Source: Blastopirellula marina
GTDB lineage: Bacteria > Planctomycetota > Planctomycetia > Pirellulales > Thermoguttaceae
Assembly: GCA_020721965.1 (NCBI GenBank)
Contig: DYLS01000003.1
Location: 1-64,000 of the forward strand
Direction: 5' to 3'
Length of the DNA stretch: 64,000 nucleotides
The position numbers and the translations under genes were made by a program. Positions 1 to 64,000 of the stretch are shown here, in pieces; the first letter of the stretch is position 1; the number at the start of each line of letters is the position of its first letter. The notes below the pieces were generated by a model. That model saw only the letters and a program-made list of their open reading frames with translations, did not search any database and was not told where the DNA came from.

Positions 1-1
1 C

Positions 2-340
2 ATCCTCCGAACCAAGGCCCTTGAGCATGGCCGCGAGGAAATCCAAATCGTGGACGACGGCCCCGGGATTCCCTTGGAGATTCAGGATCGCGTTTTCGAC
101 GCCTTTTTCACGACGAAGGACGTGGGAAAAGGTACAGGCCAGGGGCTGACGACGGCCTACCACGCGATCGTGAAAAAACATGGGGGCACGCTGGAGTTTC
201 GTAGCCGCCCAGGCGGAGGAACGACATTTTTCATTCGCATACCGCGAGATTCCGGCCCTCGGCCCCCTGACGGCACACCGCCGGTCACGGCACCCCTTGC
301 TGACGTCGGGAACGACCTCTCCCTACCGACGCTCGGCTGA
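2..340 (+). CDS. Sensor histidine kinase, C-terminal fragment (HATPase_c), 5' end outside window
   Basis: Frame open from base 2; ...VDDGPGIPLEIQDRVFDAFFTTKDVGKGTGQGLTTAYHAIVKKHGGTLEFRSRPGGGTTFFIRIP matches N/G1/G2 boxes of histidine kinase ATPase domains. Confidence 0.9.
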   Translation: MLRTKALEHGREEIQIVDDGPGIPLEIQDRVFDAFFTTKDVGKGTGQGLTTAYHAIVKKHGGTLEFRSRPGGGTTFFIRIPRDSGPRPPDGTPPVTAPLADVGNDLSLPTLG

Positions 341-414
341 AGCGACGAAGCAAAGGAGCTGGTACCAAGGCATGATCCTTTGCTGGGAGACGATGATTGG
401 AGCGAAATCTAGAC

Positions 415-813
415 ATGCAGCCTCCTACGGTTCTATTGATCGATGACGACGTTCATCTCCTGCACGGCTTGACCCGTGCCTTGCGGCGGCTACCCTACCG
501 CTTCGTCACGGCCTGCTCGGCAGAAGAGGCAATGCTGGTGCTGAAACAGTGGCCGATCGACGTCATCGTCTGCGATGAACAACTACCTGGAATGCGCGGG
601 AGCGATCTGCTGGCCTGGGCCGCCCAACACCTGCCAGATGTCCCACGCATCGTTTTGACGGGGCAGCCGGACGTGCCGACAGCCCTGAAGGCCATCAACG
701 AAGGCAAGGTCTTCCGCTTCTTTACCAAACCGTGCCGCGACGTGGACCTCGCCATCGCCATTGGTGAGGCGATCGAGTTGCGCCGCGCGGCGAGTCCAGC
801 GGCATGTCCGTAA
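415..813 (+). CDS. Response regulator, single receiver domain
   Basis: TVLLIDDDVHLLHGL..VIVCDEQLPGMRGSDLL..RIVLTGQ..FRFFTKP: DD, D, T and K receiver signature; follows the histidine kinase. Confidence 0.88.
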   Translation: MQPPTVLLIDDDVHLLHGLTRALRRLPYRFVTACSAEEAMLVLKQWPIDVIVCDEQLPGMRGSDLLAWAAQHLPDVPRIVLTGQPDVPTALKAINEGKVFRFFTKPCRDVDLAIAIGEAIELRRAASPAACP

Positions 814-1156
814 AGGGCGATCCAATGGATCCTTCGCCTCCTGCCGATTTGCCTCCCGTGCAGCCCTACTCCAGCGGCAAGCACCAGATAAAGGGCATCC
901 GATTCGCCAAGATGCAGATGGATTCGACTGCAGCGAGAAACGCTACGTCGCTCCACAGGCCTGTACAACCGCGCTGCCCCGGAAACGCCGTCTGATCTCG
1001 GCAAAAGCCGAAGACGTTCCTCGGTGGATCGGCAACGCATCGATCTTCCGTTGCCTCACGAGCCGCCCTTGCAGCTATCCGGAAGTCGGCTGCGGGCGAG
1101 ACCGCCCTGCCCGGCATTGTCTTGCAAGCCGACCTGGGCTACACTGATTCAGAGAT

Positions 1157-1232
1157 CGGGGCGTGGCGCAGCCTGGATTAGCGCGCTTGCTTGGGGTGCA
1201 AGAGGTCACCGGTTCAAATCCGGTCGCCCCGA
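1157..1232 (+). tRNA. tRNA-Pro (anticodon GGG)
   Basis: Acceptor stem CGGGGCG (1157-1163) / CGCCCCG (1225-1231); anticodon arm CTTGC-TTGGGGT-GCAAG; T-arm GGTTCAAATCC; 3' CCA not encoded. Confidence 0.95.
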
Positions 1233-1530
1233 TCTTCTTTTCCCCATCTATCGCCCAACACCCACCCAAGTGGGGATGCGGCCCGTTAGAAAGGCCGGGG
1301 GGTTATCTCAATCCCTGGTTTTCGCGAAATCGACCCCAAATCTGCCTGCTCCCACCTCGGGTAACCCGGCGGTTTGGAACTGTCCTTGAAATACCGCCAT
1401 CCACCCGGGTAGGAGGCGTTCCGCGGAGAATGGGGCATTCGCTCGTATTCTGTGCGCCGCTTCTGTCCGCCGCTGCGACTCGATCTTTGAACTCCGCCAT
1501 CAGAGCGTACCACTGGAGCGTACTAGCAGC

Positions 1531-1673
1531 ATCTGAAACCTGGGCCTGCCACCCGTGCCTGACAGCAGAGCTTGACATTAGGGCCTGACATCAGTGCCTG
1601 CGGTCGAAGTTTGCCATCAGCGTCTGCAACCAGTGCCTGACATTCAGCCCTGCCACAAAGCCCTGCTCCCGCC
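1531..1673. repeat. Degenerate 13-bp tandem repeat, ~11 units, consensus GCCTGACATCAGT
   Basis: Read in 13-nt register: gcctgccacccgt|gcctgacagcaga|gcttgacattagg|gcctgacatcagt|gcctgcggtcgaa|gtttgccatcagc|gtctgcaaccagt|gcctgacattcag|ccctgccacaaag. Confidence 0.8.
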
Positions 1674-1912
1674 GCGGCCTGCCCCGCCTCACGCCAAGCT
1701 CCGGGAATCGAGTGGATGGCGGTCCAGGGGGTAATGCGATCTGTCACGACTAAAACCTACAATTAAGGTTTTGAATGCTCGATGAATAGCCCGAGCCGAG
1801 ATGGCTCGTGCCGCGGCAGGAATCTCATTTTCCCGGCTTCCCAACGCCTCGTTCCATTGCCAGCATCGGACCACAGGGGCGTTGTGCCAACCCAAGGCGG
1901 ATTTCTCGATCC

Positions 1913-2506
1913 ATGATGACTCGCTTCGAAAACGCCTATGTCCTGGACGTCATGTCCGACGATCACCCCGGTATCGTGGCCGTCGTCAGTACGGCGGTGG
2001 AGGAATTGGGGGCCAATATCGACGCGTGCAGTCAAACCGTGTTGGGCGGCTACTTCACGCTGATCATGATCGTCAGCCTCCCGCAGCCCGTTGAGCCGGA
2101 CGCCCTGGCGGAACAGGTGCGCCGCGCCGGCGGGAGTTGGGACCTGCAAGTGATGGCCCGCCGCGCCGCTGCCCCCACCGCCCCACCGCCCACCGCTTGC
2201 GACCGTTTCGTGATCACGGCGTCCGGCCGCGATCAGCCCGGCATCGTCCGCCGATTCAGCCAGTATCTGGCGGGCAAGGACATCAACATCATGGACCTCT
2301 TCGGCGACCGCTCCGGCGATGAATTCGTGCTCATCGGACAATTGGAGGTCCCCAGCCACTGGGAGATCCGCATGTTGCAGGCCGATCTGGAACAGATGGG
2401 AAGTGAGCTGGGTTTTGCCGTGCGACTCCAGCACGAAAACGTCTTCCTGGCCACCAATCAATTGCGATGGCTGATGCCCACTAACGCCAAAACCGAGACG
2501 CGATGA
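1913..2506 (+). CDS. ACT-domain protein (GcvR-like, two ACT modules)
   Basis: MMTRFENAYVLDVMSDDHPGIVAVVSTAVEELGANIDACSQTV... and second module CDRFVITASGRDQPGIVRRFSQYLAGKDINIMDL. Confidence 0.75.
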   Translation: MMTRFENAYVLDVMSDDHPGIVAVVSTAVEELGANIDACSQTVLGGYFTLIMIVSLPQPVEPDALAEQVRRAGGSWDLQVMARRAAAPTAPPPTACDRFVITASGRDQPGIVRRFSQYLAGKDINIMDLFGDRSGDEFVLIGQLEVPSHWEIRMLQADLEQMGSELGFAVRLQHENVFLATNQLRWLMPTNAKTETR

Positions 2507-2610
2507 CCGCCGCCCTTCAGCGCATCGAATATCCCTGCGCGAATGGCAAAGGGTCCGTTCCCTGGGCGTCGACAACCGTCTCCCCTTTCTGAAAAAGAGG
2601 CTTCACGATC

Positions 2611-3984
2611 ATGCTCCGCACCGACGAAATCCTCTCCACGATTCGGATGCTGCACGCCGAACATTTGGACGTGCGGGCCGTGACCCTCGCCGTGAACGTC
2701 GAGGACTGCGCGGCCCCCGGCGTGGACCACCTGTGCCGCAAACTCAAGGAGAAGATCGTCTCCCGCGCCAGCCGGTTGGTGGAGGTCTGCGACCGAGTGG
2801 GCACGAAGTACGGCATTCCAGTCGTAAACAAGCGATTGGCGATCTCGCCGATCTCGTCGCTCCTGGCAGGTCACGGCCGTGGTGCCGCCTTGCAGGTGGC
2901 CAGCGTCCTGGACGCGGCGGCCCAAACCTGCGGGGTCGATTTCGTGGGCGGTTTCACGGCCCTGGTCCACAAGGGCATCTCTTCCGGAGACCGCGTGGTC
3001 ATCGAAAGCCTGCCCGAAGTCCTCGCCAAAACCCAAAAGGTCTGTGCCTCCGTCAATGTCGCCTCGCGCAAGGCTGGGATCAACATGGACGCTGTCCACG
3101 CCATGGGGCATGTCCTGAAAGATATCGCCCAGGCCACCGCCGCTCAAAAAGGATTCGGCTGCGCCAAGCTGGTCATCTTCTCCAACATCCCCGAGGACAA
3201 CCCGTTCATGGCGGGCGCCTACATGGGGGCGGGAGAGCCGGAGGCCACCGTCAATATCGGCGTCTCCGGCCCGGGAGTGGTGTGCAGCGCACTCAAGCGC
3301 CGCCTGGAACAAGTGGGCCGCGCCACCCTCGGCGACCTGGCCGAGGAAATCAAGATCACCAGCTTTCGCGTCACCCGCGTCGGCGAACTCATCGGTCGTG
3401 AGGTGGCCGCCGAATTGGGCGTCAGTTTCGGCATCGTGGACCTCTCGCTGGCCCCCACGCCGATGGTCGGCGACAGCGTCGGCGAAATCCTCCGCACGCT
3501 GGGTATCGATCACATCGGGGCACCCGGCTCCACGGCCGCCCTGGCCATGCTCAACGACGCCGTCAAGAAGGGCGGCCTATTCGCCTCCAGTTCCGTCGGC
3601 GGCCTGAGCGGCGCCTTCATCCCCGTCAGTGAAGACTCCGCCCTGGCCGGGGCCGTGCGCCATGGCCACCTCGTCCTGGAAAAGCTGGAGGCCATGACCT
3701 CCGTCTGCTCCGTGGGACTGGATATGGTCGCCGTCCCCGGCGATACGCCCGCTGAGACGCTGGCCGCCATCATCGCCGACGAAATGGCCATCGGCGTGAT
3801 CAACGACAAAACGACGGCCTGCCGCATCATCCCCGTCCCCGGCGCCAAACCCGGCGACTGGGTCGACTTCGGAGGGCTTTTCGGCTCGGCCCCCATCATC
3901 GAGGTGCGAAATGCCGGGGCCTCGGATGCCTTCATCCACTTCGGCGGCCGCATCCCCGCCCCCCTGCAATCCCTCGGCAACTAA
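2611..3984 (+). CDS. UPF0210 / DUF711 family (PFL-like) protein
   Basis: 457 aa; MLRTDEILSTIRMLHAEHLDVRAVTLAVNVEDC... resembles UPF0210 family; downstream of the ACT-domain gene, as is common for this pair. Confidence 0.85.
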   Translation: MLRTDEILSTIRMLHAEHLDVRAVTLAVNVEDCAAPGVDHLCRKLKEKIVSRASRLVEVCDRVGTKYGIPVVNKRLAISPISSLLAGHGRGAALQVASVLDAAAQTCGVDFVGGFTALVHKGISSGDRVVIESLPEVLAKTQKVCASVNVASRKAGINMDAVHAMGHVLKDIAQATAAQKGFGCAKLVIFSNIPEDNPFMAGAYMGAGEPEATVNIGVSGPGVVCSALKRRLEQVGRATLGDLAEEIKITSFRVTRVGELIGREVAAELGVSFGIVDLSLAPTPMVGDSVGEILRTLGIDHIGAPGSTAALAMLNDAVKKGGLFASSSVGGLSGAFIPVSEDSALAGAVRHGHLVLEKLEAMTSVCSVGLDMVAVPGDTPAETLAAIIADEMAIGVINDKTTACRIIPVPGAKPGDWVDFGGLFGSAPIIEVRNAGASDAFIHFGGRIPAPLQSLGN

Positions 3985-4023
3985 CCCCCCCAATCACCCT
4001 CGCCCGCGCCACCAGCACACGCG

Positions 4024-4183
4024 CCACCAGCGTAAGCTGGTGGTGGTGGTAAATAAAAAGAGCCACCAGCGTAAGCTGGTGGTGGCGCCGCGTGATGGTC
4101 GCATACAATCGCAGTGCATCCACCTCGGGCTTACGCCCGAGGCTCGGGCATTCGCTCCACGAGCCACCAGCGTAAGCTGGTGG
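4024..4183. repeat. REPIN-like array, hairpin order A-A-B-A
   Basis: Hairpin A CCACCAGC-GTAA-GCTGGTGG at 4024-4043, 4063-4082, 4164-4183; hairpin B CCTCGGGC-TTAC-GCCCGAGG at 4123-4142; spacer GTGATGGTCGCATACAATCGCAGTGCATCCA. Confidence 0.93.
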
Positions 4184-4215
4184 TGGCTAAGGCGTTGCCG
4201 CCAATCCGCACGCCG

Positions 4216-5595
4216 TCACAATCCCAGCACCCAATTCGCCGTATTGAAATAGATGAGCAGTCCCGTAATGTCCACCACCGTCGTCAACACGGGACTGGCC
4301 ACCACGGCGGGGTCCAACTTGAACAGCGTGGCCAACAACGGCAGACCCGTCCCCACCAGCGCCGACGACACCACTTGGAGGCTTAGTGCAATCGCGATAC
4401 ACACCGCGATCCCCTCCAGCGAGTGGTCCCCCGGAATCTCCGCCCCTTGCGACAAGAACATCACCTTGGCCCAGGATAACACCCCCAATACCAAGGCCAG
4501 CAAGATCGCGATGCGAAACTCTTTCCACAGCACCCGCAGCGTGTCGCGAAGGTTGACCTCTCGCAGGGCCAAGGCCCGCACCACCACCGTCGCCGATTGG
4601 CTCCCGGTATTCCCGCCCGTATCCGCAACCATCGGCATGTACAGGGCCAGAATCAACATCTGTGTCAAAGTTGCCTCGTACTGGTGAATGATGATCCCCG
4701 AAACCAGTCCCAAGGCTGCCAGCCCCACGATCCAGACCGCCCGATTCTTGAAGTGCGACCATACGCTCGTGCGAAGATAGGCCCCGGCCAGGTGGGCACC
4801 CCCGATCGCCATCAGCTTCTCGATATCTTCCGTCTGCTCCTGCGTGATGATATCCATCGCGTCGTCGTGCGTAATGATCCCTACCAATTGCCCTTGTTCA
4901 TTGACCACCGGCAGGGCCAGCAGGTCGTATTTCTGGATGATGCGGGCGGCATCTTCCTGGTCGTCGTTTACCCGGCAGTAGATCGCGTCGCGGTGCATGA
5001 CGTCCGAGACGGTCTCGTGCGAGAGGGCCAGGATCAGGTCCTTGAGCGACACAAAGCCCAACAGTCGCCGGTTGGCGTCCACGACGTAGGCGTAGTAGAT
5101 AGTCTCCTTGTCGGGGGCCTCCAGGCGGAGTTTTTGTATCGCCTCCGCCACGGTGAGGTCCGGCGGGAGGGCGGCATAATCCGACGTCATGACGGCCCCC
5201 GCCGTCCCCTCTTGATACGACGACAGGCGGCGGATGTCCTCCCGCTCGGCCTGCGCCAAGAGCCGCATCAGCATCTCGCGGCGGTCTTCCGGCATCCGCT
5301 TGATCAGGTCCACGCGGTCGTCCGGCGGCAGGTCCGTAATCAGGCTCGCCAACTCCTGCCGCGGGATCACGGCCGTAACCACCATCTGCACCTCGGGGTC
5401 CAGATGGACGAAGATCTCCGGACGAATCTCCTGGTCGGCCAGGGAAAGAATCTTCCAGATTTCCTCCGGCGAGAGCGGGCTGATGAATTCCGCAATCGAC
5501 GCCTGGTGGCAAAACCGGCAAAACTCGCGGATGCCCTCTACGTCGTTGGTGCGAAGATAGTCGCGGAGTTCCGGGACGAGGAGTGGGTTCAGCAT
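4216..5595 (-). CDS. mgtE: Magnesium transporter MgtE (MgtE_N, CBS pair, membrane domain)
   Basis: MLNPLLVPELRDYLRTNDVEGIREFCRFCHQASIAEFISPLSPEEIWKIL...; CBS motifs; membrane segment MPMVADTGGNTGSQSATVVVRALAL. Confidence 0.95.
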   Translation of the reverse strand: MLNPLLVPELRDYLRTNDVEGIREFCRFCHQASIAEFISPLSPEEIWKILSLADQEIRPEIFVHLDPEVQMVVTAVIPRQELASLITDLPPDDRVDLIKRMPEDRREMLMRLLAQAEREDIRRLSSYQEGTAGAVMTSDYAALPPDLTVAEAIQKLRLEAPDKETIYYAYVVDANRRLLGFVSLKDLILALSHETVSDVMHRDAIYCRVNDDQEDAARIIQKYDLLALPVVNEQGQLVGIITHDDAMDIITQEQTEDIEKLMAIGGAHLAGAYLRTSVWSHFKNRAVWIVGLAALGLVSGIIIHQYEATLTQMLILALYMPMVADTGGNTGSQSATVVVRALALREVNLRDTLRVLWKEFRIAILLALVLGVLSWAKVMFLSQGAEIPGDHSLEGIAVCIAIALSLQVVSSALVGTGLPLLATLFKLDPAVVASPVLTTVVDITGLLIYFNTANWVLGL

Positions 5596-5909
5596 GTTCG
5601 CACCTCCTGACCGCCTGAGCAAGCGGCACGGAGGGCGAACGGAATCAGCCCCCTAACCGCTGCATTTGCTCAGCGGAGCAGATGTGATGGATGATCGCCT
5701 TGAGCGCGGGACGGTATTTACCGCACGAACTACCGCCGCCACTTTCCGAATCCGACCCGTTCATTGCTCGAACACAAAAGTCCTTGTAGAACAGCGCGCG
5801 GAACACAGCGCGCACCCCGAAGAGGACGTTCACCTCACGTCCAGTAACGCAATTGTAGCCCTGCGCCGCACTGGCGTCAATCGAAGCGCCTCGGGCGGTG
5901 CCACCCCCA

Positions 5910-6078
5910 CCTCGGGCTTACGCCCGAGGCTCGGGCATTCGCTACATGAGCCACCAGCGTAAGCTGGTGGTGGCGGTGGCGGTGAATAAAAAAAAGAGCC
6001 ACCAGCGTAAGCTGGTGGTGGAGCTGCGTGATGGTCGCATACAATCGCAGTGCATCCACCTCGGGCTTACGCCCGAGG
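5910..6078. repeat. REPIN-like array, hairpin order B-A-A-B
   Basis: Hairpin B at 5910-5929 and 6059-6078; hairpin A at 5951-5970 and 5999-6018; linkers identical or near-identical to the 4.0-kb array. Confidence 0.93.
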
Positions 6079-6116
6079 CTCGTTGCTCATCATCCGCGGC
6101 GCGGCGGCGGTTTGCG

Positions 6117-6995
6117 TCACGCCTGTGCCTTGCGGCGGCGGGCGAATCCCAGCCCGGCCCCGGCCAGCGCCAATGACGCCAGACCGATCATCGACCCCGG
6201 CTCAGGGACGTAGTTGACGTGATACGTACCATTGTCAGCGGTCTTGAAGTAACTCCCATCATCAGTGTGATACGATATGGCTTCAACCGAACCAGGCTTG
6301 ATAGCTGCCTCGTTATTCGTCCAAACTTGCCCGTCTAACGGATAAGGATCCAAAAGGCTCTTCCAATCGGTTACGAGGCCCACGAAGCTTTCCAAAATCG
6401 ACAATTCACCAACTTGGTTGAGTGTTGAAGAGGCGCCCTCTAACCGATAATAGTCTTGCGTGTCCTTTAGACCAACAGTGGCTATCAATTGAGCAGAGGC
6501 GAATTGGCTTTGGATAGCCGTCTTCAAATCCGACGGCTTTTTACTGTTCGACGATCCATCGAAATCAAGCCCGTCAAAAGTTATGGACGACGGAGTCTCC
6601 AGGAGCGCGGCGAACGGCCCGCCAACACCGTAATTAATCGACGATCCTACGCTGCCCAGGATGTTCTTCAAGGAGTAAGCGTCCCCGTCAGGAACGAACG
6701 TGTGCGTGTAGGGCGACGAGTCGCTCGTTAGCTTCCCCGCGTACACCATCCAGACATGGTTATTAACATCCGTATTGCCAATTTTATCAACACGAATCAG
6801 CCCCCAGCCGATATCGTTCGAATTTGGCGAACCGTTCCCATCAACATCAATAAGATACCCCAAACTGCGATCCTGAATCTGGTCGTTTTGAGTGTTATCC
6901 GCGGAGAGTAAACTGGTCACGAGGCCAGCCCGGGCACTCTCATTGGCGAGGCCGATAGCAATCGCGGCCGCCAGCAGAACGCTTAACTTTCTCAT
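6117..6995 (-). CDS. PEP-CTERM sorting-domain secreted protein
   Basis: N-terminal signal MRKLSVLLAAAIAIGLANESARA; C-terminus VPEPGSMIGLASLALAGAGLGFARRRKAQA is a PEP-CTERM tripartite signal. Confidence 0.9.
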   Translation of the reverse strand: MRKLSVLLAAAIAIGLANESARAGLVTSLLSADNTQNDQIQDRSLGYLIDVDGNGSPNSNDIGWGLIRVDKIGNTDVNNHVWMVYAGKLTSDSSPYTHTFVPDGDAYSLKNILGSVGSSINYGVGGPFAALLETPSSITFDGLDFDGSSNSKKPSDLKTAIQSQFASAQLIATVGLKDTQDYYRLEGASSTLNQVGELSILESFVGLVTDWKSLLDPYPLDGQVWTNNEAAIKPGSVEAISYHTDDGSYFKTADNGTYHVNYVPEPGSMIGLASLALAGAGLGFARRRKAQA

Positions 6996-7076
6996 GGTGA
7001 AAACTCCTATTTATCCGCTGATTATCTCGATACAATTGACCGAACGAAACCGATACCGGCAAGTCGCCTTTTTAAC

Positions 7077-7574
7077 CTACGCCGGTCGGAGGATCTCGAA
7101 AATAGGCCCGGTGGGCAGGATGAGGAAAGGCCGGTCGATCATACGGCCGGTCAAAGGTGGCGAAAATTCGTGGAAGGTCCAAGACGCGATCGCGGCGGGG
7201 GCGACGCCGCCTGAGCCGCCGCTCGTCAGGACGGACGGACTACTTATCCCCGCGGCGCCGAACAGGCCATCGTGCTGGAACGCCAAAATCTGTAGCAGCG
7301 GGTTTTCCCACGGTTGGGGCTGCGGGTCGGACGATGGGAGGACCATGCCGCCCATCCCGACGACTGCGTCCCCGGGGCCTTGCAGGCCGCAATATTCGAG
7401 CAGGTTTTCGGAGATCAGCGACTGCGTAAGAGACGCAGCCTCTCCTCCAAGACTGCCCTGCCGCGGCGAGCCTAGGACGCTGATGATGCCCGACTGAGCG
7501 ACAGACGACTGGATCGTCACGGCACAGAGTGCCGCGAGCAGCGTCGAGATCAGTCGGTAATTGACGGGTTTCAT
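7077..7574 (-). CDS. Hypothetical secreted protein
   Basis: Signal peptide MKPVNYRLISTLLAALCAVTIQSSVAQS; no family recognised. Confidence 0.55.
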   Translation of the reverse strand: MKPVNYRLISTLLAALCAVTIQSSVAQSGIISVLGSPRQGSLGGEAASLTQSLISENLLEYCGLQGPGDAVVGMGGMVLPSSDPQPQPWENPLLQILAFQHDGLFGAAGISSPSVLTSGGSGGVAPAAIASWTFHEFSPPLTGRMIDRPFLILPTGPIFEILRPA

Positions 7575-7750
7575 AGTCGCGGTTGCCCAAACGCGGTTGC
7601 CTTTGCCCTAGGGCGAATCGGGGAATCGTTACCATCACTCCAATCGCCCATTTAGGATTTGATTATACGGGGGTCCAAATGGATTGCAACTAGGTTTTTT
7701 CGGACCTTCCAAAATTGATCCTCAAATGGGGGGGTATCGTGGCACTCGAG

Positions 7751-7886
7751 CCACCAGCGTAAGCTGGTGGTGGCTAAGCTGGTGGTGGCGCTGGGTGATG
7801 GTCGCATACAATCGCAGTGCATCCACCTCGGGCTTACGCCCGAGGCTTGTGGTCGCACGGCCGAGGATCGTGATTGCGTCCGGGGG
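7751..7886. repeat. 136-bp REPIN-containing direct repeat, left copy
   Basis: Hairpin A 7751-7770, hairpin B 7826-7845; differs from 8431-8566 at about two positions (catAcA/catAtA; ggcTtgt/ggcTcgt region). Confidence 0.93.
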
Positions 7887-7905
7887 CATGTTGGAGGCGA
7901 CACGC

Positions 7906-8442
7906 ATGAGGTACTGGCTCCTCACTTGGACAACGTACGGGAGCTGGTTGCCGGGCGACCCACGCGGTTCGGTAGCTTCTGTACGATCGGGTGGCGGCCC
8001 ACGGATGGAGCGTGACCGACCAAACCAGCCGTTCGAACCGCCGATGCCGAGCTTGCAGATGGCTTCCGCACGGTTGCAAGAATTCGAACCGGTGAAGCTG
8101 GACACGGAGCAGGCCAAGGCACTTCGCGAGCAGTTCCTCGCTACTGCCAACCACCGAGGTTGGCGATTGATCGCGGGGGCGATCATGCCGAATCATGTGC
8201 ATCTGCTGGTTGCGGCGACGGATGAGGCGGCCCCGGAAGGTATCATGCGGGACCTTAAGGCGTACAGTGCACGGCGATTGAACGCCCTAGCTGGGACGAA
8301 AAGGAAATGGTGGACGCGGCGTGGATCGCGAAGATACTTGAGCGATCAACGGGCGGTAGTGAGCGCGGCGGCGTACGTGCAGCGTCAGCAGCATCCGCTT
8401 TTGGTCTGGGCGGAAGGAGATCGATCCGACCCACCAGCGTAA
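7906..8442 (+). mobile_element. REP-associated tyrosine transposase (RAYT / IS200-like Y1, Transposase_17)
   Basis: MRYWLLTWTTYGSWLPGDPRG..; HUH motif MPNHVHLLV; candidate catalytic Tyr in DLKAYSARRLN; WWTRRGSRRYLSDQRAVVSAAAYVQRQQ tail. Alternative ATG at 7888. Confidence 0.88.
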
Positions 8443-8566
8443 GCTGGTGGTGGCTAAGCTGGTGGTGGCGCTGGGTGATGGTCGCATATAATCGCAGTGC
8501 ATCCACCTCGGGCTTACGCCCGAGGCTCGTGGTCGCACGGCCGAGGATCGTGATTGCGTCCGGGGG
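8431..8566. repeat. 136-bp REPIN-containing direct repeat, right copy
   Basis: Hairpin A 8431-8450, hairpin B 8506-8525; same orientation as the left copy. Confidence 0.93.
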
Positions 8567-9733
8567 TCATAGTCGGCGGAGGCGACTGGCGGCCATCTCT
8601 TGCGATCGCCCTGCCATTGCCCGGGCCTCTTCCACGGCGGCGATTTCCTCTTCCGTAAACGGGACGGCCTCGCCGGGGAGCGGAGGTTGCGGGACCAACC
8701 GCCGCACAACGGCATCGAGCATCGGCGACACGTCGGATGACCGGAGGGCCGAGATCTCCAATCCGGGGGGGCGGTACCCCAGCGCGGGAGGTAGGTCGGC
8801 CTTGTTGTGAATCAACAGTGCTCCGGGTTGAGTTGACAGAATTGCGTCGTTGTCCGGCGTCCACGGTTGAGAGCGGTCGAAGACCAGGATCACCAGGTCG
8901 GCTTGACGAGCGGCGGCGTGGGCCTTTTGAACGCCCAGGCTTTCTACGGGGTCCTCGGCGGATCGCAGGCCGGCGGTATCGATCAGCTCGATCGGCCAGC
9001 CGTCGGCGACGATCAGCGATGAGACGAGGTCGCGTGTGGTTCCAGGACTGGGGTGCACGATGGCCCGACCGTAGCCAGACAAAGCATTGAGGATGCTGCT
9101 TTTGCCTACATTGGGGGGGCCAAAGATGACGACCCGCCAAGGCTGTAGCAAGTGCCTTCCCAGGGAGGCTCGGTCGCAAAGGCGATTCAGGCGACGGGCG
9201 GCGTCGGGCTGACCGGTCTCGAGGCCCGCGGCAATCTCTCGCAGCGCCGCTCGCAATGCCCCGTGGTACTGATCGAGCAAGATGTTGGCGGTGCGTGTGG
9301 TTCGGGCGTGGGACAAGGCGATGCGTGCGGCCGCGGCGATGGGATCGGCCTCCTGGTCGGATACCCAGCTTTCCCATAAACGGCGGAGGAAGCCGTCGGT
9401 CTCCGCCGCACGGACGATGTTCTCCACGATGCGTGCGCCACCGTGGCAGTGGATTTCCAGGGCGTGATCGCTGGGGCGGTAGAGCACAGCCTCTTCCGGC
9501 TCCGGTCCGCCAAAATCCCAATGCACCAGGCGTTGTCGGGGGCCGGGCGGCATCTCGATGGGCTGGCCGGATCGGCTCCATGCGCGGCGGCGGATGGCCA
9601 GTTCGACCAGGGATCCCTCCAATCTCACCACGGCGATGGCCCCAGCCGCCTGGGCCGTGAGGACCGTAACCGTGTTCTCGCCACGGGGCGGTTCGGTTTT
9701 TGGAGCGATCATCGAGTGGGCGTCGGGTTGCAT
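8567..9733 (-). CDS. MnmE/TrmE-like tRNA modification GTPase, short form
   Basis: VTVLTAQAAGAIAVVRLEG N-domain; GPPNVGKSSILNALSGYGRAIVHPSPGTTRD, DTAG, NKAD G-motifs; ends SRLRRL without the canonical C-terminal CIGK. Start uncertain (9712 or 9733). Confidence 0.82.
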   Translation of the reverse strand: MQPDAHSMIAPKTEPPRGENTVTVLTAQAAGAIAVVRLEGSLVELAIRRRAWSRSGQPIEMPPGPRQRLVHWDFGGPEPEEAVLYRPSDHALEIHCHGGARIVENIVRAAETDGFLRRLWESWVSDQEADPIAAAARIALSHARTTRTANILLDQYHGALRAALREIAAGLETGQPDAARRLNRLCDRASLGRHLLQPWRVVIFGPPNVGKSSILNALSGYGRAIVHPSPGTTRDLVSSLIVADGWPIELIDTAGLRSAEDPVESLGVQKAHAAARQADLVILVFDRSQPWTPDNDAILSTQPGALLIHNKADLPPALGYRPPGLEISALRSSDVSPMLDAVVRRLVPQPPLPGEAVPFTEEEIAAVEEARAMAGRSQEMAASRLRRL

Positions 9734-9833
9734 CGGAGCTGGAGGGGGCAAACAATGAGTTCAAAGGCTCGCCGCATGGTGGGTCGCTGAGCCATTCTAA
9801 GATTGCCATTGTAAACGCTAAAGGGCCAGACAC

Positions 9834-10589
9834 GTGCCGATTCGAGCGTATTGTCCGGCGGGGCATCGAATCACCGTGCCGGAAGGCTTCGCGGGCCGAC
9901 TGCTGACCTGTCCCGTCTGCGGAATGGAGTTCATTATACCTGGCGGGTTGAAACCGGCGGGCGGGGATGCGGCCGGGGATATACCGCCAGCTCACGGGCA
10001 AGATCAGGGGACAGCGTTGGTCACGCATGACGGCAAGGCCGCGGAGGATTCAGCTCCAGCCTTCGCGGCATCCGCGACCGCGGGGCGGCAATCCGGGGAG
10101 GATGCGTATCGGGCGACGCGAGGAGACTGGGCGAGCGCACGCTGGGGCCTGGTTTGGTTGTGGGCCGTGTGCGTTTTCACGGCGGTGCCTTCTGGGGTCG
10201 CATGGGCTGAGGGTGCAGGTCCGGCCTGGGCAGGCTGGTTGTTGGCCTTGGCACTCAGCCAGGCCGGGGCCGCCGGGGCAACGCTAATCTTTCCCGACTG
10301 GTCGGCGCGGCGGGGGATGGGCTGGGTTTTCGCGATCTCGGCCGCCCTGTTCGCGTATTGGATGGCGGTTGTGGGATTGACGCCCACGATCCGCGCTTTG
10401 CCGCTGGAACTGGACATTTGGCGGCGGCAAGCCCTGCACTGGCTGGCCTCGCTGACGGTGGTGCACGGGACGGCGGCGTATTTGTGTTTTCGCTCGGCCG
10501 AACAATGGAGGCGCCGCGTCGAACTTGTGGCTCGATCTCGACGTAGGCAAACGGCCGCATTCACGGCTGCATCGCGACACGGAGCGTAA
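9834..10589 (+). CDS. Membrane protein with N-terminal zinc-ribbon-like motif
   Basis: GTG start; MPIRAYCPAGHRITVPEGFAGRLLTCPVCGMEF followed by several hydrophobic segments. Confidence 0.65.
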   Translation: MPIRAYCPAGHRITVPEGFAGRLLTCPVCGMEFIIPGGLKPAGGDAAGDIPPAHGQDQGTALVTHDGKAAEDSAPAFAASATAGRQSGEDAYRATRGDWASARWGLVWLWAVCVFTAVPSGVAWAEGAGPAWAGWLLALALSQAGAAGATLIFPDWSARRGMGWVFAISAALFAYWMAVVGLTPTIRALPLELDIWRRQALHWLASLTVVHGTAAYLCFRSAEQWRRRVELVARSRRRQTAAFTAASRHGA

Positions 10590-13500
10590 GCAGCTCCAAG
10601 GGTTGCAAAGTGATCGGCCCCTCCACTGGCTGGACGGGAGACTCGCCGAGGTTGCTCTGCCATACCTGTCCCGTCTTGCCCTGGTCGAATTCCACGGCAG
10701 CCGTGCCGGTTTTCGTACCTGGGTTGAACAGGCGAACGATCCACGCGCGGCCATCGCGAGCGGGCTTCAGGGTTTCGATTACCATCCCGTCAGCGCGGAA
10801 GTGGAAGGGGAGCGAAAGAGCCGTCGTGGCGTCGGAGCGGACCAGGACGGGGAGGAGCGGCCGACTCGCCTCGATCCCGAGCCTGGCAGCGGCCCCGCCA
10901 TCGAAACCGCCCGCGTGGGGACGTACGACGTATTCAAAGGGCGTGGGACCCTCTTGATCGGCTTTGTAATTGGTCTCCCAGTAATTGTTCATGACGTAGG
11001 AGTAAAGGAGTCCACTCGGCTCGATCGTTTCGATCCAGCCATTGAGGCCCAAGGGCTTGGGCACGTCGGTGCGGATGGCCCCGATCTCGAGCAGCGGGGC
11101 GTGCCGCGTGACCCAGGTCACCCCGAATTGGTCGTTGGAGAGATCGGCCCAGCGCTGGATTGTGTAATAGTTCTTGCACGCGCCGGGCAGTTGATCCACC
11201 CCTGGCCGGACCACAGCCCAGGCGGTATCCAGGCGGAGCGTAGCCTCGGGGACTTGGAAGGGGAAGGCGAGATGGACTCCCTCGGGCGTGCGAATTTTCT
11301 CCTTGTCCGGAATGACCGCGACATGCAGGGCGTCGCTTGCCGCGAAAAGCCGATAAACACGGGTCAGGTTGCGGCAGCCGGGGGCAGGCGAACGGACCTC
11401 CAGGGCGGCGGTGAATGGGCCATTCTCGAGGACGCGGACTTCCACGCCCCCCTCGGCACGCTTGGCGGCGGCCGGATCGCGACCGGCGACGTAGAAATAG
11501 TCCGTCAAGGCGAGGCCCTGCGAGCGATCCACGACGTCGTGCCCGGTAGCCCGATGGACGAGTTTGGCAATGCCGCCTGTCGCTGGATCGACTTCAACGG
11601 CGAGCCATTTGTTTTGCAAGGACAGGCCCTCCGCCTTCGCGACCTGATCGGCGGGAAGGGGAGTGCCGGCTGCTTGGGCCGCCGGCTGCAATGCGTAGCG
11701 CCGGCTGGCGAAGGCGGCGACATCCGTCGCCCAAAAGATCAGGCGGCCGTCCGCCAGGGTTGCGGAGGGGACCGGGTTGCCGGAGGCGTCCACCACAGCG
11801 AGGTTGGGTGACTTGGGCGGGTTGTCGATACTCACGGGGCCGCTTCGGCTCCAGCCGCAGGTGTTGAAGACCTCCACGCACGCCGCCGTGCCTTCGCCGG
11901 CCAGGGATTCTACAGCGGCTTTTAGCAATTCCCGAGATTGCCGGTCGGCGTCCAGCGCGAACTGCCTTTTGATTGCCCACTGCGATTGCGCGAAGTCGCT
12001 GTCCGGTTCGGTGATACTGTTGTGTGCGCCCCAGGTGTGCTCGTCGTAGAGGACCACGTTTCGCCAAGCCTGATAGAAGGCTTCATCCGGATAGGCGCTC
12101 GGGTTTAGGATGGCCCAGAGAGCTTCGGCCTGGGAAAGCCGTTCGGCAGCATCGCGATTCATTGCGGTCTCGATGGCCGACGAGGCCGCGCCGTCTTCCC
12201 AATAGGGCGTAAAATCGCCGGAGACGACCGGGACAGTCTCGCCGTAGCGGGCCTCCAACACGTGCATCATCTGCGAACACGTGGCAATGACCAACCGCGG
12301 GTAAGCGAAGCGGGCATTCCAGTCGCGGACGAAATCGCTGAAGGCTACGTCGGGCGGGGCATTGTCGCCCAGGCAGTGCCGCAATTGCACCATGTCGTAG
12401 GGATAGTCGGAGTTCTGTAGCTCGTTGAGGTAGTCGAAGAGTTGATCCCCGCCCACGAACCCCCGCCAATACCCGCGGCGAGGGACCCAGCAAAGGACCG
12501 TGTGCCCCCCGTCGGGGGACTTCCAGCGGAAGGCATGATCGCCCCAAACACTTAGCGTATATCCAATGCGGTGCCCATTGTTTGGACCGATGGAAAAATA
12601 CTTGACTCCCGCCTGGCCGAAGACGGACATCAATCCCCAGGTGTAGCCGGGGACATCGCTAATCATGGCGGAGTCGATCTTCAGACCGTAATCGTGCGAT
12701 AGCCGCTCGGCGCAGTCTAACAGGCGGACCAGCTCCTCGGGGCGGCAGAGGGCCGTCAATTCATTGCCATACAGGGCATCCAGACCGATCACGCCCTCTC
12801 GCACGGCTTGCAAAAAGGCCGCCTTGTGGGCTTCATCGGCCTGCCGCAGGTAGCTATCCACCGCCCAAAGGACCTCGACGTTCCATTTGAATCGTGCCTC
12901 GGGCGGATAGTCCGCTGACCGCTTGGCGGCCTCGATGGCCAGCTCGATGAATCGCCACTGGTTGCGTTCCACCTGGGTCTGCACCTCGGTGTAGCCGATA
13001 TCCACATGCGAATGCGGCAACAGGTACACTTCCCACGGCCGGACGGGAAAGAGCGTGATTTTTCGCTCGGTCAGGACTTTGGGGCCATCTAGCAGCGATA
13101 ACGTCGCCTCGGTTGGCTCTTGGACACGGCGGGTGGGGATATAGACTTCACCGACCCCGGCCTTCAAGACGCCTTTCCAAATCGGATTTCCATCGAGCTG
13201 AGCCGTGACGTCGCGATCCGCCGTGGCCAGCGCGGAGACCTGCACGGCTTGGGCCAGGTCCTCGCTTCCATGCAACAATGCCGGTAGGACCTGCACCGAA
13301 CGGACGAATACGGCATCTTGAACCTGCGTGAGCGTTGCGCCGGGCGGTCCCAGCATCTCGATAGCGTCGTATAAAAACCAACTGCCTTGTTCGCCTTCGA
13401 GCGTGATAACGTTGGAACCCACCTTCAAGGAATTGGCCGGAATCGCGACTTCGATGACGCATTCTTTGCCTTTCGAGGTGTCACCGCGAATGGTGTCGTC

Positions 13501-13962
13501 TGGACCACCGGGGGGAAGTTGCTGGCGGAGCACGTCTTCACCGTTCAGTTGAATCCGCAAGATTGGCGGTGCCCGATCGTGCGTGTCGGTGAGATCGAGG
13601 ACGAGGCGATAATCACCCGCTGGGCAATTCCCCAAAGCGAACACGATGGTGGCGACGTGCGAGCGCGAGCCTGCCCAACTGTCCGCCGGACCGGGATGCA
13701 CGTATGGCCAATCGGTCTTGCTGCCGGACAGCCCGACGACGAACACGGGATCGTCTTTGTATTGGGCGAATTGGTCGGGGGCCTGCGAGAATTCGGCCGA
13801 GTTATTGTCCCGGGTACCGATGCTCCACAAGAGATGGTGCGTATCTTCGGCCTTGGAAACTGCGAAACCGAAAATCACGAGGGCGACCGAGGCCAGCCTG
13901 GCCGTCCAAAATCGGAGTCGTGACAACGAGTTAGGCCTGCAGCATTGGTTTACGGCGTGCAT
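10561..13962 (-). CDS. Glycoside hydrolase family 38-like alpha-mannosidase, secreted
   Basis: 1133 aa; VYLLPHSHVDIGYTEVQTQVERNQWRFIELAIEAAK..FKWNVEVLWAVDSYL is the GH38 N-terminal signature; hydrophobic N-terminus. Confidence 0.85.
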   Translation of the reverse strand: MHAVNQCCRPNSLSRLRFWTARLASVALVIFGFAVSKAEDTHHLLWSIGTRDNNSAEFSQAPDQFAQYKDDPVFVVGLSGSKTDWPYVHPGPADSWAGSRSHVATIVFALGNCPAGDYRLVLDLTDTHDRAPPILRIQLNGEDVLRQQLPPGGPDDTIRGDTSKGKECVIEVAIPANSLKVGSNVITLEGEQGSWFLYDAIEMLGPPGATLTQVQDAVFVRSVQVLPALLHGSEDLAQAVQVSALATADRDVTAQLDGNPIWKGVLKAGVGEVYIPTRRVQEPTEATLSLLDGPKVLTERKITLFPVRPWEVYLLPHSHVDIGYTEVQTQVERNQWRFIELAIEAAKRSADYPPEARFKWNVEVLWAVDSYLRQADEAHKAAFLQAVREGVIGLDALYGNELTALCRPEELVRLLDCAERLSHDYGLKIDSAMISDVPGYTWGLMSVFGQAGVKYFSIGPNNGHRIGYTLSVWGDHAFRWKSPDGGHTVLCWVPRRGYWRGFVGGDQLFDYLNELQNSDYPYDMVQLRHCLGDNAPPDVAFSDFVRDWNARFAYPRLVIATCSQMMHVLEARYGETVPVVSGDFTPYWEDGAASSAIETAMNRDAAERLSQAEALWAILNPSAYPDEAFYQAWRNVVLYDEHTWGAHNSITEPDSDFAQSQWAIKRQFALDADRQSRELLKAAVESLAGEGTAACVEVFNTCGWSRSGPVSIDNPPKSPNLAVVDASGNPVPSATLADGRLIFWATDVAAFASRRYALQPAAQAAGTPLPADQVAKAEGLSLQNKWLAVEVDPATGGIAKLVHRATGHDVVDRSQGLALTDYFYVAGRDPAAAKRAEGGVEVRVLENGPFTAALEVRSPAPGCRNLTRVYRLFAASDALHVAVIPDKEKIRTPEGVHLAFPFQVPEATLRLDTAWAVVRPGVDQLPGACKNYYTIQRWADLSNDQFGVTWVTRHAPLLEIGAIRTDVPKPLGLNGWIETIEPSGLLYSYVMNNYWETNYKADQEGPTPFEYVVRPHAGGFDGGAAARLGIEASRPLLPVLVRSDATTALSLPFHFRADGMVIETLKPARDGRAWIVRLFNPGTKTGTAAVEFDQGKTGQVWQSNLGESPVQPVEGPITLQPLELLTLRVAMQP

Positions 13963-14200
13963 CGAGCGGCTCCTCTAGAACGGTGAGATTGGGCTAACAT
14001 CTACCAATGGTGCCAAGGATCGTCCGTGAGATACGTCGGAAAAATCCCAAGACCTCTGCAAAGTCACCTGTTCAGGCAGGCTCTTAAGCAAGGCAGGCTC
14101 CGAGCGTTTTGCACCAATATAGCACCACAATATCGCACTCGCAATCATTCGCGGCCGGTTGGAGGATTTCGGAAATTCCGTAAAGGCACGAATAGGAGCT

Positions 14201-14268
14201 AGGTAACCGTTCACGGCCAAGCTATACGGAAAAGGTTTGTGAAACAACGCGGGTTGTTCACAGGTTCC
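14201..14268 (+). repeat. ~69-bp dispersed repeat copy (ACCGTTCACGG end)
   Basis: aggtaaccgttcacggccaagctatacggaaaaggtttgtgaaacaacgcgggttgttcacaggttcc; near-identical to reverse complement of 53666-53734. Confidence 0.85.
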
Positions 14269-14283
14269 TCTAGTACACGGCGA

Positions 14284-14721
14284 TTATATGTAGTACATGG
14301 CGGTATCGAATCGCCGCGCATCCTCCAAGAGTTGGGCAAAACTGATGGAGCGGAGCATCTCTCGTTCCTTTTGATAAACGCGCCGCCAGGCGTCGATCAG
14401 GGCCTTTACAACAGGAGAGTCGGGCGAGGCCCCAGAGACCATCTCCTCTTGGTCATCTTTGTTCCCCTCCGTGACATCCATGACGCGTCCCAGGCTCAGA
14501 TTATCCGGGGGCACAAGAAGGCGGTAGCCCCCTGCCGCTCCACGGACGCTCTCTACGATCCCCGCCCCTTTTAACTGGAGAAGGATCTGTACCAAGAACC
14601 GAGCGGGCACATGGTGCCGCTCTGCAATCTTTCGGATACGCACCGGCTCTTTCGAATCGTAGCGGGCCGCCAGCTCCAGTAAGGCGATGCAGGCGTACTC
14701 GGTCTTAGCGGAAATCTTCAT
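14284..14721 (-). CDS. Rrf2 family transcriptional regulator
   Basis: MKISAKTEYACIALLELAARYDSKEPVRIRKIAERHHVPARFLVQILLQLKGAGIVESVRGAAGGYRL: Rrf2 wHTH signature; no C-terminal Fe-S Cys triad. Confidence 0.9.
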   Translation of the reverse strand: MKISAKTEYACIALLELAARYDSKEPVRIRKIAERHHVPARFLVQILLQLKGAGIVESVRGAAGGYRLLVPPDNLSLGRVMDVTEGNKDDQEEMVSGASPDSPVVKALIDAWRRVYQKEREMLRSISFAQLLEDARRFDTAMYYI

Positions 14722-14796
14722 CACGACCTCGTCAATCCCTCAAATGAGCCGAATAACAGCTCGCCAGTCGCGAGATAGCAGGGATGAAGCCATCTT

Positions 14797-15720
14797 TCAC
14801 AAATTTCCAAACTGCGTGGGAGGCGGAGGCGGAGGATCATCCGACAGGTGCAGTCCGCATTCGGTTTTGCCGGTACCACTCCATCGCCCAGCCCGCTCAT
14901 CTTCTCCAAACAGCACCGCCCGAGTGCACGGCCAACAACCAATGCTCGGATACCCTTGGTCGTGGAGCGGATTGTACGGAATATTTTCATCCAATATACG
15001 TTGCCAGACCTGCCCTTTTTTCCAATTCGCTAATGGATTGATTTTCACCAGGCCGAACTTTTTGTCCCAGCCGACAATCGGCGCATTGGCGCGGTGGGGG
15101 CTCTGATCTCGCCGGATGCCGCTGATCCACGCACGGTAGCCCACCACCTCACGACGAAGGACCTGGATTTTCCGTTCGAAGCAGCAGCGGTCCGGGTTGG
15201 TCTTGTAGAGAGGCCCCCCATTCCGGCGTTCGTACTCTTCAACCGAGGTATCGGGTTTGGCCAACTCGACTTCGATGCCCAACTGCCTGGCGATCCGATC
15301 TCGCAAATCCAGAGTCTCCTGAAATTGATACCCTGTATCAAGGTTGAAAACCCGAACGCGCGGCTCGATTTTCGCCAGCATTGAGAGGATAAGGCAGCCT
15401 TCCGGACCGAAGGCAGTGGCCATTGTCAATTCTGGGGAAAATATATTGACTGCCCATCTCAGAATTTCCTCGGCAGACGTCTCCTCGAGCAACCGACTCA
15501 CCTCGGCCAGGCGGAGCAGGTCCTCTTCGCTTGGGGTGCCCACCTCACCTGGGGCCGCCACAGGGCGAATGCTGGGGAATGCCCAGTCCAATAGAGAGAC
15601 GCTTCTGTCCCCCATGGTTTCCGCAGCCCGTTGTGCGTCGCGACCTGAATCGATGGCCGCCAGACTGGAACCGAGGGAGTATTTATCAGTAATTTTATCA
15701 ACCATGTTTACGGGAATCAC
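14797..15720 (-). CDS. cysH: Phosphoadenylyl/adenylyl-sulfate reductase (CysH)
   Basis: VFNLDTGYQFQETLDLRDRIA..NPDRCCFERKIQVLRR..YRAWISGIRRDQSPHRANAPIVGWD..GYPSIGCWPCTRAV..GKTECGLH; Cys pairs suggest APS-type. Confidence 0.93.
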   Translation of the reverse strand: MIPVNMVDKITDKYSLGSSLAAIDSGRDAQRAAETMGDRSVSLLDWAFPSIRPVAAPGEVGTPSEEDLLRLAEVSRLLEETSAEEILRWAVNIFSPELTMATAFGPEGCLILSMLAKIEPRVRVFNLDTGYQFQETLDLRDRIARQLGIEVELAKPDTSVEEYERRNGGPLYKTNPDRCCFERKIQVLRREVVGYRAWISGIRRDQSPHRANAPIVGWDKKFGLVKINPLANWKKGQVWQRILDENIPYNPLHDQGYPSIGCWPCTRAVLFGEDERAGRWSGTGKTECGLHLSDDPPPPPPTQFGNL

Positions 15721-15847
15721 CGGTCAAGGGAAACTCGGCAAGTCTGGGGTCAGACGCACATGGCGATTCCGCTCGGACTTGCTCAGCAATTTGGCTTGGT
15801 CGCCGCGGATCGACCCCTTTACGTTCATCGTCCGAACGACCGTCAAT

Positions 15848-15875
15848 ATTGTAGTAAGTTTGTCAACTAGGTCAA
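15848..15875 (-). promoter_or_regulatory. Candidate sigma70-type promoter upstream of cysH
   Basis: Minus strand TTGACC (15875-15870), 16-nt spacer, TACAAT (15853-15848); spacer contains TAGTTGACAAAC. Confidence 0.5.
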
Positions 15876-15886
15876 TTATTCCCTGT

Positions 15887-16066
15887 CTGATAACTGGACT
15901 TTTGCAAATTGGGGACGCAAGGCCCGCTAGCACCCTAAGAGAGGGTTAGCATGAGGGCAATTAGCTGCGAAAACGGTTTGCTTTGTTTGCCTGATTTAAC
16001 CAAGCCCTCACCCCCGCCCCTCTCCCAGAGGGAGAGGGGAGCAGTTTGCAAAAGTCCAGTGATAAG
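15887..16066. mobile_element. MITE-like element with 22-bp terminal inverted repeats
   Basis: CTGATAACTGGACTTTTGCAAA (15887-15908) vs TTTGCAAAAGTCCAGTGATAAG (16045-16066), inner 16 bp perfect; internal hairpin CCCCTCTCCC-AGA-GGGAGAGGGG (16017-16039). Confidence 0.75.
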
Positions 16067-16503
16067 TGAGATCGGCCTGGGGACGCTGAGGTTCGGCCCG
16101 GGAGCTGAGGTTCGCCTTGCGAAACGGCTATTTCCAACCCGGTCCCATGATAATCCGCGCGTTTGCAAATACCGGAGCAAAGCTGGCGAATTGGGGATGA
16201 GCAGACACATTCGATGTCCGAGAGCGATACAAACCGCTCGGGTCCGATCCAGTCAACGGTGGTTGGTGTCACTATGCTAAATGGGGTTTGCGAGATCCGA
16301 ATGCAGGTTGAACGGCCTTTCCGAGTCGCTTCTTGAGCGGCGGACGACCTACGAGATCGGACGCGATTCAGAAGATCCCACGTGATGCGAAAAATAACAG
16401 GAGTTTCGGCAATGAAAGATTGGGAAACGGACAAAAGCGGGAGCGTTGGCTCTTTGCCTTTCCATAGGCTCAACTCTATACAATAACAGAGGAGGGACAT
16501 GCT

Positions 16504-17061
16504 ATGGAATCGCTTCAAGGTCAGTTCTTGATTGCTACACCCCAATTGCTTGATCCCAACTTTATCCGCACGGTCGTGCTTGTCCTGGCGCACAGTCCAC
16601 AGGGGGCATTGGGGCTTGTAATCAATCGTCTGCACCACAAGACCATCAAGGATTTATGGCAAGAGGTCTCGCAATCACCGTGCAAGATCGAACGGCCGTT
16701 GAACGCGGGTGGCCCGGTTTCCGGGCCTGTATTGGCACTGCACCGCCGAGGCGAACACGCCGATGCGGAGGTTATTCCCGGGTTGTACTATTCGGCTCAG
16801 CGTGAGAAATTGGAGCAACTGCTATCTGAGGAATCGCAGGACGTCCGTGTCTTCCTTGGGCACTCTGGCTGGGCTGGTGGTCAACTCGAGAGCGAATTGG
16901 CACAAGGGGCGTGGCTGCTTTTGCCGGCGAATTCGGAATTGGTTTTCGGTCCCGTGGAAGGACCTGCGCTATGGCAATTGCTGCTGCACACGGCAGGGCG
17001 TCGGGTCCTCCGCGAGACGATCCGCCCGCGACATCTGGCACCAGATCCCTCGCTGAACTGA
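16504..17061 (+). CDS. YqgE/AlgH family protein (UPF0301)
   Basis: MESLQGQFLIATPQLLDPNFIRTVVLVLAHSPQGALGLVINR..NAGGPV..FLGHSGWAGGQLESEL. Confidence 0.93.
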   Translation: MESLQGQFLIATPQLLDPNFIRTVVLVLAHSPQGALGLVINRLHHKTIKDLWQEVSQSPCKIERPLNAGGPVSGPVLALHRRGEHADAEVIPGLYYSAQREKLEQLLSEESQDVRVFLGHSGWAGGQLESELAQGAWLLLPANSELVFGPVEGPALWQLLLHTAGRRVLRETIRPRHLAPDPSLN

Positions 17062-17254
17062 CGGAAATGCAGCCCCAGCGGCCGCCGGCGCGGCCCGAGT
17101 GCAAGGTTCCTCCATAACGCATTCGTCCGCCCGGCTCCTCTGCCCGTTATCGTGATGTAGCACAACTCGGGCCCAAGGGGTGGGCGTGCCACCCGCCCAT
17201 TCGCCTGCCAGGCCCTGCCTGCCAGCCCGTTCATCTGCCCGCCAGGCCGATTTA

Positions 17255-17387
17255 AACTACCGCGCAATGTGCGACTGTCGGCCTGACATGGGCAGCGTAG
17301 ATTGCAGAGCGTAGATTGCAAGGCGCTGTGTCCCATCACCGCAAGATGTCTTGCGCCAGGCAAAACAGCCTTGTGCCGCAGTATCAA
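17255..17387 (+). repeat. Dispersed ~118-bp MITE-like family, divergent copy
   Basis: ..cccatcaccgcaagatgtcttgcgccaggcaaaacagccttgtgccgcagtatc matches the 3' half of the copies at 25277, 27013 and 34580. Confidence 0.6.
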
Positions 17388-18421
17388 AGCCGAGCGAGGA
17401 TGGAGCGCAGGCTATCGGCAAGGACTTGGTATTCGGCATCCGACTCGAGGCGGCCAGGTCCAGCAGGATTGAGGACCGATCCCCCCCCGTTGTGATCGTC
17501 TTGAAGGGCCTCTTCGATGGCACGAACGATCTCAGCGCCATTGTGTAGGTAGGTACAATTCCGCCCGTTCCGTTTCGCGGCGTAAAGTGCCTCATCGGCC
17601 CGCCGAATCAAAGCCTCGGGCTGCTCGTTCGCGGCAACGCACGCCAGGCCGCAACTCACGGACACGGGCACCGACTCGTCGTTCGAACCGATGGTGATAC
17701 GAGCGACCTCTTCGCGGATTCGCTCGGCCACTTGCGTCCCTGCGTCGAGATCCGCTTGCGGGCAAAGGACGGCGAATTCTTCGCCGCCGATCCTGGCGGG
17801 GAGGTCCGTTTCCCGAACCGTCCGCCGCAGGATCTCGCCCACGCGGATCAACGCCTCATCGCCGACTGGGTGCCCAAAGCGATCGTTGATTTGTTTGAAG
17901 TGGTCGAGATCCAACAAAATCACACCGAACGGTTGGCCCGAGCGGCGCCACGCGGCAAACTGCCTCGCGAATGCGACGTCGAACGCTCTGCGATTGGCCA
18001 GCCCCGTGAGAGGATCACTGTTCGCCTGGCTAGCCTGTTCTTCGATCCGCTTGGCTTGTTCTGCCAGTTGGGCTTCGGCCCCGGCAAGCCGCTCCTGGAG
18101 CGATTGATTCGCGGCAACCAGGCGTTGCATCAGGCCCACGATGGCCTCTTCCACGTCGTCTTTCCCTGGTAAATCACGAAATCCTTGGTTCGCGCTTTCC
18201 AGGAAGCGGCGATAGTGGGCCACATCGCTCTCGATGCGGCGGGCGATTCCCCGGATGCGCCGGAGCGTGCCTTCGCGCCCTTGCAAGCCACGTTCGACCT
18301 TGCGCGGATCTCCCCACCAACATCGACCGATCATCCGCCCCAGGATCACCCCAGCCGCGAGTTGCACGGCTCCAAAGACGATTCCCAGCAAGACGTAATA
18401 GAAGACGGGCGGCATGGGCAA
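17384..18421 (-). CDS. Diguanylate cyclase (GGDEF domain) with N-terminal TM
   Basis: DPLTGLANRRAFDVAFARQFAAW..LDLDHFKQINDRFGHPVGDEAL..RETDLPARIGGEEFAVL; GGEEF with an RxxD I-site 5 residues upstream. Confidence 0.95.
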   Translation of the reverse strand: MPMPPVFYYVLLGIVFGAVQLAAGVILGRMIGRCWWGDPRKVERGLQGREGTLRRIRGIARRIESDVAHYRRFLESANQGFRDLPGKDDVEEAIVGLMQRLVAANQSLQERLAGAEAQLAEQAKRIEEQASQANSDPLTGLANRRAFDVAFARQFAAWRRSGQPFGVILLDLDHFKQINDRFGHPVGDEALIRVGEILRRTVRETDLPARIGGEEFAVLCPQADLDAGTQVAERIREEVARITIGSNDESVPVSVSCGLACVAANEQPEALIRRADEALYAAKRNGRNCTYLHNGAEIVRAIEEALQDDHNGGGSVLNPAGPGRLESDAEYQVLADSLRSILARL

Positions 18422-18620
18422 TTCTTCCCTCGAATCGCAGCGCAGGTCCCGACAGGTTCAACCAGAACCCATCACGTCGGGGAAGCCGGGAAGCTTTCCT
18501 ATACCCTGTCGGAAAACTTCCCTCTGCCCTGACGAGAAGCTTTCCTTGAACTTGTTCCAAAGGCCAGAGGCGGCCCCCTTTCAATAGCTTAGCTTTTTCG
18601 TGAAACATTGTCACAGTCGG

Positions 18621-18815
18621 CGCCCTGTCATCTTGCCGTCGCAACCGGCGCCCTCATCATCATCCTTTTGCAGCAGACAGCCCCACCATCATCATTTTGC
18701 AGCGGGCAGCCTCATCATCATGCTGATGCAGCGAGCGTGCCCATCATCTTGCTGTTGCAGACGGCGCCCCAATCATCATCCTGATGCAACCGGTGCCCCC
18801 GTCATCATCGCAGAT
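18621..18815. repeat. Degenerate ~29-bp tandem repeat, 6-7 units
   Basis: Recurring cgcccc(a)atcatcatcctgatgcaaccgg-like unit. Confidence 0.8.
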
Positions 18816-18977
18816 AGTAAGGCCGCTGCATTGAGAACCATTAGCTCCGGGGGCACCGCGCGGCCTGATCCCACGTCTTGGCGCCCAACCAACCGGCGTC
18901 TGCCGAATACAGGGGGATCCAGCGGGCGGCACCAAATGGCGCTATCCGGCTAGGGTGCGATCGTTTGCCTTCCGCGT

Positions 18978-19125
18978 ACCGTTCACGGGTGGATTCAAGC
19001 GGGAAATGCTGGGTTTTCGCGAGCCGTTTGGGAAAAACGCGCTGCTCGTCGCCGCCGATCGCTCACGGGGACCACATGATGTTGGAGGTGTGGTGGCATG
19101 CCGTCCCGAACGTTCCGTGAACGGT
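18978..19125. mobile_element. ~148-bp MITE-like element with ACCGTTCACGG/CCGTGAACGGT ends
   Basis: Perfect 11-bp inverted ends (18978-18988, 19115-19125); internal similarity to 49035-49185 and 30976-31093. Confidence 0.75.
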
Positions 19126-19253
19126 CACCCTTCCGCTTTCGACGTCATTCGGCGCTGAAACCGCATTCAGCGGCGCTGGTGCTTCCAAAAGAAATTGGAG
19201 TTGCTAACATAAGGGCGATGCTTTTTCCTTCCGTACGAGTGGAGGTCGTGCCC

Positions 19254-22200
19254 ATGCGAGTCGCCTGCCTGAGATTTGTCCTTCCCCTCGTTATTCGCTT
19301 GGTCGCTCGACGCAGCTTCAGACGATCGGTCTTCAGAGTATCGGTCTCAGCCGCGATAATCGCTGCCTCTGCGCTGGCGGGGCCTCGTGCGGGAAAGGCA
19401 CAGCAGCTGCCCGGCCCTGCAACAGCGGAGGGCATTGTCAACGATCAATTTCGCGAAGGGAACGCCACGCCAAAGGGTTGGTCCCTGGTCGGAGAAGGCG
19501 GCCAATGGGTGGATCGAGATATCTTGGAGCTACGGGGTACCGGCCAATCCGCCGCCGCTTGGGTCGCGCGCGAACACATCATTCAGCCCGGTGGCCTGTA
19601 CGAGCTTCAGTTTTCTGCGCGACGGGAGAACGGTAGCGGGGGTTGCATCGTCAGCGGTCCGGCGGATGTCAATCGCGACTATCACGACATCGGGCCGGAA
19701 TGGCGGACATACCGTCACGTGTTTCGCGCGAGCGATGCATCCTCGCGCGATCTTCCACTGAGGCTAGGGCATTGGGAGGCGTCCGGGACGATCCAGTTCG
19801 ATTGGGTCCGATTAGCACCCGTCATCCCGGTGTATCAGCAAACGGCTGTCGGACCGCTGGGTACCGACGAGGCCATTCGCAATGGCCAATACGTCTTCCA
19901 TACGCAATTCGGCGGTCTTGGGACCAATCATCACCGCGTGCTGCACTATGCCACGGCGGGATTCAATACCAATCGATGGACGTTCGGCAACGGTGAGGTC
20001 GTTTACCGCTTTCAATTGCCTGGCAGAAGCTTTAAGGCCGCCCGGGTGCAGTTCGAGGTCGGTTATCACCAGCGCGGAGCGATTGTGGCGGAGTGCTCCA
20101 CAGACGCTCAGACGTGGTCGCGTCTGGCGGCTCTTGGGGAGTTAGGTACCGCAGAGGGCACGGTCCCCGACGAGCTGCTTTCCGCCGGCACTCTTTACCT
20201 TCGATTTCGCGCGGAGGGTGACTCAGCGTCGGTTCAGCTTCATCAGTTTCGTTTCGAAGGAGAGCTGGATCGCCCGACTCCCGATGTAGAAGGGCAGACC
20301 TGGTACGCCGCATGGCGTGGTGAAAGCGATTTCGCCGGGCTGATCGAATCCTTGGAATGCCGAGGGACCTTCGGCGAATCGCGATCCTTGCTGGGGGCCT
20401 TGCGACGAGCACCTCTCAACGTGCCAAGCCTCGAACTTGGGTGCTCGATTACCAATCCCATTGGACGCACCACTGCCCTCAACCGCATCGAGGCTGCATT
20501 CGATGCGGCGGGGCGCGCGAAATTCGAAATACCGCTGCCCTTAAGGGCACCCGGCAGCCACCGAGCCAGTATTGAAATTCGAGCGGCCGGTCGCACCTTG
20601 GGAACTCTCGATTTGACCATCCCCATCTCGGAGTTCCAGCGCACCGATTACGGCGACATGATCAGGGATGGCGCGAACGGCGCGATCTGGTGGTGCGAAG
20701 CCGGGTGGAAGATTCCCCGCGACCGACCGCCGCCGTCTCCCACGGCCGGCGCTGTCCGCGAGGTGCGTCTGGAGGCGGGCAGAGGCGATCACGAGGCCTT
20801 ACAGGTCGTCCTGCATCCCAAACGCGATCTTCGGGGTTTGCAGTGCGAGGTGAGCGATTTCGCGGGACCGGGAGGGGCGGTCTTGTCACGCGATCATGTC
20901 GAAGTATTCCAAGTGCATTACCATTTCGTTCACACGCCGACCGACGCGACGGCAGTCCGCGGTTGGTGGCCAGACGCCTTGCCACCACTCCGGTCCCCGC
21001 TGAATTTACCGGCCGGTTGGAATCAACCGCTGTGGATTCTGGTGCACATCCCCCGCGAGGCCACCGCCGGGGACTACCGCGGCACCCTGCATCTGCTGGC
21101 GGATGGCTGGCACGAGGATGTGCCGATCTCGCTCCACATCTGGGATTTCACCCTCCCCGAGCGCAATCACATCGAAACGGCGTTCGGATTCAGCCCAGGT
21201 ACGGCCTTCCAATACCACAATGTAACGACCGAGGCTGATCGCCGCCGGATCGTAGATATGTACCTCCGCAGCTTTTCCGAACACCGTATTTCACCCTACG
21301 ACCCGGTCCCTCTCGACCCCTTCCACGTCCGGTTCGAAGCGGATGCCGATCCGCCTCGCGCGGTGCTCGATTTCTCCAGGTTTGATCCCGCCATGGCCCG
21401 GGCGGTCGATGAGTTTCACTTCACCGGAATCCGCCTCCCCATTCAAGGCATGGGAGGAGGAACCTTCCACGATCGCTACGAACCGTCGATCAACGGCCTG
21501 GGCGAGGATTCTGCCAAGTATCAGGCCATGTTCGCCGATCAGGTGCGGCAATTGGAGCAGCACCTTCGTGAAAAAGGCTGGCTCGAGATGGCCTACATTT
21601 ATTGGTTCGATGAACCGGACCCCAAGGACTACGACTTTGTTCGCCGCGGTATGCAGCGATTGAAGCAATATGCCCCCGGTCTCCGCCGCATGTTGACCGA
21701 ACAACCCGAGGAGCCGCTCTTCGGCGCCGCCGATATCTGGTGTCCCGTCACGCCGAACTACGACCATGAGTTGGCCGAGCGGCGTCGCGCCGCGGGCGAG
21801 CACTTTTGGTGGTATGTGTGCACAGGCCCCAAGGCACCGTTCTGTACGTTATTCATCGACCACCCGGCTACCGAATTGCGGGTGTGGCTATGGCAAACGT
21901 GGCAACGGAAGATCGACGGAATACTCGTCTGGTCGTCCAACTACTGGACATCCTCGGCGGCTTTTCCGGATGGATTTCAGGACCCCTACGAAGACCCCAT
22001 GGGCTATGTGAGCGGTTATTTCACGCCCGAGGGCGTCAAACGCTACTGGGGAAACGGGGACGGCCGGTTTGTATATCCCCCCCTTGCGGCGAGGACGCCG
22101 GGGCGCCACGAGGGTCGCCCCATCCTCGAACCGCCCGTATCCAGCATTCGCTGGGAGATGCTCCGCGAAGGCATCGAGGATTGGGAGATGCTGTATCTTT

Positions 22201-22412
22201 TGCGGGAGCTTTTGCAGCGTGAGCGGGATCGCTTATCTGACGCGCGGAGGCAGGAATTCGAGAGGCTGCTCGATGTGCCGCCGGAAATCACAGCCGACAT
22301 GACCAAATTCACGACCGACCCGCGGCCGATCCATGCACGGCGGGCCGCGATCGCCCAAGCCATCGAGACCATCCGTGCCTTGGACGGCGAGGCCCCCACA
22401 CGCAGCCCGTGA
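19254..22412 (+). CDS. Secreted glycoside hydrolase-like protein with DUF4091
   Basis: YIYWFDEPDPKDYDFVRRGMQRLKQYAPGLRRMLTEQP..WWYVCTGP..WQTWQRKIDGILVWSSNYW..EGIEDWEMLYLLREL is DUF4091-like; start uncertain (ORF opens at 19098). Confidence 0.83.
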   Translation: MRVACLRFVLPLVIRLVARRSFRRSVFRVSVSAAIIAASALAGPRAGKAQQLPGPATAEGIVNDQFREGNATPKGWSLVGEGGQWVDRDILELRGTGQSAAAWVAREHIIQPGGLYELQFSARRENGSGGCIVSGPADVNRDYHDIGPEWRTYRHVFRASDASSRDLPLRLGHWEASGTIQFDWVRLAPVIPVYQQTAVGPLGTDEAIRNGQYVFHTQFGGLGTNHHRVLHYATAGFNTNRWTFGNGEVVYRFQLPGRSFKAARVQFEVGYHQRGAIVAECSTDAQTWSRLAALGELGTAEGTVPDELLSAGTLYLRFRAEGDSASVQLHQFRFEGELDRPTPDVEGQTWYAAWRGESDFAGLIESLECRGTFGESRSLLGALRRAPLNVPSLELGCSITNPIGRTTALNRIEAAFDAAGRAKFEIPLPLRAPGSHRASIEIRAAGRTLGTLDLTIPISEFQRTDYGDMIRDGANGAIWWCEAGWKIPRDRPPPSPTAGAVREVRLEAGRGDHEALQVVLHPKRDLRGLQCEVSDFAGPGGAVLSRDHVEVFQVHYHFVHTPTDATAVRGWWPDALPPLRSPLNLPAGWNQPLWILVHIPREATAGDYRGTLHLLADGWHEDVPISLHIWDFTLPERNHIETAFGFSPGTAFQYHNVTTEADRRRIVDMYLRSFSEHRISPYDPVPLDPFHVRFEADADPPRAVLDFSRFDPAMARAVDEFHFTGIRLPIQGMGGGTFHDRYEPSINGLGEDSAKYQAMFADQVRQLEQHLREKGWLEMAYIYWFDEPDPKDYDFVRRGMQRLKQYAPGLRRMLTEQPEEPLFGAADIWCPVTPNYDHELAERRRAAGEHFWWYVCTGPKAPFCTLFIDHPATELRVWLWQTWQRKIDGILVWSSNYWTSSAAFPDGFQDPYEDPMGYVSGYFTPEGVKRYWGNGDGRFVYPPLAARTPGRHEGRPILEPPVSSIRWEMLREGIEDWEMLYLLRELLQRERDRLSDARRQEFERLLDVPPEITADMTKFTTDPRPIHARRAAIAQAIETIRALDGEAPTRSP

Positions 22413-22436
22413 CGGCAGACCTTCGCCTTCCTGAGA

Positions 22437-23120
22437 TTAGGATTCGGCCGCTTCCCGAAGCTTTTTGCGCAGGCGGCAAAGCTTTGCGCGAAGAGGCCCG
22501 GCCGAGCACCCCAGTGCCCTGGCAATTTCGGCGATTGTCATGCCCTCCAATTGCAAGTGAAAAAGCCGTCGCTCTTCCGGCGTCAATTTTTCCAGGAGCC
22601 GGGCCAGATACTCTTCGTTCTCCAGTTCGGTCAGCGGCGTATTCCCCGCCCGCCCCACCGCATCCGATATCGCCGTCGCCGAAAGCGGGGGGACGTTTTT
22701 GCGCCGCTGCCGCCGCCAATAGAGCGCCACCTTGCGGCGTATGACCGTGGCCGCCAAGGCCACCAATTGCTCGGGTGATTCGAGCTGAAAGTGGCCGGCA
22801 CGTAGCCCGGGGATCAGCATGCGTTTCATGGATTGCACCAGGTCCAACGTATCGACCTGAGAACGGAGTAGCGGCCCCAATGAGACCCGGGCCACAATCT
22901 CGAATTTCGGCTCGCAACGCTGGAGCATGTGGGCCAAAGCCGCCTCGGACCCATCCGCCGCGCGCCGCACCAACTCCTGAAAGTCCATCTCTGCGAAGGA
23001 CGGCGAATCGTTCGACGGTGGGGCTTCTGGCACCATGGAGAACAAACGGTCGGCGGTTTGGATTTGGTAGAAAAACAGCACACAGCAGTTGCGACCCACA
23101 GCGCTGCAAGGCCGTCGCAC
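22437..23120 (-). CDS. ECF-type RNA polymerase sigma factor
   Basis: LVQSMKRMLIPGL..VIRRKVALYWRRQRRK..LEKLTPEERRLFHLQLEGMTIAEIARALGCSAGPLRAKLCRLRKKL: sigma2/sigma4 regions. Confidence 0.87.
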   Translation of the reverse strand: MRRPCSAVGRNCCVLFFYQIQTADRLFSMVPEAPPSNDSPSFAEMDFQELVRRAADGSEAALAHMLQRCEPKFEIVARVSLGPLLRSQVDTLDLVQSMKRMLIPGLRAGHFQLESPEQLVALAATVIRRKVALYWRRQRRKNVPPLSATAISDAVGRAGNTPLTELENEEYLARLLEKLTPEERRLFHLQLEGMTIAEIARALGCSAGPLRAKLCRLRKKLREAAES

Positions 23121-23267
23121 GCCAGGGCCGGGACGGAATGATCATCTACGTATTATAATGCGGAAATACCGCCGCGGTTTCGATGATGCCTTGTCGCCAA
23201 TGCGCAGCTCCGAACCACTGTGGAAGCAGCGCGCGGCCTGTAGTTCGCGACGGCCCTTCCCTCCCGA

Positions 23268-23385
23268 TCGCGAACAGCGCACGGTTGTCTGCCAGGCTCG
23301 ACAACTTATGGTGATGGGAACTAACGCCTCGCAATCTATGCTGGACACGCCATGCAATCAGGCAGACTTTGCGCTGTAGTATCAC
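23268..23385 (-). repeat. Dispersed ~118-bp MITE-like family copy (inverted)
   Basis: Minus strand gatactacagcgcaaagtctgcctgattgcatggcgtgtccagcatagattgcgaggc.. aligns with 27013-27128. Confidence 0.75.
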
Positions 23386-23470
23386 GTAGTATCAGGATGC
23401 CTTGACGCCTGATTCGAGCTGCGGTCTCAGACCAAGGGTCGTTTTCAACGGGAAATGGGATATTGAGGAA

Positions 23471-24274
23471 ATGCCAGACGCCCCCGTCGTCCTTCGCGTG
23501 GAAAATCTTTCGCTCACTCTGGGCGGCAAGGCGATCCTCCACAACGTCAGTTTCCACCTGCACGGCGGCGAGTACGTGTGCTTGGTGGGCGCGAATGGTT
23601 CGGGTAAGACGACGTTGCTGCGATGCCTCATCGGGTATTGCGGATCCTACACGGGTCGCATCTTGTGGTGGGGTCAGTGCAGGTCCACCATTTCCCAGCG
23701 TTACCTAGCGCGTCGCGTGGCCTACGTTCCTCAAGGTGAAGGCCGCTCCGCACCGTTTTCGGTGGTGGATTTCGTGATGCTGGCACGCTATCCGCATTGG
23801 GACCTTTTCCGATCGCCTGGCCCCCAAGATCGGCAAGCCGTGCGACGAGCCTTGCAATTGACGGATAGCGAACACTTGGCGGAGCGAGTGGTGGGAAGTC
23901 TCAGCGGCGGGGAGCGGCAGCGTGTGTGTCTGGCCGCTGCTCTGGCCCAGGAAGCGGAAGTCTTGCTCCTGGACGAGCCGACCACGTTTCTCGACTATCG
24001 CCACCAAGAGGATCTCCGCCGCTTGTTGACGCGGTTCAATCGCGAGTGTGGGGTGACCATTCTCGCCGTTACCCACGATCTGAATGCGGCCGTGCTCTCC
24101 GGCGAACGCGTGCTGGCCTTGCGCGACGGCCAACTGGCCTTTCAGGGCGCGCCCACCGAATTGATGTGTCCCGACGTTTTGAAACGAATCTATGCGGCCG
24201 AGCTGATCCTGACCCCGCATCCCACAGCCCAACTTCCGATGGTCTTGCCTTCCGTGCCCGGGGAGCTATCGTGA
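23471..24274 (+). CDS. ABC transporter ATP-binding protein (FecE/BtuD class)
   Basis: LVGANGSGKTTLLRCLIG Walker A; LSGGERQRVCLAAALAQEAEVLLLDEPTTFLD signature and Walker B. Confidence 0.95.
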   Translation: MPDAPVVLRVENLSLTLGGKAILHNVSFHLHGGEYVCLVGANGSGKTTLLRCLIGYCGSYTGRILWWGQCRSTISQRYLARRVAYVPQGEGRSAPFSVVDFVMLARYPHWDLFRSPGPQDRQAVRRALQLTDSEHLAERVVGSLSGGERQRVCLAAALAQEAEVLLLDEPTTFLDYRHQEDLRRLLTRFNRECGVTILAVTHDLNAAVLSGERVLALRDGQLAFQGAPTELMCPDVLKRIYAAELILTPHPTAQLPMVLPSVPGELS

Positions 24275-25269
24275 AGCGCGCCGACCTGCTTTTGATCTGG
24301 GTCCTCCTGATGGCGGTCGCAGCCCTCGCCGTTGCGCCATGGATCGGCCCGAAAATGCTCTCGCCTTCCCTCCTGTGGTCCAATGAGGATGCGTTGGATG
24401 CGACAATTCTCCGCGGAATTCGCTTGCCACGGGTCTTGACCGCCTTCGTTGCCGGGGCCGCCCTGGCCTTGGGCGGGATGACCTTTCAAGCCTTGTTTCG
24501 CAATCCCTTGGCAACGCCATACACGCTAGGGCTTGCCGGCGGCGCCTCGTTTGCCGCGGCGCTGGCCATTCAATTGGGGCTGAGTACTTCGTTCTTGGGC
24601 TTGTCAAGCGTTTCCTTGGCCGCCTTTGCAGGGGCTTGCGGCGTCATTCTACTCGTCTTCGCGTTGACCCGAATGCGAGCCGACTTCTCCACTGCAACAT
24701 TGTTGCTGGCCGGCGTGGCCCTAGGCTTTTTTTTCTCCAGCATGATCCTGGCGATGCAATACCTCAGCGATCCCACGCGGACCTTCCACATGCTGCGATG
24801 GATGATGGGAGGGCTGGAGGGCACCGCTGGTTACCGCGACCTTTGGGCCGTCCTTGTGCCGGCCGCACCCGCTGCCGCCATGCTAGCCGCCTTGCGCAAC
24901 GAGATGAACCTGCTAACCCTGGGGGAAGAGTGGGCAGTCGGGCGAGGGGTGGCTCTCGTCCGCACCAAGGCCCTGCTGCTGGGCCTGGTCGGCTGGATGG
25001 TGGCTTCCGTCGTCGCCATCTGTGGTCCGATCGGTTTCGTTGGCCTGATCGTGCCGCATATTTGCCGTTTGTTGGTGGGGCCCGATCACCGCCGCTTGTT
25101 TCCTGTCACCTTGGCCTTCGGTGGAACGTTTCTGGTCATTTGTGATACCGCGGCACGAACCGTCTTGGCTCCCACGGAGATTCCCGTTGGGATTATAACG
25201 TCCCTGCTGGGTGGCCCCTTCTTCTTGTGGCTTCTGATACGGCAGTCGCCTAGCGGATCGAGCCTGTGA
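24271..25269 (+). CDS. FecCD-family ABC transporter permease
   Basis: GTG start overlapping upstream stop (GTGA); LRGIRLPRVLTAFVAGAALALGGMTFQALFRNPLATPYTLGLAGGASFAA..GPIGFVGLIVPHICRLLVGPDHR. Confidence 0.95.
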   Translation: MKRADLLLIWVLLMAVAALAVAPWIGPKMLSPSLLWSNEDALDATILRGIRLPRVLTAFVAGAALALGGMTFQALFRNPLATPYTLGLAGGASFAAALAIQLGLSTSFLGLSSVSLAAFAGACGVILLVFALTRMRADFSTATLLLAGVALGFFFSSMILAMQYLSDPTRTFHMLRWMMGGLEGTAGYRDLWAVLVPAAPAAAMLAALRNEMNLLTLGEEWAVGRGVALVRTKALLLGLVGWMVASVVAICGPIGFVGLIVPHICRLLVGPDHRRLFPVTLAFGGTFLVICDTAARTVLAPTEIPVGIITSLLGGPFFLWLLIRQSPSGSSL

Positions 25270-25276
25270 AGGACGT

Positions 25277-25392
25277 AATCCTACAGCGCAAAGTCCGCTT
25301 GACTGCATGATGTGCCCGGCATATCTGGCGGACGGTATGTCTCACCACCACAAGATCTTGAGCCAAGCAAACAACTCTCCTCTGTAGTACCA
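25277..25392 (+). repeat. Dispersed ~118-bp MITE-like family copy
   Basis: taatcctacagcgcaaagtccgcttgactgcatgatgtgcccggcat..ccacaagatcttgagccaagcaaacaactctcctctgtagtacc. Confidence 0.8.
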
Positions 25393-25618
25393 AACGGCAA
25401 GGTCAGGGGACCACCGAGTCCGGAACCTCAAGCGCGCCCTGCACAGTCGTACACACGGCCATTCTGCCGCCATGAATCCATTCCGCTTGCCAAAAGCGTT
25501 CAGCGGCGTTCAAGAAACGGTTTGGCCTGACCGCATGGAACCGAGGTGCGGCCAGGCCATCATCAGTCCTTAGGATGTTAAGCTCGAGTTAGCGATTCAC
25601 GACTACGAATCGACAGCT

Positions 25619-26194
25619 TCACTTCGCGCAGCCGCAGGCCGGCTCGCAGGCGGGCTTTTCACAGGCCGGTTCACAGGCCGGTTCGCAAGCAGGAGCGCAG
25701 CAGACCCGCGCGGCACGGCGGGCACGAATCCGGTCGCACAGGCTGGGGCGGCAGCACGGGTTGCAAGCAGGCTCGCAGGCCGGCTCGCAAGCGGGCTTTT
25801 CGCAGGCCGGTTCACAGGCCGGTTCGCAAGCAGGAGCGCAGCAGACCCGCGCGGCACGGCGGGCACGAATCCGGTCGCACAGGCTGGGGCGGCAGCACGG
25901 GTTGCAAGCAGGCTCGCAGGCCGGCTCGCAAGCGGGCTTTTCGCAGGCCGGTTCACAGGCCGGTTCGCAAGCAGGAGCGCAGCAGACCCGCGCGGCACGG
26001 CGGGCACGAATCCGGTCGCACAGGCTGGGGCGGCAGCACGGGTTGCAAGCAGGCTCGCAGGCCGGTTCGCAGGCCGGGGCACACGCCGGCTCGCAACAAT
26101 GTTTGTGGAACAATCCTGCGTCGGCAGACTTCCAGCCTGCCAGGGAAATCATGGCCGCGACGGCCAACACACCCAACAAAGCGGTACGCCTCAT
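25619..26194 (-). CDS. Secreted cysteine-rich repeat protein (CEPA repeats)
   Basis: MRRTALLGVLAVAAMISLAGWKSADAGLFHKHCCEPACAPACEPACEPACNPCCRPSLCDRIRARRAARVCCAPACEPACEPACEKPACEPACEP... Confidence 0.8.
   Translation of the reverse strand: MRRTALLGVLAVAAMISLAGWKSADAGLFHKHCCEPACAPACEPACEPACNPCCRPSLCDRIRARRAARVCCAPACEPACEPACEKPACEPACEPACNPCCRPSLCDRIRARRAARVCCAPACEPACEPACEKPACEPACEPACNPCCRPSLCDRIRARRAARVCCAPACEPACEPACEKPACEPACGCAK
25652..26074. repeat. 141-bp (47-codon) tandem repeat, 3 copies, within the Cys-rich CDS
   Basis: gggcttttc recurs at 25652, 25793 and 25934 (exact period 141); intervening sequence nearly identical. Confidence 0.92.
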
Positions 26195-26676
26195 GGAACA
26201 CCTCTCCTTGAAATTAGAAACGTCGGGGACCGACAAACTCAACCGAAGGAACGCATCCTTCAAGATACCTGTTAGCTTATATCGACAGCGCAAACGTGGA
26301 TTTTTCCCCTGTTGACCCAAAAACCCCATAATGTTTTTGTTAACGAATTCAGCTTGTGACGAAGGAATCGTTTGGATCGATGCATGATGGGAAGCTCGAT
26401 GCCGGGCCTCGCAGAACTGCCCCAGAAATCTTTACTGGATTGGGCAATCGCGCAAACCACATTCAGACAACTCCTTTACCCTATTCATTCGATACATTGT
26501 ATTTCACTGACACAACACATATTACCATAGTCTCTTACACTCTTAAGCCAATCTGATTTGGCGAACCTGCATATCCACCCCACGTATGCTACTCTTTCAA
26601 TGGAACCGTATGTCTCCCCGTTTTACGGTGTTCGAGTTGTTGCACATATAGGGCGACCTACACAGAAAGGCGAAAA

Positions 26677-27015
26677 ATGACCGAAACCAATCTCGCCCAG
26701 GAAACGCGGTGGATTTATTCGGAGATTGGTGACGATCCTGATTTGCGGGATCTGATCCAATTATTTGTGGACGAAATGCCCGCTCGGATCGCCACGTTCG
26801 AGGACTTGCTGAAAGATGGGCGGTGGGACGATCTGCGACGTGCGGCCCATCAGCTCAAGGGCGCGGCGGGGAGTTATGGATATAGCAGTGTGACGGCGGC
26901 GGCCGCGGCCGTGGAACAAGCGATCCGCCAGGAAGCCCCCTTCGACGAGATCCGGCAACGCCTGACAGATCTTATCGATCTATGCCAGCGGACCCGGGTC
27001 TGGCCTACTGGCTGA
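26677..27015 (+). CDS. Hpt (histidine phosphotransfer) domain protein
   Basis: LIQLFVDEMPARIATFEDLLKDGRWDDLRRAAHQLKGAAGSYGYSSVTAAAAAVEQAI: AHQLKG phosphoacceptor motif. Confidence 0.93.
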   Translation: MTETNLAQETRWIYSEIGDDPDLRDLIQLFVDEMPARIATFEDLLKDGRWDDLRRAAHQLKGAAGSYGYSSVTAAAAAVEQAIRQEAPFDEIRQRLTDLIDLCQRTRVWPTG

Positions 27016-27128
27016 TACGACAGCACAAAGTCCGCCTGATGACACGCTGGGCGCAGCACAGATTGCGAGGCATCATGTCCGATCCTCGAAAGATGTTGAG
27101 TCACGCAGACAATCTTGTTCTGTAGCAC
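27013..27128 (+). repeat. Dispersed ~118-bp MITE-like family copy
   Basis: ctgatacgacagcacaaagtccgcctgatgacacg..aaagatgttgagtcacgcagacaatcttgttctgtagcac. Confidence 0.8.
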
Positions 27129-27164
27129 TCAGCCCTGCGGTCCCCACGGAATCCGGCCCGCAGA

Positions 27165-28496
27165 TCACGGCGAGACTCGAATCTCGAAGGTGTTCGAGGC
27201 GTCCTTTGAGACGTGGAACACCGTCTCTGTCCGTCGCCCATCGGGAGACTCCACGATAAAGCGGTGCTCGCCGTAGAAAACCCGCCCTTGGACCTTGCCA
27301 TTCTTATCCGTCTGGTACTCGCCCCGGGACCACCAATCGCCCTTCACCAATCGTCGTAGGGCATCATACGCCGGCTTGGGCGACATATCCTCCCGAATCA
27401 ACCCAGCGGGGGCACCTTGCCACGCACGGTAGTCCGAGAAGTCCCACCATGTAATGGCTTCCACGGCAGGCTCCGCGAAAAGCATGGTGTAGAATCGGCC
27501 GACCTCCCTTGCTTGAACCTCCTCGCCCTCCGGAGTGGTCCGCCACGGTCTTGGCCGCCCCTCGCCCGGTGCCCCAGAGACGATGGTCGTCTCGGTGAAG
27601 TGGAGTGGAACGTTGAATCGCGCAAAGCGCTGGCATACCTCACGAATATGTTCATTGGACCAGACGCCGGAGTGCATGTGGCTCTGAATACCGATGACGT
27701 CATAAAGGCGATGCCCATTTTCATCGACGAGTTTCTCGATGAACTCGGCGTAAGCCTTATCGACGCGATAGTCATTGATCAGCAACGTTGCGTCTGGATT
27801 AGCGGCCCGCGCAGCCTGAAAACACTGTCGCGCGAATTCCGCCTGCCCGATCTCGATCCACATCCGGGTCATTCTGGGGGCTTGACGCAGGAAGCCCTCC
27901 CGATTGAAATGCGTCGGTTCGTTGACGACGTCCCAGCGGTCGATCCATCCCCGAAACCGCGTGACGCAGTCGGTAATGCGTCCGAGTTGCAAACGAAAGG
28001 CCTCCTGCGGATCGTCCGGTAACCAGCGGGGATCGGCAAAGTTCCAGGCCAAGGGATGTCCCTTGACGGTAATGCCGTGATCCTTGCACCAGCGTGCCAA
28101 TCGCTCGGTGTACTCGTGGTCTGGCACGCCTTGCTGGCTTTCATACGTGGGCCAATAGAAGGGGGCCGTGGCATAGTTCATCAAATCGGCGAAGCGACGC
28201 AGATACGCTTCCTGCACATCAGGGTCCGAAATGCGGCCCCAATTGAAGATATTGCATCCGAACAGAAAATCGTGCCGTACCTGTTCGGAGCGCACCTTGG
28301 CATCAGGGATCGGTCGCCCTTCCGCATCCAATACGGTAAGTTCGAAATCCCCTTTTCGGCAGGCCTCGATCCGCTTTTCCGCGTCGATCATCCAGTCTGG
28401 TTTGCCCTCCGACGCTCCTACGCTTGTCGCCGCAAGCCAAAACCCTAGCCCGATCATCACGAAGGCCACTTGCCGCACGGTGGTCCAGAAATGCAT
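27165..28496 (-). CDS. Secreted GH10 family endo-1,4-beta-xylanase-like protein
   Basis: GHPLAWNFADPRWLPDD..FRGWIDRWDVVNEPTHF (acid/base in VVNEP)..YDVIGIQSHMHSGVW..PLHFTETTIVSG (nucleophile in TET)..ITWWDFSD. Confidence 0.92.
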   Translation of the reverse strand: MHFWTTVRQVAFVMIGLGFWLAATSVGASEGKPDWMIDAEKRIEACRKGDFELTVLDAEGRPIPDAKVRSEQVRHDFLFGCNIFNWGRISDPDVQEAYLRRFADLMNYATAPFYWPTYESQQGVPDHEYTERLARWCKDHGITVKGHPLAWNFADPRWLPDDPQEAFRLQLGRITDCVTRFRGWIDRWDVVNEPTHFNREGFLRQAPRMTRMWIEIGQAEFARQCFQAARAANPDATLLINDYRVDKAYAEFIEKLVDENGHRLYDVIGIQSHMHSGVWSNEHIREVCQRFARFNVPLHFTETTIVSGAPGEGRPRPWRTTPEGEEVQAREVGRFYTMLFAEPAVEAITWWDFSDYRAWQGAPAGLIREDMSPKPAYDALRRLVKGDWWSRGEYQTDKNGKVQGRVFYGEHRFIVESPDGRRTETVFHVSKDASNTFEIRVSP

Positions 28497-28584
28497 CACA
28501 CGGTCTCCTGTCGGGGAAAGAGTACGTTCATGACTCTGGCGGGGTCGCACGCCGCTTGAGGTCGCGGGTGGCTGTCTCGGGTGG

Positions 28585-29283
28585 CTAACTAGTCAGGTGC
28601 AGCAGGCGATACAGCGCGGGATCACTCAATCCGGCGATGCGCATGTGGGCGGAGCTAAAATCGTGGCGGGCGCTATGCGGAGCTGGCACCGCGATGGTGA
28701 AGGCCCCCGCCGCCGCGGCCGCACGGCACCCGTTCTCGCTGTCCTCCAATACAGCCACGCGGTGCGGCGAAATGCCGAATTTCCGGGCCGCGAGAAGGTA
28801 AATCTCAGGCTCGGGTTTTCCCCGCGTGATGTCGTCCGCGGTCAATGTGAACTGAAAGTGTGGTTCCATATTAAAGCAAGCCAAAACCGCCCGCAACGTC
28901 CGACGGCTGCTGCTGGTCGCAATGGCCTTGGGGATGTCGTGCCGCTCCAAGGCATCCAGGAGTTCCAGCAGGCCGGGCATCGGTTCGATACGCCCTTGAA
29001 TCATCTCGATGAAAAGGTCCTCCGACTCTTGGATGAGGCGCTCGGGCAAGTCGGACAGACCGTGCCAATCGATCATGATTTCGAAACTATCGCGTGGTGG
29101 CCTCCCCATCATCGCGTCGCTCAGCTCTCGCGAAAAGCGGTGGCCTCGCCGTTTGAGTAGCTCGTCGCCGACAAGAAAGTAGATGTCCTCCGTATTGAAC
29201 ATCAGGCCGTCCATGTCGAAGACCACCGCCAAGGGACGATCGGTCAAGACGTGGTCACCGCGTACCGCACCCGTTTCATCCAT
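28585..29283 (-). CDS. HAD-superfamily hydrolase (beta-phosphoglucomutase/GPH-like)
   Basis: VVFDMDGLMFNTEDIYF..AIATSSSRRTL..RGKPEPEIYLLAARKFGISPHRVAVLEDSENGCRAAAAAG. Confidence 0.93.
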   Translation of the reverse strand: MDETGAVRGDHVLTDRPLAVVFDMDGLMFNTEDIYFLVGDELLKRRGHRFSRELSDAMMGRPPRDSFEIMIDWHGLSDLPERLIQESEDLFIEMIQGRIEPMPGLLELLDALERHDIPKAIATSSSRRTLRAVLACFNMEPHFQFTLTADDITRGKPEPEIYLLAARKFGISPHRVAVLEDSENGCRAAAAAGAFTIAVPAPHSARHDFSSAHMRIAGLSDPALYRLLHLTS

Positions 29284-29464
29284 GTCGTTGCTCTTCCTTT
29301 GGTAGGCTCTATTATTTTCTCGTAGGCGCGGGGTGTCTTCTGGTCGCTTGCCCATGCCCAGGCAGGTGATGCCGTGCAATGTTGGACCATGAGACAGCGG
29401 CGTCAAGGCCATGCTTCGCCTACCCGGGCCAGCCGAGCGGGCACCCGAATCGGACCGCTCAACC

Positions 29465-29770
29465 TCAGTCCGCGGGTGGGGCCAGGGCCGCAAGTCGCTC
29501 AATCCAGTCGACCTCGGGATACCCACGTATCAAAAAGCGCTTGGATGGCGTGGTGGTCCCGCTGACCAATTCGATTTGCGATTTTTTGACATCCAGCACT
29601 TTCGCCAGCAACTCCAGTACGGCCTTGTTGGCCTTGCCTTTATCCGGGGCCTGAGTCACCGCAACGGATAGTTCGTCGGCGTGAACGCCTCGGATTTCGT
29701 TGCGGCGTGCCGCGGGGTGAACGCGGACCCGAAGGATCAAGCCGTCCTTGCCGAACTCCCAAAAGCTCAT
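29465..29770 (-). CDS. DUF167 / YggU family protein (UPF0235)
   Basis: GLILRVRVHPAARRNEIRGV..LSVAVTQAPDKGKANKAVLELLAKVLDVKKSQIELVSGTTTPSKRFLI. Confidence 0.93.
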   Translation of the reverse strand: MSFWEFGKDGLILRVRVHPAARRNEIRGVHADELSVAVTQAPDKGKANKAVLELLAKVLDVKKSQIELVSGTTTPSKRFLIRGYPEVDWIERLAALAPPAD

Positions 29771-29833
29771 CACACGGCAACCTTTAACCCAGTATCTTGT
29801 TGAACCCAGTCCTGCTTGCGGGCCGAGCCACAC

Positions 29834-30556
29834 TCACGAGAGATCACCTTCGATTCCTTCAAATAGCGCCGAACCCACGCGAACCATGGTGGCCCCCTCT
29901 TCGATGGCGATTTCGAAGTCTCCGCTCATTCCCATGGAAAGCTGATCGAAAAGGCACTCCTTGGGAGCCGCGGCTCGCAGTTGCTCCTGGAGCGAGCGGA
30001 GAGTTTGAAAGTCGCGCCGTGCCCCGGCGGCATCGCCTTCCCAGCCTGCCATGCACATCAACCCGCGTATTTCGACGCTGCGAAACTGGCTCAGTTTCTC
30101 CGCTTCGGCGAGCAGTCCGTCGGGCGAAAAACCGTGTTTTGCCGGGTTCCCAGAGACGTTCACCTCCAATAGTACCGTGGGGCGTTTGCCCTCTTCGGCG
30201 GCCATGCGCTCGATGGCGGCCAACAGCTCCCACGACTCCACCGAATGAATCCAGGCCACGTGCTTCAGTGTTTTGCGGACCTTGTTTTTTTGCAGGGGGC
30301 CGATGAAGTGCCACGCCACCGCCGCATCCGCCAAGGCCTCCGCTCGAGTCCAGAATTGTTGCGGCCGGCTCTCTCCCAAGTCCCGTTGACCAAGCCGCAC
30401 CAAATACCGTGCCGCGTCTTCGGAGACGTACTTCGTCACGGCGATCAATCGGACACTCTCCGGCGACCGTCCGCTGCGTTCGGCCGCCCTCGCCATGCGG
30501 TTCAAAATCTCCCGCAGATTCCGCTCCAGGCGACTCATCCAAGAGCCATTGGTCAT
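29834..30556 (-). CDS. YggS family pyridoxal-phosphate homeostasis protein
   Basis: RLIAVTKYVSEDAARYLVRLGQRDLGESRPQQFWTRAEAL..WHFIGPLQKNKVRKTL..LSMGMSGDFEIAIEEGATMVRVGSALFEG. Confidence 0.95.
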   Translation of the reverse strand: MTNGSWMSRLERNLREILNRMARAAERSGRSPESVRLIAVTKYVSEDAARYLVRLGQRDLGESRPQQFWTRAEALADAAVAWHFIGPLQKNKVRKTLKHVAWIHSVESWELLAAIERMAAEEGKRPTVLLEVNVSGNPAKHGFSPDGLLAEAEKLSQFRSVEIRGLMCMAGWEGDAAGARRDFQTLRSLQEQLRAAAPKECLFDQLSMGMSGDFEIAIEEGATMVRVGSALFEGIEGDLS

Positions 30557-30975
30557 GGTACTTCTATGTTTACGGTGCTTCTATCAACGGAAGCGTCGCA
30601 CCGCGGCCGACGCTGGGCGAATCGCCAAGTCTCTTTAAGCAAAGGCATGTTGGTCACGCCACGAAAGGCCGATGGTCAACACGTCTGGCTGGGCGATCCT
30701 CCGGCCTTTCGCACTGCCGCACGCCGAGACAAGGCTCGCGTCATTTTCGTTTCAAGGCAACAAGACGTATTCATTTTCATATCGTAACGGTTCACGAGTG
30801 GCATAATGCACGAGTGGCATAATCGAGGGTGTCCGGGAATTTGACAGTCGTAACCTTCTGTTTTCAATGGTGTTCGGACATTTGGCCGCACGGTTGCGCG
30901 TATCTGTGCGGCTGAGAATCTGGGTAATCTGCGAAATCTAATTTCCAGACACCCTCGCATAATCTGGAGAACGCC

Positions 30976-31093
30976 ACGTTTTCACGAGCCGTGTAACAAA
31001 AACGCTCTCCTAGTAGCCGCCGATTGTTCAAGGGGACCACAGGAATGTTGTGGACAGCGCGGCGTGGTGCCCCGGGATGTCCCGTGATCGGTT
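30976..31093. repeat. Diverged copy of ACCGTTCACGG-ended MITE-like family
   Basis: acgttttcacgagccgtgtaacaaaaacgct..gccgccgattgttcaaggggaccacaggaatgttgtgg..ggatgtcccgtgatcggttacc. Confidence 0.6.
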
Positions 31094-31611
31094 ACCTCAT
31101 TTCAATGTAACAAGACGTGCCAACCCGCTAAAGTGCCCGGGCGGACCGCTAGGCGTGGGGATAGCGGGCTGGTTTTACAACGCGGTAGCCGCAGGTTGCT
31201 CTGCTGGCACGGCTTGACCTGTGCGGGATGCTGCCCCTGGAGCACCCCACGCGGCTGCAACCACACTGCGGGCCTGTTTCATGCCGCGCGAGGAGTCGTG
31301 CAGGAAAACGCCGATCCAAACTCGTGGCGGACGCTCGCCGCGTCGGGAAAATCGACAGGTTGTTGCTATTGGCGAGACGTGGGACTACAATAATCGTGCG
31401 CAAATGAAAACCGGGGTCCGTAGAGATCGAGGTCGCATGACCCTCGGAGAGCCGAGAACGCAATATTCTCGACTCTTCTACGAGTGCAGGTACGTTTCGA
31501 TCGCCGATTTTCACAAACAATGCGTATCTTGGGGCATCTTAACGACCTTAACGACGCCTCGGGAGGATTCCCAAGGCACCAGCAAGTTACCAATCAAGTT
31601 GGAGAAAACCG

Positions 31612-33117
31612 ATGGCCGTTTTGACAGGCAGACTCCGCGGCGAAAAAGCCTTTCTGGTCGGACGGATCGGGGCCGTTATCTGCCTTTCTGTTGTGCTAGG
31701 CAGGGCCGATTCTCTGGGCCAGGCCGAAGAAGCACCTCCGGCTCCCGTTTTTCCCGTGCGTGCGCTGTACGCCGTGGGGCACTTCGGCAATAGCTATGAG
31801 GTTCTGGGGCACAACGAGATGCGGGCGATTCTCGCGGAAGCCAAGTATTGGGGCTTTAATCGTTATGCCGACTGGTTCGACATGGAAGACTGTTCCGACC
31901 CCTTCGCTCAAACACGCCTTTATCAACTTGCGCACGCAGTCTGGAACCAGAAAAAGGACAATTTCCAAATTGCTCAATCGCTGGGATTTGCGTGCGACCT
32001 GGTCATCACGCCGAATCATGTGTACGTCGATCAGTGCAAGGAGGAATGGGCGGCTGTTCAAGGCGGGAGAATCTTTGGACAACTGATCTGCCCGTCAAAT
32101 CCGCAGGCACGTCAGATCATTCTCACGAATTATGAAAACCTCTTTGCCGACCTGTCCCGGGCGGGCGTCCGGCTATCAGCCCTGGTTGCCGCGCCTTACG
32201 ATTTCGGCGGCTGCGGTTGCGAGCGATGCCAACCTTGGATTCTGACCTTTGCTCAACTTTGCCGCGAGATCTACGACCTCGGCAAAAAGTATCACCCGGA
32301 CTTGGAAATGCACATGATCGGCTGGTGGTGGGAGCCGGAGGAGCATCGGTTGTTCGCGGAGTGGGTAGATAAACACCTGCCCGGCGGTATCCGGCGAATG
32401 TACCTGCACATTCCGTGTGGGGCGACATCCACTGCCGACGTGCCGCTGCCACAGGGTTGCGAAAAATCCGCATTCGTCCACATCGGCTACGCAGAGCAGG
32501 CCACACCCCGCGACACATACGGCCACTTCGGTCCTGTCATCGCCGCCAGCCGCCTGGAGAAGACCGTGCGCGATCTGAGTTCCAGCGGCTGTATCGGTTT
32601 CATGGCCTACTCGGAAGGCGTCTTTGACGACGTGAACAAGGCTTTGTTGGCGGGGCTTTCGACCGGTCGCTTCCAAGACGCGCGGAGCGTGCTTGTGCAC
32701 TATGCCCGCCGTTACTTCGAGGCCTCCGAGGATGATGCCCCCCGGTTGGCGGAATGGTTATCCGGGTGGGGCAGACCATTCGAGGTGGATCCGGCCGCCG
32801 CATCCGAAGCCTTGCAACAGTGGAACCACGCAGAACGCCTTCCCGACGGCAGCTCCAACTGGCGCTGGCACCAATGGCGTTTGAAATGCGAGCTGTTTCG
32901 TTGGAACCGCGAGATTGGCACCGGCGACGATTGGACTCCCGAACGCTTGGCAGCCGTGGAACAATTTTGGGCGGTACAAGAAGAGATCCATCGAAAGCTG
33001 TGGGGGCTTGCCCCGCAGCGGCACATCTTCGCGCGAAAATTCACGCCGCTGCCGTGGTACTCGAGCTGGGCGAAACACCAATCGCAGCAGGCTGCGACCG
33101 CCTCCGCCGAACAGTAA
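31612..33117 (+). CDS. Secreted TIM-barrel-like putative glycoside hydrolase, family not assigned
   Basis: Signal LVGRIGAVICLSVVLGRADSLGQA; AAPYDFGGCGCERCQPW..MHMIGWWWEPEEHRLFAEW; resembles GH20/GH67/DUF4838-type proteins but not firmly placed. Confidence 0.6.
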   Translation: MAVLTGRLRGEKAFLVGRIGAVICLSVVLGRADSLGQAEEAPPAPVFPVRALYAVGHFGNSYEVLGHNEMRAILAEAKYWGFNRYADWFDMEDCSDPFAQTRLYQLAHAVWNQKKDNFQIAQSLGFACDLVITPNHVYVDQCKEEWAAVQGGRIFGQLICPSNPQARQIILTNYENLFADLSRAGVRLSALVAAPYDFGGCGCERCQPWILTFAQLCREIYDLGKKYHPDLEMHMIGWWWEPEEHRLFAEWVDKHLPGGIRRMYLHIPCGATSTADVPLPQGCEKSAFVHIGYAEQATPRDTYGHFGPVIAASRLEKTVRDLSSSGCIGFMAYSEGVFDDVNKALLAGLSTGRFQDARSVLVHYARRYFEASEDDAPRLAEWLSGWGRPFEVDPAAASEALQQWNHAERLPDGSSNWRWHQWRLKCELFRWNREIGTGDDWTPERLAAVEQFWAVQEEIHRKLWGLAPQRHIFARKFTPLPWYSSWAKHQSQQAATASAEQ

Positions 33118-33224
33118 GCAGGGTGCATCGGCTTACGCTGATTCAAGGCTCCAAATCCAAATGGATTTGCCCTAAATTGGCGAAATTCCGTGCGGTTCCG
33201 TTCATCCAAGCAGGAGGATCCTCC

Positions 33225-34364
33225 ATGCGTTCATTACTCTCTACACGCCGAGAAGCGTTGGGGTTCGCAACAGGTAGCATCCTGGGGTGCGTGCTAGGCA
33301 TCCACCGCCCTTTCCAAACCGCATTTGCGACTGCCGCCGAGGACGCGGATGTGGCCTGGCATGATGTCCGCGAGTGGGGCGTCGAGGGGCGCGGGTGGGA
33401 TGAAACCGCCCGATATTTCGATCGTTTGCCCGCCAAGGCCGAGGCCGTGGTACGCCCCGAAGTGTGGAACCTCAGCCGTCACTCTGCCGGCATGTGCGTA
33501 CGATTCGCAACGGATTCGCCTGTCATTCGTGCCAGATATTCGCTGCTGTCCGCCAACCTAGCCATGCCGCACATGGCCGCCACGGGTGTCAGCGGGTTGG
33601 ATTTGTACGGTAAAGACGAGGCGGGGCGTCTCCGCTGGGTCGCCGTCGCGCGTCCCACTCAAAAGGACATGGACGTTACCCTGGCCACGGGGCTGAGTCC
33701 TGGCCACCGGGAGTACGCCGTTTATCTGCCCCTCTACAATGGAGTGGAATCGTTGGAAATCGGCGTCTCGGCAGGGGCCGATTTTCAACCCATTTCACCC
33801 CGCCGAACTCGCTTGCTCGTTTATTACGGCACATCGATTGCGCACGGGGGGTGCGCGGGTCGGCCGAGCATGGCTTTCCCATCCATCTTGGGCCGCAGAC
33901 TCGGCCTACCGCATGTCAATCTCGGTTTTTCGGGAAACGGCAAAATGGATTTGGAGCTGACCGATTTGTTGGCTGAGCTAGAGGCCGCCGTGTACTGCAT
34001 CGATTGTCTGCCCAATATGACGGCCGCGGAAATCGAGGAGCTCGCGGAGCCTTTCGTGAAGCGATTGCGGAGCCACAAGCCCGACACGCCGATCGTCCTC
34101 GTCGAGGATCGCACCTACGGGGACTCGTGGATCATTCCCGCTCGCCGATCGCGGAACGAGACGAGCCGGGCCGCATTTCGGGCGGCCTACCAGCGATTAC
34201 TCCAATCCGGCGTTTCCGGCTTGGAGTACGTCGAAGGCGAATCCTTGCTGGGAGACGACGGCGAGGCCCTCATCGACGGTTCGCACCCCTCGGACCTGGG
34301 AATGTTCCGGATGGCGGATGCCCTGGAACCCGTTTTGCGGCGCGTGCTGAAGCCCTCTTCCTGA
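33225..34364 (+). CDS. Secreted SGNH/GDSL-like hydrolase, possible Tat signal
   Basis: STRREALGFATGSILGC; LLVYYGTSIAHGGCAGRPSMAFPSILGRRLGLPHVNLGFSGNGKM; DGSHPSDLGMFRMADAL catalytic block. Confidence 0.85.
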   Translation: MRSLLSTRREALGFATGSILGCVLGIHRPFQTAFATAAEDADVAWHDVREWGVEGRGWDETARYFDRLPAKAEAVVRPEVWNLSRHSAGMCVRFATDSPVIRARYSLLSANLAMPHMAATGVSGLDLYGKDEAGRLRWVAVARPTQKDMDVTLATGLSPGHREYAVYLPLYNGVESLEIGVSAGADFQPISPRRTRLLVYYGTSIAHGGCAGRPSMAFPSILGRRLGLPHVNLGFSGNGKMDLELTDLLAELEAAVYCIDCLPNMTAAEIEELAEPFVKRLRSHKPDTPIVLVEDRTYGDSWIIPARRSRNETSRAAFRAAYQRLLQSGVSGLEYVEGESLLGDDGEALIDGSHPSDLGMFRMADALEPVLRRVLKPSS

Positions 34365-34579
34365 TGGCTCGAAAAATGCGGGCGACGGGAGCATGCCCGG
34401 CTTGATCGCACGGGCCACACGAGCTATCACACGCTGCGGCATTTTGTTTCAAGGGAAACGAAGCCCTCTCCCGGTCAGGCAAATCGGGCCGAGAACGAGA
34501 ATGCGACTCGGCCAGGAGGCTCCACCAGAGACGCCGATATCGAGTACTCCGCGACGAACTCCACTTTTGCCACAGGTCC

Positions 34580-34699
34580 CTAATACTCCAGCTCGAACTC
34601 CGCCGGATCGCATGATCTGCCCGACATACGTTGCGGGGCGGTATGTCCCAGCCCCACAAGATGTTGGTCCAAGCAAACAACCTTGCGCCGTAGTACCAA
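34580..34699 (+). repeat. Dispersed ~118-bp MITE-like family copy
   Basis: taatactccagctcgaactccgccggatcgcatgatctgcccgacata..ccacaagatgttggtccaagcaaacaaccttgcgccgtagtacca. Confidence 0.8.
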
Positions 34700-35032
34700 T
34701 GGCATGACGATTGCCAATGGCGTGAGTCAGGGGTTTCGAGCCTGCGATTGCGCCATTTTGTGATCGTTGCGGGCGGCACGCGCTGGCATTTGTGCAAGGT
34801 GGCTACCACGCCCGGATACCCACGCACGCCTTGATGGCGGCGATAGCCGTTGACAGAGGAGAGAAGCTTCAGTAATTTCCCGCACACATATCGACTACAA
34901 GCCTCTCAGCATCCGGCCGACCGTGCCCACGTGCTCCGCTGCTTTTGTGCGCGGACAGGTAGAATCTGGATTTGAGAGACTCAGCGAATTGCCACCGTTG
35001 AGAGCCTTCTTTCCGCAAAAACCGATTCTGTC

Positions 35033-35908
35033 GTGACGATTACCGCCGTTTGTAATCCGAGATGGCTCACTGCCGCGATTGCCGCGGCATGGCTCGGGAT
35101 ATGCGGCTGTACCACATTGCGACTGGAGAGCAAATCTCCCCTGCTGCCGCCCAAAATGTCGTCGCAAAGTGTCGTTTTGGACATTTTCTTCGTGCGAATC
35201 CCAGCGGAGAATGCGGCCCAGGTGGAGACCGTCTGGCTACAGGCAGACGAGCAACGGTTTCCCCGGGACCTCCGCGATCGCTGGGCCTGGGCGGGCTTTC
35301 GCGTGGGCCTGATCTGTGGACAAGTCCCGCCGGAATTGGCCGAACTGATGCGACTCAGCGACGAAGCGTCACCCGTGGTCTTGGAGGAGACAGCCGAGAA
35401 CGACGCACAAAGTTTGACCGAAGAGAGTGCTCCCGTGCGGCGGCACGTGCAAACCCGATTGGGCAATCGGGTGGAAGTCATCGCTTCGGAAGTCTATCCC
35501 GAGATGCCCTTCTTCCGCCGGGAGAACGGCAAATTGATCGGGACGAGTGTCGAAAAAGCCCAAGGGATGTTCGCGTTGACCTGCCACGCGGAGCGTGGTG
35601 GCCAAATTCGGCTAACGATGGTGCCGGAGATTCATCATGGTGACCCCCACCTGCAACCGGTCGGTGGCCAAGGCGTACTGCGGTTGGAGTCTCGACGCGA
35701 CCGCCACATCCTGGAAGACCTGGCCTGCGAGGCGGCCTTGACTCCCGGCGATATGCTCCTGGTGGGTTCCTTGCCCAATCGTCGCGGGAGTGTCGGCGAT
35801 TATTTTCTGACCACAACGCAGAGCGGGCGGCGCGAAATGAAACTGTTGGTCATTCGCCTGTCGCAGACGCAACACGACCCCCTATTCGGCACGCAAACTC
35901 AACCCTAA
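35033..35908 (+). CDS. Hypothetical lipoprotein
   Basis: GTG start; lipobox-like LGICGC in WLTAAIAAAWLGICGCTTL; no family recognised. Confidence 0.6.
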   Translation: MTITAVCNPRWLTAAIAAAWLGICGCTTLRLESKSPLLPPKMSSQSVVLDIFFVRIPAENAAQVETVWLQADEQRFPRDLRDRWAWAGFRVGLICGQVPPELAELMRLSDEASPVVLEETAENDAQSLTEESAPVRRHVQTRLGNRVEVIASEVYPEMPFFRRENGKLIGTSVEKAQGMFALTCHAERGGQIRLTMVPEIHHGDPHLQPVGGQGVLRLESRRDRHILEDLACEAALTPGDMLLVGSLPNRRGSVGDYFLTTTQSGRREMKLLVIRLSQTQHDPLFGTQTQP

Positions 35909-36151
35909 CGACGGGTGGGTTGCGTCAGTGCCATCGGTCGCCCCTTTTCGCCCCAGGCCAGCAAGCGAGACGACTTCCGTTATTTGCAGGTATATGGACG
36001 GTGTTGTACGGTCGCGGAAGGCCGATCACATCGCCCCTTACGCTCCCAGTTTGCTGCGCTAGGCGGCCTCCCCAATTCGCCGAACTGCGGGCGGTCTCGG
36101 CGTTCATGGGATGAGAACACGGAGCTGGCCGCCCCCCTGGTTAAACACCGC

Positions 36152-36544
36152 TCAAAAGGAGGCCAAGGCGTCTGCCTCTGCCTGGAAGATCTCGAAGATC
36201 GTATTGAATCGCGTGATCTCGAAGACCTTATAAATCGTCGGATGAATGCTACACAGTTTTACCACCCCGCCCAGCACACGCATCTTCTTTTCCAGCGAGT
36301 TCAGCTTTCCCAAAGCTCCGCTGGAAAGGAAGTTGACGTTGGCAAAGTTCAGCAGCAGCTTTTTGCGGTGTTCTACATCGACCAGATAGAACAACTCTTG
36401 GCCCAACTCTTGAATGGCCAAGTCCTCCAGAATCCGCTGGTCCCTAAAATGCACTACCGTCACATCATCGACTTCGTACACATCCAAGTGACGAAACTCG
36501 GGAAGCGGTTTTTTGATGGGATGCGTGGACATCGTTTGCCTCAT
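36152..36544 (-). CDS. STAS-domain (anti-sigma factor antagonist-like) protein
   Basis: YEVDDVTVVHFRDQRILEDLAIQELGQELFYLVDVEHRKKLLLNFANVNFLSSGALGKLNSLEKKMRVLGGVVKLCSIHPTIYKVFEITRF. Confidence 0.9.
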   Translation of the reverse strand: MRQTMSTHPIKKPLPEFRHLDVYEVDDVTVVHFRDQRILEDLAIQELGQELFYLVDVEHRKKLLLNFANVNFLSSGALGKLNSLEKKMRVLGGVVKLCSIHPTIYKVFEITRFNTIFEIFQAEADALASF

Positions 36545-36765
36545 TCCAACAAGGGACGGGATGCGGACGAGATGATCTACCCCATGACTTCACCGGCACT
36601 GAGGCCCAAACATCGTGGCTTGCAGCTCCGGGATTCAACCCATTCACAATCCAAGATTCGTCTTTCCAATATGCGGCTTCCGGGGAAGGCGTGCAAGTGG
36701 GTGGCGAAAGGGATTCTATCGCTGGGACCGCAGCAACGCCATCCGCTTGCCATGCACTTAGGCAC

Positions 36766-37755
36766 CTATTCCTCCTCTTTTACCAAATTACAAAGTTCTT
36801 CGTAGGCGGTCTGGATTTCCGCGTCCGTCGGAGTCCCGTCAAATATGGCGATTCCATACCGCAGCGACAAAGGCGATTGGCCTGCTTGGAACACCCAGGG
36901 CTTTTCGGCCAATCCCAGCGTGGCGGAGATGTAGGTGAAACCTTGGTTCATGGTGAACCATTGGGTCGGCAACTGGGATTTGCCCGGCAGGCCGTACACG
37001 ACTGTGGTCACGGGGGTACCGTCGAGCTTCGCCGTGTAGGCGCACCAGTCCGCCAAGGCTCGGTTCGTCCCTTCCACACCGCGACCACCGTTGGCATTGC
37101 GAAAGTCGTTACCGCCGTCCAAGGCCGCTACAAAACGCATTCCCAGGCCGAAGTATTCCCGACCCCAAAGCTCGACAGACGCCTTGTCTTCGGCGGGGCG
37201 AAGGTCCGATCGCCACACCAGCAACGTTGCATGGGGCACTCGCTGCGTGTGATGGAGCAGGATGGATCGCCGCTCTAGCAATTGGGTATTCCCAGACGGC
37301 GCGATCCAGTTCAATGCGTGCCGAATAGCGACCGTTTTTGAACTCTGCGTTTGATGGGACGTGGCGTGAAAGTCTCCAGCCTCAACCTGCCTTCCCGAGT
37401 CCGCGAATTCCGCCCAATAATCGACGCCATCGACCCCTACGGCAAACATCAGGCCATGATGATGGGGATGATCGGGCGACGAATCCCGCAAGATATTTTG
37501 GCCGCCGGGCGGGGCCAGCTCCGCCACATACGCCTTGGGAACGCCGGCCGCTTTGCGATAACGCATTACCGTCTTGCCATCCCAAGTGACCGTGCAGGCA
37601 TGGTCGTCGCACTGGATATTCATTGAGCTTTCGGCGGCTGACCCCGCAGCAGCATGTGCTGAAGTTACCAACGCCCCCGCAACGACCCAAGCGGTAAGCA
37701 GCAATGCGTTCCTTACAACACGGAGGCCGTTGTTCCGGCGCACTTTGCCGTTCAT
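36766..37755 (-). CDS. DUF6807 / PmoA-like family secreted protein
   Basis: VTWDGKTVMRYRKAAGVPKAYVAELAPPGGQNILRDSSPDHPHHHGLMFAVGVDGVDYWAEF: HPHHHG motif; ORF opens at 37971, start uncertain. Confidence 0.75.
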   Translation of the reverse strand: MNGKVRRNNGLRVVRNALLLTAWVVAGALVTSAHAAAGSAAESSMNIQCDDHACTVTWDGKTVMRYRKAAGVPKAYVAELAPPGGQNILRDSSPDHPHHHGLMFAVGVDGVDYWAEFADSGRQVEAGDFHATSHQTQSSKTVAIRHALNWIAPSGNTQLLERRSILLHHTQRVPHATLLVWRSDLRPAEDKASVELWGREYFGLGMRFVAALDGGNDFRNANGGRGVEGTNRALADWCAYTAKLDGTPVTTVVYGLPGKSQLPTQWFTMNQGFTYISATLGLAEKPWVFQAGQSPLSLRYGIAIFDGTPTDAEIQTAYEELCNLVKEEE

Positions 37756-38131
37756 GGAAGCCCTCGCTTTCACAGGGATCCTCGTTGAGAACCACTTTAC
37801 TCCTGATGCCATCCTGGCCATCCCAGGCCCATTTCGGCGGCGCCAAAGCGGGAGGACCGCGTCTTCACCCTTTCCGCCAGCGTCCCTCTTCCAACAACGT
37901 CCCTGTAAAAGCGCCCGTCTAAAAAAGTTACGCCGTCCATCCAAAAAAGCGAGACGCGAAAAAGAGATCACCGCCCCACGCCAAACTCCACCCAGTCGGG
38001 CCTTGAGTATTGTAATCGCGGGAGCAAGGCAGCGAAAGGTGCCGGGTTGGTTGTGCTACCGTGTGCGCAACAAAACGGCGAGCCTAAGGCTCGCCGGGGG
38101 AACGCACATTCTCTCGGCCGAATCGATGGTA

Positions 38132-38377
38132 TCAGCCGTCAACCGGGGCAACGCTGCCTGGGGGCACCGCCGCCATGGCCACGCCGTCGGCCGTTTCCAA
38201 TACGGACTGGACCGTCACGCCGCCTTCAGGATACGGGGGGCTACCGTAATCTGCGACTTCCAAAAATAGGAAAACGCAGCCCACGATCACCGCCCACAAA
38301 GCAATCGCCAACAGGACCGTGTAGATATCGGCCTGGGGCGGCCGGTACTGTTGCGGATTACTCGAGTTTGCTTGCAA
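38132..38377 (-). CDS. Small single-TM protein, translationally overlapping the upstream gene
   Basis: TTG start at 38377 with AAGGAG about 8 nt upstream; LQANSSNPQQYRPPQADIYTVLLAIALWAVIVGCVFLFLEVADY. Confidence 0.6.
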   Translation of the reverse strand: MQANSSNPQQYRPPQADIYTVLLAIALWAVIVGCVFLFLEVADYGSPPYPEGGVTVQSVLETADGVAMAAVPPGSVAPVDG

Positions 38378-39227
38378 CGCGATCTCCTTGCTGAATGGGG
38401 CCGCGATTGAACTCCGGAAGGATCTGGCAGACAGCGCGGGCGGGTTCGGTGCGAACGACTTCCACCCGGCCCAGATATTTGCCCTCGCCACCGGCCAGAC
38501 GGAAGACCTCCAAGTGGTGACCCTTGGTCAAACCGTCATCCGAACCGAGCGAAATCTCGATCAAGTTGTTGCCGGGTGCGGCCAGAACAACGCCCTCCAC
38601 CTGAGGTGTTTGGTCTTGGTAAGCCCCAGGGTCGGGCTTCAGGTTGAACTTCGCCAATACCTCGCGCGCTTTGGCCAAATCTTGAGCCAAGACCGTGGAC
38701 TGGTCCTTGAGCGTCCTCAATTCGTTGGCGGTTTGTTGCAATTCGTCGGTCCGGCTTACCAGGCGAATCAGGCTCTCGTGGCGATCCTTCTGCGCCTGCT
38801 GTACCTCTGTTCGAAGCGAGTTGACTTCGTTGGTCCTGGCGGCAAGAGTCTGATGCGCCGCCTGCATCGCGGCAATAGCGTCTCGCTCCTGTTGGGTTAA
38901 AGCCGTCAGCTCTTGCATCCGCTGGTCCAGCTCACGCCGCAGATCATCCCGCTCCGACTCCAGTTTGGTCAACTGAGCACGTTTGGCCGCAATTTCTGCA
39001 TCCAACTGTTTTGTCAGATCATCCCGCTCTGCCTTGAGCCGATCGTTTTCCTGCCGAGCATTCTGAAGTTGCAGCTTCAGACCAAGTGGCTTGTCTGGCG
39101 TCGCGGTCGTGTTCTCTACCACGTCGCGCCAATTTTTGTGTGCCGACAACACCATCACGGTGAAAGACATGAACACCAGGCTCATCACGAAAATGAGCAC
39201 CACGAAAATTTTCCCGACCAGGTTCAT
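38358..39227 (-). CDS. Coiled-coil membrane-anchored protein
   Basis: N-terminal TM MNLVGKIFVVLIFVMSLVFMSFTVMVLSAH, long E/K/R/Q coiled coil, globular C-terminal region. Confidence 0.75.
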   Translation of the reverse strand: MNLVGKIFVVLIFVMSLVFMSFTVMVLSAHKNWRDVVENTTATPDKPLGLKLQLQNARQENDRLKAERDDLTKQLDAEIAAKRAQLTKLESERDDLRRELDQRMQELTALTQQERDAIAAMQAAHQTLAARTNEVNSLRTEVQQAQKDRHESLIRLVSRTDELQQTANELRTLKDQSTVLAQDLAKAREVLAKFNLKPDPGAYQDQTPQVEGVVLAAPGNNLIEISLGSDDGLTKGHHLEVFRLAGGEGKYLGRVEVVRTEPARAVCQILPEFNRGPIQQGDRVASKLE

Positions 39228-39645
39228 AAGACGACCTTCTCTTGGGAAAAGACAACCATCCCCCGCGACACGTCGCCGGATCGGCGAACCCTGTCGCTTG
39301 ACCGAGCTTCCCTGAACACCGGTTAGGCGGAGTTAGAGATAATCTCCACTCTCCACGAGATCGAAACCGGCCTATGACCCTAGTATAAATACGCGCAAAT
39401 TGCCCTGTCAAACAGAAACCGGCGATTCAACCACCCTCACTCTGCCATTTTGCCCATCTTTGCTTAACCCTATTTGACTTGCCTCCCCCATGATTCAGGA
39501 AGGTTGCCGGATTAGCCCACTCTACCCGGCACGCTCCAAGCCTCAGCCCATAACTGCTAGAAACCACATCTGCCACCCCCCCGTAGAGTGATTCCATTGC
39601 CTCCAGCGAACTTGGTCAGGAGGTTCGTAGTTTCCGTCCAGCGTA

Positions 39646-39772
39646 GAAGCAACAGCGCAACGTCCGCGGAATTGCATGACGTGAGTAGCCGTGCGCAGCA
39701 TCGATTGCGGGCCGTTAACGTCTCGTTACCATAAGATGACGAGCCAAGCAATCAACCTCACGATGCTGTGCC
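39646..39772 (+). repeat. Dispersed ~118-bp MITE-like family, diverged copy
   Basis: agcaacagcgcaacgtccgcggaattgcatgacgtg..gattgcgggcc..ataagatgacgagccaagcaatcaacctc. Confidence 0.65.
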
Positions 39773-39907
39773 AATCCGTGCCGGTCCCACCGGGTTGGTT
39801 TACGCGAAACGTCGGCCGACCTTGTGGACTGTGTTGTGATCGGGCAAACTTGGCAGACAAACACAACAGCGTTGCCCGGTGTGGTAACAAATAGATAGGA
39901 CGGTCGG

Positions 39908-40483
39908 ATGCCCGAATCAAGGAATGACCAACTGGTGCTCCAGACGCTCGATGCCGCCAGGATCGACTGGGACGCGGAACTCCGCAAGCACGCGCGCTGG
40001 CTGAGTGCGGTGATATTTGCGCGAGTAGGGGAACCGCAAGCCGTCGAAGAGGTGATGCAAGAGGTGGCCCTGCAAGCGATACAGCAAAAGGCGCCAATCC
40101 ACGACCCGGCTAAGGTGCCGCAATGGCTGTATCGTTTAGCGGTGCTCCAATCGCTCCTCTATCGGCGGCGGCAGGGTCGGCGCCGCAAGCTGCTTGAGCG
40201 TTATCAGCAGCGATTCAGACCGGCTGCCGACGGGGCGTCTGGTGACCCGTTGGAATGGCTCCTGCATGGTGAACGGTTACGATTGATACGCGAGGCCCTG
40301 GCCAACCTCCCGGCACGGGATGCGGAAATCCTCCTCATGAAATACGCGCAGGATCTGTCGTACGAGGAGATTGCGGAAAGGTTGGGGATCAGCTTTTCCG
40401 CCGCCCAAGCGAGGTTGCACCGTGCCCGGGCAAGATTGCGAGACGAACTGGACAAGAACAGTCAGCATCCTGCGACAACTTAG
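39908..40483 (+). CDS. ECF-family RNA polymerase sigma factor
   Basis: EEVMQEVALQAIQQ..VPQWLYRLAVLQSLLYRRRQGRRRK..LPARDAEILLMKYAQDLSYEEIAERLGISFSAAQARLHRARARLRDEL. Confidence 0.93.
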   Translation: MPESRNDQLVLQTLDAARIDWDAELRKHARWLSAVIFARVGEPQAVEEVMQEVALQAIQQKAPIHDPAKVPQWLYRLAVLQSLLYRRRQGRRRKLLERYQQRFRPAADGASGDPLEWLLHGERLRLIREALANLPARDAEILLMKYAQDLSYEEIAERLGISFSAAQARLHRARARLRDELDKNSQHPATT

Positions 40484-40708
40484 CAGCCACAGGGTGAGTC
40501 GTCCCGGAACGCGGCCGGAAAGGAGATCGAATCGATTCGAATCTACTTCGGCGAATGGATCGACGTGATCCGGTTGGGCAAATACGGTGAGGATTCAGTC
40601 CACCAAGAAAATCAGTCCGCCAAGATAGAGCGTTTAGAGGAGCGCGGAAAGCGAGCGATCCTTCCACAAGGATCATTCATCGATTCCCTCGGGTGAAGGT
40701 TGGTAATC

Positions 40709-41515
40709 ATGGCTGAATTGGAGAAGGCAAGGGCGCGCTGGTCGCAGGAATGGGCGGACCTGTTAGTGGAAGGCGAATTATCGGAAGAGGCCCGGCGCGA
40801 GTTCCTAAACCAGTTGGATACCATGCCGGACGGCTGGCGTAGGCTGGCGTTGGCGTTCCTGGAAGCCCAGGCCTGGCGGCAGTCGTTGGGAGAATTGGCC
40901 CTCTCGGCCCGGAGTGGCGAAGGCGGTGCTGAGGATGCGCAGAAACTCCCTTCGGCGGCGGCAGATAAGCCTCCCCGACTTGCGCGGCCCAATCGATACA
41001 CACGGACTACATTCTCCTGGCCGGTTCCGCGGCGGCTTTGGGAAGTGGCGGCTTTGGCAGCCGTGTTCGCCGTCGCCTTGGCGATGGGCTGGATCGGCAG
41101 GGGGATCGCTCCGAAGGATTCCCAGCCTGTGGTAAGCCGCGGAGAGTTGGCGAGCAATCCCGCTCCGCTTCCCGCCCCGGTCGCTACCGCGGATGCTGCT
41201 GGCAGCACCCAAGCGCGCGATCTCACCGTTTCTCCCTGGCGATTGGTGGCCGTCCCGGTGGGAGTCGGACCTGACGGGACGATGACGATGGTCGATTTGC
41301 CCGTCCTCGATTCCAATCCTTCAAAGGCAAGTGCCGGTGCTTCGCCCGGCCCCTACTTGCCGCTCCCTCAGGTCGTCGAATCGTTGCGGCGGAGCGGGCA
41401 CGCCGTGGAACACCAGCGCGAATATGTGCCCGTCGACCTCCCGGACGGAACTCGGAGCGTCTTCCCCGTGGACAATGTGCAGATTCAGTTCGTCGGCAAC
41501 CGGGCCTATCAATAG
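40709..41515 (+). CDS. Single-TM protein, candidate anti-sigma factor
   Basis: Soluble N-terminus, TM WEVAALAAVFAVALAMGWIGRGI, distal domain; immediately downstream of an ECF sigma gene; no ZAS HxxxCxxC motif. Confidence 0.65.
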   Translation: MAELEKARARWSQEWADLLVEGELSEEARREFLNQLDTMPDGWRRLALAFLEAQAWRQSLGELALSARSGEGGAEDAQKLPSAAADKPPRLARPNRYTRTTFSWPVPRRLWEVAALAAVFAVALAMGWIGRGIAPKDSQPVVSRGELASNPAPLPAPVATADAAGSTQARDLTVSPWRLVAVPVGVGPDGTMTMVDLPVLDSNPSKASAGASPGPYLPLPQVVESLRRSGHAVEHQREYVPVDLPDGTRSVFPVDNVQIQFVGNRAYQ

Positions 41516-41739
41516 GCGATTGCCACGGCCTGCATTTTTCCCCGAATTGGCTGTTTGAGCAGGCTTGCCACTTACGTCCTCGACCGGCCGGCGAGGTCGT
41601 GAGCGGGTTTGGCCAACTGCTACAGCAACACTGGCAAGTCTGACCGGCCGCGACGGACGCGGCGCGGGTAGTCTGTTTTGGAGATGAGATCGAATCCGCC
41701 CTCGCACGAGCGGGGTCTGGATCAAGCGGAGGTAGCGTT

Positions 41740-42702
41740 ATGCTGAAAACAAAACCCTTGCAAACCACGATTGTGGGTACGTTTCTGTTGATGGCCTTGC
41801 TGCTTGGCAGTTCCGTAAGCCACGCTTTGGCTGCGGAAAAAGGGCCTGACCAGAAGAAGGAATACTGGCTCGGCATTCTTTGCGGTCCCGTGCCGGATGT
41901 ATTGCGAGCACATTTGGATCTTCCCCCGGAGTCGGGCCTGCTTGTGGAAGATGTCGTCAAGGATGCCCCGGCGGACAAGGCCGGCCTGCGGGTCTATGAT
42001 GTTCTGCTGCAAGCAGCCGACAAGCCTTTGCGCACTCCGACCGACCTGGTCGAGGCCGTCAATCAGGCTGCCGACAAGCCATTGAAACTGCGGTTTGTTC
42101 GCCAAGGCAAGGAAACCGAAGTGACGGTGACGCCGGAAATTCGCCCGGAAGCCGACTCCGCAGCACCGTTGCTTGACCCCGAGCTGGACCTCAAGGCCTG
42201 GGAGAAATGGTTGGAGAGATTCGGCGGAAAACCAGGTCAACCACCGCTCACCTTCCGTTTCTTCCACCCAGGTACGCTCATGTCCGAGGACGCCTTGAAC
42301 CTTCCAAAAGATATGAAGGTTACCATCACCAAGTCAGGGAATGAACCGGCACGCATCGTGGTCAAGCAAGGGGACAAGACCTGGGAAATCAAGGAGAATG
42401 AGCTGGATAAACTCCCCGACGAGATCCGCCCGCACGTGGAACACATGCTCAGCGGCTTCGGTTGGACGGGACGGGGGTTCGCACTTCGCAAAGTCATCCC
42501 GCCATCCTTTGATGGCGTGTCCAAAACGCCTTTGAAAGTGGTGCCGTCCCCCGATCTCGACCGCCTCGGCAGTGTGGAGCGTCGGCTGGAGGAGCTGCAA
42601 GAGCGGTTGGAACGGCTGGAACGCCAGCTTTTTCAAGAAAATGGCACCACGGGAGATGCCTCCCAGGCAGCGCCCGCGGATGGCTCGCAATCGGCAGAGT
42701 GA
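41740..42702 (+). CDS. Secreted PDZ-domain protein
   Basis: Signal FLLMALLLGSSVSHALAAEK; YWLGILCGPVPDVLRAHLDLPPESGLLVEDVVKDAPADKAGLRVYDVLLQAADKPL. Confidence 0.85.
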   Translation: MLKTKPLQTTIVGTFLLMALLLGSSVSHALAAEKGPDQKKEYWLGILCGPVPDVLRAHLDLPPESGLLVEDVVKDAPADKAGLRVYDVLLQAADKPLRTPTDLVEAVNQAADKPLKLRFVRQGKETEVTVTPEIRPEADSAAPLLDPELDLKAWEKWLERFGGKPGQPPLTFRFFHPGTLMSEDALNLPKDMKVTITKSGNEPARIVVKQGDKTWEIKENELDKLPDEIRPHVEHMLSGFGWTGRGFALRKVIPPSFDGVSKTPLKVVPSPDLDRLGSVERRLEELQERLERLERQLFQENGTTGDASQAAPADGSQSAE

Positions 42703-42878
42703 TGAACTCGCTCCGTCCGAAATGAACAGCTTGGAGCGGATACGCTACCTGAAGTCGTGGTGGGCACGCATGACGCCGCCTCCCCCCGTGCTCTGCTCGG
42801 GGAGGTTCCCGAGCCGCTCCCTTTGAGGGGTGGTGAAACGGGACATTGGAGGGGCCGAGTAAAGGATCGCGAATTACG

Positions 42879-44306
42879 TCACTGCTTCAACAGGAAATCG
42901 TGAATAGCGCGAGCCGCCTGTCGGCCCTGATAAATGGCGTGGACGACCAAGGACGCGCCGCGGACGGTGTCGCCGGCCGCAAACACTTGTGGTACGGACG
43001 TCATCCAATTTTTCACGATCACGTTGCCACGCTTGTCGCGGGCGACACCAAGTTGCTCGATCAAGCCTTCGGGTTCCACGTGCAGGAAGCCCATGGCCAG
43101 CAACACCAGGTCGGCCGGTACGGTAAAATCCGTGCCGGCCTTTTCTCGCATTTGCCAGCCGTCGGGGCCGCGATACCACTCTACCTCACACCCGTGTAGA
43201 TGCGTGACACGGCCGTTGTGGACGGAGAGGGCTTTCGTCAAAACGCTCCAGCGACGCTCGCAGCCCTCTTCGTGAGAGGAGGAGGTACGCATGATCCGAG
43301 GCCAGAGGGGCCAGGGGGTCTCGGGATTCTTCCCCTCCGGCGGCTTGGGCAGGATTTCGATTTGCAAAACGGACTTCGCCCCTTGCCGAATCGAGGTTCC
43401 CACACAGTCGCTCCCCGTATCGCCACCCCCAATCACGACGACGTGTTTGTCCCTGGCATGGATCATTCCCGGACCGTCGGTGGGGATGGGATCGCCCGCC
43501 ACACGGCGATTCTGCTGCGACAAAAAATCGATCGCAAAGTGCACGCCTTCCGCGTCAGCGCCGGGAACATTCAGTGCTCTGGCCTTTCCTGCCCCCATTG
43601 CCAGGAGGACCACGTCGAAGAAACGCCTGAGATAATCCGCGGAGACACCGCGGCCGGCGTAAACGCTTGGCTCGAACCGCACGCCTTCGGCGACCATCTG
43701 CTCGAGACGCCGATCGATCACGGATTTTTCTAGCTTGAAGTCTGGAATCCCATACCGCAACAGGCCACCGATGCGGTCGGACTTCTCGAACACGATCACC
43801 TCGTGCCCGAATCGGTTCAACTGTTGGGCTGCGGCCAATCCCGCCGGCCCGGAACCGATCACCGCAACCCGTTTTCCGCTCCGCACGGCCGCTTTCAAGG
43901 GGCGAATCCACCGCTCGCGAAATGCCCATTCCGCGATTTGGTACTCGATATGTTTGATGTGAACCGGCTTCGCGTTGATGGACAAGGTGCAGGCGGCCTC
44001 GCATGGCGCTGGACAGACCCGCCCGGTAAATTCGGGAAAGTTATTTGTGGAGTGCAGATTTTCCGCCGCGCTGGCCCACTTCCCACGGTACACCAAATCG
44101 TTGAACTCGGGGATGCGATTCAAGACTGGGCATCCGGCGACATGGCAAAAGGGGATCCCGCAGTCCATGCAACGGGCCGCTTGCTCGTTCAAAACGCGTT
44201 CTGCCAAGGGCAAGTCGAATTCACGCCAATCGCGGATTCGCTCGCGGACGGGCCGATGCGGCAATTCCACACGCGGAAATTCGATGAATCCAGTTGGACT
44301 ACCCAT
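42879..44306 (-). CDS. gltD: Glutamate synthase small subunit
   Basis: MGSPTGFIEFPRVELPHRPVRERIRDWREFDLPL..CMDCGIPFCH..VAVIGSGPAGLAAAQQLNRFGHEVIVFEK..VVIGGGDTGSDCVGT. Confidence 0.97.
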   Translation of the reverse strand: MGSPTGFIEFPRVELPHRPVRERIRDWREFDLPLAERVLNEQAARCMDCGIPFCHVAGCPVLNRIPEFNDLVYRGKWASAAENLHSTNNFPEFTGRVCPAPCEAACTLSINAKPVHIKHIEYQIAEWAFRERWIRPLKAAVRSGKRVAVIGSGPAGLAAAQQLNRFGHEVIVFEKSDRIGGLLRYGIPDFKLEKSVIDRRLEQMVAEGVRFEPSVYAGRGVSADYLRRFFDVVLLAMGAGKARALNVPGADAEGVHFAIDFLSQQNRRVAGDPIPTDGPGMIHARDKHVVVIGGGDTGSDCVGTSIRQGAKSVLQIEILPKPPEGKNPETPWPLWPRIMRTSSSHEEGCERRWSVLTKALSVHNGRVTHLHGCEVEWYRGPDGWQMREKAGTDFTVPADLVLLAMGFLHVEPEGLIEQLGVARDKRGNVIVKNWMTSVPQVFAAGDTVRGASLVVHAIYQGRQAARAIHDFLLKQ

Positions 44307-47300
44307 GGAAAACTTCCTCCGTTGCAGGGGGTTGCTCGGCGCGGGCTTGCTCGTGTTGGCGGATCCGCTCCATGGCCTTGCGGAACTCAACCGGGACGAC
44401 CTTCACGAATCGGCCGATCATGGCCGGCCACATCTCGAGAATCTGCCTCGCACGGCGGCTTCCGGTCATCCGTTCGTGCCGTTCAATCAGCCGCCGCAAC
44501 TCGATCTGATCGTCGGCAGCGTGAACGGTCTCGATATCCACCAGATCCAAATTGCAGAGCGTATCGAACAACTGATATTCGTCCAGAACGTATGCGATCC
44601 CGCCACTCATGCCGGCGGCGAAATTGCGTCCCGTCTTTCCCAACACGACGACCGTGCCGCCTGTCATGTACTCGCAGCCGTGATCTCCCAGGCCTTCCAC
44701 AACGGCGACGGCGCCGCTGTTTCGCACGGCAAAGCGTTCCCCCGCCACGCCATGGATGAAGACTTCCCCCGCCGTGGCCCCGTACAAGAGGGTATTCCCA
44801 ACGATCACGTTTTCAGCCGGATCGAATCTCGCATCCTCCGGTGTACGGACAATGATGCGGCCGCCCGACAAACCTTTGCCCAGATAGTCGTTCGCGTCGC
44901 CGATCAATTCCAAGGTGATGCCCGGTGCCAGGAACGCCCCAAAGCTCTGCCCTGCGGAACCGTGGAAGACCAGGTGGATGGAATCGTCGGGCAAACCTCT
45001 GGATCCGTTTTGCCGGACCACGTAGTAGCTGAGTCTGGTACCCACGCTACGATGGGTGTTGCGGATGGGCATTTCTAGTCGCGAGTGGCATTTTCCTTCG
45101 ATCGCGTCGCGCAGTTTCGGCAAGAGCGATTCGTCCAAGTGATCGCGGTGTTTATCCGTCGGCGGGCGGACGCAATGGCGCGGCGTTTCTGGGGGGACCT
45201 GCGGCTGAGCCAGGACGGCCGACAAATCCAATCCCTTGGCCTTCCAGTGATCGATCGCCGACCGCACCTTCAATCGCTCGGTTCGCCCCACCATATCCTC
45301 GAATCGGCGGAATCCCAGTTGCGACATAATCATGCGGATTTCTTCCGCCACGAAAATCAGATAACGTATCAAGTATTCGGCCTTGCCCGCAAAGCGATCG
45401 CGCAGGTCTCGCCGCTGGGTGGCGATTCCCACGGGACAGGTGCCGAGATGGCACTTGCGCATCAAGATGCAGCCCAGCGAGACCAGCGCCCCCGTACCGA
45501 AGCCGAAACGTTCGGCTCCCAACAGGGCACCGATCACAACGTCCCGCCCTGTCCGCATTTGACCGTCCACCTGAACGACGATCCGATCCCGCAGACCATT
45601 GAGCAGAAGCGTTTGCTGCGTCTCGGACAACCCCAGCTCCCAGGGAATACCCGCGTGCTTGATGGAAGACAGAGGGCTGGCACCCGTCCCGCCGTCGTGA
45701 CCACTGATCAGGACCTCATCCGCGTTTCCTTTGGCCACACCCGCCGCTACCGTTCCGACCCCTACCTCGGCCACCAATTTGACCGAGACTTTGGCCTTGG
45801 GATTGGCGGATTTCAAATCGTAGATCAATTGCGCCAGGTCTTCGATGGAGTAAATGTCGTGGTGGGGCGCGGGCGAAATGAGGGACACTCCCGGCGTCGC
45901 GTGCCGCAACCGAGCGATCTCTTCGGTCACCTTGTGTCCCGGCAGTTGTCCTCCCTCCCCGGGCTTAGCGCCCTGGGCCATCTTGATCTGCAATATCTTG
46001 GCCTGCGAGAGATATTCGATCGTGACCCCGAACCGCGCGCTGGCGACCTGCTTGATCCCGCAATTCATGCTGTCCCCATTGGCATCGGTCTGATACCGCC
46101 GCGGGTCTTCGCCCCCCTCGCCGGTATTCGACATCGCTCCCAAACGATTCATCGCCAAGGCCAACGTCTCGTGAGCTTCCGCACTGATGGAACCATGGGA
46201 CATGGCGCCGGTATAGAATCGCTTGACGATCTCGGACGCTGGTTCCACTTGATCGAGCGGCACAGGCTCGCCCGGCTCGAATTCGAAAAGTCCGCGTAGG
46301 GTGCACAGCTCGCGATTTTGACGATTCACCCGATCCGCGAATTCCAGGTACTTTTCCCACGAGTTTTCGATCACCGCGTGCTGAAGCTTGGTGACGGTTT
46401 CGGCGTTCCAAAGGTGATATTCTCCGTCGACCCGCTCTTGGTATTCGCCCCCGAAATCGAGCGGGAGTTGTCCCGGGATCGGCATCTCGAAGGCGCTGGA
46501 ATGACGTTTGAGCGATTCCTCCGCGATCTGCTCCAACCCAAGCCCGCCGATCCTCGATGGCGTACCGGCAAAATAGAGATCCACCACCTGGGACTGAAGC
46601 CCTACTGCCTCGAATTGCTGGGCAGCATGGTAGCTTCGCAGCGTAGAGATACCCATTTTGGACATCGTCTTCAGGATGCCCTTATTGATTGCGGTAATGT
46701 ATTGATCGATAGCCTCATCCGCGCTGGCAATGGTCGGCAAATCGCCCTCGCAGTGCAATTTCTTAATCGCCTCGAAGGCCAGATAGGGGTTGATCGCGTT
46801 CGCGCCATACCCGCAGAGGAGGCAGAAATGCATCACCTCACGCGGCTCGCCACTCTCCACCACGACGCCGACCTCGTCGCGCAGCCGTCGGCGCAGGAGT
46901 CCGTGATGCAATGCCGCGGTCGCCAGAAGGGACGGAATGGGGGCGTTTCGTTCGTCGGCGTCGCGGTCGCTGATGATCAGCAGCGAGGCCCCATCTTGAA
47001 TCGCTCTTTCCGCCTCGCCCAACATGCGATCCAACGCCTCTTTCAGAGCCGCGCCGGGCTGCGCATGATCGACCGGAAACAGAGCACGGATCGTAACGGT
47101 TTTCAGATCCGGATGATTGGCCTGTCGGAGCCTTGCAACGTCTTCGTTGGTCAAGATCGGATGGGTCAGCTTGAGTTGTCGGCAGTGCTCCGGCGTCTCA
47201 TCCAGTATATTGCGCTGCTTCCCGGCGAAGGCCATCAACGACATGACCAGGCCCTCGCGGAAGGGGTCGATGGGCGGGTTGGTGACCTGAGCAAACAGTT

Positions 47301-48858
47301 GCTTGAAATACGCAAACAAAAGTTTGGGACGACTTGACAAAATAGGCAGCGCCGCGTCGTTGCCCATGGATCCCACCGGATCTTGGGCATCGCGGGCCAT
47401 CGGACCAAGGATCAGGCTCAAGTCCTCACCGGTGTACCCAAACAACCGCAAACGTCGATTGGAGGTTTCGGGGTGATACTCCTCTTGCCGCACCGGCAAA
47501 AACAAGCCCCGCAATTCGATGCGATTCTGCTGGAGCCAGCGACGATAGGGGCGGCTTCGAGAAATGGTGCCTTTGATCTCGTTATCGGGAATGATCCGCT
47601 GTTCGAGCGTGTCCACCAAGAACATGCGTCCCGGCTGGAGCCGCCCCTTCTCCAAGATGCACTCGGCGGGGAAGTCCGCCACGCCCGTTTCGCTAGCCAA
47701 GACGGCCAGGCCGTCGGTAGTGACAAGGTATCGGGATGGTCGCAAGCCGTTACGGTCCAAGGTGCCGCCGACCAACCGCCCGTCCGTAAAAATCAAGGCG
47801 GCGGGACCGTCCCAAGGCTCCATGATGGCAGCGTGATACTCGTAGAACGCCCGCTTGTCCGTGCTGATGTGGTAGCGCGGACCGAAGGCTTCCGGCACCA
47901 TCATCATCAGAGCGTGAAGTGACGACCGCCCGGCTCGCACCAGAAGCTCCATGCAATTATCGAACGCGCCGGAATCGCTGGTTCCTGGCTCGACAATGGG
48001 CAAAAGATCGCTCAAATCCGAGCCTAAAAGCGGCGAGGCCAATTTCTTTTCGTGGGCCGCCAGGTGGTTGATATTACCTCGAAGCGTGTTGATCTCGCCG
48101 TTGTGCGCCACCATACGGAACGGCTGTGCCAGCTTCCAGCTGGGAAAAGTGTTCGTGCTGTAGCGCTGGTGCACAATCGCCAAGGCAGAACGAACCCGTT
48201 CATCATCCAGATCGGGGTAATAGGCAGTGAGTTGCGGCGCCAGGAACATCCCCTTGTACACAATGGTGATCGCCGAGAGGGAGGGGATATAAAAATCGGC
48301 GGCTTCGGGCCCAAGTTCTCGGCGTGCTCGATGCTCCATTCGCTTGCGGATCACGAATAACCGCCGCTCCAAGTCCTCTCCGACAAGCCCTCCGCCATCC
48401 ACAAAGAATTGGTAAATCAGCGGCTCGGAGGCTTTGGCAATCGGTCCCAGGCAATCGTTGCACGTCGGGACCTCACGGCGTCCCAGAATCTTCAGCCCCT
48501 CGCGGACGATTTCCGATTCCAGGATGGCCTCGCACCGCGTTCGGAGGCCATGATCTCGTGGCATAAAGGTCATGGCCACCCCGTAGCGGCCGCGGTCGGG
48601 GAGACCGAAATGGTTTTCGTCGGCCACCTCGAGGAAAAAGTTGTGAGGAACCTGGAACAGGATGCCCGCCCCGTCACCCGTCGTCTCATCCGCCACGGCA
48701 GCCCCGCGGTGCATCAAGTTGACGAGGATCTGTTTCCCCAGCTCCAAAATGCGGTGTTCCTGTGCCCCCGAGATGTTGACGACGGCGCCCACGCCACAAG
48801 CGTCATGCTCGAATTCGGGAGCGTACATCAGTTTGGGGCCGGTTAACGGGGTTTCCAT
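44299..48858 (-). CDS. gltB: Glutamate synthase large subunit
   Basis: [15 protein letters not shown]; central [44 protein letters not shown]; C-terminal GXGXG repeats; 8-bp overlap with gltD (ATGGGTAG). Confidence 0.97.
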   Translation of the reverse strand: [1519 protein letters not shown]

Positions 48859-49034
48859 AGCGAATGATTTTCCTTGGTCAATGGTAGGCAAAAACAGGCC
48901 ACTGTCCCGTGCCACTTCGGATGGGACATCGCTCCATGGCGGCTTTTCGCATTTTAAACAATTTGCCACCCCGAACGTCAGACGCCCCCTTGCGACGCCA
49001 CACAATGCCTGACAGCTCCGCAATCGCGAGGGCA

Positions 49035-49185
49035 ACCGTTCACCGCGCGAATAATGCGGGAAACGCGGGGTTTTCAGCAGCCGCTTGGCACAAAAAAGGC
49101 TCTGCCCGCAGTCACCCATTACCTACGGCGACCATGAGATGTTGTGGTCCGCGCTGCACGACACCGCGAATGTCCCGTGAACGGT
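49035..49185. mobile_element. ~151-bp MITE-like element with ACCGTTCACcG/CCGTGAACGGT ends
   Basis: Inverted ends 49035-49045 and 49175-49185; internal similarity to 18978-19125. Confidence 0.72.
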
Positions 49186-49460
49186 TATTCGCGCAGTCAA
49201 CTCGACGGCCCTGGCTGGCAGCTCTTCCAAGTGTAGAAATACAATGGCCAGACCACCCAGGTTCCTCCTGCCATACGCATTATAGGCAAAAAAAGGCATG
49301 ATGCTTTAAGGATACAGCGCTAGTGGCCGTCATTCCAGTGGACTTGACGGACGAAGGGCAGGCCAGCAAGCTAGCTTCAATTATCGCATTGGGTAGTCGT
49401 TTATCGTTTTGGGCAGTCGTTCACAGGGATTGTCCGCACTGCGAAACCGCTTGTCCTCCC

Positions 49461-49625
49461 GTCATTTCGTCCTCCTGTCACTGCGAGCGAAGCGAGGAAT
49501 CTTCTCAACAGGGATCAAGATTTCTCTTCGCTGGCGCTTGTCGAAGTGACACTCCTGGCGATTGTCGAAATGACATTCCTGACGCTCGGCCTCCTGTCAT
49601 TTCGAGCGAAGCGAGAAATCTTGTG
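49461..49625. repeat. Palindromic dispersed repeat (GTCATTTCGAGCGAAGCGAGAAATC family)
   Basis: gtcactgcgagcgaagcgaggaatcttctcaacagggatcaagatttctcttcgctggcgcttgtcgaagtgac plus a partial second copy at 49596. Confidence 0.85.
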
Positions 49626-49881
49626 GTGCCCCACCGCCATTGGACACCGCTATATCTTCCGTTTAGAAGTCGCGGTCACTACTGTATGCTGTGCCTCAAT
49701 GGGCGCGTGCAATGAGAGTAGGCCACCGGGAAAACTCTTTGTCTTGTACAAAATCTGCATTCGATGCCACGTGTGTATCCTGCGCGCAACGCCTATCTTT
49801 CTCAAAATTATTATCCTTCGCCAGATCATTATGCTTTCTCAAATCTTTGCTCTTCTCAAATCTTTATCCGGCATCAAATCT

Positions 49882-50319
49882 TTATCCGGCATCAAATCGG
49901 TCATCACTCTCACCGCGATCCCCCTCGTGAGGACGGTTTTCGGATTCCCCGCTGAACGAGAAGTAGGGTCTGAGCTTCGTCAAGGTTTTCAATCCCAAGC
50001 CGGGCACTTTCAGCAAATCCTCCGGTCTGGTGAACGGTCCGTTCTCCCGACGGAAGGCCACGATCCGCCTCGCCAGCGTTTCGCCGACTCCTGGGAGTTG
50101 CGCGATTTCCGGCCAGTCGGCCGAGTTGACATCCACGCGAAAATCGGCTCTCAACGGAGTTGCATACTCGAAATCGATGGTCTGCCGCGAGCAGCCCCCG
50201 TGAAGTACCCACCACAAAAAGATCGCCGCCCATGCCAGGCCGATTCCGGCAGCCAAGACCGCTTGCTCCCGGATATTCCACCACGATGAGTTCGTTTCCT
50301 GATGATGGTTTCGCTTCAT
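49882..50319 (-). CDS. ComEA-like helix-hairpin-helix DNA-binding protein
   Basis: N-terminal TM; RVDVNSADWPEIAQLPGVGETLARRIVAFRRENGPFTRPEDLLKVPGLGLKTLTKLRPYF. Confidence 0.9.
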   Translation of the reverse strand: MKRNHHQETNSSWWNIREQAVLAAGIGLAWAAIFLWWVLHGGCSRQTIDFEYATPLRADFRVDVNSADWPEIAQLPGVGETLARRIVAFRRENGPFTRPEDLLKVPGLGLKTLTKLRPYFSFSGESENRPHEGDRGESDDRFDAG

Positions 50320-50561
50320 GCCCGACTCTCGCAACTCACCGCCGCCATTATTCTAGCAATCGCTTCCCGGACCGGATTGCGACTGCGGATTACCGCAGCC
50401 ACAATTGCCCCTACCCCGGTCGCCTGACCAAGCGCGCGTCTGTCGATCATAATAGACCGGTGACTCCACGAATAGTTGATCCGCGGATCGATCCTACCCG
50501 TTCCACCTGGGAACCGGACACGCGGCACACAATAGATCGACAACCCAAAAGGAGGGCGTCC

Positions 50562-51503
50562 ATGGCCCGAGATTATCGCCAAATAGCTTGGGAACCGGAA
50601 TTAGATGAGGCGGTGCGTCACCTTGCCGAAGTTGCCAAGCACGAGGATTTGGATCCGGATGGCGACGTGACATCCCGGTCGCTAATTCCGCCCGAACGCA
50701 CGGGTGCAGCACGCCTCGTCCTTCGGGAGGAGGCTGTGGCGGCGGGATTGCCAGCAGTCCCCATTTGGCTTGCCACCTATTCCGAAACGCTCCGCTGGCG
50801 TGCCGCGGCACAAGACGGGACGAGGCTTGCCGCAGGTTGCGTATTGGGCGAAATCGCCGGGCCAGTCTTGGACATTTTGCAATCCGAACGCACGCTGTTG
50901 AACTTCCTCTCGCACCTGTTTGGCATTGCGACGCGGACTGCCGAATTCGTGGCAGCCATCGCCGGTACATCTTCCCGGATTTACGACACGCGCAAGACCA
51001 CGCCGGGATGGCGTCTGCTGGAAAAGTACGCCGTGCGGTGCGGCGGCGGGAGAAATCATCGCACGAACCTCGCGGAGGCAATCTTGATCAAAGATAACCA
51101 TATTGCCTGCCTGGCACAGGAAAGGCAACTTTCGCCACCGGCGGCGGCCAGGGAAGCCGTGGCCCGGGCCAAATCGCGTTATCGTCCTGCCGAGGCCGGC
51201 GGGAAAGAATGCTCGGAACATCACCTGCCGCTCCTCGAAGTGGAGGTGGATACGCTCGAGCAATTGCGGGCCGTGCTTTCCGAACGCCCGGATATCGTCC
51301 TCCTGGACAACATGAAGCCGGATCAACTGGCGGAGGCGGTCCGCCTTCGCGATGGGATGGCCCCAGAGGTGGCGCTGGAGGCATCCGGCGGCGTGCGGCT
51401 GAGCAGCGTCCGGGCCATTGCCGAGACGGGCGTGGATCGAATCAGCGTGGGTGCCCTAACCCAGGGGGCCCCCACTGTGGATATCGGCCTAGATTGGCTG
51501 TGA
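50562..51503 (+). CDS. nadC: Nicotinate-nucleotide pyrophosphorylase (carboxylating)
   Basis: DGDVTSRSLIPPER..RTLLNFLSHLFGIATRT..YDTRKTTPGWRLLEKYAVRCGGGRNHRTNLAEAILIKDNHI..LLDNM..EASGGVRLSSVRAIAETGVDRISVGALT; SD GGAGGG. Confidence 0.97.
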   Translation: MARDYRQIAWEPELDEAVRHLAEVAKHEDLDPDGDVTSRSLIPPERTGAARLVLREEAVAAGLPAVPIWLATYSETLRWRAAAQDGTRLAAGCVLGEIAGPVLDILQSERTLLNFLSHLFGIATRTAEFVAAIAGTSSRIYDTRKTTPGWRLLEKYAVRCGGGRNHRTNLAEAILIKDNHIACLAQERQLSPPAAAREAVARAKSRYRPAEAGGKECSEHHLPLLEVEVDTLEQLRAVLSERPDIVLLDNMKPDQLAEAVRLRDGMAPEVALEASGGVRLSSVRAIAETGVDRISVGALTQGAPTVDIGLDWL

Positions 51504-51564
51504 CCTGCGACGGACCACAGTGTGCGGCACGAAGCACCAGCGGTACGCAAGCGAGTGCTGGTCT

Positions 51565-52152
51565 TCAGAGCACACCCTTCGTGCTGGGGATGCCGGTCCC
51601 GCGGGGGTCGGGTTCCACGGCCTGCCGAATCGCCCGTGCGGCCGCCTTGAAGATCGATTCCGCGATGTGATGACCGTTCTTGCCGTAGTGCAATTGGATA
51701 TGCACGTTCGCGGCAGCGTTGTTGGCAAAGGCCTGCCAAAACTCGGCCACCAATTCGGCGTCGAATTCTCCGATCTTGGGGTGGGGAAATGCGGCTCGAA
51801 ACACAAGCATGGGCCGACCGCCGAAATCGACGGCCACCGTAGTTAGGGACTCTTCCATGGGCAAGGTCCAGTGCCCGTAGCGACGGATCCCGCTCTTCTC
51901 CCCCAAGGCCGAGGCGAAGGCCCGCCCCAGAACGATCCCCACATCCTCCACCGTGTGGTGCGCGTCGATGTGAAGGTCCCCCTGAGCCTGGACTGCCAGA
52001 TCGACGCAGCCATGTTTAGCGAACAGGGTGAGCATGTGATCGAAGAACCCGACCCCCGTTCGGACCGAGGCCTTGCCCGTGCCATCCAGGTTCAACTCCA
52101 CGAGGATGCGGGTTTCCTGGGTATTCCGTTCCATCCGGACCTTACGTTCCAT
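51565..52152 (-). CDS. hisB: Imidazoleglycerol-phosphate dehydratase
   Basis: [79 protein letters not shown]. Confidence 0.98.
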
Positions 52153-52282
52153 GAGTGGTTTCTCTCTTTTGATCGAGCGAATCGCTCGCCCCTGCGCCGC
52201 ATCCGCATTTGAAAACTTAGGATGGGTGGGACGATGCGTGGCGATCGGATTGGGCGGCGTGGGGTTCTCGCGCGGATAACCC

Positions 52283-53389
52283 TTACACCAGTCGCCGCGT
52301 CTCCGAAAGGAGGGTGTCGATCTCGGCGTCGGTACCCACCGTAATTCGCAGGCCGTCACCCCATCGCGGATAAACCATGTAACGTACAAGTATCTTTCGC
52401 TTTTTCAGTTCCGCGAAAAGGTCCGCGGCCGGTCGCGCTGGGTGCGTGCACCACACAAAATTGGCTTGCGAGTTCACGACCGCAAAACCGAGTTGACCTA
52501 GTCCCTCGGCAAGCCGCCGCCGCGTAGCGAGGATTTTCTCGCGGTTTTCACGACGCCAAGCTTGATCCTCGATCGCCGCCGTCGCCCCCGCGATGGACAG
52601 GGCGTCGCAATTGTAGGAGTCCTTGACCTTGCGAAGCTGTCGAATGATATCGGGATGGGCCACCAGGTAACCGAAGCGTAAACCTGCCGAAGCATACGAT
52701 TTACTCAGCGTGCGCGATACGAGAATCCGCTTGTTTCGTCGGACCGCCTCCAGGCAGTTACTTTCGGCAAAATCGGCGTAGGCCTCGTCCACCACAAGGG
52801 GGCAGGATAGCCGTTCCGCCATGGACTCGATCGTTGCTAAGGGAATCGCCGTACCCGAGGGGCTGTTCGGATTCGGGAGATAGCAGAGGCGCAGGTCCTC
52901 CCGTGGCCGAACAAACTCCTCTGATAAGGTCCAGTCGGGCTGGAAGGCTATCTCCTCGATGCGGGCCTCTTGCAGTTTGCCCAAAACGCCGTAAAGCAGA
53001 TAGCTGGGATAAGGGTAGCGGATGCAATGCCCACTGCCCACGAATGCCCGTGTGCATATCGTCAAGATGTCATCGCTGCCATTGCCGGCCAGAATCCAAT
53101 CCGGGTCGAAGCCGAGCACCCTTCCCGCGGCGACGCGAAACGCGGTGGCCAGCGGGTCAGGATATTTTTGTAGCCCGCGGCGAACAGCCCCTTCAATCGC
53201 CTCCACCACGCGGGGTGAGGGCGGGTAAGGATTCTCATTCGTGTTCAACTTGATGAAGCCGCCCTCCTGGGGTTGCTCGCCCGGGGTATATCCCTCCATC
53301 GCCCGGATATTGGCACGAAACAGCCTATCGATTCCGGGAGCGGACTGGCCATTGGTGTCGACTGGATTCATGGACCTGTACACATCCAT
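52283..53389 (-). CDS. hisC: Histidinol-phosphate aminotransferase
   Basis: [72 protein letters not shown]. Confidence 0.96.
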
Positions 53390-53517
53390 TGAGTGAAGGT
53401 TGGAACTGGAACAGTGAAGGTTGCGACTCGAAATAGGCAGCACGCCACGCTGGACCGGATCGCTTCTGCCGTAGTCGTTCACAAGGGTTCACGTCACTGC
53501 AAATCAGCTCGTTCTCT

Positions 53518-53609
53518 TGTCATTTCGAGCGAAGCGAGAAATCTTGCGAAGCGAGAAATCTTCTCGGCAGGGATTAAGATTTCTCCTCGCTGGCGATCGT
53601 CGAAATGAC
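53518..53609. repeat. Palindromic dispersed repeat (GTCATTTCGAGCGAAGCGAGAAATC family)
   Basis: gtcatttcgagcgaagcgagaaatc..aagatttctcctcgctggcgatcgtcgaaatgac; arms are imperfect inverted repeats. Confidence 0.87.
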
Positions 53610-53665
53610 GTGCTTGTCGAAAGGACATTCCATTCCACACTGAAGGAGCGTCTGAGCAATCCTTG

Positions 53666-53734
53666 GGAACCTCTGAACAACCCTCGTTGTTTCACAAATC
53701 TTTTCCGTTATAGCTCAGCCGTGAACGGTTACCT
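53666..53734 (-). repeat. ~69-bp dispersed repeat copy (ACCGTTCACGG end)
   Basis: Reverse complement aggtaaccgttcacggctgagctataacggaaaagatttgtgaaacaacgagggttgttcagaggttcc; matches 14201-14268. Confidence 0.85.
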
Positions 53735-53792
53735 TCTGCCGTTTTGGGCGACTCGCGGCCCCTCGGTTTTCCGACCAGACGGGCAGAGCGGG

Positions 53793-55157
53793 TCACGTTT
53801 CCTGTTGGAGACGCACCTCCACGCTCTCGCGGTGGGCCGTTAACCCCTCTTTATCCGCCAGGACGCGGACCAGTCCCGCCAGTTCGGCAAGTCCCCGGCG
53901 ATCGAAATGGAGGATCGACGTGGGTTTGAGGAAGTCGTTTGCCGAAAGCGCGCCGGCAAATCGGGCGGTTCCGCTGGTGGGCAAAACGTGGGAAGGCCCC
54001 GCCGCGTAGTCACCCAATGCCACGGGGCAATAATCGCCGAGGAATATCGCCCCGGCGTTACGAATCTTTTCCGCCAGCGATTCCGCATTCTGCGTGATGA
54101 TGTGCAAGTGCTCCGGCGCTATCAGGTCCGTAATGCGGCAGGCATCGTCCTCGTCGCCGGCCAGGATCGCTGCCCCGTAGTCTTCCAGGCTGCGACGGGC
54201 CAATTCCTCGCGGGAGATGCCGTGCAGGGCCTCTTCCAGAGACGACACGATGGTTTGCAAAACGGCGTCTTCCCAGGCGATCAGGATCGAGGCCCCGGGG
54301 GAGTGCTCCGCCTGGGCGAGCATGTCGTACGCCGCAAAACGGGCATTCGTCGAGCGATCCGCAATCACAACGACCTCGCTCGGCCCCGCAATGGAGTCGA
54401 TATCGACTTCCCCGAACACGTACCGCTTGGCCAGTGCCACAAACAAATTTCCCGGTCCGACGATCTTATCCACGCGCGGGCAGATATCGGTACCGTAGGC
54501 CAAGGCGGCTACACCGTGCGCGCCGCCCATCCGGTAAACCTCTGCCACTCCTAGCTCATGACAGGTCGCAAGGATGTCGCTGTTATATCCCCCGAATTCG
54601 GTCGGCGGTACCATGACGGCGATCTCCTCCACTCCCGCCACCTGGGCCGGGACGACCGTCATCAGCAGCGTTGACGGATAGGCCGCCGCGCCGCCGGGAA
54701 CGCAAACGCCGACCCGCCTCAGGGGGCGATAGCGCTCCATCAAGTAGGCGCCGGGCCGCTCCAGCCGCACGTCCCGCTGGAGGATGGCACTTTGGAAGGC
54801 CACAACGTTTTCTCGGATTCGCCGCACGGCCTGCAAGAACTCGGGATCGGCATTGCGATGGGCAGCTCGCAATTCGCTCGCGGATACCCGCAACTCATCT
54901 GCCCGCAGCGACTTACCGTCGATTCGCCGAATGTAATCCAGTACGGCGGCCAGACCCTGCGCCTGAACGTCTCGGCAGATTCGTTCCACCACCTGGGCTG
55001 GCGTCAAGGGTTCTCCAAAAACCGCAATCGTCCGCTGCCGTGACGCATCCGAAACCACCTCGCCGCGCGGACTCAAGGCTTGCCGTAATTGTCGCAGCGC
55101 GGCTTCGCTGCCGCCGTCCGACATATCGAGTTTGCGGATCATGAGGGGTTTGCTCAT
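53793..55157 (-). CDS. hisD: Histidinol dehydrogenase
   Basis: RYRPLRRVGVCVPGGAAAYPSTLLMTVVPAQVAGVEEIAVMVPP..VDKIVGPGNLFVALAKRYVFGEVDIDSIAGPSEVVVIAD..AEHSPGA. Confidence 0.97.
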   Translation of the reverse strand: MSKPLMIRKLDMSDGGSEAALRQLRQALSPRGEVVSDASRQRTIAVFGEPLTPAQVVERICRDVQAQGLAAVLDYIRRIDGKSLRADELRVSASELRAAHRNADPEFLQAVRRIRENVVAFQSAILQRDVRLERPGAYLMERYRPLRRVGVCVPGGAAAYPSTLLMTVVPAQVAGVEEIAVMVPPTEFGGYNSDILATCHELGVAEVYRMGGAHGVAALAYGTDICPRVDKIVGPGNLFVALAKRYVFGEVDIDSIAGPSEVVVIADRSTNARFAAYDMLAQAEHSPGASILIAWEDAVLQTIVSSLEEALHGISREELARRSLEDYGAAILAGDEDDACRITDLIAPEHLHIITQNAESLAEKIRNAGAIFLGDYCPVALGDYAAGPSHVLPTSGTARFAGALSANDFLKPTSILHFDRRGLAELAGLVRVLADKEGLTAHRESVEVRLQQET

Positions 55158-55235
55158 CAGACTGCCAACCAACTTAAAAAGCGAATCACGAGGGGCTTGC
55201 TCATTAGACTGCCAAGCAACTTCACAAAACGATTC
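55141..55235. repeat. 47/48-bp tandem duplication at the hisD translation start
   Basis: atgaggggtttgctcatcagactgccaaccaacttaaaaagcgaatc / acgaggggcttgctcattagactgccaagcaacttcacaaaacgattc. Confidence 0.88.
55157..55204 (-). CDS. Candidate 15-codon upstream ORF MSKPLVIRFLSWLAV preceding hisD
   Basis: atg agc aag ccc ctc gtg att cgc ttt tta agt tgg ttg gca gtc tga; stop overlaps the hisD ATG as TGATG. Confidence 0.4.
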   Translation of the reverse strand: MSKPLVIRFLSWLAV

Positions 55236-55712
55236 CCGGGATTCTTTCAAAAAAGACAAACTGCCGCGACTGTCGTTCGTCAGAAATGCCGTGCTTTTTC
55301 CCAAAAACCCTAGGTCAGCCGTCCGCAGGGCAAGATACCTGCTTGCTCGGCGGATAGGACAACATTACTCGCCCGGTCGAGCCACAGATAGCCCACCGCG
55401 GACATCACCTGCGAATCCTCACCGTTTTGCCAGGCCATCATGCGTCACCGCCTTTCGGGTCGTACAATTTCAAAGGATGTCATTTCCGATATGCGGGCGA
55501 CCGAGAAACCATGACAACCCGCGATTGCCCCGACCGTACGTCGGGATGTGACCACGATTCCGACCGAGCGGGCACACCACCGCACAGGTCTAGCACCCCA
55601 TCGCCCGACATCGGTAGATGCGATTCCCACCCCTCCGCAGATGGAATTGAGAGGGGGGAAGACCACCCAACGTCATAGGTCCGGATAAAATGAAGGACAC
55701 GCTGTCGAACAA

Positions 55713-58700
55713 GTGAGCCGACCGTTGTCGAACACTCTATTCTACGTCCACTGTACCACTTGTGGGGCACGGCTGAAAGTCACCGATCGCCGGGCAGTGG
55801 GGGCCATTCTCGCGTGTCCGAAGTGCCGGTGCATGGTCCACGTCGTCCCGCCACCTGGATTCTCTTTGGCTGAATCCTCGGCGGCAGCGCCCCATCCGCC
55901 ATCCTCGCCAACTTCCGGAGACCCTTCACCCAGCGAGTCGACGACCTCGCAGGCTAACGGCCAGCGTGATGTACCCACCATACCAACGCAACCGACGCAC
56001 ACCCCAGAAAGAGGCGGTCTCACCGGAGGCTCCGAATCGCACGGCTCCCAACCGGTGGTGGCTGCTCCATCCAAGGCGACCCCAGAGCCCGTAGCCCAAG
56101 CGGCATCAACATCCGCTGGATCGCCCCCGAATCGGGCAATCCAGGCCCCCCCTGTCGCGTTACCCAGAGCTACCGATACGGCAGCTATCAATTCGGCAGA
56201 CGCCAATACGGCAGACGCCGGTACCGCAGATACCAAGGCCGTCGATACCAACACTGCAGGCACCAGTGCGGCAGGGACCAACTTGGCAGGGGCCAACGTG
56301 GCAGGTGCCGCTACCGCGGAGAAAGGCACCTTTGGAGAAGAACCAACGGACGCTCAGGAGGAACAGGCGGAATCCGATTTTGCGGAATCCTCCGCGACGT
56401 GGCTTTCTCCCGCCGAATCCAGAGTCCGCAAAGCCCTTTGGGTGACTGCGGTTACAACGGCTTTGGCCGTGCTCCTGGTTGGTATCTGGATCGGTGCGGC
56501 GAACTGGCACCGACAAAAGGGGCCTCTCCAGGACGGGGCGCTCTCGCCGGAAAAATCGACCTTGGCCGCGGATTCCACGAAACCTCCCCGCGGTGATGCG
56601 CCCCCAAACGATAGCGGCACAACATCGAGCACGACGCCCAGCACCGTGGCGCCGACAAGCGCCTTCGCGAGCTGGCTACCGGGGGACACAGCCTTTGTGA
56701 TTGCCGGTAACGCGACGTTTTGGGCGACCTATGCCCAATCGGCATGGCTCTTCGCCCCCCTTTTACCCTATGACGCAAATGCTATCGCAAACGAAGCGAT
56801 GGCGTCTTTAGGCATTCTCCAAGACGCCGTTACGTGGATGGGTTTAGGCATCGGATCTGCGGGGCCCCAGCACACTCTCCTTTTCCTGAGGCTCCGCGAC
56901 GGTCAATCCACAGCGCCGCTGGAATCTCTCGGAGCGCAGGTGGCTGATGGCTTTCGCGGGCACAAAGCGGTGCGGCTTCAAAAGAACGGCGAGGATCTCC
57001 TGATCGTGCTCGTCGCTCCTCAGACCGTGGTGCTCGGCAACGCAGCCTACGTGCAAGCGGCCTTCGCCACACCATCCGCCGGAACAACGAACAAGCCCAT
57101 CCCCATGGCGGGCTTGCAACAAGGTAATCCGGCGTGCTTTGTGGGCATTGACCTGGCGACGTGGCGATCGAGGGATCCGCGATTCCCTGCCTGGGTCCTC
57201 AGCCGGATACCGGAGGCCGCACCGCACTGGCGACGATTGCTGGAACTTTCGGTCGGCTTTTCGATTGCTCCGGCGGTTCCCAAGCCAGGGGGCGCGGGGA
57301 AACTCGATCAAGCCGATCGAGAAACCCCACTGAAGCTCACTTGGACGTTTGCGAGCGACCAAGATGCCGACGCCGGGTTGGAATCACTCCAGCAACTGAC
57401 CGGCGCACTTGGGAAATGGCTCCAGCAAGCGGCTGCGGAGCTCCAAAAGAATAGCCAGTCCAGCGACGCGGCGGCGCCCAGTTCGGAGCTTGCGGGCTTC
57501 TTCGAATCTTTGCGATTGCTACTGGAACATGGTGGGGCGGAGAGGGCGGACAACGCCGTCACATTCACGATACCTACAGATACTATGCCCGGGGATACCG
57601 TGCCCGCAGATACTGTGTCCGGGGATACCGTGCCCGGGGAAAATGGGCCAAAGTATCTCACCATTAACGGACTAACAGCGGTTCGCTCGCTCTTGGAGGC
57701 CGATTGGCAACGACGCGGTCTGATCTCGTGGCATGGTGGCGGTCAGGCGTTGGGCAGTGGCCTGGCAGAAATGGTCGAAGCCGAAGGTGCTTTCCCTCCT
57801 GCGGCCGCCGGTGGCGCGCTCCTCCCCCCCGATACGCGGTTGGGCTGGATCGCGACGATGCTGCCGTACTTGGGCTACGGCGAATGGCACGCGCAGCTAA
57901 ATCCCGGGTACGGCTGGCGTTCTTCCCACAACCAACCGATTACCTCCCGTGAGCTCCCTGTGGTCATCAACCCCATCCTGGGACCGACCCAGGCTCAACC
58001 GGGGTTCTTCGATTCTCACTGGGTCGGCGTGGCGGGAGTTGGCGAGGGGGCCGCGGAATTGAATCCGAACGATCCGCGGTCAGGCTTTTTCAACTACCAA
58101 GGACAGCGCCGACGCGAGGACCTGGAACGGGGCGCGGCAAACACCCTCGCCGTTTTATCAGCCTCCGCGCGTCTAGGCCCCTGGGCCGAGGGGGGAACGG
58201 CTACCGTTCGTCCCCTGACCCGACCTCCGTACGTAAATGGCCCGGATGGATTCGGCAGCGGCCTCCCCAACGGAATGTTGGGCCTGATGGCAGACGGCTC
58301 CGTCCGCTTTATCGATCGCGGTGTGTCGCCGGAGATTTTAGATCGGCTCGCCGCGGTCCACGGGAATGGTTCCGCTACCGCGGCGGAATTGTTTCCCCCC
58401 GGCGCGGACGCGAATTCTTATTTGGGAACGGGAGTTCCCTCGCCCCCTGCTGATCATTCCGTCAAGACGAATGGTCCGGAAGAGGCACCGTCGGAGGGAA
58501 CCGCGCCACCGGAAAGCCCAATCTTCCCCACGGAACAAAATCTGGCGGTCCGATTGGCGAGCCTCAAGATGGACGAGGTACCGCTGGGGATGGTTCTACA
58601 TGCAACCACGCAGTGGTCTTCTCTTCCCATTGCATTGCAACCCCAGGCCTTATGTACCGGCGAGATATCGCTGCGATCCCCGATCACCCTTTCCGTGGAG

Positions 58701-59594
58701 GGGGCCTCACTGAGGGAAATCCTGGACCAGATTGCCGAACAGGCGGGCCTGAAAACTCAGATTGCCCGGTCGGGCGCCGTCGTCTTCGTCTGCCAAAGCG
58801 CCGATACGCCAGAGACGCGAGTCTATCGCCCGTCGGAGTACCAGGGGTGTATTCCCTTGGACGAAGAGCTTGCAAAACTGATAAGGGGCCTGTTCAGCTC
58901 AGAGAGCGTCGGTCGTGGCGATCCGGGGATCGAAGTGGCACTCGTGCCTGAGGGATTGCGCGTCACGTGCCCACCCTGTACCCATCGGGAAATAGACAGG
59001 CTGCTGCGCGATTTGTGCCAGGCAGCACACTCAAATAGTAGAACGATGGAAGGCGCTGAGCCTGCCAAACCACGCGACTATCCCGTTTCGGCAACTTTTC
59101 TCCAACCCACGCCGCTTTCGGAGGTCATCTTGACCCTCGATCAGTCATGCGAAATCGACATTTTGGTAGAGTGGGAAAACCTTGCTGGAAAGGGTATCAC
59201 CCCGCAGACGCCAGTCACCGTAACAGCAAACGATACCCCTATCGGCGATGTTCTCACCCGATTGGGTGGGAATATCCCTTTAGGGACGTTGGACCGGGAA
59301 CTCGAAGGCGTTGTCATTCTGACTACATACGAAGAATCCCAAAAGCCCACCGTTCGGGTCTTCCAGCTTGGTCCATTCGCGGATCGTGAGCAGTCACTGG
59401 CGAGAATTCGTGAGCAGTGGATCGCCCATTGCAGTCCAAGCACGTGGCAGGACAACGGCGGCGACGGCGCCTTATTCCCGTTCCCCGCAGCCAACTGCCT
59501 GGTTGTCCGCAATTCACCTGAAGTCTGCTCGGCAGTCGAAGATTTTCTCACAAAGCATGTAGAAGAAAAGGCAGGAGATCCGCCAACGAACTGA
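55713..59594 (+). CDS. Large multidomain protein: zinc-ribbon-like N-terminus, low-complexity repeat, TM, DUF1559-like region, secretin/STN-like modules
   Basis: FYVHCTTCGARLKVTDRRAVGAILACPKCRCMVHV; (x)TADA repeats; TM ALWVTAVTTALAVLLVGIWIGAA; MLPYLGY..LPNGMLGLMADGSVRFIDRGVSPEIL; two VPLGMVLHATTQWS..LSVEGASLREILDQIAEQAGL-like units. Confidence 0.75.
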   Translation: MSRPLSNTLFYVHCTTCGARLKVTDRRAVGAILACPKCRCMVHVVPPPGFSLAESSAAAPHPPSSPTSGDPSPSESTTSQANGQRDVPTIPTQPTHTPERGGLTGGSESHGSQPVVAAPSKATPEPVAQAASTSAGSPPNRAIQAPPVALPRATDTAAINSADANTADAGTADTKAVDTNTAGTSAAGTNLAGANVAGAATAEKGTFGEEPTDAQEEQAESDFAESSATWLSPAESRVRKALWVTAVTTALAVLLVGIWIGAANWHRQKGPLQDGALSPEKSTLAADSTKPPRGDAPPNDSGTTSSTTPSTVAPTSAFASWLPGDTAFVIAGNATFWATYAQSAWLFAPLLPYDANAIANEAMASLGILQDAVTWMGLGIGSAGPQHTLLFLRLRDGQSTAPLESLGAQVADGFRGHKAVRLQKNGEDLLIVLVAPQTVVLGNAAYVQAAFATPSAGTTNKPIPMAGLQQGNPACFVGIDLATWRSRDPRFPAWVLSRIPEAAPHWRRLLELSVGFSIAPAVPKPGGAGKLDQADRETPLKLTWTFASDQDADAGLESLQQLTGALGKWLQQAAAELQKNSQSSDAAAPSSELAGFFESLRLLLEHGGAERADNAVTFTIPTDTMPGDTVPADTVSGDTVPGENGPKYLTINGLTAVRSLLEADWQRRGLISWHGGGQALGSGLAEMVEAEGAFPPAAAGGALLPPDTRLGWIATMLPYLGYGEWHAQLNPGYGWRSSHNQPITSRELPVVINPILGPTQAQPGFFDSHWVGVAGVGEGAAELNPNDPRSGFFNYQGQRRREDLERGAANTLAVLSASARLGPWAEGGTATVRPLTRPPYVNGPDGFGSGLPNGMLGLMADGSVRFIDRGVSPEILDRLAAVHGNGSATAAELFPPGADANSYLGTGVPSPPADHSVKTNGPEEAPSEGTAPPESPIFPTEQNLAVRLASLKMDEVPLGMVLHATTQWSSLPIALQPQALCTGEISLRSPITLSVEGASLREILDQIAEQAGLKTQIARSGAVVFVCQSADTPETRVYRPSEYQGCIPLDEELAKLIRGLFSSESVGRGDPGIEVALVPEGLRVTCPPCTHREIDRLLRDLCQAAHSNSRTMEGAEPAKPRDYPVSATFLQPTPLSEVILTLDQSCEIDILVEWENLAGKGITPQTPVTVTANDTPIGDVLTRLGGNIPLGTLDRELEGVVILTTYEESQKPTVRVFQLGPFADREQSLARIREQWIAHCSPSTWQDNGGDGALFPFPAANCLVVRNSPEVCSAVEDFLTKHVEEKAGDPPTN

Positions 59595-59874
59595 TATACC
59601 ATTATGTAGTGTTGAAATTACTATAATAGTGGTGTGGAAAGTCTGCAACGGTAGTGCAGAAAGCCTGCATGTGTTATCGTTAAGATGACATTGGTAGCGT
59701 TTCCTTGACTCTGGAGATGCCGCAGCCCATGGGAAATCGCTACTCTGGCGGCTAAATCTCTTCTCGAATTCTCCGAAAGTTGCTTCATCCGAGGTTGACA
59801 CGGACCAAGTTCATAACTACAAGTAAAATCTAGGCTTTTCGCAGGGCGGCAAACCGAAGATCAGGGTATCGGAG

Positions 59875-60999
59875 ATGGCAAAAGTCACTAGAAGATCCGA
59901 TTCCAGTGAGAAGAAACAGACCCCTGTATCGGTTCCGCGACTCCAGGCCGGTATTCGCACAATCGACGCGAAGATCGTGCAACTACTCAATCAGCGCGCC
60001 GCGATCGTAAAGCAATTGGCAGAGCACCGCCGCGGCGAAGGGAAGCCGGACGTGCAACTGGCCGACGAAGATCGGCAGTTGAGCGATATCTCGGCAGGAG
60101 CGACGGGGCCACTCAGCACCGCCACCCTACAGAATATCTTTCGTGAGATCATCAGCGGCTGCCGAAGCCTGGTCCGACCGTCGCGTGTGGCATTTCTCGG
60201 TCCGCAGTACACGTACAGTCATCTGGCTGCGTTGCATCGCTTCGGATCGGACGTTGAATTCGTCCCCGTCGGCACGATCGCGGCGGTCTTCGAGGAGGTC
60301 CTCCGCGGGCACTCGCAATATGGCCTGGTTCCCTTGGAGAACTCCACGGACGGGCGAATTGCGGACACGCTGGACATGTTTTCGCGGCATCCTATGCGGA
60401 TTTGCGGACAGGTGGAATTGATGATCCACCACGCCCTACTGGCCCGCTGCCCGCGGACCGACATCCGGGAGGTTTACAGCCGCCCGCAGGCCCTTTCCCA
60501 ATGCCGGAATTGGCTCTCGAAACACTTGCCAGCCGCGCGCCTGGTCGAGGTCACCAGTACTTCCACGGCCGCGCAATTGGCTATCGAGAAACCCGGGGCG
60601 GCAGCCATCGCGGCGGTGCAGGCGGGAATCCACTACGGGCTGGACGTGATCGCGGAGAACATCGAGGACAACCCAGGAAACACGACCCGCTTTGCCATCA
60701 TCGGAGGGGAACCCTCGCCGCGCACGGGCAACGACAAGACCGCGATCATGTTTCAGTTGGAGCATCGGCCGGGCGCCTTGGCAGAGGCCATGGGCATCTT
60801 CAAGAAGAACAAGCTCAATCTCACCTGGATCGAGTCGTTTCCCGTACCGGGAACTCGGGGCGCGTATTACTTCTTCATCGAAATCGAGGGGCACGGAAGC
60901 GAGCTGCGCGTCCGCAAGGCCATCGCCGGATTGCAGCGCAAAACCTTGCGGCTCGAATTGCTGGGATCGTATCCGGCGGTTTCACTGGTGGGCGGTTAG
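59875..60999 (+). CDS. pheA: Bifunctional chorismate mutase / prephenate dehydratase (P-protein)
   Basis: IRTIDAKIVQLLNQRAAIVKQLAEHR (CM); VAFLGPQYTYSHLAALHRFG..YGLVPLENSTDGRIADTLDMF..NTTRFAIIG (PDT); ACT RPGALAEAMGIFKKNKLNLTWIESFP. Confidence 0.96.
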   Translation: MAKVTRRSDSSEKKQTPVSVPRLQAGIRTIDAKIVQLLNQRAAIVKQLAEHRRGEGKPDVQLADEDRQLSDISAGATGPLSTATLQNIFREIISGCRSLVRPSRVAFLGPQYTYSHLAALHRFGSDVEFVPVGTIAAVFEEVLRGHSQYGLVPLENSTDGRIADTLDMFSRHPMRICGQVELMIHHALLARCPRTDIREVYSRPQALSQCRNWLSKHLPAARLVEVTSTSTAAQLAIEKPGAAAIAAVQAGIHYGLDVIAENIEDNPGNTTRFAIIGGEPSPRTGNDKTAIMFQLEHRPGALAEAMGIFKKNKLNLTWIESFPVPGTRGAYYFFIEIEGHGSELRVRKAIAGLQRKTLRLELLGSYPAVSLVGG

Positions 61000-61196
61000 A
61001 CCGACACCTAGTCTTTCCGACTTCTGACCAACAACCATCAAAACAAGTGAGGCCTCACATGCCACCTCCGCAGCGGCCGATGGTGAGTTATATGTGCGGA
61101 CCAAATCGCACTTGATGAAGGTGTCCGGGCGAATCGGGCCCAGACCCTCCGCGTTGTAGCCGTTCCCAACCTTCTCGAAGAAAAGCGAGGTGAGCC

Positions 61197-61784
61197 ATGA
61201 ATTCCGTACTTTCGCGTAATGCCTTTTTCGTGCGGGAACACGTCGGTTTGTTCAAGGCCGCCAGCAATTACGATATTTTCGACGCCCAGAGCGGCGAACC
61301 CCTCATGGAATGCCGCGAGGAAAAACTGGGGTTTATTACGCGCCTCCTGCGATTCACCGATTACAAGCGGATGACGCCGTTCAACTGCATGGTGCGAGAC
61401 ATGCAGGGAAATCAAGTATTGCGGGTATCTCGCGGCGTCACCATCTTCCGCTCGCAAGTCAAGGTCTTCAACGAGAATGATGAATGGATCGGCCAGTTCC
61501 GGCAAAGGATCTTTTCCATCGGTGGCCGCTTCGACGTTTTGGACACCAACGGCCAGTACCTCTGCGACCTACGGGGAAAATGGACAAGCTGGGAATTCTA
61601 TTTCGAGCGGGACGGAAACGAGTTGGCACGAGTCACCAAGCAATGGGCGGGGTTGGCAAAAGAGATGTTCACTTCCGCTGACAATTACGCGCTGCTTATT
61701 TCAGAAGCCATACCTCCCACCAACCCGCTCCGCCAGCTCATCCTGGCCGCAGTGCTGTGCATCGACCTGGTGCTGAAAGAATAA
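61197..61784 (+). CDS. LURP-one/phospholipid-scramblase-like protein
   Basis: FFVREHVGLFKAASNYDIFDAQSGEPLMECREEK..FRSQVKVFNENDEWIGQFRQRIFSIGGRFDVLDTNGQYLCDLRGKWTSWEFYFERDGNELARVTKQW. Confidence 0.75.
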   Translation: MNSVLSRNAFFVREHVGLFKAASNYDIFDAQSGEPLMECREEKLGFITRLLRFTDYKRMTPFNCMVRDMQGNQVLRVSRGVTIFRSQVKVFNENDEWIGQFRQRIFSIGGRFDVLDTNGQYLCDLRGKWTSWEFYFERDGNELARVTKQWAGLAKEMFTSADNYALLISEAIPPTNPLRQLILAAVLCIDLVLKE

Positions 61785-61931
61785 TCGCCTGGCCACACTC
61801 GAGGACGGCCTATCCGGTATCCATCCGCAATCCGCATCGAGGCAGCGGCGAAGGCCCGAGATTGCCTGCCTCGCCCGGCCAGCCGGGATGCCGGCCCGTT
61901 CCCAAGCGAGTTCTTCGTCGGCGAAGCAGGA

Positions 61932-62861
61932 TCAATGCATTTCGGTCTTCACCTCGGCCAATGCCGGGCGATAGAAGTTGAATTGCACGTTGGGATGATC
62001 GGCTAGCAGCGACATCGGCACGGCGCTGTCGGCGATTCCCTTGGAAATCATCCACGCCGTGAGCCTCATGCCAAAGGGGTTGTCGTGCATCCCCGCCTGC
62101 CAGATGGAGACCTTCTCGGCCTTCCAAGTTTCGACCGGCCCGACGGTGGCCGCCTGAGTGGGAACCAGGTTGACCTGCCCTCCTCCGCTGGTCCGCGCGT
62201 TTTGCATGATCGTCACCGGGTGCAGATCCGTGACCCGCGTCCGCAGTTTGCGATATTCCACAGGCGGGGGAGGAGCGTCCTTCCATCGGCCGCGTCGCCG
62301 GGGCGGATCGTTGAACGCCCAATGCTTGATATCCCCCTGCCCGCCCTGCATCACCACGCAGCGAATGAAATCGTACGAGTACGAGTAGGCAGCCAGATCG
62401 CCCGTGGGAAAATGCAGGTGGTCCTTCGGCATACGGAGTTTGGGGTGAATCCGTCCGAAGCACAAATCCCAGTCTGCCCGAGCGAAGCTCAACGGGTGAT
62501 CGGCTGGGACGGGTTGGCCGTTTTCCACCCACTCGTCCATTCCCCAGAAGTGGCCTTCGCGGACGTCCAGCTCCAGTTCGTTGACCAGCCGTGCCACTAG
62601 CGGCAATTGCTCGGTCGGGCCAATCGGCCCACAGATACCGCACGGATTGTCGGCGGTGGACTGACGCCAGGCCTGGATGTATTCCAGGGCCTCCGCAAGG
62701 TAGAAGTCCTCCAGCGTGTCGTACATCACCACGCGAAACCCCGGTCGCGACAGGCGCTCTACTTGCCGCGCCGTGAGCTTCGCCGCGTCCTTGAGCAGCT
62801 CGGGGTCGAGTGTTGTATAGTCCCACCAATCCGGCGCCAATTTGCTGAGCGGTCGAGCCAT
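61932..62861 (-). CDS. Glucosamine-6-phosphate deaminase/isomerase family protein
   Basis: [93 protein letters not shown]. Confidence 0.75.
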
Positions 62862-63082
62862 TGCAGTTTCTCCCCGACCAAAATGGACTGGGCCTAGAGG
62901 CTGGCAACGCGGCATGAGCGGCACGCCAACACCGGTCTTGCTCGGCCTGGGCGGCTACCCTCCACGCTTGCGTAGACCTCCGGGACGCGGGCCCGCCGGG
63001 GGACTAACTCCGCCGCGCGGACACCAGCTTTCGAGTAATATCGAGTAATATTACGAATCAGCTTAGCCGCCGACCACCGCGA

Positions 63083-64000
63083 TTACCAGTCGCCTTGCAG
63101 GATCACATCATAGGGCAAGGCAGGCGTGACAGAACTGGTGTTCAGATCGTCCGAGGCCACGGCTCGAACCTGTGAAAAGCCACTCAGGCCGTAGTGGAAC
63201 GGTTGAGAGGCGGGGCCACCGGAAAACTCCAATCCGAGGGCCGTTGCGACAAGGTTATCCGCGACGCTCGAATCGTAGAGCGAGGCGTGATCGTCTCCGG
63301 TATTGCTCGCGTCGACTGCCACCTCTTCGAACTCGCGAAGGCGGATGAAGTAGTTGCTGCCGGAAAGCCATGCGAACGTCGGCCGCCCCACAAACGTGTC
63401 GTCGCCCGCTGAATCGTAAAGCTCGGCCCGATCATTACCGCCAGCCAGGGAGTAGGCATGGACGTAGTCGAAGAGGTCGGCTCGCAGGGAGTACCCGGGT
63501 CCCGTCATGGTGAGGAGATCCGGCCCGCCTTGCACGAGGTCGTCGGCCGCGGAATCGTACATGTGGACCACGTCCGTCCCCCCCTGAGACGCCGTGACCT
63601 GCATGTTGGCATAGCCTTGAATTTGCAGGTTGTAGCCGCTGCCACCGAGGGTCAACAGTCGCGGCCGCATGACAAACTCGTCATCGCCGGGGGTGTCCGT
63701 GATGGAGAGCGAATCGATCCCGCCCATCGAATAGACGGTGGTTTGCTTGAACCCAGAAGCAGCTTCGGCAAACGCACTCCCTACCATCACGACGGCACCG
63801 GGGGCACCGGCCAGGTTTTCGTCCCCCGAGGAGCCTGCCAGAAAGGAGGCGTCGTCGCCTCCCGAAGAGGAAACCCCGCTGACTCGCTCGAAACCTTGAA
63901 CCAAGGTGGTGAAATCGGGGCCGTTCATGCGGGCCCATTGGGGAGTGGTGATGAAAACGTCGTCGCCAGCCGAGTCGCGAAGCTCAGCGGCATCCAATCC
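63083..64000 (-). CDS. C-terminal part of a large repetitive Asp/Gly-rich (RTX/calx-like) secreted protein, 5' end outside window
   Basis: Repeats such as ELYDSAGDDTFVGRPTFAWLSGSNYFIRLREFEEVAVDAS and HMYDSAADDLVQGGPDLLTMTGPGYSLRADLFDYVHAYS; frame open to window edge. Confidence 0.75.
   Translation of the reverse strand, partial: GLDAAELRDSAGDDVFITTPQWARMNGPDFTTLVQGFERVSGVSSSGGDDASFLAGSSGDENLAGAPGAVVMVGSAFAEAASGFKQTTVYSMGGIDSLSITDTPGDDEFVMRPRLLTLGGSGYNLQIQGYANMQVTASQGGTDVVHMYDSAADDLVQGGPDLLTMTGPGYSLRADLFDYVHAYSLAGGNDRAELYDSAGDDTFVGRPTFAWLSGSNYFIRLREFEEVAVDASNTGDDHASLYDSSVADNLVATALGLEFSGGPASQPFHYGLSGFSQVRAVASDDLNTSSVTPALPYDVILQGDW

Follow-up and report, generated by a model that had tools for sequence, protein, structure and literature searches.

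A planctomycete RAYT-like transposase gene between REPINs with two different stems, and the dispersed REPs that it probably serves

We found that a locus in the genome of Blastopirellula marina is very probably a REPtron, in which a single chromosomal Y1/HUH RAYT resembling TnpAY1 class 3 acts in trans on about 200 REPs, many of them paired as REPINs. The locus occupies positions 7751-8566 of the window (the whole 64,000-nucleotide stretch that was analysed, from contig DYLS01000003.1), and it is of a known bacterial kind from a poorly studied planctomycete branch. In the broad sense of the terms REPtron and RAYT it has the features expected: the HUH motif and the tyrosine are intact, REPs stand on both flanks, and a genome-wide count of the hairpins, which the preliminary description had suggested making, set ~200 dispersed REPs against one transposase. 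That description had taken the locus for a RAYT with its REPIN substrates, a view now sustained by the single RAYT, the number of REPs, the REPIN-RAYT-REPIN layout that recurs in relatives, and a presence/absence polymorphism described below.

The transposase gene (7906..8442, forward strand) encodes 178 amino acids and occurs once in the genome. Its likely start is the ATG at 7906, with a Shine-Dalgarno-like GGAGG at 7892-7896, and there is an in-frame alternative start at 7888. In a family scan the ORF matched PF01797 (E=1e-10), and it matched NF047646 (REP_Tyr_transpos) with E=2e-13 and 50.4 bits, which is under the curated cut-off of 80 bits. The residues invariant among 19 aligned sequences include H97, H99, K118, W136, G140, S141, R143, and Y157, with Q161 nearly so; the HUH motif H97-V98-H99 is encoded at 8194..8202 and Y157 (in YVQRQQ) at 8374..8376, both on the forward strand. 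Y157 stands 60 residues past the HUH motif, as in relatives, a distance that falls inside the range of 58-67 given by published subclass medians (PMC6006769). Judged by its sequence, the ORF between the repeats is a Y1/HUH transposase with an intact HUH motif and a predicted catalytic tyrosine, as had been proposed, and the absence of conserved HUH and Tyr residues on alignment, which had been named in advance as evidence to the contrary, did not materialize. The tyrosine is nevertheless not the one first nominated (Y120, in DLKAYSARRLN), which aligns with alanine in ISDra2 and is Y, F, H, W, N, or V in relatives.

An AlphaFold model of the protein, made with 19 homologues (mean pLDDT 86.9), matches the ISDra2 and IS608 transposases as well as the E. 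coli RAYT-REP complex 4er8, at whole-chain TM-scores that are modest (~0.44-0.50 by query length). One could therefore ask whether the locus is an ordinary insertion sequence of the IS200/IS605 type, its gene and flanking hairpins mobile as one element: it shares with ISDra2 and IS608 the Y1 HUH fold and active-site residues, its catalytic core and Y---Q spacing are like those of class 1 transposases, and its best matches among solved structures are ISDra2 and other IS200-type enzymes. However, an IS200/IS605 gene is mobile with its ends and present in several copies, whereas here one gene copy faces ~200 hairpins, no obvious tnpB stands among the neighbouring ORFs (none of the five window proteins that were family-scanned was tnpB), and the flanks consist of inverted pairs on both sides rather than one LE and one RE hairpin, all of which makes such an element highly improbable.

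On either side of the RAYT gene lie direct repeats of 136 bp (7751..7886 and 8431..8566, both on the forward strand), which differ at two positions (7809 C/T and 7848 T/C) and have a period of 680; the coordinates, spacing, and approximate number of differences previously reported were all reproduced. The left copy consists of a type A REP (7748..7773, forward strand; GAG-CCACCAGC-GTAA-GCTGGTGG-TGG), a 55-nt spacer, a type B REP that is inverted relative to A (7823..7848, reverse strand; AAG-CCTCGGGC-GTAA-GCCCGAGG-TGG), and a 41-bp tail; the AAG foot of this B is GAG in other B copies. In the right copy, A lies at 8428..8453 on the forward strand and has GAC as its foot, and the inverted B lies at 8503..8528 on the reverse strand. 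The RAYT stop codon (TAA, 8440-8442) sits in the GTAA loop of this downstream A, and at three other loci (L158, L160, and L066) the downstream REP likewise overlaps or abuts the end of the RAYT gene. The right repeat abuts the stop codon (8567-8569) of an mnmE/trmE-like GTPase gene (8567-9751, reverse strand), which has a weak TrmE_N match and only ~43% identity to its counterparts in congeners G001 and G002, and which was not found in congener G003; gene order differs as well.

Exact copies of hairpin A (CCACCAGC-GTAA-GCTGGTGG) number seven in the window and those of hairpin B (CCTCGGGC-TTAC-GCCCGAGG) five, all of them within 4.0-8.6 kb, as against none expected from shuffles. Outside the repeats, A recurs exactly at 4024, 4063, 4164, 5951, and 5999 and B at 4123, 5910, and 6059, in agreement with the hairpin pair earlier placed at 4.0 and 5.9 kb; these copies form an A-A-B-A cluster between two convergent genes (4021..4186, forward strand) and a B-A-A-B cluster in the intergenic region upstream of an MgtE-like gene (5907..6081, forward strand). 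The REPIN spacers of both clusters are related to the RAYT-flanking spacer, of which ~15 nt are not present in them, and the 41-bp tail was not found beside other REPs sampled. Because the two 136-bp copies share the spacer insert and the tail, which were not seen at the other REPs sampled, a local origin of one copy from the other is much the likelier, rather than two independent REPIN insertions; local copying or conversion of a REPIN with its leader tail would be the simplest reading. The original suggestion that the REPIN-RAYT unit had duplicated, here taken as tandem duplication of the entire unit, was rejected because there is no second RAYT and only the 136 bp of REPIN plus 41-bp tail are doubled.

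Read loop-up, A and B follow one REP formula, GAG-CC-N4-GC-GTNA-GC-N4'-GG, with stems that are different but fully compensated. Across 52 A and 36 B copies the extended consensus is CnYGAG-CC-N4-GC-GTNA-GC-N4'-GG-TGGA, in which foot, loop, and tail hardly vary and the inner stems are mostly ACCA/TGGT, GCCA/TGGC, or TCGG/CCGA. The initial remark that hairpins with GTAA in the loop look distinct from the classical arrangement was correct in part: the loop is GTNA, whereas the 5' tag conserved in both arms is GAG in place of GTAG. Where A and B are neighbours at the loci that were read, their relative orientation is fixed: they are inverted in REP terms and 40-150 nt apart, and such an A-B pair is a REPIN with two different stems. 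Bertels and Rainey in 2011 reportedly described REPINs as two inverted REPs plus a spacer, dispersed through the genome; the present pairs are alike in all of these respects and differ in that their arms have unrelated stems and their spacer is variable between copies.

A pattern search for REP copies in the 4.95-Mb genome gave 200 matches, as compared with none for a reversed-pattern control. Selected transcription terminators or RNA elements, with a historical or accidental link to the RAYT, could account for hairpins that fold well on either strand and for the finding that every REP cluster in the window is intergenic. The fixed A/B orientation and inverted pairing suit mobile repeats better, however, and the conservation of foot and tail outside the stem, the occurrence of a separate REP variant at each RAYT, and presence/absence between relatives argue in the same direction, so we regard terminators or RNA elements of this sort as a very unlikely explanation. 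The mobile and the terminator or RNA roles can both be true together; REPs elsewhere have gained roles of the latter type.

Support for a REPtron extends across the order, where each RAYT is coupled to its own REP variant. Among 51 homologous genes from related planctomycetes of the order, 39 have flanks that share a repeat; when flanks of different genes were paired instead, 37 of 2601 combinations shared one. At the 37 loci with at least 35% identity and E<=1e-20, the 21.7 kb of RAYT flank contained 37 perfect-stem GAG hairpins, whereas the 61.3 kb of distal sequence contained 1 and shuffled sequence 0.0. Stems differ among loci and yet 94.7% of pair cells are kept, with a covariation of 0.648 versus 0.133 shuffled (0/500); because the sequences were selected as hairpins, part of this pairing is built in, which does not hold for the variety of pair types. 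L153, which is 51% identical and belongs to another family, repeats the REPIN-RAYT-REPIN layout and has two types of stem. In 297 genomes, a RAYT (E<=1e-20) was present in 17 of the 25 that are REP-rich (at least 5 REPs of the formula) and in 17 of the 272 others (Fisher p 8e-13, ignoring relatedness); the eight REP-rich genomes without a RAYT at this threshold count against the REPtron, as do the REPIN spacers elsewhere in the B. marina genome, which diverge from those near the RAYT and are mostly of another type, ~51 nt in length. In one family (L153, L062, L064, and the f7 genomes) many REP stems have a constant internal mismatch (e.g., AA against GC), a feature that has also been published for E. 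coli REPs.

Of the 60 relatives searched, only the congener G003 has, like the present genome (G000), both A and B in abundance; in the same search G001 and G002 had no A or B hairpins, and in G040 the A stem occurred in a hairpin with another loop. A dispersed hairpin of another kind, CCACCAGCTTTAGCTGGTGG, is present in G040 (e.g., at L151) in ~41 copies, frequently in inverted pairs ~165 bp apart, and no RAYT was found there at E<=1e-5. Between genes that are 85% and 82% identical in G000 and G003, the G003 counterpart of positions 3987-4222 (236 bp, with the four REPs of the A-A-B-A cluster) is 99 bp long and has no REPs. Conversely, REP hairpins are present at a G003 site (L216) whose counterpart in G000 (L029) is ~90 bp without them; at other sites REPs lie near the same genes in both. 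Because such REP-less orthologous sites are reciprocal between G000 and its closest relative, we conclude that REPINs come and go. The events may be insertions, but in principle REPs could instead have been deleted from the empty sites.

The only RAYT of G003 was rejected as an orthologue of that in the window, being 40% identical, of another clade, and accompanied by other hairpins. No orthologue of the window RAYT was detectable in the G003 assembly, which is 87% complete and in 990 contigs. Its breaks are enriched near REPs (11 of 44 REP matches are no more than 300 bp from a contig end, versus 4.8 expected), and assembly could thus have dropped a gene flanked by REPINs, although this is an excuse rather than a proof. 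The REPs of G003 thus count against the REPtron, and the preliminary description, which held that equally abundant hairpins in relatives devoid of the RAYT would contradict it, is partly answered in the unfavourable sense: the same hairpins are there and no orthologue was detected, but in a fragmented assembly.

A rival reading is that the REPtron is degenerate and inactive, the RAYT being a relic and the 136-bp repeats a passive segmental duplication. There is no close RAYT orthologue for a test of selection, and the unlike REPIN spacers elsewhere in the genome would fit with such decay; on the other hand, the ORF is intact and carries all 15 residues invariant in its clade, most A copies have the exact core, and sites are polymorphic with respect to the nearest relative. 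We consider inactivity unlikely.

The closest published group to this RAYT is TnpAY1 class 3, and membership is likely. Class 3 is known from Planctomycetes, Acidobacteria, and Proteobacteria and has Y----Q and hairpins with a CnGA foot (BMC Genomics 2018, PMC6006769); it has been proposed as an intermediate between IS200 transposases and RAYTs, its behaviour was described as needing experiment (PMC6006769), and the literature surveyed on these systems reports no biochemistry for it. The window RAYT resembles class 3 in its planctomycete host, its extended conserved N-terminus, its tyrosine with Q instead of NP after it, and the atypical, high-copy hairpins that flank the gene. YVQRQQ fits both Y---Q and Y----Q, and the clade shows both spacings. 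Compared with the published CnGA, the foot here is nYGAG (consensus C-n-Y-G-A-G), so that GA is common and C is not fixed; strict CnGA is confined to certain relatives (e.g., L070 and L171). With the GTNA loop and stem turnover defined here, the GAG/GTNA rule refines the description of the class.

Classical RAYTs (TnpAY1 class 2, NF047646) are alike in that a single RAYT lies between inverted REPs, with dispersed inverted pairs, dimorphic REPs, and palindromes kept by complementary changes, all known from gammaproteobacteria (Nunvar 2010, PMC2817692; E. coli TnpAREP, 4er8). They differ in their GT(A/G)G head and Y---NP motif, in place of which we found GAG in both arms and YVQRQQ, and the NF047646 score is below cut-off. 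The statement that RAYT/REPIN biology is mainly gammaproteobacterial overlooks the published planctomycete class 3 (PMC6006769) and R. baltica, in which GTAG REPs are reported along with numerous repeat-flanked tyrosine transposase genes (PMC3733652).

If the locus is a REPtron, REP hairpins would fold when DNA is single-stranded, during replication or repair, and the RAYT would bind them by reading the GAG foot, the shape of the 7-8-bp stem, and the GTNA loop, not the stem sequence. Y157 and the H97/H99 metal site would then cut beside the foot and rejoin the ends, and we infer that this RAYT is the mover of the REPs: the REPINs, not the RAYT gene, would be cut out and copied to further intergenic positions. 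A candidate rule for the substrate emerges from the locus and its relatives, namely a GAG foot and a GTNA loop on a stem of any sequence that pairs, which, together with natural heterotypic REPINs and empty sites, makes the question of recognition directly testable.

The formula may extend further. Reverse-complemented, the Rfam orphan RF01687 ("Acido-Lenti-1 RNA") reads AGCC-TAGC-GC-GTCA-GC-GCTA-GG, which is the formula of these REPs; as it also occurs in dispersed inverted pairs, it may be a REP, a mobile repeat of DNA and not an RNA. In an Rfam search the B hairpins scored 24 bits against RF01687 (cut-off 37), true members of which carry a second small hairpin; low-scoring microRNA families were taken as chance matches to palindromes. 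None of the RF01687 matches adjoins the acidobacterial or lentisphaerotal RAYT-like genes tested, so the link consists of formula, copy number, and paired layout. GTAG and CGTC are known REP superfamilies. Our tentative suggestion, which we hold to be possible but somewhat doubtful, is of a further superfamily across Planctomycetota, GAG-tagged and GTNA-looped, whose own RAYT clade would read foot and loop while stems drift freely, with RF01687 as a double-hairpin mobile DNA member and not a noncoding RNA; if the link is true, the Rfam family needs re-annotation. RF01687 exceeded its cut-off in 12 of 25 genomes and in no control genome, with matches at E<=1 ranging from a few per genome to at least 150 in Oligosphaera. 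The matches are often inverted pairs ~150 bp apart (ten pairs in G175), and they occur in tens of copies in G175, G114, G122, G178, G040, G309, and G311 (loci L221-L230).
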